Shown: positions 1 through 64,000 of the stretch, in pieces
Layout of the letters: each line of letters begins with the position of its first letter
Numbering within the stretch: the stretch's first letter is position 1
Source: Phlegmacium glaucopus
Lineage: Eukaryota > Basidiomycota > Agaricomycetes > Agaricales > Cortinariaceae
NCBI GenBank assembly: GCA_015039465.1
Contig: MU130698.1
Location: forward strand, 405,927 to 469,926
Direction of reading: 5' to 3'
DNA: 64,000 bases
Notes under the pieces: generated by a model
Databases searched by the model: none
The model's input: only the letters and a program-made list of their open reading frames with translations
Told to the model about the DNA's origin: nothing
Position numbers and translations under genes: made by a program

Positions 1-536
1 AATGAAAACGGGGAGAGAGAAAGTGATTCTTAGCATTGTTTGATTTATTTCTCTGTAAATCCTTCTAAGACTGGGTGTATATGAAAAGAATGAGCTGCTC
101 AGATGACGAGCAGGGAAATCCGGTCCAATGTTGAAGGTTGTGGCCATGAACCAGAGAAGCTGGTCACATGTCACAATCCTTATCTCCACATAGACCAAAT
201 TCTATGTTCACGCTTGTTCCTCGCGTTCGCTTAGAATAAAAGTGCTGGGTATGGAACTAAATTGGGTCGGTATAATACGGAGCCGCCCCATGGCTCCACC
301 GTATTGTAGAAAACCATTGTATAATTTGTATTATATGTTCTATAGTATCTATACAGTACGCCGCAGGCACTGATTTTTTTCGTATTAAATGTATTATACA
401 TAAATTAACATGTTCAATACACCTGTATCAATGGTACCAATGGTATCAAACTGTTTGGGTGCTGTACAATTCTGTACTAGCAAGCTACTAGTATTTCTCG
501 AGAATGTGGCAGTACCATGGTAATAGTTGACTCACC
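1..536. other. AT-rich intergenic DNA, no gene seen
   Basis: No coding frame of note. Around 235-300 there is a 'GTGCTGGGTAT' segment followed by 'GGTATAATACGG'. The same words occur in inverse order near 2520-2600, so both may be fragments of one small repeat, but no target duplication could be defined. Confidence 0.4.
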
Positions 537-544
537 TTTGGTGC

Positions 545-1154
545 TAGTGATGCCAAAGTTCAGTTCAGTTCAGTTCAGTTCAGCAGCATTTTTGCTGAAC
601 TGAGAACTGAACTGACTAAGTTTTTCCCTGAACTGAACTGAACTGTTAAAGAACCGGTTCGAACTGAACTGAACTGAAGAACTGTTATAAATTCTATATT
701 TTACTTATTATTGGAAATTTTATGGTCCAAGGACCATCCTTAGGCCTTAGGCACTTAATTTCTACTCATGTATGATCTCAGGACCCCTTGAGAATATATA
801 ACACCACTGATTTGTATTTATGTTCCAAAATGGATAATGCTAATATATAACATAATCACATCATATACCAAGTCTGGCCATTATCTCCTTGCTCAATCAT
901 TGTTTTACTCCCAAAAGGACTTCCAAATCATTTGTACATCACTAAAGAACTAATTTCCAGGAAACATAAATCAATATATAGGAATTTCTCATCCTTCCAG
1001 GACCTATCAGTTCAGCAGTTCAGTTCAGTTCGAACTGGATGAACTGCCAATTCTCCAGATGCCTGAACTGAACTGAACTTTTCAGTTCAGTTCAGTTCAG
1101 TTCAGTCAGTTCAGGTTCAGTGAGTCAGTTCAGAACTGAACTTTGGCATCACTA
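545..1154. mobile_element. hAT-type MITE, copy 1 (TTCAG-array family)
   Basis: A 610-bp non-autonomous element. It starts TAGTGATGCCAAAGTTCAG and ends with the inverted copy CTTTGGCATCACTA. An exact 8-bp target duplication, TTTGGTGC, lies at 537-544 and 1155-1162. The TAGTG end and 8-bp duplication are hallmarks of the hAT superfamily. Both subterminal zones are dense in TTCAG / CTGAA pentamers, a likely transposase-binding array. There is no transposase reading frame. A near-identical copy lies at 48518-49122. Confidence 0.9.
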
Positions 1155-1343
1155 TTTGGTGCTATACCCGCATCAGACATGTTGTCCCTGGGATTTTCCT
1201 CATAGATATTAAGATCTCGCCAGTAGACAGTCCATGATGTGGCTTCAATCTCACTGTGGCTCTCACTGAAAAATTTCGACATCACAGCTTCAACTTCAGG
1301 TATGCCAAAATCCGGCTCCAATAGATACCGGTTTGTGGCCTCT

Positions 1344-1923
1344 TGTTACATTCCGTCACACGTTACTCCGGTCCGACTCCGACAGAGTTGTTTCTGGTAG
1401 TCCGTACTCCATTCCAGTACTTTCCCTTGTCTCTGACTCTACTCCTCCTACATCCGACTCCGAGACTTCTCCATATCACTCCGACTCTTCCGACGATATC
1501 CCAAACACCTTACCACACCTTCATCATAACAACTATTCCTTTGTCATCACTTTCCCACTATCAGTCAGCACACCAGCCATGGATTATTCACCCAAGAATG
1601 CAGGACCTTTTCCGAGAGCAGAACGCAGCACTTATATTTATATTCTATATTTCGGTTGCAATTCCTTTTATATTTAAAGTACTCAAACTTGTATGTTTTC
1701 CCGCAGTTCGAATATCAACTTTGTTTCCTCCTCTTGTTCGTCCTCTAAGTCACTGAGGTCTTCCGTCTTATTACTTCTTCTTCCGTTCCAAAATCAGGAC
1801 ACCTTAGGAGCTGGGCGGCACAGCACACACGCTGAGGCCAACATCCTTTCCGCTTACTGTTCCGGTTCTGTTCCGTCCGCTCCAGAGTAACTCCGACGTG
1901 ACTTCCTTGTTTTAAACTTAACA
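1344..1923 (+). mobile_element. Solo LTR, family 1, copy 1
   Basis: A 580-bp solo LTR running from TGTTACATTCC to AACTTAACA (TGTTA...TAACA ends). The perfect 5-bp target duplication CCTCT lies at 1339-1343 and 1924-1928. No internal retrotransposon sequence, primer-binding site or polypurine tract adjoins it, so the element was lost by LTR-LTR recombination. The open frames inside it are shared with copy 2 at 50283-50841 only because the LTRs are homologous. They are not taken as genes. Confidence 0.9.
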
Positions 1924-2107
1924 CCTCTTCAAGGGAGTGACGGTCAGCCACTGTTGTCATATTGGTGCCCAGTAACAATGATACTGCCAGAAGGATAAGT
2001 CAGATGTTGATATATCAGCCTTGAAGCTTGAAGCTTGACCTCGGACGGGGATGTGCATCGTATGCAAATGTTTACATAATATTTTGAGTTCTTTACGGAG
2101 TTCTATA

Positions 2108-2489
2108 TAGTGTTGTTGAGGCTGGCTTGAGCACTTTTAGTATTTTGCAAATAACATGACACCATGTACTCTAATTGCTTATTGTTGGGAGACGACCCCC
2201 CAGCTTATAGGGTTCTTGATATGTGTAAATATTTATAGACATTTATGTGATTTATTGGAATTGATATGTTCATCAAGCCATTTGGTCAAGTGGCCAGCTT
2301 GAAGCCACTTGACAAATGGCTTGATGGCAATATAAATTCCAATAAATCACATAAATTTCTATAAATATTTACACATATCAAGGACCCCATAAGCTGGGGG
2401 GTCATTTCCCAACAATAAGCAATTATAGTACATGGTGTCATGTTATTTGCAAAATATTAAAAGTGCTCAAGACAGCTTCAACAACACTA
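2108..2489. mobile_element. Foldback hAT-type MITE
   Basis: A 382-bp element that is almost entirely one long inverted repeat, with arms of about 170 bp. The outer ends are TAGTGTTGTTGA and its complement, and the centre is near 2300. An exact 8-bp target duplication, GTTCTATA, lies at 2100-2107 and 2490-2497. The TAGTG end and 8-bp duplication indicate hAT mobilisation. A transcript would fold into a very long hairpin. Confidence 0.9.
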
Positions 2490-2984
2490 GTTCTATACCT
2501 GCAATTATGACCCTCCGTGGTATTGAAGGTATAATACGGTATAATACATGTATTATATGTCTATGTATAAAACATCTGAGTTCGATACCCAGCACTAATT
2601 ATGGTCACCAGGCAGTGGATAGTATCGCAATATCATTGGACCTTCAAACTACCTTCAATACACTTTAAGATCATTCTTAGATACCTGGTCTGCTCTGGTC
2701 CGATACCCTCCAATATCTTTGTGAACTCCTAGCCCCTACATAAAAGAGGCTGGTATAGCTACGAACAACCCAACCACCTGTCCCTGTTACTCCCGCCACC
2801 GGTCAATTTTGTTCCCTTCATTGTTCAACGATGCTTGTCGAAGGATCAATATATCATGATGAGCCTTCCAGCTTCCAAGCTCTCGGTTCTTTAACCTGAG
2901 TCCTTCATTCTACCAAAACGCTATACAAAAAATACTTTTCTATGATTGTTTCCTGCATTTTCTTGTGTTCTCCCAGGCAGTAAA
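2490..2984. other. Intergenic, no gene seen
   Basis: AT-rich sequence with short TATAATAC repeats near 2525-2560 and an isolated 'GAGTTCGATACCCAGCACTA' at about 2579-2598 that resembles a transposon end. No coding region or complete repeat could be supported. Confidence 0.4.
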
Positions 2985-5048
2985 TATTGGCATGATTACC
3001 CTAACCTGACAATGCGCCAGATTTTATTAAGTACAGTGTGTATGCTAATTGGTGTTTCATTCAATATATTAAATTTTGACTGTTCGTACTTGGTAGGGTA
3101 GTATTGCTTTATGAAGCGTTATTTTCACTGATGGAGCTATATTTTATTTACAGCTTGTCAACTCACATACAGAGCATAATATGATAAAAAAAGGGTTAAT
3201 GAAAAGATGAGAGTCTGATTAATATCTGAATTAGCTGAAATGAAAAGTGTAGATCGTTACCAGCTTTAAAGGAGGCACTTTGTTGGCCACTAGTTCAAGT
3301 TCTACATAACCTGGCCAGTGTTATGATTAATTACTATTTCTCAAGGAAGTTTGCAAACTCCAGGCCGTAAAGCATTCCCGAATCCTGGCTGTCAACCAAC
3401 TCACACCTGTACTGGAGATGCGGTTGGCATTGTGCCGCTACTCTCCGATTATCAATGTCACTTGAATGTGAGTTCATTGGCATCCGTCCCTTAGACTATT
3501 CCGAGTCTACTCTACAGCTTTTATATATGTTCAAATGTTGAGCTTATGACCCTTGAACTAGATAACATCTAAACCATCAAGCCACAAATCACGCATATGT
3601 CTTTTTGTAAAACGCAAACTATACCCTACTATACCGCACACGTTTTGAGGCCTTGACAACGGAATGCATCAAGGGCCCATTCCTGGGACTGCATTTGATG
3701 CCCGCTTTTTTGATACGAAAGTCGAAATCGACCTGCTCCAGAGAGGGATATTTTTCGGAAGCTGAAATCTGGTTTACTAATGTGGACCGGCCAGCTTCGG
3801 GCAAAAAGATGTCCTTCGAACACTGACCCCCGTAACCCGAGTGAAACTGCCAGGAAATTGAAATTTCCATGGCCTTGATACCAGTAGGAGCAGAAGGAAG
3901 ATTGAAAAAATGGTGCAGATAAGTGGGCAGAGAGACCGCAGACGTAACAAGTACGAAGTGAACTTTCAGGGATCGCAAGGCAGGTAATCGCGCTAAATTG
4001 ATCAATTCCTCATTATCCGCCACCGGGAAAGCTGGCGAGATTTATCTTGAGGATGCACTGCAGCTTGGGACATATTTTAAATGGATACTTACTGTCAAGG
4101 ATATAGCAGATATCAAGATGTGTCAGGGTTTGAGCCCACTTCTTCACCATTGTCGCCCTTGTCCCACAGACTTTGAAACCCACTCTCAGAAGCCGGAGTC
4201 TTTTGAGTCGCGAAAGACATTCTGAGAGCGGTGGTATATCACTCTTGAGAAGTGCACGTGTACTGTTGTCGTCGATCTCTAAATAATCCAAATAAAGCAA
4301 GTCATCATCCTGGGGAGATGACATGGAATCGTGGGCTGGAATTTAGAAGTCAATAAAAGGGAAGTAGGTTGAGCCTAATATATGATCAATTACAGAGATT
4401 TTTCATCCGCTGGAGATGAAGGACTTGTAAATTAGGGCACGTGGTGATAATCGTAATCGGGAAATGTTTGATAGTCCGAAGTTTCAAAGCTGTAAGAAAT
4501 GGGGATCTGCACAAATTTTGAATGGCAGAGATGAAATCTTGTGCGATTTCTGGATATTTGATTCGGCTATCTGCGATCGATGGTCCAAAGCTGAAATTTT
4601 GGATCCTGGGGAGTTGGCTGAGAACTTTGTAAAAGATAGCTCCATCATCTAGATTCCCAAATTGCTCCCATTCGTAATAGTAATCAAAGGTTCACACTGT
4701 TGAGGAGAAGAAGTTGTTGTTATTATTAAGGATGTGGAGTAAACCTCTGAGTCGTTTGCTGTGTATTTTATGACGTTGAGCTTGATGCCTCGTTTTATGG
4801 TATGTCAATACAATAGTTGAAAACATGAACAGAGTTGCAAGGAAGGAAAATAGATGAGATACAAGGCAGTAGGCAGACAGAGCTTTGAGTGGGGAAATCT
4901 TTGTGTCTGCTGTTGGGCTGGGGGTGTAGATTTCATTGGTAGTTAGAACTGCGTAATACTCAAATCATATTTCATTGATTATGAGATTGTGAATTTCGTT
5001 TGGAAAGCTGATTTTTCGGTCTTGCATGGAGGTTGTTGTGACAGTACC
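2985..5048 (-). repeat. Inverted segmental duplication, copy A (partner 42434-44520)
   Basis: About 2 kb that matches 42434-44520 in opposite orientation. It covers the whole F-box-like gene plus some 580 bp beyond its 3' end. Matching landmarks are the ATG context 'ACCTCCATGCAAGACC', all three exons, and the downstream 'GACAATGCGC' next to a TTAGGGTA word. Copy A carries inactivating changes and copy B is open, so B looks like the source or the preserved copy. Confidence 0.85.
3571..5027 (-). pseudogene. Decayed copy of the F-box/LRR-like gene at 42467-43950
   Basis: Reads on the minus strand from an ATG at 5027. The exons match those of the intact paralog, including the peptides MSSPQDDDLLYLD (near 4324) and ARLPALRSLKVHF (near 3990). 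Codon 21 is a TGA at 4967-4965, where the paralog has GGA. Exon 3 lacks a short stretch present in the paralog just before VVKASKRVRYS and ends differently. No function is expected. The family assignment follows the paralog. Confidence 0.8.
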
Positions 5049-5060
5049 ACAACAGGACCC

Positions 5061-5551
5061 TGTTGAATGTCTGATCCAAAAGTGCCAAATTTTAGCACTT
5101 ATGTACACGCCATTTTTCAGCAGTTCTGTCCGCACTTCGGATCCGACCTACCTTTTAGACCCATTTCCGTCTGCAGTACTGATCAGACATCTCTGGCTCA
5201 TCGGACATAAAATTTAGGCCAAAATGTACGCATAAAACGGAAATGGACTAAAAAAACGACTGTAATCAGGTCAGAGTAGGTTCTCCTGGTCCTTGCTATC
5301 ACTTTCCAGAAACAAGGGGCGCCCACTGAGAGGTCTGGTTTGGGTAGTTACATGGGTGAGATAGGTGGTGAAATTTATATAGAGAAATTTTTGAGGCCGG
5401 TCAACAGCTACAAACATATGCAAATGGGATCGACTGGCCATTTATGGACCTGGACCTCTGGCCAAATTTCTCGCTTTCCGTCCGCACAAGGATCGGACAC
5501 ACGCTGATTTTGGGACCCATTTCCGTCCGCATACGGATCAGACATTCGACA
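5061..5551. mobile_element. Possible small TIR element
   Basis: TGTTGAATGTCTGATCC at 5061-5077 is mirrored by GGATCAGACATTCGACA at 5535-5551, a 17-bp inverted repeat with one mismatch. 'TCCGTCCGCA..GGATC' motifs recur inside, as in a subterminal repeat array. No target duplication was found, so the superfamily is unknown. It separates the F-box-like pseudogene from the DUF6534 partial copy. Confidence 0.4.
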
Positions 5552-5584
5552 GCATATACTAGCATATACCAGGGTCCTACCACA

Positions 5585-6785
5585 ACAAGGTGCGTTCACA
5601 GCATTACATTCGTTGGGGACTGCGCTAATTATCGGGATGACACTTCCACAACTTCCTTACGATGCGTATCTGGCGACGTGCGTTCTTGTATTATATGAAC
5701 AACCCTTGTTCATTGACGTTCATCTTCCCATAGTGAGTGGCCGAAATATATATTTAACCAGTAGCTCGGTGAGTGGTGTCATCATTTAACATTCAATATT
5801 GTTTTCTGAAGTACCAACTGTTGCTAACGGAAGATGATATTGGTAGTTGGCAGCTTTAGTACGGCTCTCTTTCTTTTTGGGATGTTCTGTGGATTATACT
5901 TATCTTGGTTGCGACACAGGCAGTTTTATCTGTACGTTATATTACTTGCCGAGCTTCAGTCATGACTCATGATTTAAGTCGCAACGTGAAGTATACAGTG
6001 TCAAGGGGTTAGTAGACTCGGAGGTCTGTTGACTACCTTAGGTTCTTGCTAACCTTTTCCTGCAGCGCTGGTCTCAAAGATTTACCCTCCCTCGCCAGAA
6101 TAAAGGTAATGGATCCTCTATGCGCCATAATATTCCATACCAATCTTCATAAGCACGAAGCCATTGCTGCCAATGTCCTCGCAGCTACCATTGATTTGAT
6201 AATTGCAGCCCTGCACCCTCTTACACTTGTCGCATACCGGATTCCGACAGTAAAGTTACTTCTTTCAATCTATAACCTCCAAAGCTCATATTGGACGATC
6301 TTCACATTTACTTAGATCAAACACCATCATCAACAAACTTGTATATATTTCCCTTCCCTGTTTCGTTCTTTCCTCTAGGGTATAACTCAAAATTTGTTTG
6401 TAGATTATATTCTCGGTTAATACGGGGTTAATCACTAGGTGAGCCGAAATATTCACTATTTAAACAACAACTAGGCTCACTGAATATACGACACCTACCT
6501 ACATGTAGCCTTTGTGCCCTGGCTTCTATGATTTCTGTGTGTACTTTCCTTTCATCCCCAAACTGGAGCGCCTTGGCCTAGACACTTTCGTAGATTCTCG
6601 TTGTAGGCAACACCCTCACCTATGTTGCAGACTCGCATCCTTCGTTTGTCTTGGTCGTTGTAAGTACTCTAACTGTATACATTGGACTCATCAATCATCG
6701 CTTACCAACTTTCTAGTGTACACCAACTCACTGCTCTCCACAGTTAACCTTCGTGAGGTAATGCGATGCAGAAGTCACAGATACC
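5585..6785 (+). pseudogene. Partial inverted copy of the DUF6534 7TM gene
   Basis: About 1.2 kb matching 16905-18100 in opposite orientation at high identity. It keeps the 3' half of the coding exons (FLTMRIWR, PSLARIK, SNTIINKLV, CALASMIS-like region, LYTNSLLSTVNLREVMRC) but has no start region and stops abruptly at 6785 before the cytoplasmic tail. One splice acceptor is lost: CCACAA here (near 5648) against CCACAG in the full gene. Several substitutions and a small deletion near 6150 also break the frame. This is a non-functional duplicate. Confidence 0.8.
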
Positions 6786-7178
6786 CATGAGTTGATAACA
6801 TATTTTGTTGTGAGTAATACACATTTAATAATGTTGTAGATCTTGTCCAGCAAGGTATCTCAGAAAAAGTTGCCCTCGTCATCAGCTACTTGGTCTCGTT
6901 TATCACTGGTTTTGTCCTGGGTTGCATTTGTTCTTGGCATTTGGCACTGGCGGTTGTCTGATGAACAAATTTGTTTATTCATATATCGTCAATGTCGTTC
7001 TGTCAATCTCAATCGAATCCCCCTCACGTTCCCTAAGCTTCAAGGTCATCCTTTGACATTCTGGCTTGTTCCTGCTTGATTCCTAAGCTCCGACACATCC
7101 CTCTCCAGATCATATCTTTCTGTCTGTATAAAAGGTCCATTGAGCTATGCTATCTGATTCCCTCAGCTATTCTTCTAC
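6786..7178. other. Intergenic, no gene seen
   Basis: Unique-looking sequence between the DUF6534 partial copy and the start of the CACTA coding remnant. It may hold the 5' end of that transposon, but no CACTA-type terminal repeat could be located. Confidence 0.3.
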
Positions 7179-10100
7179 ATGGCAGGCCGGATTCCTTGCA
7201 CATGCGGCTGTGGGCAAGAAGTGACATATGCCACAAAACAAAACCATTTAAATGCCCGCGGGAAGACTTCACTTTGAGCCAGAGTGGTGACAGAGACCGA
7301 ATCATTGAAGAGAAACACCTGGCAGCAACAGGAGCCAACCCCACTTGTGCAGAGGGGATCCAAAAAGCAGGCTTCCTCCAATCTTGACCGGGATGGCAGC
7401 CGCAAATGACTCAAGGCAGCTCCACTTGAGGAGAATCAATCGCCTGAAATTACCCCTAGTTCTCAAGTGGACACAGACCTGATAGAGGATTTGCTCCCTC
7501 CAGTAATGGCAGATACAGATCAGCAGATCAGGTTTGTAGAGAGATCTGGGGGCGTGATTGAGATGCGCTGGACAACTAGTAGACGAGACAGCTGTTCTTA
7601 TTCTGATGGCAAAGGCGGTAACAATGATGACAGAGACAAGGAGGAGGACAAGGAAGATGAAGACAAAGACAAGGACAAGGAAGACAAGGACAAGGAAGAC
7701 AAGGACAAGGAAGATGAGGATGAGGAAGACAAGGACAAGGAAGACAAGGACAAGGAAGACAAGGACAAGGACAAGGACAAGCCTCCTTTCTATGACTCTG
7801 AAATACTGGGTATTTCTACTTGGGACTTGCTTGGCGAAGACTTCGAGCGTGAAGCTACAGCTTTAGGTTGTACTCCTCGTATGAATTACCTACCCAGCTA
7901 ACAACACTTTAGATGGACAGTCTCTGGGAGAATTTGACCTCAGCCTACTTCGTAGATATACGCTTAAAGTGGAGGATCACCTGTCGGATCGTACCTTCAG
8001 CCGACTTCCCAAGGCTTTTCCAAACTCGAGTCAGGACAGCCTAAAAATGATCAAGAAGCGCGTTCAATCTCTTGCTGGATTTCAGCCTGTACGTTACAGC
8101 TGTTGTATCAACAGCTGTGTTTGCTTCGTTGGACCGTATGAGGACCTAACCAAATGCCCCAACTGCAAGGAAGCACGATTCAAGGCCAATCAAAAGCCAC
8201 GCAAATATTTTGACTATGTCCCTGTCATACCTCAGTTGCAAGCTATGTCGGCAAACTCTATACATGCAAAGAAGATGCGCTATCGAGCAAATCATGTACA
8301 TGAACCTGGAGTTATCAAGGACATTTTTGATGGCTCTCATTATCAGTCTTTACTCAACACCATTGTCCCCGCTGGTGATGCCAATTCCTTTTTCTACTTT
8401 TCCGATGAACGTGACATTGCCCTTGGTCTTTCAATGGACGGTTTTGCTCCATTCAAGAAGCGCAATAAGATGTGCTGGCCCATCATCCTTTTCAACTACA
8501 ATCTCCCTCCTGAAATATTTTTCCAAAAGAAATATTGCATTCACGTTGCCACAGTCCCAGGCCCAAAAAAGCCTTGGGATTGGGACTCGTTTTGTTGGCC
8601 ACTTGTTTAAGAACTGATTCAACTAGAGTTGGGTATCAAGGCTTTTGACGCGATTAGCCTGGCATTATTTTTACTTCACGCCTATCTCATCCTGGGATTT
8701 GGTGATATTCCTGCTATGGCTCTGATCATGCGCACGAAGGGGCAAAATGGTATCAGGCCTTGTTGAATATGTGACATCAAAGGCATTCACTTCAATTCTC
8801 ACACAAACTATGTCCCCCTCCGATGAGACAAGGTTCCTGGAGCTACACCTCCTCGATATGACCCATCTAATCTTCCCATCCGCACCCATGAGAAACTAAT
8901 GAAACAAGCACACAATATTGAAATGGCGCCCAACAATGTCACACATGAATGGCTCGCTAAAGAATATGGCATTAAGGGCATACCGGTGCGAAGTTCCATA
9001 TCTTCAATTTCCTTCCCTTCCTCATTCCCATTCAATTTCATGCATCTTATCTGGGAGAATTTAATTCCCAATCTCATCGAGTTCTGGACTGGCAAGTTCA
9101 AAGACTTGGATCACCAAGGCGAAGGCTACTTTATTGAGCCCCATATCTGGAATGAAATCGGAGCATCTACAGCTGCATGCAGGGTGACAATTCCAGCAGC
9201 TTTTGGGGCTCCAGTACCTAGCATTGCAACAAACCGGTCTCAAATGAGCGCCGATATGTATGCCAATTGGACGCTGTATATTGCTCCAATTGTGTTACAC
9301 AGAAGGTTTAAAAGTCCTCAATACTACCAACACTTCATGCGGCTTGTTGAACTTCTCAAGCTTTGTTTAGCATTCAAGATATCAGAAGCAATGTTGGATC
9401 AAATTGACAAGGGTTTCCGGTCGTGGGTGGAGGAATATGAAAAGTGAGTCCTCTTCTTTCCTCTTGTGTATCACACTCAAATTGATATAGGCAGTACTAT
9501 AAACATGATCCCACCCGGCTTTCTGCCTGTCCTTTGACCATCCATGCCCTTCTTCATATTGCATGGGGTATCAGGGTAGCCAGTCCTGTCTGGACCTACT
9601 GGGCATACGCCATGGAACAACATTGCAACACTTTGCTCCAATCAATCAGAAGCAGACACCACCCATACACATCTATTACTTTGTTTGTCACTGCAACTGC
9701 ACAGCTCAATCAAATCCGACTATTATATGATCTACATGAAGCCCTACGCCTGGATCCCGACGAAAAGGAAAGCACCAAACTTGTGCATATTTTGTGTAGG
9801 TTCTGTTAATCACCTGTTACTGATCACTCATTCAAAATTTAAACAGATCCGCAGTACATGCTTGCTGCCCCCCGACGATGTGAAACCTTACCCCTAGCAA
9901 TACGAAACAAAGTTCTGGCTTGTTTAGCAACACGCTTCAATGTCCATAAGAGCGTCGTTCAATCAGTCATCAAACTGGATCAGCCAATTGTGCAGTACGG
10001 CAGAGTCAGCCGTCTTGAAGGAGGTGATCTTATGATTGGTCGTCACTTTGTCAAACAGGCTGAGGACAGCCGGGATGCATCTTTTGTTCGAGTAAGTCTT

Positions 10101-10473
10101 GCCTTCTTTCCACATATGCAATTTCTGAGTATCTCTTCTCCAGTATACCCAACTTGTAGATCGACATGCTCGCTGCCCTAGACAAACACCAGACTTTGAG
10201 TTGCAAAATTTCTTTGGCCAACTAAACCATATCCTTCTCTTAGAGTTACCGTCAGCACAATGACTAAACCTAGATAAGCCAACAACGGTCATTGTAGCGT
10301 TAATTCGAGAAGTCAAAGCAACATTAAGGAATGGCATCTACTACTACAAAGATTTTGGTGTTGATGAGGTTGTTGATCTGAGTACGCTACAGTGTGTTGT
10401 CGGAAGGATACAGGACAGAGACGAGTGGGCTATCATTGATTGGAGCAATAATGTGGACATTCAGGTGGACTGA
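7179..10473 (+). pseudogene. Degenerate CACTA (EnSpm) transposase, Tnp2 family
   Basis: The N-terminus begins MAGRIPCTCGCGQEV with a CxC..C/H cluster. An acidic Asp/Lys/Glu repeat is encoded at about 7621-7780. The Tnp2 core follows: LGLSMDGFAPFKKR (near 8430), ILFNYNLPPEIFF (near 8490) and LALFLLHAYLILGFGDIPAM (near 8660). The later part (8899-10473) has NFMHLIWENLIPNL, a domain with HALLHIAWGI (near 9535), and a C-terminal GRIQDRDEWAIID. Introns are visible, for example 9448-9491. In-frame stops include TGA at 7263-7265, TAA at 8608-8610 and TGA at 8764-8766 and 8824-8826. The enzyme would cut and paste DNA in the nucleus; this copy is dead. Confidence 0.85.
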
Positions 10474-11292
10474 AGCTACTAAATGTCTTTGTTTATTTTT
10501 CAAGGCAAAATAATGGATTTTTTTGCATAGCCTGAACCTTGGCTTCCACCGCAAGATGTCGAGCATGGCACCTGAACCTCCCTTTCCACATGGCCTCCTC
10601 CAAAAATACACTCATTACCATTCAAAGGCAGTTATTTAAAATTCAACATCAACTAGCCACACCCTATGAACACTATATTAACAACCGGCACCACTTTCAA
10701 GAGGCAACCTCATGAACATACCTTTTACTTCCTACCCATTAAATTTACTATGTTTTTTTTAGCTTTCTACACTCGTTCGACTTATCAAGTATCCATGAGA
10801 CTATCATTTGCAACCTCTCACAGGCTCTGATTGACACCAATGATCCTAATGCCATCTGCCACCTCATTCTCTTCTGGAATGGTTCCAGTCGTCACTGCAT
10901 TGAAGGAATGGACCGTATGATTTCCTGATGAGCCTCCAGTTGAACAAGCTTTATTCCAATGTACATGTAAATACTTGACTGCAACCAATCAACAAGACCA
11001 CGCAACACATCCCTTCCACATTCATGCAGCTCCTCGCCACCTCCAGACTTCATTCTCTCACATACACCATGACCTCAACCCGAGTGTTTATTCCACGGTT
11101 CCATCGCTCGTTCATTCCCCATGACTCCCTTCATTTTCACAGGAACATCCTCAACTCAACTCACGCACCACTCTCGACCATCCCAGCAAACAGATCTTTA
11201 CTGAGCTCATTCAAACCGTTGGACGTCCGATCGCGACTCAACATGTCACCATACAATCTCAAAAGTCTTGTGTTCAGCCGTGGCGTTCGTTG
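10474..11292. other. Low-information sequence between two transposons
   Basis: Contains short coding-like stretches near 10770-10920 (for example SSIHETIICNLSQALID) that may be a further CACTA remnant, but I do not recognise them. The 3' end of the CACTA element probably lies here; no terminal repeat was found. Confidence 0.3.
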
Positions 11293-11519
11293 TTTAAAAC
11301 TAGGGACTAACACAGACCGACAAGATCCGGTTGCTACCCGTGACCATTTTATCCGGATACTATTTATGGGTATCCATACCTAAATATAGCAAACCAGGGA
11401 TATCCAGATAAGCTAGTACTAAATATAGATCAATTTTCAATTTCCGCTGTCACGCGTGATTCTGCAGTCTTATCAATTGCTGTGCGTGGTTTTGGGACTT
11501 TGCTTCCTTTCCCCCCTGC

Positions 11520-12720
11520 TTGTCAGATGTTATGCCTCCCAGGGCTGCTCCCAAGGCTGCTAGGGCTGCTCCTAAGTCTTGTAAGGCTGGAAAATCTGCT
11601 ACTGTAGTGCCTGCAGCTTCTGTAGCCCTTACTGATCATGCTGATCATGTACCACTGAACCCACCTGTTACTCCACCCCCACGGCCACAGGTCTGGGCAC
11701 ATCAGCTCTAGTTTGAGACCCCAGGAGAGCGCTTTCCTTCAGTATCCCCAGGCTCAAGTGATTCAGATGTAGGAATGCTTGTTACTGAGGATGTTTTTGC
11801 TCCTCCAGTCCTTATCTCACCCATCAAGCGACGCCAGAGGCAAGCTGCTCCCACAATCAATCGGCTCACTGATCTGGAGGTCTGGGAGATGAGTGATGAA
11901 GAGATTGTTGGTATGTATATTTGATAAACTTTATTACTAAATATAAATAAATGAATTCTTTAAGATGCAGCACAAATGTCGTGGAGATCTGAAGTATATG
12001 ACCACTACGACATTGGTCTGCGACGTGATTTTACTCCAACACGTGAACCCCTTTCTCTGGCCCTGGTGTTCACCTGCAAAACCCATCCCCATCATCATCC
12101 ATCTGTCCAAACTCGCTCACGGGGAAAAACAGGTGATGGAACAAGCAATCTGCAGAAGGACATTGATATGTGTTTGAGGAAGCAAGGCCATGAACGTGTA
12201 AAACCAGAATCGGGGACTATTCCTTACTCTGAGCCAGCTCACCGTGCGCTTATTGCGCTGTGCAAAAAATGCTCGTCCAATCAACTCTGTCCTTGACGAT
12301 GACTATAAGCTTGAGGTTGAAATGCTACGGCCTGGGACTAAGATTCCACATCCAATGACAGTTCAACGGGATTTGCTTTATATCTATGAGCAGGCTTCAA
12401 TTGCGGTGAAGAATTATTTTTTGGTGTGTTATTTTTATTGTAAAATTAAAAATTTGCTTATACATTGAATACAGCAACTGAATAGTACTATTCACCTTGC
12501 TCTTGATGGATGGACTTCCCCACTCATTTCCTCATACCTTGGTCTTGTGGTTGTCTGGTTTGACCAGGGAGTAATTCACCGAGCAATTCTAGAATTCATT
12601 CGGTGTGTTATGATTTATAAAATATCATGATTTCCTTCATTCCTCACTTCTTTTTATAGCTTAACCCAAAAACATGATGGACGGTATCTGGCCACTGTTA
12701 CAGCTGATTGCTTGAAACAT
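11520..12720 (+). pseudogene. hAT transposase, N-terminal and early core part
   Basis: A basic Ala/Pro/Lys-rich N-terminus (APKAARAAPKSCKAG) leads into a BED-like region (MSWRSEVYDHYDIGLRRDF, near 11976) and the early catalytic region with IHLALDGWTSPLISSYLG (near 12495) and TQKHDGRYLATVTADCLK (near 12665). GT-AG introns separate the exons, for example about 12424-12474 and 12606-12659. The frame is broken by a TAG at 11709-11711 and by a frameshift near 12262. The gene continues only if the next block is read backwards. It is therefore a damaged copy even before the assembly problem. Confidence 0.8.
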
Positions 12721-14368
12721 ACGAACACGGTAAGAACTTTCCGATCCAGCTGACAAAACATCAACTATGGTTATAAAGTATATAGGAGGACGAAGATATT
12801 ACTCCACACTCCCCTGTTATGAAAGACGTTTTATACGGACTTACCTCAGTTCTCCTATAAACGACCTCGGTCTTCTACACCCTCGTCGGGTAAAACTGAA
12901 AAGGATCTTAGATCTCATTCTTATATAAACTTAAATACCGAATCTTTAATATGATGGAACCAACAGAAGAAATACTGACCTTAGACCCTGACACGTCTAC
13001 GTATTCTAAAACTGGTAGCCAAATGATGGTCGAAAAACTAGAGGAAATTGGTAAGACTACTTTGTGTCAGAAAGTCGGTGACTTCGAAGACTAGTCCCAT
13101 GTATTGAACAAATCTCTACAATCGTTAATTTAATCTATTCTTTCTTTTTTATTTAACGTGGTTCACGCTATTGTATCTAAAGTGTTAGGGTACAATTCAG
13201 GTATATGAACAATTAATTGTTTTGAGGTCGTACTCGTCGTTAGGTCTACTGACGTCCACAAAGTGGTCTTCTCCTATACAGTCTCTACAGTAGGAGTCAC
13301 AAGACCTGAACTAGGGTTTGTTGTCGGACATTTGAGAGGACTTCTATCTTATTGTATCCTACCCGTAGGTGTTATTCCCCTTGGAGACGAACTCTCTTTT
13401 CTTTTCAATCTAGAAATTTTTCGATAGGTTTTTTAATCTTCTTTAACTATTATTTATTTTCCTACATTTACGGAAATTCTGGAGTACTTGTAGTAGACGA
13501 TTAACGGTGACAAGAAGACTTTCCGCCATACCGACGTTGAACAACGGTCTTTGTGGACAATATCGGAGTTATTGTAAAAATTTCACGTTTACACGTCGTT
13601 CCGTTAGTTTCAGTCTCAAGGTAGTTCACCCCTGTACCGCTAGTTCTCGTGTAAAACGTCAACATTCGAGTCCTAGGACCAGTTATTCGAGGACCTTAGA
13701 AAGTAAATCACACCTACTCAGTACTTATGTTGCACGTTCAGGTCTTTGGATCTCTTCTAAATCTTGTTGTGACCTTTATAAAATTTTACTGATATGGCTC
13801 CCTTTCTCGAAGTCTCGGTAGGCGGAAAGACGTAGTCTGTAGTGATGTGGAAATCGGAGGTAAAGTATATGACGTTATAGAGCTTCTCTGAACTGTTGAC
13901 GTAGTAGTACCCGATCGACTGGTAGTAGGAGGACTCATAAAAGGAGACTCAACTAATTTTGAACGAGTCAGCGTCGTTTTAATAGTAGTAGTAGTAGTAG
14001 ATCAGGGAGGGGTCCTAGGTTTTGGTGGAGGTGGAGTGACCACACTAATAGACGACCTTAACACTGTCTAAAGAAGTGAAAACCCAAAAACTTTTTCTTT
14101 CTTTACTTCTAGATCTATCTTTATTAATCAGTTGACGAATTATTATTATTTAGAACAATGAAAACGTTGTTCTAATTCATATACCCAGTTTGTAGCGTCA
14201 GCACGTAGGTATGGGACCTTACATCCTTATATCAGTCCATCGTTGAGACGCTCAAACAACGTCAATGATCACAATAGGTACGTATATGGTTCATCGATAT
14301 TTTTATTGTTATATTCATATAAAATCTTCTGTTGTAATAAAAGAAATGGACAACTAGTTCTGGTCTGA
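12721..14368. other. Mirror-written (reversed, not complemented) hAT transposase segment
   Basis: Neither strand of this block codes for anything recognisable. Read from 14368 leftwards without complementing, it gives the rest of the hAT transposase in order: LLGICMDNTSNCNKLAELL, GMDARLRCLTHILNLVAK, KVSGLAR-like VSGLARCIHDSSTLNERF, WNSDFDCLAAHLHFKNVIEA, PYRLSEEQWQL, VIWIAAHAGVLLINKYM, EAGGYMKYWYQLQNSRPSL. In that reading the introns begin GT and end AG, for example after NLVAK. One codon is a TGA just before WNSDFD. The left limit is about 12721, where forward and backward readings each stop making sense. The right limit coincides with the N gap. This is an artefact of assembly or data processing, not biology. 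Confidence 0.95.
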
Positions 14369-14728
14369 NNNNNNNNNNNNNNNNNNNNNNNNNNNNNNNN
14401 NNNNNNNNNNNNNNNNNNNNNNNNNNNNNNNNNNNNNNNNNNNNNNNNNNNNNNNNNNNNNNNNNNNNNNNNNNNNNNNNNNNNNNNNNNNNNNNNNNNN
14501 NNNNNNNNNNNNNNNNNNNNNNNNNNNNNNNNNNNNNNNNNNNNNNNNNNNNNNNNNNNNNNNNNNNNNNNNNNNNNNNNNNNNNNNNNNNNNNNNNNNN
14601 NNNNNNNNNNNNNNNNNNNNNNNNNNNNNNNNNNNNNNNNNNNNNNNNNNNNNNNNNNNNNNNNNNNNNNNNNNNNNNNNNNNNNNNNNNNNNNNNNNNN
14701 NNNNNNNNNNNNNNNNNNNNNNNNNNNN
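14369..14728. other. Assembly gap of 360 N
   Basis: An unresolved run of N. It sits between the mirror-written transposase block and the right subterminal region of the same hAT element. The expected but absent transposase C-terminus (dimerisation region after the MKYWYQL segment) would need roughly 300 bp, so the size fits. Confidence 1.
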
Positions 14729-14910
14729 TCGTGCTGATCCAAACCATATCCGAACCGTATTTGGCAAAATCTGTGGTTCAGTTACGGATTTGGTCCGGAT
14801 CTATCCGTGTTAGTCCCTATTTAAAACATATGAATGGAGTACACATACTTACAGTAAACCAGCCCCATCTAGGATCGTCCATTGGTTCTTGATAGTTTTT
14901 TTAGCAGCGT

Positions 14911-15270
14911 ATGATTAATCGCAGAACATTAACATTTACCATCGCCTTTGCGGCGTCTTTTCTTCTATATCAATACTTGATGCCAGTAGTCACAGCGTTC
15001 TACGCTTTTCTGACTGCTATCCGCTACCTCAATGCCAAGTTAGCGGCAGCAGATCGATTTCTGGCCATAGCTACAGAAGAGCCAGCTGTAAGTTTCAATC
15101 TATTCCATAGTGATTTGAGCTAATATCTTCATCAGCGATGCAAACTTCTCTACAATTTCGCGTTCCTCGCTGCGCTAACCCTCATCTACTTGCTCAGACT
15201 ATATTTTGCAATGTTAGCGCTACTCACGTGCACCCTCATTTATCTGCGATACATTTATTTTAGTTTGTAA
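14911..15270 (+). CDS. Small multi-pass membrane protein, two exons
   Basis: Exons 14911-15087 and 15136-15270 join across a 48-bp GT-AG intron into a 103-residue protein. It has three or so hydrophobic segments: TFTIAFAASFLLYQYLMPVV near residues 8-27, KLLYNFAFLAALTLIYLL near 62-79, and a last one to the C-terminus, separated by a short loop with charged residues. No family was recognised. It lies just outside the right end of the hAT element. The clean splice and open frame favour a real gene, although it could be a remnant of a larger membrane protein. Confidence 0.55.
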
Positions 15271-16164
15271 CTACCCTAGAAGTAGTAAAATCCTTTCTTG
15301 ATATAAGAGTTTCACTCTTATGTTTCTTGTTGTAAATGTCTAAAATAAATATCAAATCCTACGAAAAATATGGATATATCTACTGTAGACTGCCTACACA
15401 GTGTTGAGAACATTGGTGACATCAAGAGTTGTAAATTCCTTTGAAAATTTATGACATTTCAGGTTGGAATTTTTTCAAAAGTTTTTGTTACATATTTGTC
15501 CATAAAAGTCTACATTAATCGGCAGAATTTCCCCCAATGCCAAAAGTGGTAAATTACCACAGTCCCGAAAAACGACACTTTCTGTCAGAATTATCCCATT
15601 CCACCCTTTGGGGTTGCCTTTTCCCACACTCCTGGTCTCACAGTGCTCCTGCCACGAGGTAGCTAAGTCCAAGGTGCTTGTTTTGCAGCAACTATAATGT
15701 TGTGCTGTCTCCCTTCCTCTCGTTACCCCACACCTGTCTAGTTCCAACCTTATAATTATGTTTTCAGTCCATATTACCTCTGTTTTGTTTGCTTTATCCT
15801 TGATACCCATTCCTTGCCTTTCAGGCCCTTTCTCCGTACCTGCACTCTACCGCATCTAGTTCCAAATTTAATCCTACTTTTAATGTGTACCTTGTGGCAT
15901 GATAAATTTCAAGTGAACAATGAACCTCTAAGAGATGAACATTAAGTTTTTTTCTTCCATAATTCATGTATAGAAATACAGTATAATGCAGAGTTGTGCA
16001 CCATTTTTCAAGGCATGTTTTTACCAACGTTCCGAACAGTTCACTGTGCATAATTTGATCCATTTGATCCAAAGCATACAATTATGTATATTTGTGCATA
16101 ATAGTAAAACTTTGTGCTATTTTCAGGCAATTTTTCGCATAATGGTGGATTGAAGGATTTCCTG
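15271..16164 (-). other. Unassigned region with a weak transposase-like minus-strand frame
   Basis: A minus-strand frame at 15475-15810 contains 'TEVIWTEN..LDRCGVTRGRE', faintly like the 'VIWTDE..RVTRR' block of fungal Tc1/mariner DDE transposases, but the catalytic residues after it are not convincing. A second frame at 15821-16081 is unrecognised. The right neighbour is a hAT-MITE end, so this may be the body of a larger decayed element. Confidence 0.25.
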
Positions 16165-16271
16165 ATGTCTGTTCTGGTTCTGGTTCTGGTTCTGGTTTTC
16201 CTAAGTGGTTCTGGTTCTGGTTCTGAGAAAATGGGTCCCGAACCGAACTGAACTGAACTTCGGCATCCCTA
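16165..16271. mobile_element. Right end of a hAT-type MITE (GGTTCT family)
   Basis: GGTTCTGGTTCT repeats are followed by GAACTGAACTTCGGCATCCCTA, which matches the right end of the element at 44800-46208. A left end starting TAGGGATGCC was not found upstream, so the element is truncated or its left end has diverged. Confidence 0.6.
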
Positions 16272-16638
16272 GCACTGTAACCAACACCATCCAATCCTCA
16301 GCTTAACAGCACCCTGCAGTTTACTTAAGGTATAACCTCATTATGAATAGATTTCACATGCAATTATGCAGTGAGTACGTACTACGTATATATACTACAC
16401 TAAAAACATTCTATAGCCGACCGAGCTTGGACCGAGCGTACCATCTTAAGGATGAGTACTCTGAGTACTCGACGTGAGTCCTCGACTCCATTTATATATT
16501 ACATGAATTTCGACCCCAATGAGCGCAGACATTACCATTGCTTGATGATAATTGGCAATTGCAACTGGAAGCGCAACATATCTATGTATTCATTCATCAA
16601 AGGTCTCTCTAGGCATCTGAATATCAGTAGAAAGTATG

Positions 16639-18833
16639 TCAGAAATCGGTTATCGCGAAATCAAACAAGGGTGACAAATACTGACCCCCTGACAGTTCTC
16701 CATGAAGTTTCTGGTCATTATGGGAATGATATTTTGAGGTGTTGGTATCAATTTTGAAAGATATACCTTCACTCTAGAAAATTCGTGAAGAATCAGCAAG
16801 ACGCGGAACACCGAGAACGGGTACATGTATGTAATTTACCTGCGTTGATTCCATCTTGGCCACGTCTCGTACTGAGAACGACATCGGGTCCAACGATGAG
16901 ATTTCACTGTGACTTCCGCATCGCATCACCTCACGAAGGTTAAGTGTGGAGAGCAGTGAGTTGGTGTACACTAGAAAGTTGGTAAGCGATGATTGATGAG
17001 TCCGATGTAGACAGTTAGAGTACTTACGGCGACCAAGACAAACGAAGAATGCGACATAAATGAAGGTGTTGCCTGCAACGAGAATCTACGAAAGTGTCTC
17101 GGCCAAGGCGCTCCAGTTCGGGGATGAAAGGAAAGTACACACAGAAATCATAGAAGCCAGGGCACAAAGGCTATATGTAGGTAGATGTCGTATATTCAGT
17201 GAGCCTAGTTGTCGTTTAAATCGTGAATATTTCTGCTCACCTGGTGATTAACCCCGTATTAACCGAGAATATAATCTACAAACAAATTTTGAGTTGATAA
17301 CCTAGAGGAGAGAACAGAACAGGGAAGGGAAATATATACAAGTTTGTTGATGATGGTGTTTGATCTAAGTAAATATGAAGATCGTCCAATATGAGCTTTG
17401 GAGGTTATAGGTTGAAAGAAGTAACTTCACTGTCGGAATCCGGTACGCGACAAGTGTAAGAGCGTGCAGAGCGTGGCTGCGATTATCAAATCAATGGCAG
17501 CTGCGAGGACGTTGGTGGCAATGGCTTCGTGCTTATGGAGGTAGTATTGGTATGGAATATTATGGCGCATAGAGGATCCATTACCTTTATTCTGGCGAGG
17601 GAGGGTAAATCTTTGAGACCAGCGCTGCAGGAGAAGGTTAGTAAGAATTTAAGGTAGTCGACAGACCTCCGAGTCTACTAACCCCTTGACAGTGTATACT
17701 TCACGTTACGAGTTAAGTCATGACTGAAGCTCGGCATGTAATATAACGTACAGATAAAACTGCCTGTGTCGCAACCAAGATAAGTATAATCCACAGAACA
17801 TCCCAAAAAGAAAGAGAGCCGTACTAAAGCTGCCAACTACCAATACCATCTTCCGTTAGCAATAGTTGGTACGTCAGAAAACAACATTGAATGTTAAATG
17901 ATGACACCACTCACCGAGCTACTGGTTAAATATATATTTCGGCCACGCACTATAGGAAGATGAACGTCAATGAACAAGGGTTGTTCATATAATACGAGAA
18001 CGCACGTCGCCAGATACGCATCGTAAGGAAGCTGTGGAAGTGTCATCCTGATAATTAGCGCAGTCCCCAACGAATGTAATGGTGTGAACGCACCTTTGTA
18101 CTACGAACGCCGTCATACCCTGCACAGAGAAATCAATGATTTGCATTCCTGATCAAATGTAGATTGTTACTGACAGTACAAACGACTGCGGTCTGTATGA
18201 TAGTGAGTAAACAAAATGAAAATGGTCACTGGAGAAACCCCACCCCTAAGCTCCTACGTACGGAAGATGGAATCAATATTCAACTTTGCTCCAATGAATA
18301 TCACAGAACCCTCACCAGACAACTAATGGTGGTTCTGCATTTCCCCAGTATGTGACAGTGTACGTGTAAGCTATAATAGTCACATCAATCAATGCCGCCC
18401 AAGGAGTGTTGTGGTCAGGGAGATACACACACCTACGTGTGTCACCGAAACTTGATTGAGGGTATCAAGAACCATAACAGCGATGACCTAGACATAAGTC
18501 AACATCATAATGATAGACATGAATCGATCTCCTTACTGTAAGCTTAGTAAACCAAGAGTCAGTCTGATTTTTAAAATAGTACAAAGTCTGAGTGCAAGAA
18601 GCTGGAGAATGGGATAAGGTTGTATCCATGATTTAGCACGGCAGTATATGTACCTCCATATAAGCTACGACATCGATTAGAACCATCGGTGAAAACGAGC
18701 AGATGAGAAACGTACATTGCTGCGATAACCATGCCGATGAAAGCTGCACCATAGCTATAATAACCAATATCATCGATACGTATGCATTGTCAAGGATGAA
18801 AGTGACTGACGTGTTATCCAAATGTGCCGACAT
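16639..18833 (-). CDS. DUF6534-type fungal seven-transmembrane protein
   Basis: An intron-rich gene of about 14 exons, ATG at 18833 and TGA ending at 16639. Spliced pieces follow the family order: MSAHLDNT-YGAAFIGMVIAAI, TLYYFKNQTDSWFTKLT, VIAVMVLDTLNQVSVTH, YTYTVTYWGN, GMTAFVVQSFLTMRIWRL, GRNIYLTSS, PSLARIK, TNVLAAAIDLIIAATLCTLL, FRQSNTIINKL, SVNTGLITSLCALASMIS, LYTNSLLSTLNLREVMRC, and a polar tail ending at DFAITDF. These give the usual seven hydrophobic helices and a cytoplasmic tail; the role of the family is unknown. One direct reading meets TAG at 17088-17086, but a 66-bp intron (17073-17138) removes it. Two junctions (near 18150-18250 and 17650-17750) are less certain. A truncated inverted copy is at 5585-6785. 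Confidence 0.7.
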
Positions 18834-20677
18834 TGCAGAAGATTGTGAGGAATGAGCGCTGAGTTCGCAAGTACCTTAGATATTGTGGATTTCAATATCG
18901 AAGCCTTTATAAAATTTAGACCGTGATAATTCACGAATTGTGGGTCGGCGTCGAATGACTGGATTACCTTCAGGGTGGGTAAAAAGAACGTCATGTTGAC
19001 CTTTGAAGGATCCTGGATAACTCTCTAACCAAAAAGGATTCTTCAAGTTTCAGGTTTCAAGTTATGAATAGGACAATGTTCATTGTTCGCTCTAACTCTA
19101 TGGGGAACCCCACAGCAAATACAAGGATAATGGTTGAGGCGGAGTTGAGTTGCTGTCGCCTCTTGCCGTTAGGTCGGCAATCAAATGAATACGTTGTCTG
19201 CCAGCGGGAAATTTGAATAGTGAGTCAAGTTATTGATTGTCCATGGCCATTGGCCACGGGTCAAGATAAATGATCTCTGAAAAGGAATGGTCTATCATCA
19301 TGTTTTGTTTTCAGGTATAACACCCTCGGTGTATGAAGCCGAATCATCGTTCAAGCTCCAGGCTTAAACCTTCTCGAGATGATACCAATCCGACCCGAAG
19401 TCTCGAACTCGGATGAGCTTGAATGTCGATATACGAGCATTCCATACCATAAACTCAGGTTCTGCCTGATATATGGAACATGTTATATCGATGTGTTATT
19501 AATAAATGTCCGATGGGTCGGTTGACTTGATTTGATGATCTGCTCTTGCTGTAAGTCTATAGTTAGACAGTTTGAATGGCTGATCATGCGCACGTTAAAC
19601 TTAGAGTAGTACAACTTCAAATTCCGACTCCGCCTAAGGCTGTTCATTCAATCCATTATCTATCTGACAGTATCTGACGCTACCACATGCTGTCAGGGCT
19701 ATCCGATTCTCCACTGGCAGTTTATTGACCTTCGCCATTTAGGGCGGACGTAGTTGTCGTTGGGGTCGAAATCGCTAGATATGGACAGAGGTCGGGGCTT
19801 TCAACGCCCATACATACTTGCTTCCAAGTCCAACGTGGGGATCAATCAGTGATGGCGCGGGGAGGACGGAGAGTTGTGTATCTAGAGAGGGTGCAATATG
19901 CTTTATTAGAATGATGTCTATGCTATAAAGCTGCTGGACGCCACTCGTGCCTAAACCAGACTGAAGATCACTGAGAAAGTCAACATGAGAGCGCCCAACG
20001 ACGAAACCAGGATCAGTAATCAACGGACACTGCTTCGGGGTCTATCTCCTTGGAACTGAGGCCCCGAAAGAGAAAGCAGGAGAACTCGACTCCGACGCCG
20101 TTCAAAAAGCATTGGTGCTGGGGGGAATTATGGGATGCCATACATAGGAGTTGTACCTCGCAAAAGTGCCATTTGGCCTTTGAAATTTGACATCGGTGCA
20201 TCAGCCTAGCCCCAGGTCTCGCCTGGTTATGGAACTAAGTATCAGTTAAGTTGGTATAAATTAAGGACTTGAGTGATGCAGAGCAAAGGCCAAATGTATC
20301 ATCATAGTAATGAAACAATCTAAGGATACCCAATCCCGGAGATGTCCATCTCTACATCAACATGTCACGCGTCAGTACGCGTCAGTCCTGGCGCTCTCCT
20401 CCTGTCCCCGTCTCACTGGCTGTCGCAAACGGGATCTTTGTTACCTACAAAGATCGACAGCAACGTTACTGACTTCTCCTCCGAACCTGAAGATCTTGAC
20501 GCTCCATCCAGGACCAGAATGATGGGCTTTGCCTGGCAGATTTACATTTCGACAAGGGAAGCTAGTCAGACAAAAATCATATATTTTTCGTGAGTTTTAT
20601 AAATTCTTTTCCCATGCCCTATCTGATCGTCCGCGAACGTCAGGTTTTATGTCAGGCGTGCAAGGTCAGATACCCAG
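18834..20677. other. No confident gene
   Basis: Minus-strand open stretches at 19775-20023 and 20013-20201 overlap in different frames and may be exons of an unrecognised gene, but no splice model or family could be supported. The rest shows no coding signal. Confidence 0.25.
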
Positions 20678-21503
20678 ATGATGTGCGCCACTAAAGCAGA
20701 CGCGATATCATGTGAATATTCACTACTCCTCCTTGTGCTTATTGAAACCATATTAAGCGGTTTCTGTGACTTCATCCCTCAATCTATCCTAATGCGCATA
20801 AACCACGGCTTATATCCATTTTATTCATCGAAACCTTCAAAGATATACCGTTGCTGGATTTTGTGTGGTCGCAACATCCGTGTCGTTATTATTCCTTCAA
20901 TCTTATCATTGGCATACTTAGGTCAGCCAACCTACCTTCATTCGTTAGTTGATTTCAACTTATTGCCTGTAGCTACGTTAGTCATCTGTTTCGAGTTATT
21001 ACGTTTTGTCGGACCAATGTACAAATACCAACGTCTGGAAGTATACGATCAACCGACAAATCTAGCTATTCCCTTGGCAGTGAATGTTATTGTAACAGTG
21101 AAGGATCATCACGCAGTTCCGGGAAGTTAAGCCCATCGTGTACGACCGACAATGGCGGGAGCAAATTGCAGTTTATCATGGTCAAGTACTTGTTGAATGG
21201 GGCATGGCAACGTTTGTCGTTCAATTGGTTCAGGTCGTGCTTACCATTGTGCTGAAGGAGCCTGGCTCTGTTTCCTTGACCATTGGTATCAATCAAATGT
21301 TTAATGTGATTTGAAGATCGGTACATTGCTTATTCTGATAGCATCGCCTCTTGGGATTGATATCTATAATTATTCTTGTGTGAGACATAATGGGATTATC
21401 TTTCGCTTTGCGTCTAACCATCCGAATTCAATTGCAGAAACGGGAGGTATCAGTATTGTCCACCAAGAAAGCAGACACGATAAAATTGGCGTTCAAATAT
21501 AAG
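20678..21503 (+). pseudogene. Remnant of a second fungal 7TM protein
   Basis: The frame contains IYRCWILCGRNIRVVIIPS, then after a probable intron (from 20924 to about 20971) TLVICFELLRFVGPMYKYQ and LAIPLAVNVIVT. A shifted frame gives FREVKPIVYDRQW, and a last part has FVVQLVQVVLTIVL and GINQMFN. This order is familiar from basidiomycete membrane proteins of unknown role (RCWIVWG..VVIIPS, NALVTGLIVF..FREVK, INQMFN). The segment between VIVT and FREVK is shortened and out of frame (near 21092), and TGA follows GINQMFNVI at 21313-21315. The N-terminal helices are not identifiable. Probably a broken gene. Confidence 0.5.
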
Positions 21504-23300
21504 GATTTTTATATTGTAGAAAGATGAAATATAACATGAGAGGTTGATTGAGTTTTGCTTCTCGATAGAAATAGCAAATGCCCTGTAATCTTAGAGATAT
21601 GTTTGAGGCTTAGGAAGTATGATTGCTTGCGATACTGAAAGGTACAATCTGGTCTATATAAACGTACTAACGGAGCTGGGAGTGGTAGCGACGAGGCGGA
21701 ATCCGAGAATTGAATATTTGATCCTGTGCAGCGTTTTCTAAGATTCCAACTACGTCAAACCGGGGTTGAGCGGAGGAATTGCTACGGAATAACCGCAGCA
21801 ATACCTCTGCTCGTTAGTCCGAATATATAAAGTTAGAAATGTACCTGACAGAATGTCAGTATAATGGCCCGATACCTTGGTTAATCCCCTCGAAGCTCAT
21901 GAAGGACTAAGGAGCAGAGGAAATCGCCAGGAGTGGGAGGGTGGGTTGAAAAGAGCCAATATGAAGAAGAAAGTCTTGTAATAAAAGAATAAAAGAATAA
22001 ATAAACAGAAATGCAAACGAACGATAAAGCTTGTTGGTGGTTAAAGAGAAGGGGCGAGGGATCACATGATCCCAACGCGTTTACATTTCTACTAAGCAAA
22101 ACATCAGTACATTAAACTCGTTCCTCGATCATCTACCTCCACATTCTAGCACCAATGGATTTGAGGAAACATAATGCGAAATCAGTAACTGGCGATTGGG
22201 CGCCGCTTTTTGGAATCCGCCTCTGTCGGCTACTTACGGCTTTGAGAGTGCACATCACTTCTTGTCAACTTCTTGTCATATCCTAGAATTATTCTTATGG
22301 TTATTTGAAGGAAATATGTGTACTAGGCAAACAGTCGTTTTAATCCGTTTTGGACCCGTACCGTACCGTCGAGGATTTTAAGATGATGAAAATACTGGAA
22401 GGACCAGGCGCAACCAGGCAGCATTACGAGCCGTAAAATTGACGAACATATATTTCCGTAATATGGACAGTGCCCAGCCCTTCTTGTTCTCCTATACCTC
22501 GTCATCCGTCTCATCGTCTCAGGGCAGTGCCGTGGACGCGCTTGCAAGCTGTCAACGGAAACGCACTCTCAGCAACTTTAGCATTTAAGAACCCGATGTA
22601 CGGGCAGATAATGCATGAACCCCAAATCTGTCATGCATTATAGGAATTTAAACTTTGAAGAGGCTCAGAGCAGTGAGCACTGCCTGTCACTTATCAGACT
22701 TGTGCCGACATTGCGGGTACCCGTGGCATGCCAGTGCTAAATTCGACTCGATGCAAGTTCGCAGACCTGGCAACACACACATAAATATCTCTTCTCAGAA
22801 TAAGTTAAAACGAGAGATGATTATCATGTTCAAGTTGTATATAGAAGCACCGACGCCGGTGGGTTCAACTTGATCGGACTGTCATAATTCATTGGCACTC
22901 AGCGGCATTCGCACTCAAAAGAAGAACTGACACAGACCCAGAAACGAAATATCCAAAAGCGCATAGTATTTCTCAGATAGTTGTAAAATCATCACACAGT
23001 AAATGTTTTAGTTCAGATTAATTAATACGTTGTGATAGTGACAATGGGAACTAGATTATAGATACGATTGCTAGACACTCATTACGGGCATCGCCGGCGA
23101 AAAGGGCACCCAAGTAGCGCGCACATGTGCAAACAATAGCATTATTCATATTAAGTACACACGCGGTCGGCCGCTCCAACGTGAACAATTTTTCCACTGT
23201 CGAAACCTCATCTTTTGCCTCATCTACAAGAAAAAAATGTATCCAACGCAGTGTCCAACAAGTCCGCTCAACGGATTACATACATACTATGGGTTAAACA
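21504..23300. other. No gene seen
   Basis: Scattered short open frames on both strands without family resemblance, splice support or repeats. Nothing can be annotated with confidence. Confidence 0.35.
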
Positions 23301-24830
23301 GAATACCTACAAACGGTGCGGTGGGAACTCGCTTCGAATCTCAATAATTATTGGATGAGGCAGAGGATTCTTGAAGGTAATCAACCGACCTTCCAATACC
23401 TAGCTGGTGAGTACTACGTCTATGCTGACTTTTGCGTCGCAATTGATCAGAACAATCTATCTATCGTAGCCAGCTTATTCTCCCTCGTCGTGGCCAACTC
23501 TACTGAGGCTACGATTGAGAACGTCGAAAAAAGTAAATGCAAGAGGCAGCGGTGTTATAACTCCAGGACGGGTATATCCAACCCATGCTGCAAAGGCTCC
23601 ACATGCAATTATGGAGTTGGGTTTGTTTCCTTTTGCACTTCAGGTTGAGGTCAGTCATCATCAAGTCTCATTGAATATTTCCGGTGGGAAAGGGCATGCT
23701 AAAGTTGCAAATCACGCGTCTTCCAAAGCTTTCAAAATTGGGTTATTCCAATAGTTCCAATAGTTTGAGATATAAAACAGTGTTTAGACTCTGACATCCA
23801 GAAATAGAGCATTTGAAATTTTGTATGACAGTGTTTTTTAAAAGGTTTTAATTCCATCTGAGGTGTCGGACTACGAATACTTGTCTCTAACTAGTAGTGA
23901 TGTCAGTTAGACGCCGGTCCTCATCGCGCTCGGAACAATCATTCCACTGTAGACTATGGACAACAGGTGGCTTTCCTTAGGGTAGGTAACAGTATATACA
24001 TACTTAGAAGGACAGCAGGTTTTTTCTTTGTATATTTCCCAGAAAATGGACGACTACTTTTCTGGCCCATAGAATATTATATATACAACCCTGCATCCAT
24101 TGTATATGCATGCGTTGGTAGAAAATCTATTATGTTATTGGTAGTCTGTTGTGGCAGCACCTGAATATCGTGCCGATGGCTTTCAAAAAGAAGGATACAA
24201 GAGAGGGTGCTTCGAAGGGTGCACACACGGGTTCGCTGTCCGTGGTGATATGAATGATGCGAAAGTCAAACCTGGCAAGGAGGGTGCATTCAAATCTACG
24301 ACTGTAAGTGGCTACAATCGTGAACAGAAAATAGGATAATCAGCCGCTCACCAGTGATATAAGCAAACTGGACGAAAGAGAACAGCTTCGCCTCCCACCT
24401 TCATCGAAGCGTTCCTCCTAGAGCTGTTTACCTGCTTGAATAGGTCGCCGCAGCTTAGAAATGACATCGAGTAAAAGCACCAGTTCAACTCAACAGCTTG
24501 GGCATTGTTCATTCACCGCCAGCCACAAGTTCACAACAATAGCAATCGCTGGTACCAGCAGGCGTCTCGTCAAACGGGAGACCAATCATTGGCGCACGAA
24601 GTGGCTGATAATTTCGAAATGACCGAAAGGGAGGCGATGATCGAGGCTCCTGATTCGATGGAGAAATATAATCACATTTTCCGGGAAAGGGGGAGTCTAG
24701 GTCGGAGAAAAATATTAATCACGAAGGCACAGGAAAGACCAGAAGAGAGGGATAAAGATTTCAGGGCACATTTTCCTAGTCTCATTCGTCGGCCTCCATT
24801 CTAGCTTCCAAAATCCAGCCTGCCGACCGG
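23300..24830 (+). repeat. Tandem duplication, copy 1 (partner about 26400-27730)
   Basis: The cysteine-rich locus and about 1 kb downstream recur at 26400-27730 in the same orientation. Shared landmarks are 'TAGACGCCGGTCCTC', 'GATGGCTTTCA(A/G)AAAG', 'CAACAGC..CATTGTTCATTCACCG.CAGCCACAA' and 'GGGAGTCTAGGTCGGAGA'. The copies have drifted considerably, so the duplication is not recent. Open frames in the downstream parts (24151-24339, 24505-24804) are not conserved and are not called as genes. Confidence 0.6.
23316..23648 (+). pseudogene. Diverged copy of the cysteine-rich secreted-protein locus
   Basis: The 3' half encodes a six-cysteine module with spacing C-x4-C-x10-C-C-x4-C-x9-C, including RCYNSRTGISNPCC. 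It is clearly related to the protein at 26527-26721. The region that encodes the initiator Met and most of the signal peptide in the paralog is deleted here: 'GATCAGAACAA' runs straight into the end of the hydrophobic core. The open frame upstream corresponds to the paralog's 5' untranslated region and intron. It may be a broken copy, or it may be expressed from a new start with a non-secreted leader. Confidence 0.5.
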
Positions 24831-26399
24831 TTCAAAATTGCATCATGTCTGAGAAGTACTCCAACGCGAAGCACGAGTTCAAGTAAAACAATCAATGTCC
24901 CAACCAAATATCTTCCGTTAGTTCCTCTAGTGATTTCCTTAACTCCTTGGAATATATGTTCTATTTCCATGCCAGCAGCGAGCTGCGATACCGACACTCG
25001 CAGACACTAGACTAGCGTTACCGAGATGGTTCTATTATTCTTCATTGGGATGGCATCAGCACTTGTGGTTTTTAGAGGCATGTTGTAGCTTGTAAGCGTT
25101 TTTGGGAAGGCATTCTGCGAAGTCGATCTTGCTGAGGTGTTCAGGAGAGGTGAGTGAAGAATAGAAATTTTAAAGGAATGGAACACGTGTTAGGCTCGGC
25201 ACAAGCCCCGTTTTCCGAATTCACAGTCCGATGATTATTTGTACACCTTTGCAGGCCATCCTGCGAAGGTATCCGGTTCCCGGACCGGAGCAAGGGCTTG
25301 CACACGTGTGATATTTGGCGCCTTCTGATATTTAGTAACCATCAAATGTTGTTAAACGCTTATTATATGGCAGCGATGTCCGGCGTGATAGTGTAAAAGT
25401 CTTTGTATGATTAGCGCTAATCAGCGAAGTATTGCCATTTCGGATTTAAGCCACGCGCCTCGTGTGCGTATTGCGCTTTGCATGATTTTTGGTGAAATGT
25501 GAAAGGGTGGTGTCGCCGTTTAGGAATTTTATGCGTGTGCTGCTTGCTGTGCGTGTTTCGTTTGTGTGATTTTCCGCTTGAGTTACCCTTTTCTAATATC
25601 ACACTAATCTTTTTCTTTACACAGATCGGTCCGTTCTCCGACAAATTTTCTTTAGCTCCTTGGAACAGGCGATTCTTTCTGGACTCCCACGTCTGCAATG
25701 ATACGATACCCGCAGGCACCAGAGGAGAATACTAGCGTTACCAGGATGATTCTTTGAGTCGGCCTAGCAGCAAAATGTCGAAATAGTTTCCTGTTTCGAG
25801 GAAAACCATACGATTCACAGATTATTAATAGGAAATCACTAACTTCAAGTTCGGAGTCCGGACCGGTTTCTCAAAATGGTCTAGTTCCAGCCTTTTAGGG
25901 AAGGTGTAACCCGTGGCAATTTATTTTGACGTTTTGCTGATCCTATTCTTTCTTTCTTTCTTTTTGCTTTTTGTCAATGTAGGTCTTTTGGAGTGGTACT
26001 CAATACACTTACTAGCTTGATTGGCGGACAGTATTACTAAGGCCTCTATCATCGCCTGTTCTCTCCGCACCCCCATGTACTGCTGAGGTTATTCTTGTAT
26101 TGGTTTGGCCTGTAAGCATGTTGGGAATTATGTGGCATATGCACCATTAGCAGATGCGTTATAAGAGAGTCAAATACAATTTGTTCGTGAGTGACACGAC
26201 CGCGACCGATTGTTAGGAGTCAGCGAAGGATAGAAGTTCTTCACGAACCGGTCGCCGGTCTAGTTTCTAAACTTACAGTCTCTACAAACCACAAAATCAG
26301 CAATATTTGTTCGTTTTAGGCCTGCGACACGGTTAAACAGTTTCTTTCTTGATTAGGAAGCCCTTGAGAGCTAAAACTATATAAAAGCCTGATACAGCA
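24831..26399. other. No gene seen; contains a (TTTC)n microsatellite
   Basis: A short TTCTTTCTTTC tract lies near 25947-25963. 'ACTAGCGTTACC' occurs at 25012-25023 and again at 25730-25741, hinting at a smaller duplication. No coding model is supported. Confidence 0.3.
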
Positions 26400-27730
26400 C
26401 TTGAAGGTACCCAACAACCAACTCCCAATACCTAAACCGGTGAGTACTATAGACCTCCTCCTCAACTTGATGATCAATGCTGACTTCGCTTCGTAGTGAT
26501 CAGAACAAGCAAACAAGCCTAGAACCATGCAATTCTTTGCCTTCGCTATGGTAGCCAGTGTCTTCGCCTTCGTCGTAGCCACCCCCAGACCTCAGCTCTT
26601 CGAAAGAACCGTGTGCTCGGAACAGTGGTGTTATAACTCAAAGACCGGTGCATCAAACCCATGCGAGTGCCCAGGCTCCACTTGCCAGCACACAGTGGCA
26701 TATCTCTACAGTTGCACTTAAGCCTGAGGTCAGTCTTAATCAACTTTATCAGGAAAAAATTGCCTGATGGATAGGCATATGTAGACGAGGCAGAAGAATT
26801 AGAACCATCTATTTTGTAGCCTGTAGCATCTTCCAAGGCTTTCAAAGTGACGGTTGTGCTATACCCAATAGTACCAATAGTTCCAAGACAAAGAATTATG
26901 TAAAGAGTGATTAGACTTTAAATTGAGTGTGTGGAACTTTGTGATGATAGTTAGACGTTAGACGCCGGTCCTCGTACACGCCGGTCCTCGTACACACATA
27001 GTCAACTGCCGTGTACATCCATTCGTTGGTAAAAAATGAAAATCTAATTCCATATTTCGTAGTCTATTTTGGCAGGTACTTGGGTATCACGGCGATGGCT
27101 TTCAGAAAGAGCGACTGTAAGTGGCTAGCAAGAGCGAACGGGAAGAGTTACGGAGTGTCTAGACAATAGTATAGTCAGCCGCTCACCTGTGATGAAAGGA
27201 GAAGTGAAGTATCTCAAAATCTTCATGTTGTGGAACACTGACTCCTAAGGCTAAATTATTTTTCACATTGCGCAGTAAACAATAGTCAGAGTCAGCCTCT
27301 CCTGGATCTTCGCCAAGGAGATCCTTCTGCTAGCCCGCCTAGAGCAGCTAACTGGCTTGTATAGGTAGCCGCAGCTTTATAATTGACATCTATTAGAAGC
27401 ATGAGTCCAACTCAACAGCCTCCAGCATTGTTCATTCACCGTCAGCCACAACAATAGCGATTGCTGGCGCTAGCAGGAAATCCAAGCGTCTCGTCGAACG
27501 GGAGGTCAATTATTGGCGTACGGGTGACTGGTCAATGGCGGCGCTTAAAGCCATTGATTCGATGGAAATATAAGCATATTTTCCAGGAAAGCGGGAGTCT
27601 AGGTCGGAGATAGATATTCATCACTAAGACACAGGAAAGATCAGACAAGAGCGGGATAAATGTGCACGCGCTGTTCCTACTCTCATTCGTCGCCGGTCGG
27701 CTTACATTCTGGCATCCAAAATCGCAGGTT
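26400..27730 (+). repeat. Tandem duplication, copy 2
   Basis: Partner of 23300-24830 (see there). It carries the intact cysteine-rich gene. A local doubling 'ACGCCGGTCCTCGTACAC' occurs near 26961-26995. Confidence 0.6.
26527..26721 (+). CDS. Small secreted cysteine-rich protein (knottin-like spacing)
   Basis: A 64-residue open frame. Residues 1-18 (MQFFAFAMVASVFAFVVA) are a strong signal peptide. The mature part has six cysteines spaced C-x4-C-x10-C-x1-C-x4-C-x9-C and contains WCYNSKTGASNPCECPG. That arrangement resembles disulfide-knotted miniproteins, but the fold is inferred. A probable 5' untranslated intron runs from GTGAGT (near 26441) to TAG (near 26495). The protein should be exported through the ER and oxidised there. 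The role is unknown; effector-like or antimicrobial functions are possible. A degraded paralog is at 23316-23648. Confidence 0.75.
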   Translation: MQFFAFAMVASVFAFVVATPRPQLFERTVCSEQWCYNSKTGASNPCECPGSTCQHTVAYLYSCT

Positions 27731-28009
27731 CTCCCCTATTATAAATATCATCTCAAATGATTACAGCCTTCCATATGAATTCACAAATTCAATATCCTTA
27801 ACACCTGAGTGAAAATAGTACACTTACTGAGTGACATGAACAGTGATTGAATCATAGACTCATCTTGCTTTCATTACCAGTTCTTCCCTCTTTCCCAGTG
27901 AATACTGCGGTAGCCTTTGTAGGATCTCCCAACCACATACGGGGTACGCCGTGTCACGACCATAATCTTGGAGACACTGGCGGGATAAGTGACACATGCC
28001 ACGTGGATC

Positions 28010-28440
28010 TTACAGCTAAATGCAAAACCCTAGACAGTTCTTGATTTTTGGTTGTGCGCCCGTGTTTGTGTAAACATCTGCTTTTGGTAGCAATGACGCA
28101 AGCTGTGAAGTCAGGTCACTAGAAAAGAACCCTTCGAGCTCCCTCCATCGCTTGTACACCGTGCATTGAGTTGAATCCACCGTTACTACTCTTGCAGCTT
28201 CTGCGCTTTTGGAATATAGCGACAGTTGCCCATAACAGCCTCAACTACAAGAGTCTCTGTTACTGGTGGAGCAGCACCCCCACCAATGCTCCACAGACAC
28301 CCCGACTCATTGCCAAAAAGAGTGGCACTGCGACGTCGCAAAGCAATGACTTCCTGACCGAAAGCAGTTGTTTATATAAACACGGGCACACAAGCAAAAA
28401 TTTCAAAAAACTGTCTAGGGTTTTGCATTTAGCTGTAAAG
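28010..28440. repeat. Imperfect inverted repeat with ~95-bp arms
   Basis: TTACAGCTAAATGCAAAACC (28010-28029) and the following sequence to about 28110 return inverted at 28345-28440, ending GGTTTTGCATTTAGCTGTAA. The core is about 235 bp. No hAT-like ends or target duplication were found. Open frames over the arms are likely incidental. Confidence 0.6.
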
Positions 28441-28810
28441 GGTTCAAGTTTGCCAATAAGAACTGCGAATGCTTGGCCGAACTCCATACTCTACTGGTTT
28501 TCCCTTTAGGCGACTTGCCCAGCTTTGGCATCATCAATTGCCTTGCAATTGCCATTACCTATCTGCCGAGTCCCCAGCCTGTCATCTGATGGTAGATTAG
28601 GGTGTAGGAAAATTGAGCATGCTCATGTTTATTACCTTCGATATTTGATGATGGATATATGTAGCGTGTATTAAATGTTGAACGTTGAACGTTGAAATCA
28701 CCTGTCGGTATCCAGAATGGGAGAAAGGGTGGGAATTTTAATCGTGGGATGATCGTTAGCTAAGCGCCGTGTGACAGCACCCACCAGACGATCTCCCAGA
28801 CAAACCTTTC

Positions 28811-29370
28811 ATGGCTGCCTTTGCATCTGCCTCGAAACGAAAAACTACCGATGACGAGGAAGATTAAACCTCTCAAGCAAACATAGAAGAAACCAAAACA
28901 TTCGAATACCCAGAAGACTTAGATATCTGGGTACGACACCTTTCATTCTAATTGGTATTTGAACCGACAAAGTGATAAGCATTTTATACGCTTTTTGTAT
29001 TAGATCAAGAGCAATTTGCATGTTACCAACCCCGGGATAGCTTATCACACCTTCTGCCGCTCCATCAAGGACGGTCATGAATCGAAGTCTTGCTCTGAAA
29101 GGCGGGAAACAACAATCGAAAACTTGGGGACGAAGACCTGGTAGGCCTTTTCTGATCTTACTTCAATAAATGTTGAATAGTCAATTTACAGGAAACATTG
29201 GTGTCCTCCGGTGTGACGGCTCAGCTTCGAACTTTGTTCGGAATCGATATCGATAAAGGGAGCCAGAAGATGAGGAGCAACACTGAAAAACAATCACTTC
29301 CGAAGAAACCTGCGGATGCGGTTCCGTCAACGACAGCTTTCCAAAGCTGTCCCTAAAATGTTAAAGAACA
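28811..29370 (+). other. Unrecognised coding-like fragment
   Basis: Starts MAAFASASKRKTTDDEED, then a stop. A later segment reads NPGIAYHTFCRSIKDGHES and, after a possible intron (about 29139-29190), ETLVSSGVTAQLRTLFGIDI. The pieces are in different frames. They look like a decayed gene with a charged N-terminus, but I cannot name the family. Confidence 0.3.
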
Positions 29371-29835
29371 AGATAATTGGTATAACCCAATATTCGAGAT
29401 AAAAAGTCCAATCATACTGACTTCGTCTTTATTCATCACACAAAAACCCCCCTCACTCGAACGATAAGCAAACCTCTCAACATCGATCCACCCTTTTAAC
29501 GGATCATGCCCACTTATACGCAACCGTAGTATCTCCATGCCTTTGTCGTTGATGGCAGGAGGCGCGAGTTTACACTTTACATGGAAAATTTCCAAGCTCT
29601 CTTTGATGAGAGACATCAGTCAGATGAGGGTATGTAGCGGTTTTCGGATTGCGTTTTGTGAAATAATAAAGCAGGGGATGGTAGGAAGAAGGGCAAGGTT
29701 TGACATACGAAAAGCATGAGAGATTGCGTGAGTTGAGATTGGTGAGTATATAACTTCATCTTGGTCTTCGTCCATTTTACTTAATTATAAGACCTTGCAG
29801 GCTGCGGCGCGCTGTTCGGGTATATTAAAATAATT
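29353..29835 (-). pseudogene. CHK1-like kinase remnant (C-terminal piece plus N-lobe scrap)
   Basis: The minus-strand frame at 29353-29616 reads KGMEILRLRISGHDPLKGWI, DVERFAYRS and GGFCVMNKDE. This resembles the conserved C-terminal region of fungal CHK1-type checkpoint kinases (KGWVDIE.F...FCVM.RD). Upstream near 29800-29830 a scrap reads NIPE..AAACKV, as in the ATP-binding lysine region. The kinase core between them is absent, so the locus is internally deleted. It forms part of a tandem duplication with 31450-31740. Confidence 0.5.
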
Positions 29836-30346
29836 GCTGTGAAAACCTTGGAAGGAAAGAATAAGCGATGGGTTCATTTGTCGGAAAGATAGGGAAGAGA
29901 TCAGCAGGGATCAAACAAGAGAGGGATGAAAGAAAAACATCTGAGCCGCGGGTGTTCGCTTGATTAGTGACAGCTTTTCAGTACTTCCTTACAAACAGGA
30001 GACGAATGAAAGAAAAACATCTGAGCCGCGGGTATGCAAGAGTATGGTCTGTGCTTGACGTAGTGCCCCGTGCGCGTGCATACCAACATTTGAACATATC
30101 CCTACATTTAAAGTCATAGCCTGCACTTAATATTTGTCCACCCGGTCAACTCGAAAACGACTGAACGTTGTAAAGTGCACTGACCAACAATTTCTGGATA
30201 CCTTGGTCCCCCACCGATCAATCGATCATGTGTTACATTATTCTTTCCCACTGACTGTAGTGATACTGCTAGATAATAGGCCTATCCCTGGCTAAAAAAG
30301 ACGTACAGCGTGTTCTACTCGTGCTTCCTTCAGGGTATATCGTTAT

Positions 30347-31069
30347 TCAGAAAGATACCTTGCGACCTCCTCTTTTCCCGCGACTCCCCCTACCTCTTCC
30401 ATTTCCATTTCCACTTCCACTCCCATTTCCGCGTCCACGTTCCTGAGTGCTATTTCGAGTCCTTCCAGAATCCTGGGATGGATGGAGGATATGGCGTAAA
30501 AGATGCCGCAGAAGCTCGCCAGCATATGCATTTTCTTTAGGGAAATACTTGTTATTTGATATGGTATATTTGCTCAATTCCTCCACAGAGCTGAACTGTG
30601 TGACTACACCATTGTCGACAAGATCCACCAAATTTACGTGAGTGGACATTACTATCTGTCAAAACATTGAGTCAGAAACAATACTAACTTGGAGAATGAG
30701 TTATATAATAACGTACCTCTCGACACTCTTTCAGATTATCTGGGATAGGAGAAACCTGTAGTTTATCGCATAGTAACTGCCAAGACTCAAGGTTATTGAC
30801 GTCGGTTCCATATATCGAATTGAATTGTTTCGTTATTGCATCTCTGAATGCTTCGTAGGCCTCTTCCGCGAATGGATCTCCATCGCGGCGGAGCCAGTTG
30901 CGCATTCTGTTGAATTCCGATGTTGCTGATGCATTAGGATTGTATGCGAATGTCGAATACTGAGAGAAAAACTTCTCAAGAGGACCTTGACCCTGGAAAT
31001 GGCTCAGTAAGCCTTATTAGTATGCATATCTGCCTGCAGACGTACCGGAGAGAATGTTGGCATGGCCAT
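30347..31069 (-). CDS. Basidiomycete orphan-family protein with Arg/Gly-rich tail, paralog 1
   Basis: Three exons (31069-31046, 30992-30717, 30655-30347) give 202 residues with in-phase GT-AG introns. The conserved part reads FFSQYSTFAYNPNASATSEF, then KQFNSIYGTDVNNLESWQLL, CDKLQVSPIPDNLKECR, STHVNLVDLVDNG and YFPKENAYAGELLRHLLRHI. I recognise this as a widespread basidiomycete hypothetical family without known function. The C-terminus is a low-complexity RGRGNGSGSGNGNGRGRG tail, typical of RNA-binding or nucleolar proteins, which is inference only. A tandem paralog lies at 32205-32972 on the same strand. Confidence 0.8.
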
Positions 31070-31103
31070 GTCTCAAGGTATGTAGTATGCGGGATTCAGA
31101 GGG

Positions 31104-31131
31104 AATGAATGAATGAATGAATGAATGAATA
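31104..31131. repeat. (GAAT)n microsatellite
   Basis: Seven or so GAAT/AATG units just upstream of paralog 1; two units remain at the equivalent place (33011-33020) of paralog 2. A length-variable tract in the likely promoter. Confidence 0.9.
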
Positions 31132-31449
31132 AGCTCTTATCTCGCAACACGTTTATATATTATGTATGTACCCATACAAGGTCATTCACAGGGCCATTTA
31201 TATTTCATCCGAGCTTCGTTTGAATTCAGTCTGAATTTGAACGTTTTGAACTTTCCGACAGCGGCGTCGCCAAAGACTGAAATCAACTCTTGATCGTACA
31301 ACTCACATGACACCCAAACGAAGATTCTACCGACGGACAGTTATCATGGCTACGATCCGTAACACATTTTAGCTCTGATAGAGGTTGATCTACAGATAAT
31401 ACCAAATCCAGCTAAATCCCACCACCACATAGAGTTCAAACGAAGTTCA

Positions 31450-31745
31450 TCACATGAAACCCTCATGGCCTACTTTGAGGCCAAATGACTCCCGAAAGAG
31501 ATGATGCACCAATCTTATCAGAAGATCGCCCAACTCCGAGTCCAAAAGCCCAGGAATATAAGTTTTCTTCTGTTTTAGACCCACCACCACCACAGTATTT
31601 AGGAATTCGAGGACATTTTCATCTTGGAGAGCAGCGTGGACTCTCATTTCTTTTTCGATGGTTTTACGTTCTTCCTCTGTTATTTGTTTTGTCAGAGCGA
31701 TAACCTTGCAGGCTGCGGTGCGGCGTTCGGGTATGTTAACTGCTT
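31450..31745 (-). pseudogene. CHK1-like kinase N-lobe fragment
   Basis: The minus-strand frame reads NIPERRTAACKVIALTKQIT, EEERKTIEKEMRVHAALQDE and NVLEFLNTVVVVGLKQKK, then YIPGLLDSEL. This matches the N-lobe of fungal CHK1-like kinases (ACKVI.LT..T..ERK...KEMRVH.AL.H.NVLEF.NAVVVE). The glycine-rich loop is missing upstream, and the catalytic loop (HRD) and DFG are missing downstream, where the frame ends at TGA near 31450. A dead fragment. Confidence 0.65.
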
Positions 31746-32204
31746 TGAAAAGAGTGGGAGGAAAGAATAAGCGATGGGTTCATTTGTCGGAAAGATAGGG
31801 AAGAGATCAGCAGGGATCAAACAAGAGAGGGATGAAAGAAAAACATCTGAGCCGCGGCGATGCCTGTGCTTTACATACTCCTGCGACTAGTAACCATGAT
31901 GTTCGTTTGATTAGTGACAGCTTTTCAGTACTTCCTTACATAAAACAGTCATGTAAATTTTGTCGGAAAATGTCCGAGTTCCAAGTACCAACATTTGACA
32001 TAGTCCCAAGGTTGCACGTCTGCACTTGATATTTTTAGTCCACCCTGACCAGATACCTTCGATCATGTGTGGCATTCCGAGACTTAATTTCACTGTTCCA
32101 CGGACCAATGTACGACTGTAGTTGTGATACTGCTAGCTATCAATAGGCCTAGCTGAAAAGACGTACAGCGTACTTATCCAACTCGTACTTCCCTATATCG
32201 TTAT

Positions 32205-32972
32205 TCAAGATGATGATGATGATACCTTGCGACCTCTTCTTTTCCCACGACTCTTTCTTCCTCTTCCATTTGCCTTTCCAACCCCATTTCCGCCTCCACG
32301 TCCAAGTCCAAGTCCACGTCCACCACGTCCACGCCCACCACGACCTCGCCCACCAGTGCTATTTCGAGTCCTTCCAGAATCTTTGGATGGATCGAGAATA
32401 TGTCGTAAAAGATGCTGCAGAAGCTCGCCAGCATGTACACTTTCTTTAGGGAAATACTTCCCACTTGAAATGGTATATCTGCTCAGTTCCTCCACAGAGC
32501 TGAACACTCTGGCCACACCATTACTGACAAGGTCCACCATATTTACGTGAGTTTCCATTACTATCTATCAAAACACTTGATTAGAAAAATATAAAATCGG
32601 AGAATCAAGTTATATAATAACGTACTTTTCGACACTCTTTCAGATTGTCTGGGATAGGAGAAACCTGTAGTTTATCGCATAGTAACTGCCAAGACGCAAG
32701 GTTATTGACATCGGTTCCATATTTCGAGTTGAATTGTTTTGTTAGAGCATCTCGGAATGCCTCGTGGGCTTCTTCCCTGACTGGATCCTCTCTATCCCAG
32801 CGGAACCGGTCGCACATCCTGTAGAACTCCGATGTCGCTGATGCATTAGGATTATATGTGAATGCCGGATACTGGGAGAAGAACTCCTCAAGAGGATCTT
32901 GGTCCTGGAAATGGCTCAGTAGGCCTTACAAGTACGCATACCTGCTTGCAGACGTACCAGAGAGAATGACAT
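32205..32972 (-). CDS. Basidiomycete orphan-family protein with Arg/Gly-rich tail, paralog 2
   Basis: Three exons (32972-32958, 32904-32626, 32564-32205) give 217 residues. The same conserved blocks as paralog 1 are present: FFSQYPAFTYNPNASATSEF, KQFNSKYGTDVNNLASWQLL, CDKLQVSPIPDNLKECRK, YFPKESVHAGELLQHLLRHI. The tail is longer and richer in GRGGRG repeats (residues about 170-210), ending in a serine run. The N-terminal exon has only five codons, so the start is the least certain point. Exon order and phases match paralog 1, which argues that both are real genes under constraint in the core and free in the tail. Confidence 0.8.
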
Positions 32973-33330
32973 GGTGATGTCTCAAGGTATGTATGAGGGA
33001 TTCAGAGGGAATGAATGAATAAGCTCTTTCCCCGTAACGTGTTTATATTCTGTATGTACAAGGTTATTCACAGGGCCATTTAGGTTTCATTTGAACTTCG
33101 TTTGAGCCTCGTTTGAATTCCGTTTGTTTTTTGAACTTTTATTTGACCCCGGCAGCGTCGCCAAAGACTCAAATCAACTCGGATCGTACAACGGTTATCA
33201 TGGCTACGATTCATACCACATATTAGTTCTGATAGAGGTTGATCTACAGATAAATACCTCATCCAGCCAAATCCCACCACCGTATACAAATCACACAGAT
33301 TTCAATTGAAGCCCATCACATGAAACCCAT

Positions 33331-33896
33331 ATGGCTTGCCGTGATAAACCTAATTATCACGACTTTGAAGCGTGGACCAAATGACTATCCAGCAAAACGA
33401 AAAGTACCCCCAACGCGTACGTATAAGAGCTTTCAACTAAACCCTGTTAAATAGCCCAGATAGTCAACCTATTTTTGTTATGTTTCCTGGTTCCTCGAAT
33501 CGATGCCATCTTCGTAACTTCGCCGTGTGCACTGCTCAGATTAATCGGGCCTGAAATTTACTAATTAGTACTCATTTTAGAACTTGAATCGCTCATACAC
33601 ATGTCTGAGAAGCCTGGTATAACTGGGGTCAGAATCATAACTCAACTTCGACAATGCAAACAAAGCAAAACATGCACGTATGATCGGGACGAATGACAGT
33701 CGAATCGGTTAACACGAGTTGACTGTATATATCAGTCTAGTTTGACTTTATTCACTGACAACGTCCCTGTGGGCGACAATCGAAAATGTTCTAGCCTGAT
33801 TCGATATTCAGGGACGATAGTTCTATGGCAGGGTTGGCGAGCGTTTCAAAAGGGGTGAGCCAACTCCAATCTTAATAAAAATAGTATTTGGATCCA
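33331..33896. other. Intergenic, no gene seen
   Basis: Separates paralog 2 from the 3' end of VPS28. No repeat or coding signal was noticed. Confidence 0.4.
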
Positions 33897-34841
33897 TCAC
33901 GAAACAGAGTCTTTGTCGCCACCCAGGCTACGGAAAAATTCCGCGTATGCATGTTCCACATCAAAAGTCAGCTAGGATGTAAAGTCAAACACGGGGCGAT
34001 TACAAAGAATTAAAAGAAAATATTATACCTGTCGAGATTGTTCCTCTGTGAGCTCTTCAGACGCTTTCATACCGTTCAATGTGATGAGCCTGATTCAATG
34101 GGATCACACCATTAGAGATGAATAGATAAGAACTACCAGTGAGCTTACCATGAAACCATACGACTCCGCCCTTCCCAGTCCTTGCTTCCTTTAAATCGTG
34201 CATATCCGGTGACGAGTTCCTGAAGCATAGGATGAAGCTGATCCTTTGCACGTAGACCAAGCCGTAAACCATCCATGAACGTTATGAAGCTCTAACATAA
34301 GTGTGAGCTTTGATCGTATTTAGTCATTATGGAGATGATCTGGTGTCGAGATACCTGAGTAGTTTCGGCAACCCATTTTCCGGTTTCAGGACCGGCTTCA
34401 CTGGAGTGTTCCACAGTTGCTGGGACGCCAACTTTGATTCTATGAAGTGCGGCTGGATTATCCATCTAAATCGGAGATGAGGTTGATGAGATGATGCTTC
34501 TGACCAGAACCTTACTCTGTACCGCTTCATGAAGTCGTCGACACTGGGGACATCGGTACCCAGAAGCTTTAACATTGTCTTGTATTGCGATAGGAGTCGC
34601 GTACATGCTGGCGAATATCTCTTCAAAATTAGATTTGCAGCCGCTCAGTATGAAACCGTTTGTGATGTAAAAATATGGGCAACACTCACTCAGCTGCAGT
34701 TATGGAATCTCGAACGTAAGCTCGTTCAAGATAGTCAAGGGAGATGATTATCCCGAACAAAGTTGCCAGGGTGCTGTATTTCTCTCGTTCTGCATTCGTG
34801 GTATACAGTCGTACCTCTTCATCGAGTGATATTGTAGTCAT
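33897..34841 (-). CDS. VPS28: VPS28, ESCRT-I subunit
   Basis: Six exons (34841-34690, 34618-34516, 34465-34355, 34291-34149, 34089-34029, 33971-33897) give 214 residues, the usual VPS28 length. The N-terminal half reads LATLFGIIISLDYLERAYV, EYSPACTRLLSQYKTMLKLL and VDDFMKRYRMDNPAALHRI. The linker has KVGVPATVEH. The C-terminal four-helix domain has FITFMDGLRLGLRAKDQLHP, MLQELVTGYARFKGSKDWEG, MVSWLITLNGMKASEELTEE and FDVEHAYAEFFRSLGG. It sits on endosomes with VPS23 and VPS37 and sorts ubiquitinated cargo into multivesicular bodies; the C-terminal domain recruits ESCRT-II. All introns are GT-AG and short. It appears intact and single copy here. Confidence 0.95.
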
Positions 34842-35505
34842 GACTCATGAGCTAATGTGACATTTCGTCACGGCGTCAACGTTCATTCTGCCAGACTCGG
34901 GGCCATTACATGTACTACCAACTTGTCAGATAACTACTTCATTCATTGTGCACCGCGATATATATCTTGTTCTTGGCCACCTTGGCAACAAATTTTGCCT
35001 GCCAGTAGTGTCACTGCATGCAACATGACTGAGATGCAAGCTCAAGCTTAAAGCTTCAAGTTGGCTTCAAGGCCGACGGAATAGGATTTTTCTGGACCTT
35101 TTGATGGCTTACCAATGGCTTACTGTCTCACCCCGTATCAAGGCGGTAACCTGTTTTCCTAGCTTTCTTAATTTCTGCGATGTCACGGCGTTGCGTCCAA
35201 CTTTGGTCCAGCTTCCCTCTTTGGGTCCCAACAGTCCGAAAGGAAGACAGAGTCCACGGAGCGATGAAAGATTTTCACATCCACCCACTGCCTGGCGGGA
35301 TTGATTAATGATCTCATCGTACGTGGATACTATGCCACAGTACAAAAAAAAACTGTTCATTTTTAAGTTTGGCAGGTACATAACTCAGTTACTTTGACCA
35401 CCCTTTCCCATCAATAATAATACATCAATCTAGTCTGTGCTGAGGCTACTTCTCATTTCGTCATGCCGCCTAATGAGAATCTCACGTCGGTCGTGAGGTT
35501 GACCT
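34842..35505. other. Intergenic, no gene seen
   Basis: VPS28 promoter side and the 3' flank of the small secreted protein. Short direct words 'AAGCTCAAGCTTAAAGCTTCAAG' occur near 35038-35060. No gene is supported. Confidence 0.4.
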
Positions 35506-35841
35506 TTATTCAACCACTGGAACGGGGGTGTCTGTGGGCAGAGTCTGAGTAATACTAGGACTTTGTCTATTCCGTGAGGTAAGATAATTTTCTAACAATC
35601 GGTGAACGCTGCTGTACTTACGTCCATACGACTTGAGTTGTTCTTTCTACTAGGAAAGGAGACTGGTCGATGATTGTATGGTATATTCTTTCTGCAGTCA
35701 GGACCGGCTCGTCCCTAGGTACTAACTATAGTCGAAAGATTAGTTGAACTCTTGAGAATATCGATCTTTGAAAGGCCCGATACTCACCGCAAGTACAACC
35801 AGGACTTGGGCGATCGTGAAGAAAATGGATTTGAGCTGCAT
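35506..35841 (-). CDS. Small secreted protein, 72 residues, three exons
   Basis: Exons 35841-35788, 35725-35622 and 35566-35506 join in phase through GT-AG introns of 62 and 55 bp. Residues 1-18 (MQLKSIFFTIAQVLVVLA) form a signal peptide. The mature part begins LVPRDEPVLTAERIYHTI and ends in a Thr/Pro/Ser-rich stretch (TQSPSITQTLPTDTPVPVVE) suited to O-glycosylation. It has no cysteines. No family was recognised. It is transcribed away from the laccase start, about 700 bp apart. Each exon alone is too short to be obvious, so standard gene finders may miss it. Confidence 0.65.
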
Positions 35842-36546
35842 AGTTGGCAAATCGGAAGAAAGAATCAAATTTTGGAAGCTTAGAACATCAGAATGTTTAT
35901 ATGGGTATGTAAGTATCTCCTCTTCTTGCTATTCTTGACAAAAATGACACCGGAAACTCGTTTCTTGATTAGAGTCGCTCCAAGACCGTGATACGAATCT
36001 TTTGTGTTTAATGAGTTCCAGGTACAGTGGTATTTGACTCAGAGCACTGCAAGTAACTATAACAATCCTTCAGGTAGACCTGTAATTACTGTCTGTTCTA
36101 TGACAACCATTTGATAGACTGAGGTTTGAAGTCGTCGATAGTCGGGATAATATAACCTTTAACAAACATTTTGTCATAGGCCGACAGGTTACTGCTTTAG
36201 TATTAAGGTACGCGCGTTCAATTACCCCGCTTCCGACACCTGCTTGTCTACGGATCACAGTATACTCTGTCCCCCCTGTTGTGCTGAAACGCAAAGGCCC
36301 GAGAATCGTTGATATGACTTATTCTTATCCATCCCTCCATTTGTCATATAGCATCTTGCTTTCCTTTATCGACAGATCTAGAGGTCACTGGGCCGCACTC
36401 TGAACCCGAGTCAACCCTACGTCAGCTTTATTTCCATTTACATCAAGACTGCTTGGCTGCTTGTTTCGGAGACGTACGGCGAATGAAGAGGGGACGTGGA
36501 TATAAAACTGGATGTTACCTTTGTGATTGGGTTATTTTCAACAGAC
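35842..36546. promoter_or_regulatory. Divergent promoter interval between the small secreted protein and laccase
   Basis: About 705 bp lie between the two start codons. A 'GGATATAAAACTGG' TATA-like box at 36498-36511 is about 40 bp upstream of the laccase ATG and is a good core promoter candidate. No other element is claimed. Confidence 0.45.
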
Positions 36547-38791
36547 ATGTATCTCCCGCAGCTTGCTGGCGGGTTTTTTCTCTTTGCTGCAACAGCCTAT
36601 GCTGAAATAGGCCCCGTCGCGAATGTGTACATCGGGAATAAATTTATTCAACCCGATGGCTTCAATCGCTCGTGAGTCTTTTCCTACTCCCCACGTTGAC
36701 GCTGTACTCACTTCAACGAACGGCCAGCACTGTCCTTGCTGGTTCTTCACCAGGCTCATTGAGCTTTCCCGGGCCAACAATTCGTGGTCACAAGGTAAGC
36801 ATCTTTCCCCATTACCTCATGGTCGTAAAGCCTGATGCGACCACCGAACTTAGGGCAATACCTTCCGTCTAAATGTAATTGATCAATTAACAGACACAAC
36901 GATGTTAAGAAGCACCAGCATCGTAGGTTTCTTTTCTATCAATCGCACATCATTTAACCCTGGTCAATCAGCATTGGCATGGCATTTTCCAAGAAGGAAG
37001 TAACTGGGCTGATGGTCCTGTTGGTGTTAGCCAGTGCCCTATCGCTCCTGGACATTCCTTTTTGTATCAGTTTAAAGTTCCCGATCAAGCAGGAACGTTT
37101 TGGTACCATTCGCATCACAGTGGGTCTAACAATGACTACGTTTAACTCCACTCTAATGTATTTATTTGAAAAGTGACCCAGTACTGCGATGGTCTCAGAG
37201 GTGCGCTTGTTGTGTATGATCCCAATGATCCTCATAGATCTCTGTGAGTCGAATGTCGAGCTGGACATGTCTACATTGCTGACCGCTCTTTTGAATAGTT
37301 ATGATTTCGACGCCGGTATGATACTCGACTTTGCACATTAGCTTCCGTCTCATTGAATTATCTAGAATCAACCGTCATCACTCTGGCAGACTGGTATCAC
37401 ACCCCTGCTCCTTCGGCAGGATTAGTCCCTACAGCTCAATCCACCTTAATCAATGGGAAAGGTCGCTTCGCTGGCGGGCCTACCTCTCCTCTCTCAGTCA
37501 TCAGAGTTTTGCCAGGCATACGATATCGCTTCCGCTTGGTTTCTATATCGTGTGATCCCAACTTCGTATTTCAGATCCACGGACATACCATGGTATGTCC
37601 TTACTGTTCTGATTGTTGTCACATTTATTATGAAACTTGACGTTGCTTAATAGACGATCATCGAGGTTGATGGTATCAATGTCCAACCCCTTGTTGTCGA
37701 CTCTATCCAGATATTTGCGGGCCAACGCTATTCCTTTATATTGAAAGCCGATCAGCCGATCTCAAACTATTGGATTCGTGCTAATCCGAACGTCGGTACT
37801 CCATTTTTTATCGGCGGCATCAATTCTGCCATTCTCAGATATATTGGTGCACCCAACGTTGACCCTACTACGCCGGACATAACGTCAACTAACCCTATGT
37901 TCGAGACAAATCTTCATCCTCTTTCCAACCCCGGCGCACCCGGAATACCTACACCCGGAGCCGCGGACGTCAACCTGAATCTAGACATCGAGTTTAGTTT
38001 CACTGACCTACAGTTTTCAGTGAACAACGCTACTTTTATACCCCCTACTGTCCCTGTTCTTCTCCAAATTCTGAGCGGGGCTCAGAGTGCCCAGGACTTA
38101 TTGCCTTCTGGATCAGTCTACGTTTTACCACCGAATAAAGTCATCGAGATCTCCATCCCTGGAGGTTCCATTGGAAGCCCAGTAAGTACATAGCTCATAA
38201 ATCTTTCCGCCAATGATCATTTTGAACGCTCAAAAAACAGCATCCTATCCATCTTCACGGGGTATGATCTTTCAACTCGGAAACCCTGTTATCTGAGCTT
38301 ATAATTTATATAGCATGCTTTCGACGTTATTCGAAGTGCAGGAAGCTCAGTATACAACTTTGTAAATCCTGTCCGGCGCGATGTCGTCAGTGTTGGCCAA
38401 GCTGGGGATAATGTGACTTTCCGCTTTACGACCGACAATTCAGGGCCATGGATTTTGCATTGGTTCGTCTCCTTCCATAATTTGATCAGGAATAATAGTT
38501 GACACTAATTTGTTTGCGATAACAGCCACATTGAATGGCACTTGAACTTGTAAATTTTTCACTATGCTCTTCCTTTATCTCGATTTATACTTACGCTCCA
38601 ACTAATTACAGGGGACTGGCCGTTGTCTTCGCGGAAGATGTACCGACCATCGCAAAAACTAATCCCCCAGGTAAAAAACCACTCTATGCCCTATCTTTGG
38701 ATCCTCTTCTGACCGAGGTCAAACAAATATAGACGCTTGGGATCAACTTTGCCCGATATTCGACGCCTTGCCAGTTGAGACATTTAACTAA
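36547..38791 (+). CDS. Laccase (multicopper oxidase)
   Basis: Thirteen exons: 36547-36671, 36728-36794, 36854-36922, 36972-37119, 37174-37243, 37299-37315, 37366-37592, 37654-38181, 38241-38261, 38314-38462, 38526-38549, 38612-38670, 38733-38791. They give 520 residues, the standard fungal laccase size. Residues 1-19 are a signal peptide. Copper ligands are complete: HWHG (88-91), WYHSHH (131-136), HPIHLHGH (418-425) and HCHIEWH (473-479). The residue ten after Cys474 is Leu484, as in medium-potential laccases. The secreted enzyme oxidises phenols with reduction of O2 to water and serves in lignin, pigment or development. The 17-nt and 21-nt micro-exons are easily missed. The open frame and intact ligands indicate an active enzyme. 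Confidence 0.95.
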
Positions 38792-39823
38792 ACACGACTC
38801 AAAATGGATACATTTAGTAGTTCCCGTCGCTTTTAGTTATATGTTGTAATTTTGTAATTAATAAGGCAGGGGGGGAAGTTATTATTATAACCCTCGGCCT
38901 CTGTTCGTTCTTCGTGTGTAGAGGGGGGCTTGCGATGGACTGTGTTGTTCGAAAGACATTTTCTTATGTATAATGTTTCCATGGGTTATGAGGAGCTCTG
39001 GACATAAACTGGCTTTACATAAATTACGAATAAAAATTTGATTGAAAGGCTGACACTCATATCCAAGGCATTATAGCCATTCTCTCTAGCCGTTATGGAG
39101 CATTATAACTTAGACGCATAGAATGCTTGAGCTCAAGTGCGATGTTTGGAAGGTATAGAATCGCTAGTACCCTTGCTGCCACCTGCTTCTCATGGCTTTG
39201 GATCTCCTCCAACCTCGAGGCTCCCCGCTGGTCTTGCAACCTCCAACACCCTCTCTGACAATCTGGTTTGAAACGAAAGCGTGTACATCCTCGAATCAGA
39301 CAAAGAAAACACTCAGTGGGTTCAACACTCATATGAGAGTGTATTTTAACGTATAGCGAATATATTAATAGGACCATTTACATAAATGATAAGAGATGTC
39401 GACAAAGCGCAAACGGCCTGAACCGGGTGAAAATGACGATTTCGCATGGAAAAAATTATGATTTCGCATGGAAAAAATCTCTCCTTGTGGCAACCAGTGG
39501 CAACCTCGTGGTCAAGCATCCCAGAATCCAAGTATTTACAGTAGATAATTATAGACATGCCTATTTCTATGTAATATGTATATGTATAATACGTAATGTC
39601 GCAACTGCATGAAAATAAAGCCTGGAGTAATTTTGATGGAATAAATACTTGAATAAGGATATTTGTTGCATCTAATATAAGAGGCGGAGGACGATATAAG
39701 GCCTTCAAAAGTCCAATGGAGAATGGAAGGGCAGGTTGGGTGAACAGTGCAGGGCCGGATGTAATCCGATCAAAGATCGATTGGCAGGTACATGGCTTCA
39801 GAATACATTCATCCTAATCCCTC
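38792..39823. other. Intergenic, no gene seen
   Basis: 3' flank of laccase. 'ATTTCGCATGGAAAAAAT' occurs twice in a row at 39440-39479. No coding region is supported on either strand. Confidence 0.4.
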
Positions 39824-41120
39824 CTACAAGGGCGAATGCGACTCGTTTTCATTATTATTGTGCCAGTAGGAAGGCGGTGGGTGATCGTAAATATCTGCAC
39901 TGGAAGATAAGACGGATTGAGGTGATTCAAGTGGGTGATGATGGATGGATGCGTGATCACGCCGCTCTCGAAACTCTGACGAACTCTCGTTGTCTATAGG
40001 GGATGATGCAATCGGTCGCGCAGCAGAGTTGGAATCGAAAGTAATCATCGTTGAGGATGTCAAGCCTGGTGGTCTGGAACTAGACGATTGGGTGTTTGTA
40101 GGCGAGTGAGAACTCAACGGTGAAGTCGATTCGGGCCGAAAATTACGATAACCTGACTTCTCAGATATGGAAATGACGTTGAGCCCACTAGGTTGAGAAT
40201 TTGAGGCAGTTGGAGTTGGAGCAATAAGCTCTGTCGAGTGATTCTGGGACATCGTATCTGCTTGATGGTTCAATGGGAAAGGCGTCGGTAGAAGTGAAGA
40301 GTGTCGTGGTGAAGTCGAGCGTTGGCGAAATACTGGATAATAATAAAAACATGAGTCACATCGGCTGTAGGAATTGAAGACATAACAGTGTATTTTAAGA
40401 CGTACTATTGGTGTCTCTTGGCCTTTTGACAGTGTCAATGCTACTTGCGGATTCTCTTTTCTTTCGTCTCCATAGAAGAAACAACAGAAAGACAATCACT
40501 AAAGCCAAGGCGCCAATAACCCCACCAGCAATCGCCCCAAGCGATGATTTTGAGGAGGAGGAAGGCTTAGCACTATTCGCAATAGGAGTAACAAAGGTGG
40601 TAACCAAAGGGGTCTGCGATGTGGTGGACCCGCCTGGAGGTGAAAAAAGAGGAGTAACATCCGTTGTCTGAAATTCGAACCTGTCCAGCTGAAACTCGGT
40701 ACTCCCGTTCGTCGTAGAACCCAGATTTGTGATTACTGCTGTATGAAAGGTCTCTGGTAGAAGAGGTGTCTCGAAATACAGTACATTGAAGACTGCGGAT
40801 GCATTCGATGTCTGGGAGGTAATGTTGGCTGTCCCGCCGTCAATAGTCAATTGCACCAAGTTCTTCCCAGCTCCTGCCGGTATAGTTCCCCAGACCCATA
40901 ATAGGTGACCTGTTGCCCCCAAAATTAAATTATCTTATATGTGTATCGTATAACTGGCAAGTTTACCTCTGAACTGAAAAGTTGCTGTTGCGCCTGCCTG
41001 GCCCGTCGCATGTATGGATCCATCCCACTGTCTTGTTGAACCATTGATTCCCTCCCAGTTTCCGTTATACTGGATCAGGGTGGTATTCATATCGTCGATT
41101 GATGTTGAGGGGAGTGACAT
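39824..41120 (-). CDS. Single-pass membrane protein with extracellular lectin-like domain
   Basis: Exons 41120-40967, 40909-40406 and 40332-39824 give 388 residues. The N-terminal ~165 residues (IDDMNTTLIQYNGNWEGING ... FRGHLLWVWGTIPAGAGKN ... VQLTIDGGTANITSQTSN) resemble the beta-sandwich seen in basidiomycete surface proteins. A Ser/Thr/Pro stalk follows, then one membrane helix (GAIAGGVIGALALVIVFLLF), a stop-transfer RRKKRES and a long Ser-rich cytoplasmic tail with PPPSYW near the end, a possible ubiquitin-ligase PY-like motif. Several NxS/T sites are present. No classical signal peptide precedes the domain, so an upstream exon may be missing or insertion uses the internal helix. Function unknown; likely cell-surface sensing. 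Confidence 0.75.
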
Positions 41121-41616
41121 CTTGATATGAGTCCCCTGGGACTGGCGGATATCGTACTGACGAGGGGCCTAAGGTGAAGGAAGGGGTAGGAACATTTCTA
41201 TACAATCAACTTCGCCGAGATTACTACACAATCTGCTGAAGAATGGTGAAAAAGGATATATCAAAATTTATTTCCGGCAAGAGTAAGGACACCCACCCGA
41301 CTCAGTGAGAACTTGCCCACTGTTAGGGGTATTCTCAATTGTTGTAACGGCTCATGACTAACGGTCGCAGCGATGCATTGCCATTGACCACAGGCTAGAG
41401 AAGGCTTGAAATCGCTTTATACATTGGCTGGCTCCGGTCTGCTGATGAGGGAAGAATAAACATAAATAAAAGCTAGGGAAAGGGGCTCACTGAGTCTTGT
41501 AAACACAGGAATAGACCAGAGAATGGAGGTTACGAAAATAAACCAACAATGTTGCCCTTTTTGGCGGTCTTTCTCACACAAAAAATCCTTATCTGTCTAC
41601 TCGGATCGTCAACGCG

Positions 41617-42349
<733 letters not shown>

Positions 42350-42466
42350 ATTGATACAAAGACTGATATAGTTAATCACTTGCGTATTAGCCTTCGTGGC
42401 AGTGCCAGGTTGAACAAACGAAAATAACACGCGGTAGTACTGTCACAACAACCTCTAACAACCTCC
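42350..42466. promoter_or_regulatory. Short divergent promoter between CDA and F-box-like gene
   Basis: Only 117 bp separate the two start codons, so both genes must share upstream sequence. Part of it (from 42434) is included in the inverted duplication. Confidence 0.5.
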
Positions 42467-44520
42467 ATGCAAGACCGAAAAATCAGCTTTCCAAACGAAA
42501 TTCACAATCTCATAATCAATGAAATAGGATTCGAGTATTACGCAGTTTTAACTACCAATCAACTCTACACGCCCTGCCCAACAGCAGACACGAAGATTTA
42601 CCCACTCAAAGCTCTGTCTGCCTACCGCCTTGTATCTCATCTATTTTCCTTCCTTGCAACTCCGTTCATGTTTTCAACTATCATATTGACATACCATAAA
42701 ACGAGGCATCATGCTCAACGTCGTAAAATACACAGCGAACGACTCAGAGGTTTACTCCACATCCTTAATGATAACGACAACTTCTTCTCCTCGACAGTGC
42801 GAACCCTCGATTACTACTACGAATGGGAGCGATTTGGGAATCTAGATGACGGAGCTATCTTTTACAAGATTCTCAGCCAACTCCCCAGGATCCAAAATTT
42901 CAGCTTTGGACCATCGATCGCAGATAGCCGAATCAAATATCCAGAAATCGCACAAGATTTCACCTCTGCCATTCGAAATTTGTGCAGATCCCCGTTTCTT
43001 ACAATTTTGGGCCTTCGGAATATCAAACATTTCCCGATTACGATTATCACCGCGTGCCCTAATTTACGAGTCCTTCGTCTCCAACGGATGACAGATCTCT
43101 GTAATTGATCATATATCAGGCTCAACCTACTTCCCTTTTATTGACTTCTAAATTCCAGCCCACGATTCCATGTCATCTCCCCAGGATGATGACTTGCTTT
43201 ATTTGGATTCTTTAGAGATTGACGACGAAAGTACGCGTGCACTTCTCAAGAGTGATATACCGCCGCTCTCAGAATGTCTTTCGCGACTCAAAAGACTCCG
43301 GCTTCTGAGAGTGGGTTTCAAAGTCTGTGGGACGAGGGCGACAATGGTGAAGAAGTGGGCTCAAACCCTGACACATCTTGATATCTGCTATATCCTTGAC
43401 CGTAAGTATCCATTTAAAATCCGTCCAAAGCTGCAGCGCATCCTCAAGATAAATCTCGCCAGCTTTCCCGGTGGCGGATAATGAGGAATTGATCGATTTA
43501 GCGCGATTACCTGCCTTGCGATCCTTGAAAGTTCACTTCATACTTGTTACGTCTGAGGTCTCTCTGCCCACTTATCTGCACCATTTTTTCAATCTTCCTT
43601 CTGCTCCTACTGGTATCAAGGCCATGGAAATTTCAATTTTCTGGCAGTTTCCCTCGGGTTACGGGGGTCAGCGTCCGAAGGACATCTTTTTTCCCGAAGC
43701 TGGCTGGTCTAAATTAGACCAGATTTTAGCTTCCGAAAAATATCCCTCTCTGGAGCAGGTCGTTTTCGACTTTCGTATCAGGAAAGCGAACATCAAATCC
43801 AGTCCCATACCGAAGAATGGGCCCTTGATGCATTCCATGATTGACACTCTTTTTCCCGTTGTCAAGGCCTCAAAACGCGTGCGGTATAGTTTGCGTTTTA
43901 CAAAAAGACATACGCGTTATTTGTGGCTTGATGGTTTAGATGTTATCTAGTTCAAGGGTCATAAGCTCAACATTGAACATATATAGAAGCTGCTGAGTAG
44001 ACTCGGAATAGTCTAAGGGACGGACGCCAATGAACTCACATTCAAGTGACATTGATAATCGGAGAGTAGCGGCACAATGCCGACCGCATCTCCAGTACAG
44101 GCGTGAGTTGGTTGACAGCCAGGATTCGGGAACGCCCCACGGCCTGGAGTTTGCAAACTTCCTTGAGAAACAGTAATTAATCATAACACTGGCCAGGTAT
44201 GTAGAACTTGAACTAGTGGCCAACACAGTGCCTCCTTTAAAGCTGGTAACGATCTACACTTTTCATTTCAGCTAATTCAGATATTATAATAATCAGACAA
44301 GAATCAATTCTCATCTTTTCATTAACCCTTTTTTTATCATGGCTCTGTATGTGAGTTGACAAGCTGTAAATAAAAGACAGCTCTATCAGTGAAAATAATG
44401 CTTCATAAAGCAATACTACCCTACCATGTACGAACAGTTTAAATTTAATATATTGAATGAACCACTGATCGGCATACACACTGTACTTAATAAAATCTAG
44501 CGCATTGTCATGTTAGGGTA
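42434..44520 (+). repeat. Inverted segmental duplication, copy B
   Basis: Partner of 2985-5048. It carries the open F-box-like gene and its 3' flank. No gene was found between 43951 and 44510. Confidence 0.85.
42467..43950 (+). CDS. F-box/LRR-like protein
   Basis: Exons 42467-43100, 43159-43401 and 43463-43950 keep phase and give 454 residues. The N-terminus FPNEIHNLIINEIG is F-box-like, followed by YRLVSHLFSFLATPFMFSTI, the familiar start of basidiomycete F-box proteins. Leucine-rich segments follow: LRNIKHFPITIITACPNLRV, CLSRLKRLRLLRVGFKVCG, ARLPALRSLKVHFILVTS. Such proteins usually bind SKP1 and present substrates to an SCF ubiquitin ligase. The F-box is weak, so only the general class is claimed. 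A decayed inverted copy lies at 3571-5027. Confidence 0.7.
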
Positions 44521-44647
44521 GTTTTATAAATAGTTAAGGTGCAGATACAGGATCTGCACCTTGGTCAATAACAACATTTACGGGGTTATCCAAGAACGTG
44601 AGTGTAAGGAGAGTCACTTGGTTTAGCCTTGTGACTGTTCCCTAACA
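44511..44647. mobile_element. Possible short solo LTR with internal hairpin
   Basis: 137 bp from TGTTAGGGTAG to TTCCCTAACA (TGTTAGGG...CCCTAACA ends). Inside, AAGGTGCAGAT...ATCTGCACCTT at 44537-44563 forms an 11-bp stem. The flanking pentamers TGTCA and GCTCA match only in part. The TTAGGGTA start is also present beside duplication copy A, so this could be part of the duplicated flank. Confidence 0.4.
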
Positions 44648-44799
44648 GCTCAGGCCATGACCGAGATGGTGGATAGGGCTGAGGTCATAGGGTGGCCAGC
44701 CTATCAGATCTGGCTAGTAGTCAGGAGGGTGTTGTTGATCCCAACTTAAACTCTGAGATGGGCACAGAAACAGGGGTGAGGAAGGAGGTTGGCTGCAGC

Positions 44800-46108
44800 T
44801 AGGGATGCCAAAGTTCAGTTCTGAACCAGTCCAGAGAACCAGAACCAACCAAACCAAACCAAGTTTCTGGTTCAGTTTTGGTTCTGGTTCAGCCTCAGCC
44901 ATCTGGTTCTGGTTCTGGTTCTTGATTGGCCAGAAATCTGGGAACCAGTTCTGAACCGGTTCAAACCATTCTGAACCACTATATCCCAAGGCAAACATTT
45001 AAGTAATATATTTACTTATTTGCATTATTTTACAGGTTAAATGGCACAATGTACCTATATCTGTTCTGAAAATATTTATTCAAGTCACCAACACCATATA
45101 TTTCCAATCAGAAGTACATCACTTTTTGGTCTTGCATAGTACATAATCAATAATATGTCACATTTACTTTATAAATTCAGGTTTTATTAATATTAATATA
45201 CAATTAATATACTCCTATTGCAAGTAGTGTTTGGAAGTCCAGTTGCAGGACTGGAAAAAGACTGCAAAAAGACCGGACCAGACTGCAAAAGACCGGACCA
45301 GCAGTCCGGTTTTTTGGTTTTTGAGAATCAAAGACTGGTAAAGACCGGTCTTCGGTCCTAGAACCGGTCTAAACCGGTAATTTTGTAGCCCTTATTTTTT
45401 CCTTTCGAACGAGATAAAGACCGTATTTATTGGTCAAATATTCACTGAGAAAAAAATAAAACAGTAAAAATGTACACAAAATAGTAGGAAACCAATAATA
45501 TCACCATAAAATTGTCAATTCCCAACGGAATTTAACGTTCTTGAGCTTATTCTAAAGGTATAGATCACATCTACATATTTGTCTGATGTTATATATGAAA
45601 ATATGACCGGTATTTGTCAAAAGTCCAGTCCTGGACAGTCTTGGACCAGGACTGGTCCAGGACTGCAAAAAACCGATGTGGACCGGTCCTAATCGGTCCA
45701 GTCCGGTCTTTTGACCTTCTAGAAGCTAAGTGGACCGGTTGCGGTCCCGGTCCTGTCCAAAAATACCAAAAAACCGGACTGGACCGGACTTCCAAACACT
45801 AATTGCAAGAATCCAATTCAAAGTTGTCACTAGTTGGAAAAATGATTTAGTAGTTTTTTTTCTTTTCACATTTACTTTTAGTGATGTCATAGTTATAACA
45901 CCAATACTACAAACTTCTCACCTCAACTTTCAAGATATATTTATTTCTAAGAAATAAGATGTAATTTTAGAAAATAAAATTCAAAATGAGAATTTCTTGT
46001 CTGATTGGTGATATCCTAACAGAAGTTTATTTTTAACTGGTTCTTATGGTTCTGAACTGTTCTGAACCATAACTGAACCAGTAGAACTGGTTCCGTCAGG
46101 TCAGTTCA

Positions 46109-46141
<33 letters not shown>

Positions 46142-46208
46142 TTTCTAAGTGGTTCTGGTTCTGAAAAATAGATGCTGAACTGAACTGAACTGAATTTCAG
46201 CATCCCTA
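44800..46208. mobile_element. hAT-type MITE (GGTTCT family) carrying a nested MITE
   Basis: Ends TAGGGATGCCAAAGTTCAGTT and the complement ...CTGAATTTCAGCATCCCTA. Subterminal zones are packed with GGTTCT / AGAACC. Without the nested element (45225-45809) it is about 824 bp. The flanking 8-mers (GCTGCAGC, GATAGAAG) do not match, so the target duplication has been lost or the flanks rearranged. A related single end is at 16165-16271. Confidence 0.8.
45225..45801. mobile_element. Nested hAT-type MITE (GACCGGAC family)
   Basis: 577 bp with perfect 16-bp TIRs, TAGTGTTTGGAAGTCC and its complement. The exact 8-bp target duplication ATTGCAAG lies at 45217-45224 and 45802-45809. Subterminal repeats are GACCGGAC and GGACTGCAAAA, different from those of the host MITE. 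It jumped into the older element at 44800-46208. Confidence 0.95.
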
Positions 46209-46236
46209 GATAGAAGTAGCAGGTTGGCCAGGGAGC

Positions 46237-46726
46237 TGTTAGGGCAACTGCAGTACAGACTAGCAGGGGATCCAAAGTTAATAATATTATAAGTAAACAT
46301 GTTACATCAACTCACCTAGCAGGGGGTCCAAGAGGAAAGGATAAGGATCCCTGCTAGGATGGTGGGGTATTTAAGTACTAATATGGACATAACGGAGATA
46401 TGTAAATAAATAAAGAAGTGGTATAATAATAAAGATAATAAAAATGGTGTCATGTAAAGATAAAATAAAATAATAAAATAAGAAGTTGGGATTGGGAGTT
46501 GGGCTGATTGAGATTTGGGAGTTGGTTCAGGACTAATTGAGATTTGGGAGTTGAATCAGTCAGTTTGGGAGTTGGTCAGTTTTGTTGGTGAGGTGGAATG
46601 TACCAAGCCACAGTCAGGTGTAGATTTGGGAATGGAATCAGGAGTTGGTTCGGGATCGGGACTGAGGCAGGGTTCAGGCCCAATCAGGAGTCAGTAGTTC
46701 AGTCAAAAATCAGGTGTCCCCTAACA
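46237..46726 (+). mobile_element. Solo LTR, family 2, copy 1
   Basis: 490 bp from TGTTAGGGCAACTGC to GTGTCCCCTAACA, flanked by the perfect 5-bp duplication GGAGC. The motif 'CTAGCAGGGGATCC' and a TATTTAAGTAC box at 46368-46378 are shared with the other two copies. Confidence 0.92.
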
Positions 46727-46875
46727 GGAGCAAGCAGAGGGCAGATGATTTTGATGGGATTTTTTGTTTTCCATTTTTGGTAATCCAGGAATGGCTTAGC
46801 TAGCTCAAGGCAGCTCCAGAGCTGGTGCCAATGGCTTGGCTCAATCAGCTCAAATGATGGCTCAACCAGCTCAAC

Positions 46876-47641
46876 TGTTAGGGCAACTGCAACACCAACT
46901 TAGTCAAGCTAGCAGGGAATCCTAAATTAATATATTTATAAGTATGACTACAGTTAACTCATCTATCAGGGGATCCTAAAAGGAAAGATAGGGATCCCTG
47001 CTAAGGTGAGAAAGTATTTGAGTACAGATATGGACATAATGGACATATGAATACAAATAACTTAATGGTACAAGAATAAAATAATAAAGATAAAGTCCTA
47101 AGTCAAATTTGGGTCAGGGCCGATTGGGAGTTGTTGTCAGGGGATACACATTGTATCCAACACTAGGTATGCTTAGTATCACTATTACTTTCACCATTTA
47201 CTCTATGATCGTATTACATACCACATTCCCCTTCCTGCCTCTTGTGGACATCCTTTTATTGTTGTAGTAGTTGACCCTTCTCCAATGACATTGTACAGAT
47301 GTCAGTTCTATTCTTGTTATTGTACATGCTGTATGCCTTCTATTTGCTTTAGCCATATTTAGTCATAGCTTCACACACTTGTAGTATATAGGTACAAGGT
47401 GCTTATCTTTGATAAGCACCTTAGAATTCAAGTTGATTCCCAGGTTCTATAGTCCTCTAACAGTCACAGTGAAGTTGGGGCTGATCAGCTGGGTGAGGAG
47501 AATTGGGCCAAATGGGGAATGGAAGTTGTGAAGAATCAAGTTCATCAATGCGGCAGAATGTAGATAGTAGTCAGGACCGGCCTTAGGTTTGGGGCCAATT
47601 GGGAGTCAGGAGTTGGGCTTGAAATTGGGTGTCCCCTAACA
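46876..47641 (+). mobile_element. Solo LTR, family 2, copy 2, with an internal insertion
   Basis: Same ends as copy 1, flanked by TCAAC / TCGAC (one mismatch). It is longer (766 bp) because foreign sequence interrupts it around 47135-47462, ending CCTCTAACA and carrying an AAGGTGCTTATC...GATAAGCACCTT hairpin (47397-47423). That inner piece looks like another LTR, but its own target duplication could not be fixed. Confidence 0.8.
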
Positions 47642-48517
47642 TCGACAGCTCTGAGCTGAGCTGGTGGCAACACTATATATATTGGAAGGTCGGTTGAGTA
47701 CATTCAAGAATGCTCTTCATCCAATAATTATTGAGATTTGAAGTGAGTTCCCACTGCACCATTTGTAGGTATTCTATTTAACCCTTAGTATGTATGTAAC
47801 CCATGGAGTGGACTTGTTGGACAATGCATTGAATACATCTTTTTTTCTTGCAGATGAGGCAAAAAATGAGGTTTTGACAGTGGAATTTTTTTTTGGTTCA
47901 CATTGGAGCGGCTGACTGCATAGTGTACTTACAGGGTTTTGCATTATATAATGAACACTCGTTTTTTTTTGTGGTGATCACATGTGACATTTCCCACAGC
48001 CAAACAAAGCTGATCTTATCAACTGATTAATCTGGCTCAACCTCAACAAACTCACTCACCTTCCAGACACATTCTATCCTCTCGTAAACTCAGAAATATG
48101 TTCCTATAGCAGTCCACCACATATACTGCTACTTTCACCATTTTTTTGCCTGTTGGACCCTATGCAACATCACCCATGATATCAAGACCACATGTCTGCC
48201 TCATTTCTCATCCTGAACCTTTGGATCAATATCATTACATGTATTGTTCATTAGCATCCGAGTTAGCTAGATATTAAGAACACATTGTGCATGTGAAAAC
48301 CCCAAAATTTTGCTTGCTCTTGGTGTTGAATATTTTCGAGCATCTGAACAGCTCTTCCTGATTAGGAATGATTAGTAAGCACAATAGGATATGAGTAGTA
48401 GCAGTACTGTACCGTTTTACTCACTTGTTTGCAAGGTGCTTGACCTGCGCTGGCCAAACGTGAATTGTATTATCAACTACTTCATTACTGAGTCTGATAA
48501 ATTCCAACACTTGGTAT
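47642..48517. other. No gene seen
   Basis: AT-rich sequence with long T runs (near 47887-47896 and 47962-47970). No recognisable coding or terminal repeats. Confidence 0.35.
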
Positions 48518-49122
48518 TATTGATGTCAAAGTTCAGTTCAGTTCAGTTTAGCAGCATTTTTTGCTGAACTGAGAACTGAACTGACTAAGTTTTTTCTGAA
48601 CTGAACTGAACTGTTAAAGAACCGGTTTGAACTGAACTGAACTGAAGAACTGTTGTAAATTCTATATTTTACTTATTATTGGAAATTTTATGGTCCAAGG
48701 ACCATCCTTAGGCCTTAGGCACTTAATTTCTACTCATGTATGATCTCAGGACCCCTTGAGAATATATAACACCACTGATTTGTATTTATGTTCCAAAAGG
48801 AATAATGCTAATATATAACATAATCACATCATATACCAAGTCTGGCCATTATCTCCTTGCTCAATCATTGTTTTACTCCCAAAAGGACTTCCAAATCATT
48901 TGTACATCACTAAAGAACTAATTTCCAGGAAACATAAATCAATATATAGCAATTTCTCATCCTTCCAGGACCTATCAGTTCAGCAGTTCAGTTCAGTTCA
49001 AACTGGATGAACTGCCAATTCTCCAGATGCCTGAACTGAACTGAACTGAACTTTTCAGTTCAGTTCAGTTCAGTCAGTTCAGGTTCAGTGAGACAGTTCA
49101 GAACTGAACTTTGGCATCACTA
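48518..49122. mobile_element. hAT-type MITE, copy 2 (TTCAG-array family)
   Basis: 605 bp, nearly identical to 545-1154 over the full length. The left end has drifted (TATTGATGTCAAAG) while the right end is intact (CTTTGGCATCACTA). The flanking 8-mers do not match (CTTGGTAT / ATTCCGAG), unlike copy 1. Immediately right, CCGAGTTCTCA...TGAGAACTCGG (49126-49151) forms an 11-bp palindrome. Confidence 0.85.
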
Positions 49123-49151
49123 ATTCCGAGTTCTCAGTATTGAGAACTCGG

Positions 49152-50282
49152 TCTTATATAAGCTCAACCCTGGCAAAAAAAAGTGAACAGCGAGTCAGCA
49201 TCTATTTGTGCAGTGATTGCTGGTCGGAGTCTCAAACCACACATCAGTGGTTCCAGGTTTGGACCATATACTCCACCATAGCAACAGTCTCTAAAAATAT
49301 ACCATTCACTGAGAAACATAACATAGCATACTTCTGTACTGTTCCACACTGTTGTGTACCTTAAGGCTGATTGTTTATACTGCTCAGTACCTCAAGGTTA
49401 ATTGTTCATACTGTTCAGTATCTTAAGGCCTGTCATTCATATCACATATTAGTTCAGTTTGCATTTGTATTACTACTAGTATTACTATTACTACATACTA
49501 GCCAAAATCATATAATAATATGATTAACAAGTGAAATTCATGATTATCCAAAACATGAATAAGATTTATTATGTAAACTAACAGATACAAAATATGCAAG
49601 AGTAAGTAAAACAATTATCTATTCTTGTAATGTCTTCATGAAAATCTGCATGCCATGGAGACATTGTTATTACTAATCAGAGCATGTGAGTAGGTCACGT
49701 GTTGGTTGAACTTTTGTCGACATTAATTTTTTTTTGCTCCACCCACAACCAGTTCTCCCCCAATCCTCGATGCACTGCTCTAGCTACCGCTAAGGTGAGT
49801 AACTCTCTGCTCACAAGTACCCTGCTCACCTGAAATCTTATCTGCTAGGCCTATCCTATGCTCAGATTGTGAGCCAAATCAGCCAATAGTGCCTGTCATT
49901 GTCATTGTCAACAACAACAATGATAGGCATTAAGGTAAGTTTTTATTTAAAAGAATTATATTTAATGCTTGCTGATGAGTGTCCACCAGCCACATCATGT
50001 TGTTATATGCCCACCACCCCTTGTTCTCGCTGCCATGTCACCCCTATGCCCAAACTTTTGAGCTGGGATGCTCTTTGCACAAATGTTGACCCCTAGCCCC
50101 TCATTCTCACATACCACAACTCCTGATCTCTCAATATCAACCCCCAGCCCCCCATTTTTGTGAATGACACCTCTGACCCCTCAATTTTGACAGAGGCATC
50201 ATATTTGTGAGTAACAACACTCAGCTATCAATTTTGGTACCTAATCCTTTGTATCTGCTATCATTACCCCTCTTGTTCAATC
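49152..50282. other. No gene seen
   Basis: Contains direct words such as 'CTTAAGG' / 'CTCAAGG..TTGTTCATACTG' repeated at 49361-49430 and C/T-rich sequence at 49740-50200. No coding region is supported. Confidence 0.35.
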
Positions 50283-50841
50283 TGTTAAGTTCGAGAACTC
50301 TATTCTGGAGTATTGGACGGAGTTTGATCAGAACGGAACCACAGAACGGGAAAGGACTATAGCCTCAGCGTATATGCTGTGCTACCCTAAACCTTCGTGT
50401 CCTAATTTCGGAGTAAGAACAGAACGGAGTGGAACCGGAAGTTGCAGTAACTTAGAGGAAGACTAGGAGGAGGAAACTATGTTGATATTCAAACTGAGGG
50501 AAAACATACAAGTTCGAGTACTTAAATAATAAAAGGAATTGCAACCGAAATATAAAGTATAAATATAAAGTGCTGCGTTCTGCTCCCATAAGGTCCTGCA
50601 TTCTTGGGGTGAATAATCCATGGCTGGTGTGCTGACTGATAGTGGGAACGTGATGACAAAGAAATAGTGGTAGTGGCAAAGAAGTGGTAATGGGTGCAGA
50701 GTATAGACGGAGGAACCAGAATGACACGGAGAAGTCTTGGAGTTGAACGTAGGAGGAGTAGTTCAGCACTGTACAGAGTACGGACTACCGGAGATAACTC
50801 CGATGGAGCTGGACCGGAGTAACATATGATGGAATGTAACA
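50283..50841 (-). mobile_element. Solo LTR, family 1, copy 2
   Basis: 559 bp, homologous to 1344-1923 on the opposite strand (plus strand reads TGTTAAGTTCG...GGAATGTAACA). The perfect 5-bp target duplication CAATC lies at 50278-50282 and 50842-50846. No internal region. Confidence 0.9.
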
Positions 50842-51829
50842 CAATCCCAGGCTCTTGTTTTTGAAACAGTGACCCCTCACCCTTTGTTTTTGATAACACC
50901 AACCTCTCCGACCCCAATTTCACCCCCCATCCCCTTGTTTTTGATGTAGATCATGATATATTTGTGTACATAATATATGTAATACATGATTTTCACTTAT
51001 TACTGGTTTGGATGAAAGGTAGAACATCTGTGCAGCTATTGAGAGAAATCTACACCCATCTGTACCATTCTGTACTGTCTCACCGTAAGTCTATAGTGTT
51101 CTGTACTGCCCTACTGAAGATATATACCAGTATATAATTAACAGTGTCTGTTATAAACTGAGGGACCCATGCTACAGCAGTACAGCAGTATGTACCAGTA
51201 TGTACTGGTACATACCAAAACCTGGAACTACTGATGCAAAACCAAATCCTCGAACTAGGAATAAGTGTTTGAAAGTAAGCCTATGAGTCTCCAGCATACC
51301 GCTTGTGCCATGCCAGTATATAGTTTATCTCAGATTGATCTAGACTTACAATCACCATTCAGCACATCAGCAAAACCCCAGCTGTCTGGCTCATCTGGCG
51401 CCAGACACGCCAGATGGTACCAGACTGCCATATCTGGTATGGCGACATAATGACGCTCCCGATGCCATAACAGTTTCATGCCCCAGAACTGGATTCGGAT
51501 GGCGGAAACTTTTCTGGCAACATAAATAATTTCTGATTCAGTTATGACTGAGATGTAATTATATGTATCATAAGTTTCCATTCTGTCAGTTCATATCAGG
51601 AATCTAACTTTTGTGACAGTTTTTCGGACAGTTTAGGGGACAGTTTTCATTGTTAACGGGCTAGGGAACGCAGGAGAGATACATATCATGACAGGTATAG
51701 ACTGTATAGTATTGGATGAGGACATGAGCATGTGCTGAGATGAGTCGAGTTCCATTCATGAGTCCTATCAGCATCAGAGTCAGAGACTGAGAAGTTCCAT
51801 GACATACCTATTAACCAGCCTACTGAACG
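50842..51829. other. No gene seen; GTACAGT/TGTACC-rich stretch
   Basis: 51055-51230 is dense in 'TGTACC', 'GTACTG' and 'TATATACCAGTATA' words, including the palindrome 'GTACCAGTATGTACTGGTAC' at 51193-51212. No gene. Confidence 0.35.
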
Positions 51830-54417
51830 CTACACAGCTTCATCCTCTGGCTCAGACGATAGCTGCACGAGGTCTTCGGGATCTTCCATTTCACTATCAT
51901 CAGCAGTCATGTTGACCTCAACTGACCCAATAACCGATAACAAGGCCTCGTGGATCTCACCCCACACCCGTTTTGACAGGGTGGAAACAACTTTATAGTG
52001 TGCTGCAGTCCGAACAGCCCATGGTTTACGGACAAAGCTATTCTTGATGTCCTTGGTGGGCGCATCACCAGTTTGCCATAACTTGAGCGCTCACTCATGC
52101 TTAAGTAAAAAAATTGACAGTCAGAAATAGTAAAATATAAGAATGACTCATTTGGACACATCACTGCACCCGCTCCATAGCCATAAAAGTCGTCAGTTTT
52201 CATGATAACCTGTTGGTGAGCTGCATACACTTCCATCAATGCGGAGGTCTTTACTCTCCCCCACACATTCTGAGCGGGTCCGAGCAGGTCCAAGCAAATT
52301 CCGAGCAGAATCTGAGTGGATCCAACCATATTCTGACCAATTTTATATTAAATTCATTATAACTACCAAGGATCAATATACTGCCCTAACCTCTTAAATA
52401 AACCTTAATCCTAACCCTAAATAGACTCTAACAAAACCTTAACCTAACCCTAAATGACATCAGAACTTGGTCGGAATTTGGTTGGAATTTACTTGGAATT
52501 TACTCGGATTGCTCGGACCTGCTTGGACCTGCTCGGAATGTGTGGGGGAGGGTAAAGTACTGATCAATGCAGCAGAGCGGTATGCTCCAGACTAATAGCC
52601 CATGGATTAGCTATGTGTTTTGGAATAAATTAATACCTTTACCTTGGTTACTGGATCATGGTAGATGTAAGATAGCCCCTTCAGTTCCTTCTTGACATAT
52701 TCCTTGTGTTGATTCTTTGAGTTCTTGAATGGTTTGGTGGCAAAATTTTTTGTGAGACGCAGGAGAGCGTGCTTGCCAATGGCACTTCTCCAGTTCCGGA
52801 TCGCTGAACTTGCCTGGAAGTGATGACAATAATTATATCAGTAATAACCACTGAATGCAATATATCTTCCAACTTACCACAGCCTGGACGGCATCATCAG
52901 CAGGTATCTCTGGAAATTCTTCATTCCAGTTGTCTTCAACAATATCCTTGAGATCGGGATGAGAATTCACAGTGAAGGGCTCCTTGAGCATCCCAGCCCA
53001 ATCAATAATGGCAGGAAGGACTGCATCGCGCCAAGTTGCAAGGTCACGAGTGGGGTTGTCGAATGGGAGGTGGCCGTTTTTGTAGCATGGCTTGGCTGGA
53101 CAATGCATGGAGACTTGATGCTTTACAGCAGAAATTTCTGCCGTCTTCAGCTTGATGCCCATCTAAATACATGTGAGGAAGGTTTTGAGTGATTTCAATT
53201 AACTCTGACTTACACTCTTTGTTCCATGTTTGTGGTATTTCATCACTTCTGCCAAAGCTTCTTTGACTTTACTCTTCCTCACAGCTGCAAGAACCTCCTC
53301 ATCTTTGTCTGCGTCTATCTCCCCACCATGATCACTATCCAGATCATTGCCATCACTTCCTGGGCTTGGACGCTGATCTCGACCACCTGTGCTCAATTTT
53401 TCAGGAGCCTGAGGATGAGCACTGGCAGTGCTGGATGTTGCGGGGGTGGTAGGTGGCGGTTGGAACGGAGAAGGGACTTGAGCCCTTTGCTTCCAATTGC
53501 CACATAACCCCCCTAATTCTGTGGCTTTCCCATTCAATCTGACAAAGAAGTCGCTTTTGTCAGCCAGGAGTACAACATGAGACGACACAACACTGCCACT
53601 CCCACCCAAACTTGGACATACTTCAGTTTCTTTCTTTGTTCATCTTTCTCCCTATCCAGTAACCGTGGGTCTAGGTGAGCATAAACTATTGGAGCGACTT
53701 GGCAATGTGCTTGAACCTCGGCTTGGAGCTTCCCTTTTTCCTGGATGTTCAAAAAGGTCAGCTCCTTCTGGCAGTCTGTTAAACTAATGGAACAACACTT
53801 ACCTTTTTCTTTTTCTCCCACCGTTTTTGTGTTTCCCTGTTCGGCTGGACCATTGAGTCCTCAGACACATCACCACCACTGGCACCTTCTTCTTTGTCAT
53901 CTTTATGATCAGCAGGTTTGTACACATTGTCATCTTCATCTTCAGAAATACCAAGACGAGCTCCATCTGAATTGGTGTGAACCATTGATTCAGGTGGGAG
54001 CTGCACTGGGGGATCAATATACATCTCATCCCAGTCAGTTTCCAGCTCATTGACCTCCTCCTGATTAACGATGGGCTCAATCTTGGCCACTTTCTTCTTT
54101 TGAAGTTGTTCCTGGTACATTTTCATTGTTTTGAGATCTGGGTGCTCTGAAAGTGACTGATGTTCTTTTTGTGAACCTTGCACAGCATCCTCAAGAGAGG
54201 CAATCCGTTGAGCACTTAGCTTCTGCTTTTCCTCAGCGTCGAGGAATTTCTGCCTTTTCTGAGTTTCCATGGCAACTTTTTTGGCAAGTTCAGCCTCCTT
54301 TTTCTCTTTGGCTGCTTGCTGAATCTCGGCTCTCGTTCTTTTAGGTGGTTTTGGATTCTCGGTGGGATGATCGTGTGGGTATGTAGTCTTGTGCTTGGCC
54401 AAGGCACACTCATCCAA
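51830..54417 (-). CDS. TE-associated basidiomycete hypothetical protein
   Basis: A multi-exon minus-strand gene with its stop at 51832-51830. The N-terminal exon (54417-53779) is a long charged coiled-coil-like region (PKRTRAEIQQAAKEKKEAEL, ETQKRQKFLDAEEKQKLSAQ). It continues through a Pro/Ser/Asp-rich segment (53600-53220), a globular part (HLPFDNPTRDLATWRDAVLP, IIDWAGMLKEPFTVNSHPDL, IRNWRSAIGKHALLRL) and ends VQLSSEPEDEAV. The 5' end is unresolved. It is divergent to the Plavaka transposase, 190 bp away, and similar proteins recur near basidiomycete transposons as I recall. An intron near 52250-52560 carries a MITE. Function unknown. Confidence 0.5.
52250..52556. mobile_element. MITE with CTCCCCCACACATTC ends
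   Basis: CTTTACTCTCCCCCACACATTCTGAGC (about 52249 on) is mirrored by GAATGTGTGGGGGAGGGTAAAG (to about 52556). Subterminal words 'GGTCCGAGCAGG' / 'CCTGCTCGG' repeat on both sides. It interrupts the minus-strand gene between ALMEVYAAHQ and the preceding exon. 'ATCAATGC' occurs on both sides but not flush with the ends, so the target duplication is unresolved. Confidence 0.65.
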
Positions 54418-56225
54418 CTATGTTTCAGACATACCATGCAAGTTGCAAGTTACGAGTCTACGTGGGATGAGAGAAAGGACTAATGGCAAACATTGGCGTT
54501 GTGGTTCATATTTTTGTTGATCATGTTGGTGAGTCATGTGGTTCAGTTAATTGATCCTCCTAACTTAAAGGCACAGTTCTCTCCTTAGTACCCGTATTTT
54601 CTCCCAATGCTACGAGGTTCTCAATGCAGAGGCTTCCAGATTTTGTCCTGTCCATTCAAAGCATGCCCAAGAACCTTTCACAGTGAATCTGGACGCACAA
54701 ATCATGTCCGTTCTGTTCACCCAAGGGACAATAGGCATCAGGTTGTCGTGCCTGGCATTCAAGTCCCACCATCACCAACTCACTCATCACCCCAGCGGCC
54801 TGACAACAACTCGGATCTGTTTGTGGAGGGATCTTCAGGACAATTTCCAAGTCCAGAACCGCCTCATGCAGCACCCAAACAAAAAACCTATCATCCTTTT
54901 CTTAATGGTGGGTTTCTTCAGGTTCTCTTATTCTCTTTTACTAACTCTATCTTTTTTAATCCAGGACGCCCCTGCAACAAAAATGGTCATTTTCTTCCAA
55001 TGGGAACTCCACCACCCCCTCGCCCTACCGCTGCTCCTGGGGACTGGAAGCCTTTCGACAATGAGGTTCAGTTCAAAGTCGCTGATTTCCTTTACCACCA
55101 GGAAGAGATGTCGCAGGGAAACATCAACTATCTCCTCAAACTATGGGCGTTATCACTCCTCAAACACGGTAGCGTTGCACCTTTCAACACCTATAAACAT
55201 ATTTATGATAGGATTGATGCTATTGAAGAAGGTAAGCCATGTTTTTCCTTGATGACATCTTACATCTCTGTACTTACAAAATTGAACTTGAAAAGGTGAC
55301 GCTCCCTGGAAGTGCTTCAAGACCTCTGTTGATGACTCGGAGGTTGATGACACTACACCCAATTGGAAAAAACAAGAGTACGACATCTGGTATCACAATC
55401 CAGAGGTAGTTGTTCGCAACATGCTCCCAAACCCAGACTTTCACAAAGAGTTTGATGCTGCACCATACGTGGAGCTGGACAAGTATGGTACTCGTCAACG
55501 CTCAGACTTCATGTCAGCAGATTTTGCCTGGCGCCAATGTGTATGTTGAATCTATTTTTCTATTGTCAAAATTGATGTATTTGTTACTAGGATATAATTT
55601 ATGAAGAAAACCAAGCCGATAACGATGGCAGTATGTTTGTTCCTATTATCCTCGGCAGCGACAAGACTACTGTCACAGTTGGTATGGGTGACATTGAATA
55701 CCACCCCTTATACCTCTCAATTGGGAATGTATGGAACCCTGTTCGACGTGCACACCGCAATGCGGTCATCCCAATTGGCTTTCTTGCCATTCTGAAAAGT
55801 TTGTGGTCCCATATCTGCAGAGCGCTTTAACAAACTTACCTGCCCTATAGGTGACCGTAAATAGGATAAGGACCCCACCTTCCAAAAGTTCAAGCCATGT
55901 CAACCCCAGCAGTGTACCGCTGTCCTGATGGCCATTTTCACCGTGTCATCTTTGGATTAGGCCCTTTTATCGCAGATTATCCAGAACAGATTATGCTGGC
56001 AGGTGTTAAACAGGGCTGCTGTCCTCGGTATGTTTTTATATATTTCACAGTCATTTCTGTCTATTAATACCAACTTAGCTGCACTGCATTACCTACAGAT
56101 ATTGATGGTGCGGCGTCTGTACAAAGAAACGAGTTGACAGACGCCCTTCTTGAAGAATTTGACTCAACAACATTGTGGGACGAGTATGGTGTTGACACAG
56201 AGATCATACCCTTTACACACAATGA

Positions 56226-57476
56226 TAGGACTGAAGAATGAATACCTATGGATTATTCATTTTTCATAATATTATTCTTCAATTGAATCAACAAGATCAA
56301 TAAACCAACCATGAATTAATCTACAAATTGATAGTGTAAGGGTCAAAAGTGTTGACTACACTTGTTGATTAAACTGGAAATTGCAAAGTTTTGAATGTTA
56401 AATCAGCAGATAACTATGATCTGAATTGATCTATTTATCATACTGTAAAATAACACTACAAAAAGTTCAGATTATAACCATACAAAAATCCATAATGGTC
56501 AAATGAACAACTTGCAATCTAAAGTAACTATCAAGTCTACAACTGTGAAGAAATTTGTCATACAAGTCCTAGGACGATATCAGTAAACATCAATAAAGTT
56601 CCTGAAACAGTGAAACACTTTGTGACATTTTGTGACATTTGTGACATTTATGATGTCATGAGACATATGATATCATAAAACAAGGCATGACATCAAAACA
56701 AGGCATGATATCATAACATAGACATGACATCACAGACTCTTACCTAATTTTGTTTCTCATTTATGTATATAAGTAACTAGAAAGCACCAGTAACATTAGT
56801 GAATTTGCACTCATTCTTTCTTTCCCAAATTTCACCACTGTGAATTGGCACAAGTTAGAAAGAACTTACAAGTGGACTTGCTTTCCTTCACTCAGTTCAA
56901 AGGGTATTAAATCCTAAAGGGACTTACCTTTGTTCTGTTTAAACCAAGAATATTAAATCCTATAGGGACTTGTCTTGGAAGCAAGGATATTAAATCCTTT
57001 GTCAGAGTCTGAGGAGAAATCCTTGTACTATAAAGCTGTTTCATAGTCTGCCTGTGGGACTTTAAATCATTTGTTTTTGGAACTGTTCATAGAATATTAA
57101 ATCCTTAAGGGACTTGTCTGTGTTCATCCAAATTGGGTTATCATATAAACAAAGACTATTGAACCCCAAACAAGGGAATTATCTTTGTCTATCAAATCAC
57201 ACTTTCATATAGTCTGAAAAATTGGACTTTAAACACTGGTCAGATTAGGAAAGAAGAGAGAAAAGAAAAGAGACAGATTGGAAAAGATAGTCCAAAAAGA
57301 ATTGGACTTTAAAACCTGTATTTGGAAGTTTTATTCAAGAGTATACTGGTTATACTTTCAAGGAAACCCCACTTGCTTAATACAGAAATTTGTTATTGGT
57401 TGCTGGTTGTTGGACTTGTTTTGAACATTTCCTTAAACAGTAATCTTAGAACTACAAATTTAAAAATCATATCAGC
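56226..57476. mobile_element. Insertion 1 in the Plavaka gene, LTR-like
   Basis: Coding sequence breaks after IIPFTHND and resumes at PRADIHEL. The inserted 1.25 kb starts TGATAGG and ends ATATCA. It has a TATATAAGTA box (56767-56776) and at least four spaced copies of 'ATTAAATCCT..AGGGACTT' (56905-57115). No clear target duplication. A solo LTR of an unidentified family is the best guess. Confidence 0.5.
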
Positions 57477-57909
57477 GACTTCCCTCGTGCCGACATCCAT
57501 GAACTAATATCATCAGATTTACTCCATCAAGCTATCCAGGGGATGTTTAAGGATCACTTGGTAGAATAGGTTGGGGCGTACCTTGAGATAACATATGAGA
57601 AAGCAGAAGCTGATCATATCATGGATGAAATTGACCAAAGGTATGTCTACTAAGTTACTCTGTATCTTTTTTTTTTGCTCGTTTCTGAGGTCATAACTCA
57701 GGCTCGCAGCTACGCCAGCATTTCCTGAGCTCCAGCGATTTAAGCAAGGTCGTTGCTTCAAGCAGTGGACAGGAGACGACTCAAAAGCTCTCATGAAGGT
57801 ATGTATTGTGGCATTTGTGATTGATAATCTCACTAATATTGCAATTACAAGGTGTACTTACCAGCCATTCACGGTCTCATGCATCCAGATGTGGTCAAAT
57901 GTGTCTCCG

Positions 57910-59386
57910 CTGATGAACATGCTGGTTCCCTGCCTTCATTTTTCGCATTTTTGGCAGCGATGTCGCCCTATGTTGCCCCTAACACCGACTATTTGCTATT
58001 TTATCACATAGATAAGTCTCTGGCTATTCGGTCGTTGCCCCCTCTGTCCCAGAAGCTTCCTAAACGCCTTGGCTATATTTTGCTTGTATTATCGCCCCCT
58101 TTTCCAGCAGTACCTGGACGACATTATGTGTTCTGCCTCCCTTTCACTCCCTTTCACCATTGGTCACATGTCTAGTCACACTTTTTCCATATTTGGTAAC
58201 ACTCACTTGTCTAGGAGTCGTAGGCACGTCCACTGCCCAGGCCGACATCCTCTTACACTACACTGAATCATTCTATGTTAAATTGTCATTGTTACCCTAC
58301 CAGCCATTCCTATCCAGCAACAATCATTGGATCGAGAAGTCCCTTAACACCATTGGGTATTTTAGGTTGCTGATCATTTATATTCTGTTATTTCTCTTCT
58401 GTTCCATCAAACACTTTGTTCCCTTTATTTTTGATACATTTACCATCACTCCTTGATCGCCTCTCTATACCACATGTCTCCTGCCGGTCCTCGGAGCAAC
58501 AACCGGTCCTCTTTCATTTATCTTCCACTATCCCTGATGTTTTGCCTCCCCATTTTGCCTAGTCCCTCCTGGACTCCTGTTTCATCATTTTGATTTGTTT
58601 TATAGATACCCATGTGCAACTTAGCCATGTGATCTCCTTTACCTACTATAAAAACCTCCTGTAATTTAGTTACAAAGGGGAATAAGAAAGTATTTGCCTC
58701 TCTCCCCAGAGTAAGTCTTGTCATCATCTCTCTCATTGTTTGCCCTCGTTTCGTTGCGTTTTTACTGTGAATTGCCCATACAGCAATTATACTTTGTCAC
58801 TGCATCGCCCCTGCATTATTTCGTCGCTCTTTCATTACTTTGTCGCTGTTAGGGCAACTGCGAGGTTGACTTAGTCAAGCTAGCAGGGGATCCAAAGTTA
58901 ATAATATTTCAAAGGGATATCTACAAGTGACTCACCTAGCAGGGGATCCAAAGAGGAAAGGATGGGGATCCCTGCTAGGCTGTGGGGTATTTAAGTACTA
59001 ATATGGACATAACGGAGATATAAAATAAATAAAGGAATAATACAATAATAAGAACCGGAGGGTCGGAGTCGGATCGGAGTTATGGAGTATCAGAGTGAAC
59101 TAGTGACAGAAGCGGAGTTGGACAGAAGGACGGAGGTCGTCGGAAAGGCGGGATGTATGATTAAAAGGTTGAAATCAAGTGTCCCCTAACAGTCGCCACT
59201 TCATTACTTCGTCGCCCTTTCGTCATTACATCACTCCTCGTTTCACTCATCTCATATCTCGTCGCCCTACCTTAGTTGGAACTTTTCTGCATACACTTGA
59301 CTCAGTGTTTAGGCCACCGAAGCCCCGAGCCACATCACACCCTCAGTTGGTACAGCACCTAGCGTACTGACAGTGTATCACCACAT
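57910..59386. mobile_element. Insertion 2 in the Plavaka gene, itself carrying a solo LTR
   Basis: Coding breaks after HPDVVKCVSA and resumes at FLNFCYLAWRSDFDR. The inserted block starts TGATGAACATG and ends GTGTATCA. It is rich in 'GTCGC' and 'TTCATTAC' words. The solo LTR at 58857-59191 sits inside it, showing at least two successive insertions. Confidence 0.6.
58857..59191 (+). mobile_element. Solo LTR, family 2, copy 3
   Basis: 335 bp from TGTTAGGGCAACTGC to GTGTCCCCTAACA with the perfect 5-bp duplication GTCGC. Same family as 46237-46726 and 46876-47641, but shorter. Confidence 0.92.
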
Positions 59387-60189
59387 TCCTCAATTTCTGC
59401 TACCTGGCCTGGCGTTCCGACTTTGACCGCAATACCCTTGACACCCTCGACAATGCCCTACATCACTTCCATATGTATTGTGAAGTGTTTCAATCATTGG
59501 GTGTGCATGAGAATGGCTTCTCGCTACCACACCAGCATTCCCTTGTCCACTACCATGTCAACATCCAAGATTTTGGCACACCTAATGGACTGTGCTCATC
59601 AATTACAGAATCTCGCCACATCACAGCTGTCAAGAAACCGTGGAGACACTCAAGCCGCTTCAAAGCCCTGGGTCAAATGTTAATCACCAACCAACGTTTG
59701 GACAAGCTAGCGGTGGCACAAGCAGATTTCATTGCACATGAGATGCTGCCACCTAATTGAGGGCCACTGCCTGGAGCTACCGTGGATGCCAATGACGATA
59801 AAGGATGACCTATAGATGATGAGAAGGTCATGGCCAATGTCCAGCTGGCACAGATGAGAGGTATGCCTGCTGTTATTATCATTCCTCATGTTATACACTA
59901 ATATATTAAATAAGAACACAAATACCCATCAGACATCTATGAATTAGCCAGTTACATTGAGATGCCAACCTTTCCAGCCCTCCTCCATGCCTTCCTCAAT
60001 GACCAACTCTGTGAAAGTGAACTTGGAGATGTTGACTCTGACTCTGATGACGACCTCCTGCAAGGCATATCTCCCATATCAGTATACCACTCTGCTGTTG
60101 CCTTTTTATATGCTCCAAGCAATCCATCAGGTATCTGGGGCATGCATCGTGAATGGATTTGGTCCACCCCTTCCTGGCGCTATAAATCG

Positions 60190-61530
60190 TTGTTGTTGTT
60201 GTATATAAACACCAACCAGAGAGCAGTGGACCAGACCTTAGGTCAAGAGACTCCCTGTTGTTCATTTAGGGAAGGTATAACCTTGACTTTTAACACACAG
60301 AGGTAAGGGGAAAGAATAGAGAAGAGAAGGAGGAGGATGAAGGTCTTGGAAGATGAATGAGGTATAAGACAAGGATGAGGATGAGCAAGAGAGAGTCTTC
60401 AGTAAGACTATAGCGGTTGAGGGATAGGGGATAGATTGACAGTAAGGGGCAAGAAAAGCGAACTTAAGGGAGGAATTCACTGGAATTCCACTGAGATGAT
60501 GAAAGTGGGGGGTAAGAATGAATTGAACTGAACTACCTATCCTGGTACAAAAGAGCAGTATTTATACCCTAAGGATGAGGCTATGTAAAACAATAAAAAG
60601 AAACAAAGTACGCGCTGTCAAAGGAAGAAAGATAAAGAGAGGACAGCTGCGAGAAGAAAAGAACAATGGAAAAGAAAAAGGAACAATAAAAAAATCTGTA
60701 AAGTGTCAAAGTGCGAGAGAAAAGAAAAGAAGGCAGTGTACATAGTCCAATAGCAAAAATATATCGACTCCATAGGCGTGTGGTCATGTCAAAATATGAA
60801 AGGTCCTGAGTCAACACTTGAAAGGCGCAGCCTTGTTCCCGAGAAAACACTACTTGCCCATGATCCCATGTCGCGCAGCCTTGATAACACTTGACACACT
60901 GCGAGAATAATCCTCTGCTGCTGATTCATCTGCAATTCCTGCTTAGTCGTGATCCTCCTGGACTTCCTAAATTGTCATAAAGAGGGTGGGAAGGCTTCAG
61001 GTACCGCGTGAATGATGGTTTTGGCAGTGAATGATAAGATAAGAGGTAGATGAGTGAGGATAGGGGACTGAGTGAGATCCAGGAGCGAGGTATGGCAAGA
61101 TAGATAGCTGAAGCGAAGACTTGTGGGTCCATAGCCACAACAACAATGACAAAGCCTTTGACATAATGGGAGATGTAGCTGATGCGTCCATAAAGGGGCC
61201 GTTCTTGAAATGATGGACCAAAGATACGATCAAACGCAAGCCAATGACCGATGCGAATAGTAGATTGATCGCTTTGTTGTATCACTAGCCAAGGGACAAA
61301 TGGATGGTAGATGTTAAGGAGCATGTCGATAGTGTAAATGATAGACAACATAGTGGAAGACATTGAGGATATGATGAGCGATGAGGATATTATCGTTGAA
61401 CGAATGATTTTGTTGACCAGGAACACGATTCAGGGCTGCTTCCAAAATAGGTAAGTGAATTCAAAGTCCGCTTATTTTCATGATGGCAACTTTTAAGCTT
61501 TGTTCTCACACTACCAATCAGTATTGGTGC
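60190..61530. mobile_element. Insertion 3 in the Plavaka gene
   Basis: Coding breaks after REWIWSTPSWRYKS and resumes near TGPRHDCAFVVEKQNERG. The ~1.3 kb between is purine-rich on the plus strand (60300-60720) and has no recognised gene; 'AGTATTTATACCC' (60553-60565) may be a core promoter. Boundaries are approximate and no target duplication was secured. Confidence 0.5.
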
Positions 61531-62572
61531 ACGACAGCGCAGTACAGGACCTCGCCATGACTGTGCGTTTGTTGTGGAGAAGCAAAATGAACGTGGCTTT
61601 CGGGGTATGAGTGTGGTACGCATCAAATTATTTTTCTCATTTAGCTATGAGGGGGAGAAATATCTGTGCGCTCTTGTGGAATGGTTCAAGAAGGTTGGCT
61701 GGTCCCCCAATGAGCAAACAGGTATGTGGGTAGTAAAACCAGAAGAGGATCACCACGGAAAGAGGTTGACAACCGTTGTACATTTAGACACAAAGACTGT
61801 GACAGAAGTTCCATATTTGGGTGGTGGGAATAAGCCAGCTGCCATCAAAATGAAAATGCGCCCGCATTTTCGTAGCCGGACAGACCCTAAAGTTGCTGAG
61901 AGTGCGTTCCATTGACAGCTTGCAAGCGCATCCGCAGCACTGGCCTAAGACGAGGAGACGGATGATGAAGAGGACGAGAGTGGATATTAATATGGCTGCG
62001 CACTGTCCGTTGTTGGAAGTATTTTCGCAGATGAACTAGAGTGAAATGTAATAAGTCTCAACTTCGGATAGAAGTTTTTATATAATTAAGTACCTAGAGT
62101 GAAATGTAGAGGTCTTTGCTGTGATCCACCAGATCTGATCAGATCTGATCAGATTCCGGTCAGAATTTTTACAAGCCCAAATGGCAGTAATAGAGCCAAT
62201 TTTTCTGACCAGATTCTGATCAGATCTGATCAGAAATACCAGATCTGATCAGATCTGATCAGATCTAATCAGATTTAATTCTGACCAATTTCCGAGCAGA
62301 ATCTGACCATTTCCGAGCAGAATCTGGTCAGATTCCGAGCAGAAATAAGTGAGATCAGCAAATGAACCACTTGAGTTTACTAGAAAAATAATATAATTAT
62401 GGTAATATGTCAAGTAGCACTATATTGAGATTAGATGGCAATGACCTTGTTGCCATCAAAATCGTGTATTTTGTTCAGTGCAAGGGGTGTGATCACATGA
62501 TCACATGTGACTTGCACAAGTAATGTTGATTTCATTCTCTGTCTCTCACACCGTCACACGGCCAGTAACGAC

Positions 62573-62605
62573 GACCACAGACGATGCACAGCATCGTCTG
62601 TGGTC
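62573..62605. repeat. Perfect 15-bp hairpin
   Basis: GACCACAGACGATGC, loop ACA, GCATCGTCTGTGGTC. Uninterrupted pairing over 15 bp with a 3-base loop. Confidence 0.95.
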
Positions 62606-62639
62606 ATAAAAAGGTAAGTCGATTATTTTATTGACCCCC

Positions 62640-63300
62640 ATTATATGCTAATACCCACTACACAACAACAGCAACAAATAACGGCAACGAATAACGGCAA
62701 CGAACGACAGTGGCAGCACAACGACGACAGCCATGTAACAACGGTAACCCCCCCTGGTGAGGGGGGGTATTTTTTATTTTATTCTATCTTAATTCATTAC
62801 TAATGACTTACAATAGTCATGTACGACATACGACAACGATAGCGAGCAACAACAACAATGTACAACACCACCACAACAATGTACAACACTACGACGATGA
62901 CGACGTGCAATGGTAACCCCCCCTCACCAGGGGGGGTATTTTTTTACTTCATTTTATGTTAATTGACTACTAACATGTTGTATTAGGCCATGTACGACGT
63001 ACGACATGCACGACGACGACACACGACGCGTACACACGTACAACAACAACACACGACCTGTATCACGACGAACGACCAATGTGACGACGACAAACGACAC
63101 CCACCGGCTTACAACGACGTACAACACGACGGACGACGGCGGTGACGGCTACCCCCCCCCTCTCGAGGGGGTTTTTGTTTGTTTTTATTTTATTTTTAAT
63201 TCTACCTTACTAATTACCACCAGATCCCCACTACTACCATGCCTCAACCTCAACACACCATCACCACCCCCCCTTTCACCAGGGGGGTTTTTTTAATTAG
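62640..63300 (+). repeat. Degenerate tandem array, each unit with a C-run/G-run hairpin and T tail
   Basis: Four units spaced about 120-230 bp carry CCCCCC..TCACCAGGGGGGG-type hairpins followed by GTATTTTTT or GTTTTT (near 62748-62776, 62916-62945, 63150-63176, 63267-63296). Between them lie ACGACAACG-rich stretches. Confidence 0.85.
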
Positions 63301-63329
63301 TTTTCGAATGATGACAAACCACAAGCCAC

Positions 63330-63670
63330 GACAACAACGACAAATGACAACGATGATGACAAACGACGATGACGACAACGGACAACGATGACAACAACGG
63401 ACAACGATGACAACAACGGACAACGACAACGGACAACGACAACGATGACAGACAACGACGATGATGACGGACAACGAACGACGACGGCGATGCCTCCTCG
63501 TCATCGTCCGTTTCGACCACCCACATACACCCGTTTTACGCCCATCACCCCCGTTTTGCACCCATCACCCCTTTTTTACACCCATCACCCCCGTTTTGCA
63601 CCCATCACCCCCCCTTTCTACCACCTGCCCATTCATTTCACACCCACTCTACCCACTCATTTTGACCACT
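63330..63670 (+). repeat. AACGA/ACGATGAC minisatellite and CACCCATCACCCC(C)GTTTT repeats
   Basis: 63330-63490 is built of ACAACGGACAACGATGAC-type units. 63537-63618 has four ~20-bp units CACCCATCACCCCCGTTTTG. Open frames here are repeat artefacts. Confidence 0.85.
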
Positions 63671-63950
63671 TAGTATTTTGATTTCATTTCTCTGATATCA
63701 ACTAATGTATTTTGTTATTCTAATGTACTAGTAACTAATCCCACCTCAAAATGTATAATTAATCCATTTAAATTTAAATTTAAATTAATATGTTAGAAAT
63801 TTTAGAAAAAATATGAGTTAGTAGGAATTGACTTATAAGTATTGCAATTCTGATCAGATCTGATCAGATCTGGTGGGGGACAGAAAAGTACTGGAAATGT
63901 AATACTAGGTACTGTTAGTAAAGAATTTCGTATATAATAATTGTTACTCA

Positions 63951-63977
63951 CAGTCTCAACTTCGGATAGAAGTTGAG
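63951..63977. repeat. 11-bp hairpin, partly repeated at 62054-62074
   Basis: GTCTCAACTTC-GGATA-GAAGTTGAGAC. The left arm and loop (GTCTCAACTTCGGATAGAAGTT) also occur at 62054-62075, on the other side of the 62125-63877 element. Confidence 0.85.
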
Positions 63978-64000
63978 ACTACTAAATAAAAGTATGCTAC

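Follow-up and report, generated by a model that had tools for sequence, protein, structure and literature searches.

The window, that is, the whole stretch of DNA analysed here, comprises 64,000 nucleotides of the Phlegmacium glaucopus genome (C240:405927-469926, in an assembly of 60.5 Mb and 259 contigs). It contains a hAT-like transposon whose two ends read normally and whose middle reads backwards, with the sole N run of the window next to it, and it ends on a second, probably mirrored stretch:

11301-14819: the element as a whole, hAT-like, with an 8-bp duplication and terminal inverted repeats
11293..11300, no strand: left target-site duplication of 8 bp, TTTAAAAC, identical to 14820-14827
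11301..12718, plus strand: left part of the element in normal polarity, starting with the terminal inverted repeat TAGGGACTAACAC; 96% to L009, L010 and L011
12719..14368, no strand: mirrored middle of the element, in place, by reversed alignments, 5-mer score and a reversal null
14369..14728, no strand: gap of 360 N, the only N run in the window; other copies have 447 bp (L010, L011, L016) or 412 bp (L012) here
14729..14819, plus strand: right end of the element in normal polarity, carrying the terminal inverted repeat
14820..14827, no strand: right target-site duplication of 8 bp, TTTAAAAC, identical to 11293-11300
63894..64000, no strand: probable second mirrored stretch of 107 bp, adjoining the next N gap (C240:469927-473576), which lies just outside the window

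The left part of the element is repetitive, with 31 matches in the genome for positions 11299-12720. The terminal inverted repeat TAGGGACTAACAC is present at both ends of the window copy, and the flanking 8-bp duplication is identical at eight of eight positions in the window copy, in L010 and in L011, at six of eight in L012, and at five of eight in L009; perfect duplications are thus found in two of the four other copies that gave an entry (L016 gave none, and L015 was left out of this comparison). These duplications and terminal inverted repeats are what upholds the name hAT proposed in the initial annotation, and on them the element is best called hAT-like; the Pfam matches do not add to this, since they fall short of the cut-off and do not exceed those to unrelated families. 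The hAT C-terminal dimerisation domain (PF05699) reaches 12.7 bits (E 0.11, cut-off 21.4) on a piece on which the unrelated PF05028 reaches 13.8; the joined exon pieces of L010 match only DUF659 in Pfam (16.9 bits, E 0.0054, cut-off 34.7); the short exon peptides give either nothing in Pfam or sub-threshold matches, several of them to unrelated families; and a PDB sequence search returns one match, at chance level. The element further contains putative hAT-like motifs. With the hAT superfamily of DNA transposons it shares the 8-bp duplication, the short terminal inverted repeats and several exon-like stretches, whereas it departs from that superfamily in having Pfam matches below the curated cut-offs. 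The copy in L011 carries an insertion of about 0.73 kb (3252-3977; C71) with about 50 bp duplicated at the insertion edges. Elsewhere in the window, an open frame at 7969-8610 matches Transposase family tnp2 (PF02992, E 2.8e-12), and the single relative of a 213-aa open frame at 42467-43108, at 58% identity, lies on a contig of 906 bp (source 'ena').

The block in the middle of the element is ordinary DNA of its own genome with the letters reversed and the complement not taken. It spans 1650 bp; of the limits given in the initial annotation, the end at 14368 holds, while the start lies at 12719 rather than 12721, with one base ambiguous. Read as printed, it has only short open stretches in all six frames, in agreement with its earlier description as non-coding, and string reversal without complementing does yield the peptides that were quoted for it. 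After string reversal it aligns to an own-genome copy in L016 at 98.5% identity over 1649 bp, to L015 at 97.1% over 1650 bp, to L010 at 96.8% over 1652 bp and to L012 at 92.6% over 1658 bp, and partially to L009, L011, L013 and L014; the check proposed earlier, a comparison of the reversed string with the rest of the genome, thus returns four copies at 92.6-98.5%. As printed, the block has no match beyond the window's own locus when compared by blastn, on both strands, with the first eight loci, and its genome-wide matches on both strands are itself and two other places, on C144 and C220, that are likewise reversed. Normal-polarity homologous DNA is therefore met after string reversal only, and on neither strand as printed. 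A real inversion was considered and dropped, since the searches covered both strands and the printed block matched only itself and the two reversed places. The observation that the block is spelled backwards and non-complemented is confirmed, now on DNA alignments.

As a null for the reversal, 74 string-reversed pieces of 1648 bp from the window were compared with six normal loci: four pieces, all overlapping the block, score 627-2237 bits, two others score 44.6 bits, and 68 give nothing. A polarity score, calculated as strand-symmetric 5-mer asymmetry and cross-validated within the window, puts the block at -33.7; the 587 overlapping windows scored elsewhere in the stretch have a mean of +21, and the lowest of them is at -7. 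This score serves as support only, and its use as sole detector was dropped, because it also flags 62548-63538 (-21), which is a normal-polarity repeat. Such misfiring of the k-mer score on simple sequence is the one point in favour of a chance or low-complexity resemblance, a reading that is refuted by the alignments to copies, at 92.6-98.5% over 1.65 kb, and by the 74-piece null, which found nothing comparable outside the block.

The geometry of the junctions is the same as would be expected of an extended contig end. Seven copies were compared at the join: in all of them normal-order homology extends as far as 12718, one differing at that last base, and past this point the copies continue with the first letters of the string-reversed block (one-base ambiguity). 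A recount in four copies gives 0-3 differences over the first 30 letters. The block is thus, within that one base, a base-for-base continuation of the adjacent contig, which bears out the statement in the initial annotation that it continues the forward N-terminal part of the element: normal-order homology stops at 12718 and resumes there in the reversed block. To the left the block joins directly, and to the right it adjoins the 360-N gap, as had also been noted. Beyond its far end (12719-12721 read backwards), five copies go on into sequence that the window lacks; the distance from this end to the right flank, taken up in the window by the 360 N, is 412 bp in L012 and 447 bp in L010, L011 and L016. 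The mirrored stretch therefore occupies the place of the correct one, and it is its far end that adjoins the normal contig; the same arrangement is found at C220, L037 and L040. In L037 and L040 the mirroring in place is read from match coordinates and the join lies inside a repeat; the mirrored stretch of L037 extends to the penultimate base of its contig, which is 55,954 bases long. This geometry points to bases added outward from a contig end in the opposite order. At the level of sequence, the block in the window is real DNA of its own genome, in the right place and with the letter order reversed, and not junk.

At the right end of the window, positions 63894-64000 match C25:131298-131404 at 106 of 107 bases after string reversal and do not match that locus in the printed order. 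The k-mer score is -2.9 for the 107 bp in the window and +2.9 for C25, with 0.8% of 107-bp windows scoring as low; by this score the window, and not C25, is probably the reversed partner. Among the forward matches listed (40 of 404 candidate places scored), none but the window itself extends past 63913. The sequence to the left of it, 62450-63874, is a repeat rich in ACG-type simple sequence, in normal polarity among the same 40 of 404 candidate places scored; reversed-polarity copies of it lie at C222:115250-115681 and C60:187673-188162. The repeat at 62548-63538 has at least six other near-full-length forward matches at 92-97%, and these, together with a motif found 22 times in normal and twice in reversed order, place it in normal polarity.

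Of the two other places matched by the printed block, the one at C220:93741-93931 (191 bp) is mirrored in place between the right flank and a 25-base homopolymer. The other, C144:199213-200821, matches at 93%; here 5.1 kb (C144:196850-201984; L022 1851-6985) correspond at 99.2% to C161:1-5118 with the letters complemented and their order kept, and it is the polarity of C161, not of C144, that agrees with the other copies and with the k-mer score. The case on C144 is a polarity error of the same type, viewed from the opposite strand. Positions C144:196453-196477 are a run of 25 A, to the left of which a k-mer walk gives mixed polarity.

Searches with repeats extend the count. A 36-mer repeat motif occurs 589 times in normal and 44 times in reversed order (44 of 633 matches, about 7%, for a chance expectation of about 5e-9), the second repeat motif mentioned above is reversed in 2 of 24 matches, and a hAT motif is found six times in normal order and once reversed (1 of 7), the reversed one fitting the block in the window and adding no new case; these fractions concern repeats, which probably lie nearer to gaps than other DNA does, and are counts of matches whose places are not itemised. 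A reversed-polarity repeat used as query gives at least 57 matches, with 40 of 102 candidates scored; the normal-polarity repeat gives 865 candidates, of which 40 were scored. All 12 loci cut from the reversed-repeat matches, one of which is the query itself, carry the repeat in reversed polarity. Two further stretches, L016 6355-6840 (next to an N gap) and L018 4405-4672 (next to a run of 37 A), each have a match elsewhere in their own locus once reversed, and none as printed. Judged by these comparisons, reversed stretches recur at many places in the assembly.

The homopolymers that accompany them have a marked polarity of their own. In the scaffolds, A runs exactly 25 letters long, with other letters on both sides, number 157 on the plus strand and 1 on the minus strand (binomial p ~9e-46), whereas those exactly 24 letters long number 0 and 1, respectively. 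Natural poly(A) should show no such preference for length or strand, and we infer that the 25-A runs are filler. Several of them adjoin reversed stretches. Nine entries for A runs, at eight places, lie at most 10 bp from a reversed match, a number that is partly built in, as the query held a 25-A run and only its candidates were scored. Of 11 distinct A runs with lengths of 25-27, six are flanked on one or both sides by clearly reversed sequence (L009 by homology), two have a weak reversed signal (L035, L056), and three have none (L038, L043, L055). The 25-A run at C148:155624-155650 directly precedes a normal-polarity repeat copy, which indicates that not every fill is reversed.

The coincidence of reversed stretches with assembly boundaries bears on where the reversal took place. 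A single copy of the assembly was examined, and the reversal could have arisen in that copy after public deposit; we consider this very improbable, because an error introduced into the file later would have no cause to follow N gaps or 25-A runs, and it is there that many of the reversed stretches are found. Still further from likelihood, to the point of being negligible, is a true mirror-image DNA in the cell, made by some unknown copying process: its letters do exist and the printed block does recur at two other places, but the limits of the blocks follow assembly gaps and homopolymer fillers. We know of no recombination or polymerase that reverses the order of letters without complementing them.

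The best explanation, and a very probable one, is an assembly artefact that arose from gap-filling extension. The scaffold would formerly have had a gap of about 2 kb (1650 + 360, by inferred size) within a hAT-like transposon of 3.6 kb; a step of gap filling would have added 1650 bp, correct in sequence, to the left contig, written these bases in reverse order, and left 360 N. The same step would have acted at many contig ends, and where the added sequence exhausted the estimated gap with the pieces still unjoined, it would have placed a filler of 25 bases, printed as 25 A. The agent would be the flank extension of gap filling, presumably with long reads. The assembly or gap-filling error suggested in the initial annotation is supported in this respect, except that it is not local and recurs through the assembly.

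Against this explanation stand the 25-27-A runs with a weak reversed signal or none, the 25-A run on C148 that precedes a normal-polarity copy, and the reversed stretch on C144, which at 5 kb or more is long for a simple contig-end extension. Blocks of several kilobases would also fit an error of scaffolding, if small contigs in minus orientation had been only reversed or only complemented, each block then being one mis-oriented contig; the same mirror in place would be expected, and 25-base spacers between placed pieces would suit this as well. We nevertheless regard such mis-orientation as unlikely, because the block joins the left contig with neither gap nor overlap exactly where the copies continue, which is rare for separately placed contigs, because some stretches measure no more than 107 and 191 bp, and because the mirrored stretch of L037 is a terminal extension of its contig. 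Gap-filling extension accordingly remains the preferred reading.

Mirrored stretches escape alignment on both strands and hence appear unique, non-coding or lineage-specific; they skew gene models as well as repeat counts and estimates of how much sequence is orphan. A cheap test for them consists of string-reversed queries and a strand comparison of exact homopolymer runs. It is conceivable, if rather doubtful, that a gap-filling procedure shared by many assemblies writes some contig-end extensions backwards and leaves strand-specific 25-A fillers; if this were true for many assemblies, other deposited genomes would carry mirrored DNA that is hidden from similarity searches. No published account of reversed, uncomplemented assembly sequence was found, as judged mainly by titles and the openings of abstracts, and the part of PMC6733440 that was available holds nothing on reversal without complement.

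Among known systems, the anatomy of these stretches comes closest to the products of PBJelly. In the available part of its description, a gap is any run of at least 25 N, it shrinks when its flanks are extended, and it is overfilled when the extensions exceed the estimate and have no identifiable overlap (PMC3504050); hybrid fungal assemblies have been patched with PBJelly, according to the part available of a survey by JGI and others (PMC7550596). Alike in both are the extension of contig ends into gaps, the reduction of a gap that is not closed, and the threshold of 25 bases; unlike PBJelly, as far as that part of its description goes, the present case has reversal without complement, and its fillers are A, not N (PMC3504050). 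The likeness fits the anatomy and assigns the error to no program or pipeline. With an ordinary assembly inversion, the mirrored stretches have in common that a segment lies in the right place in the wrong orientation; an inversion, however, yields the reverse complement, whereas these stretches show uncomplemented letters in reversed order.
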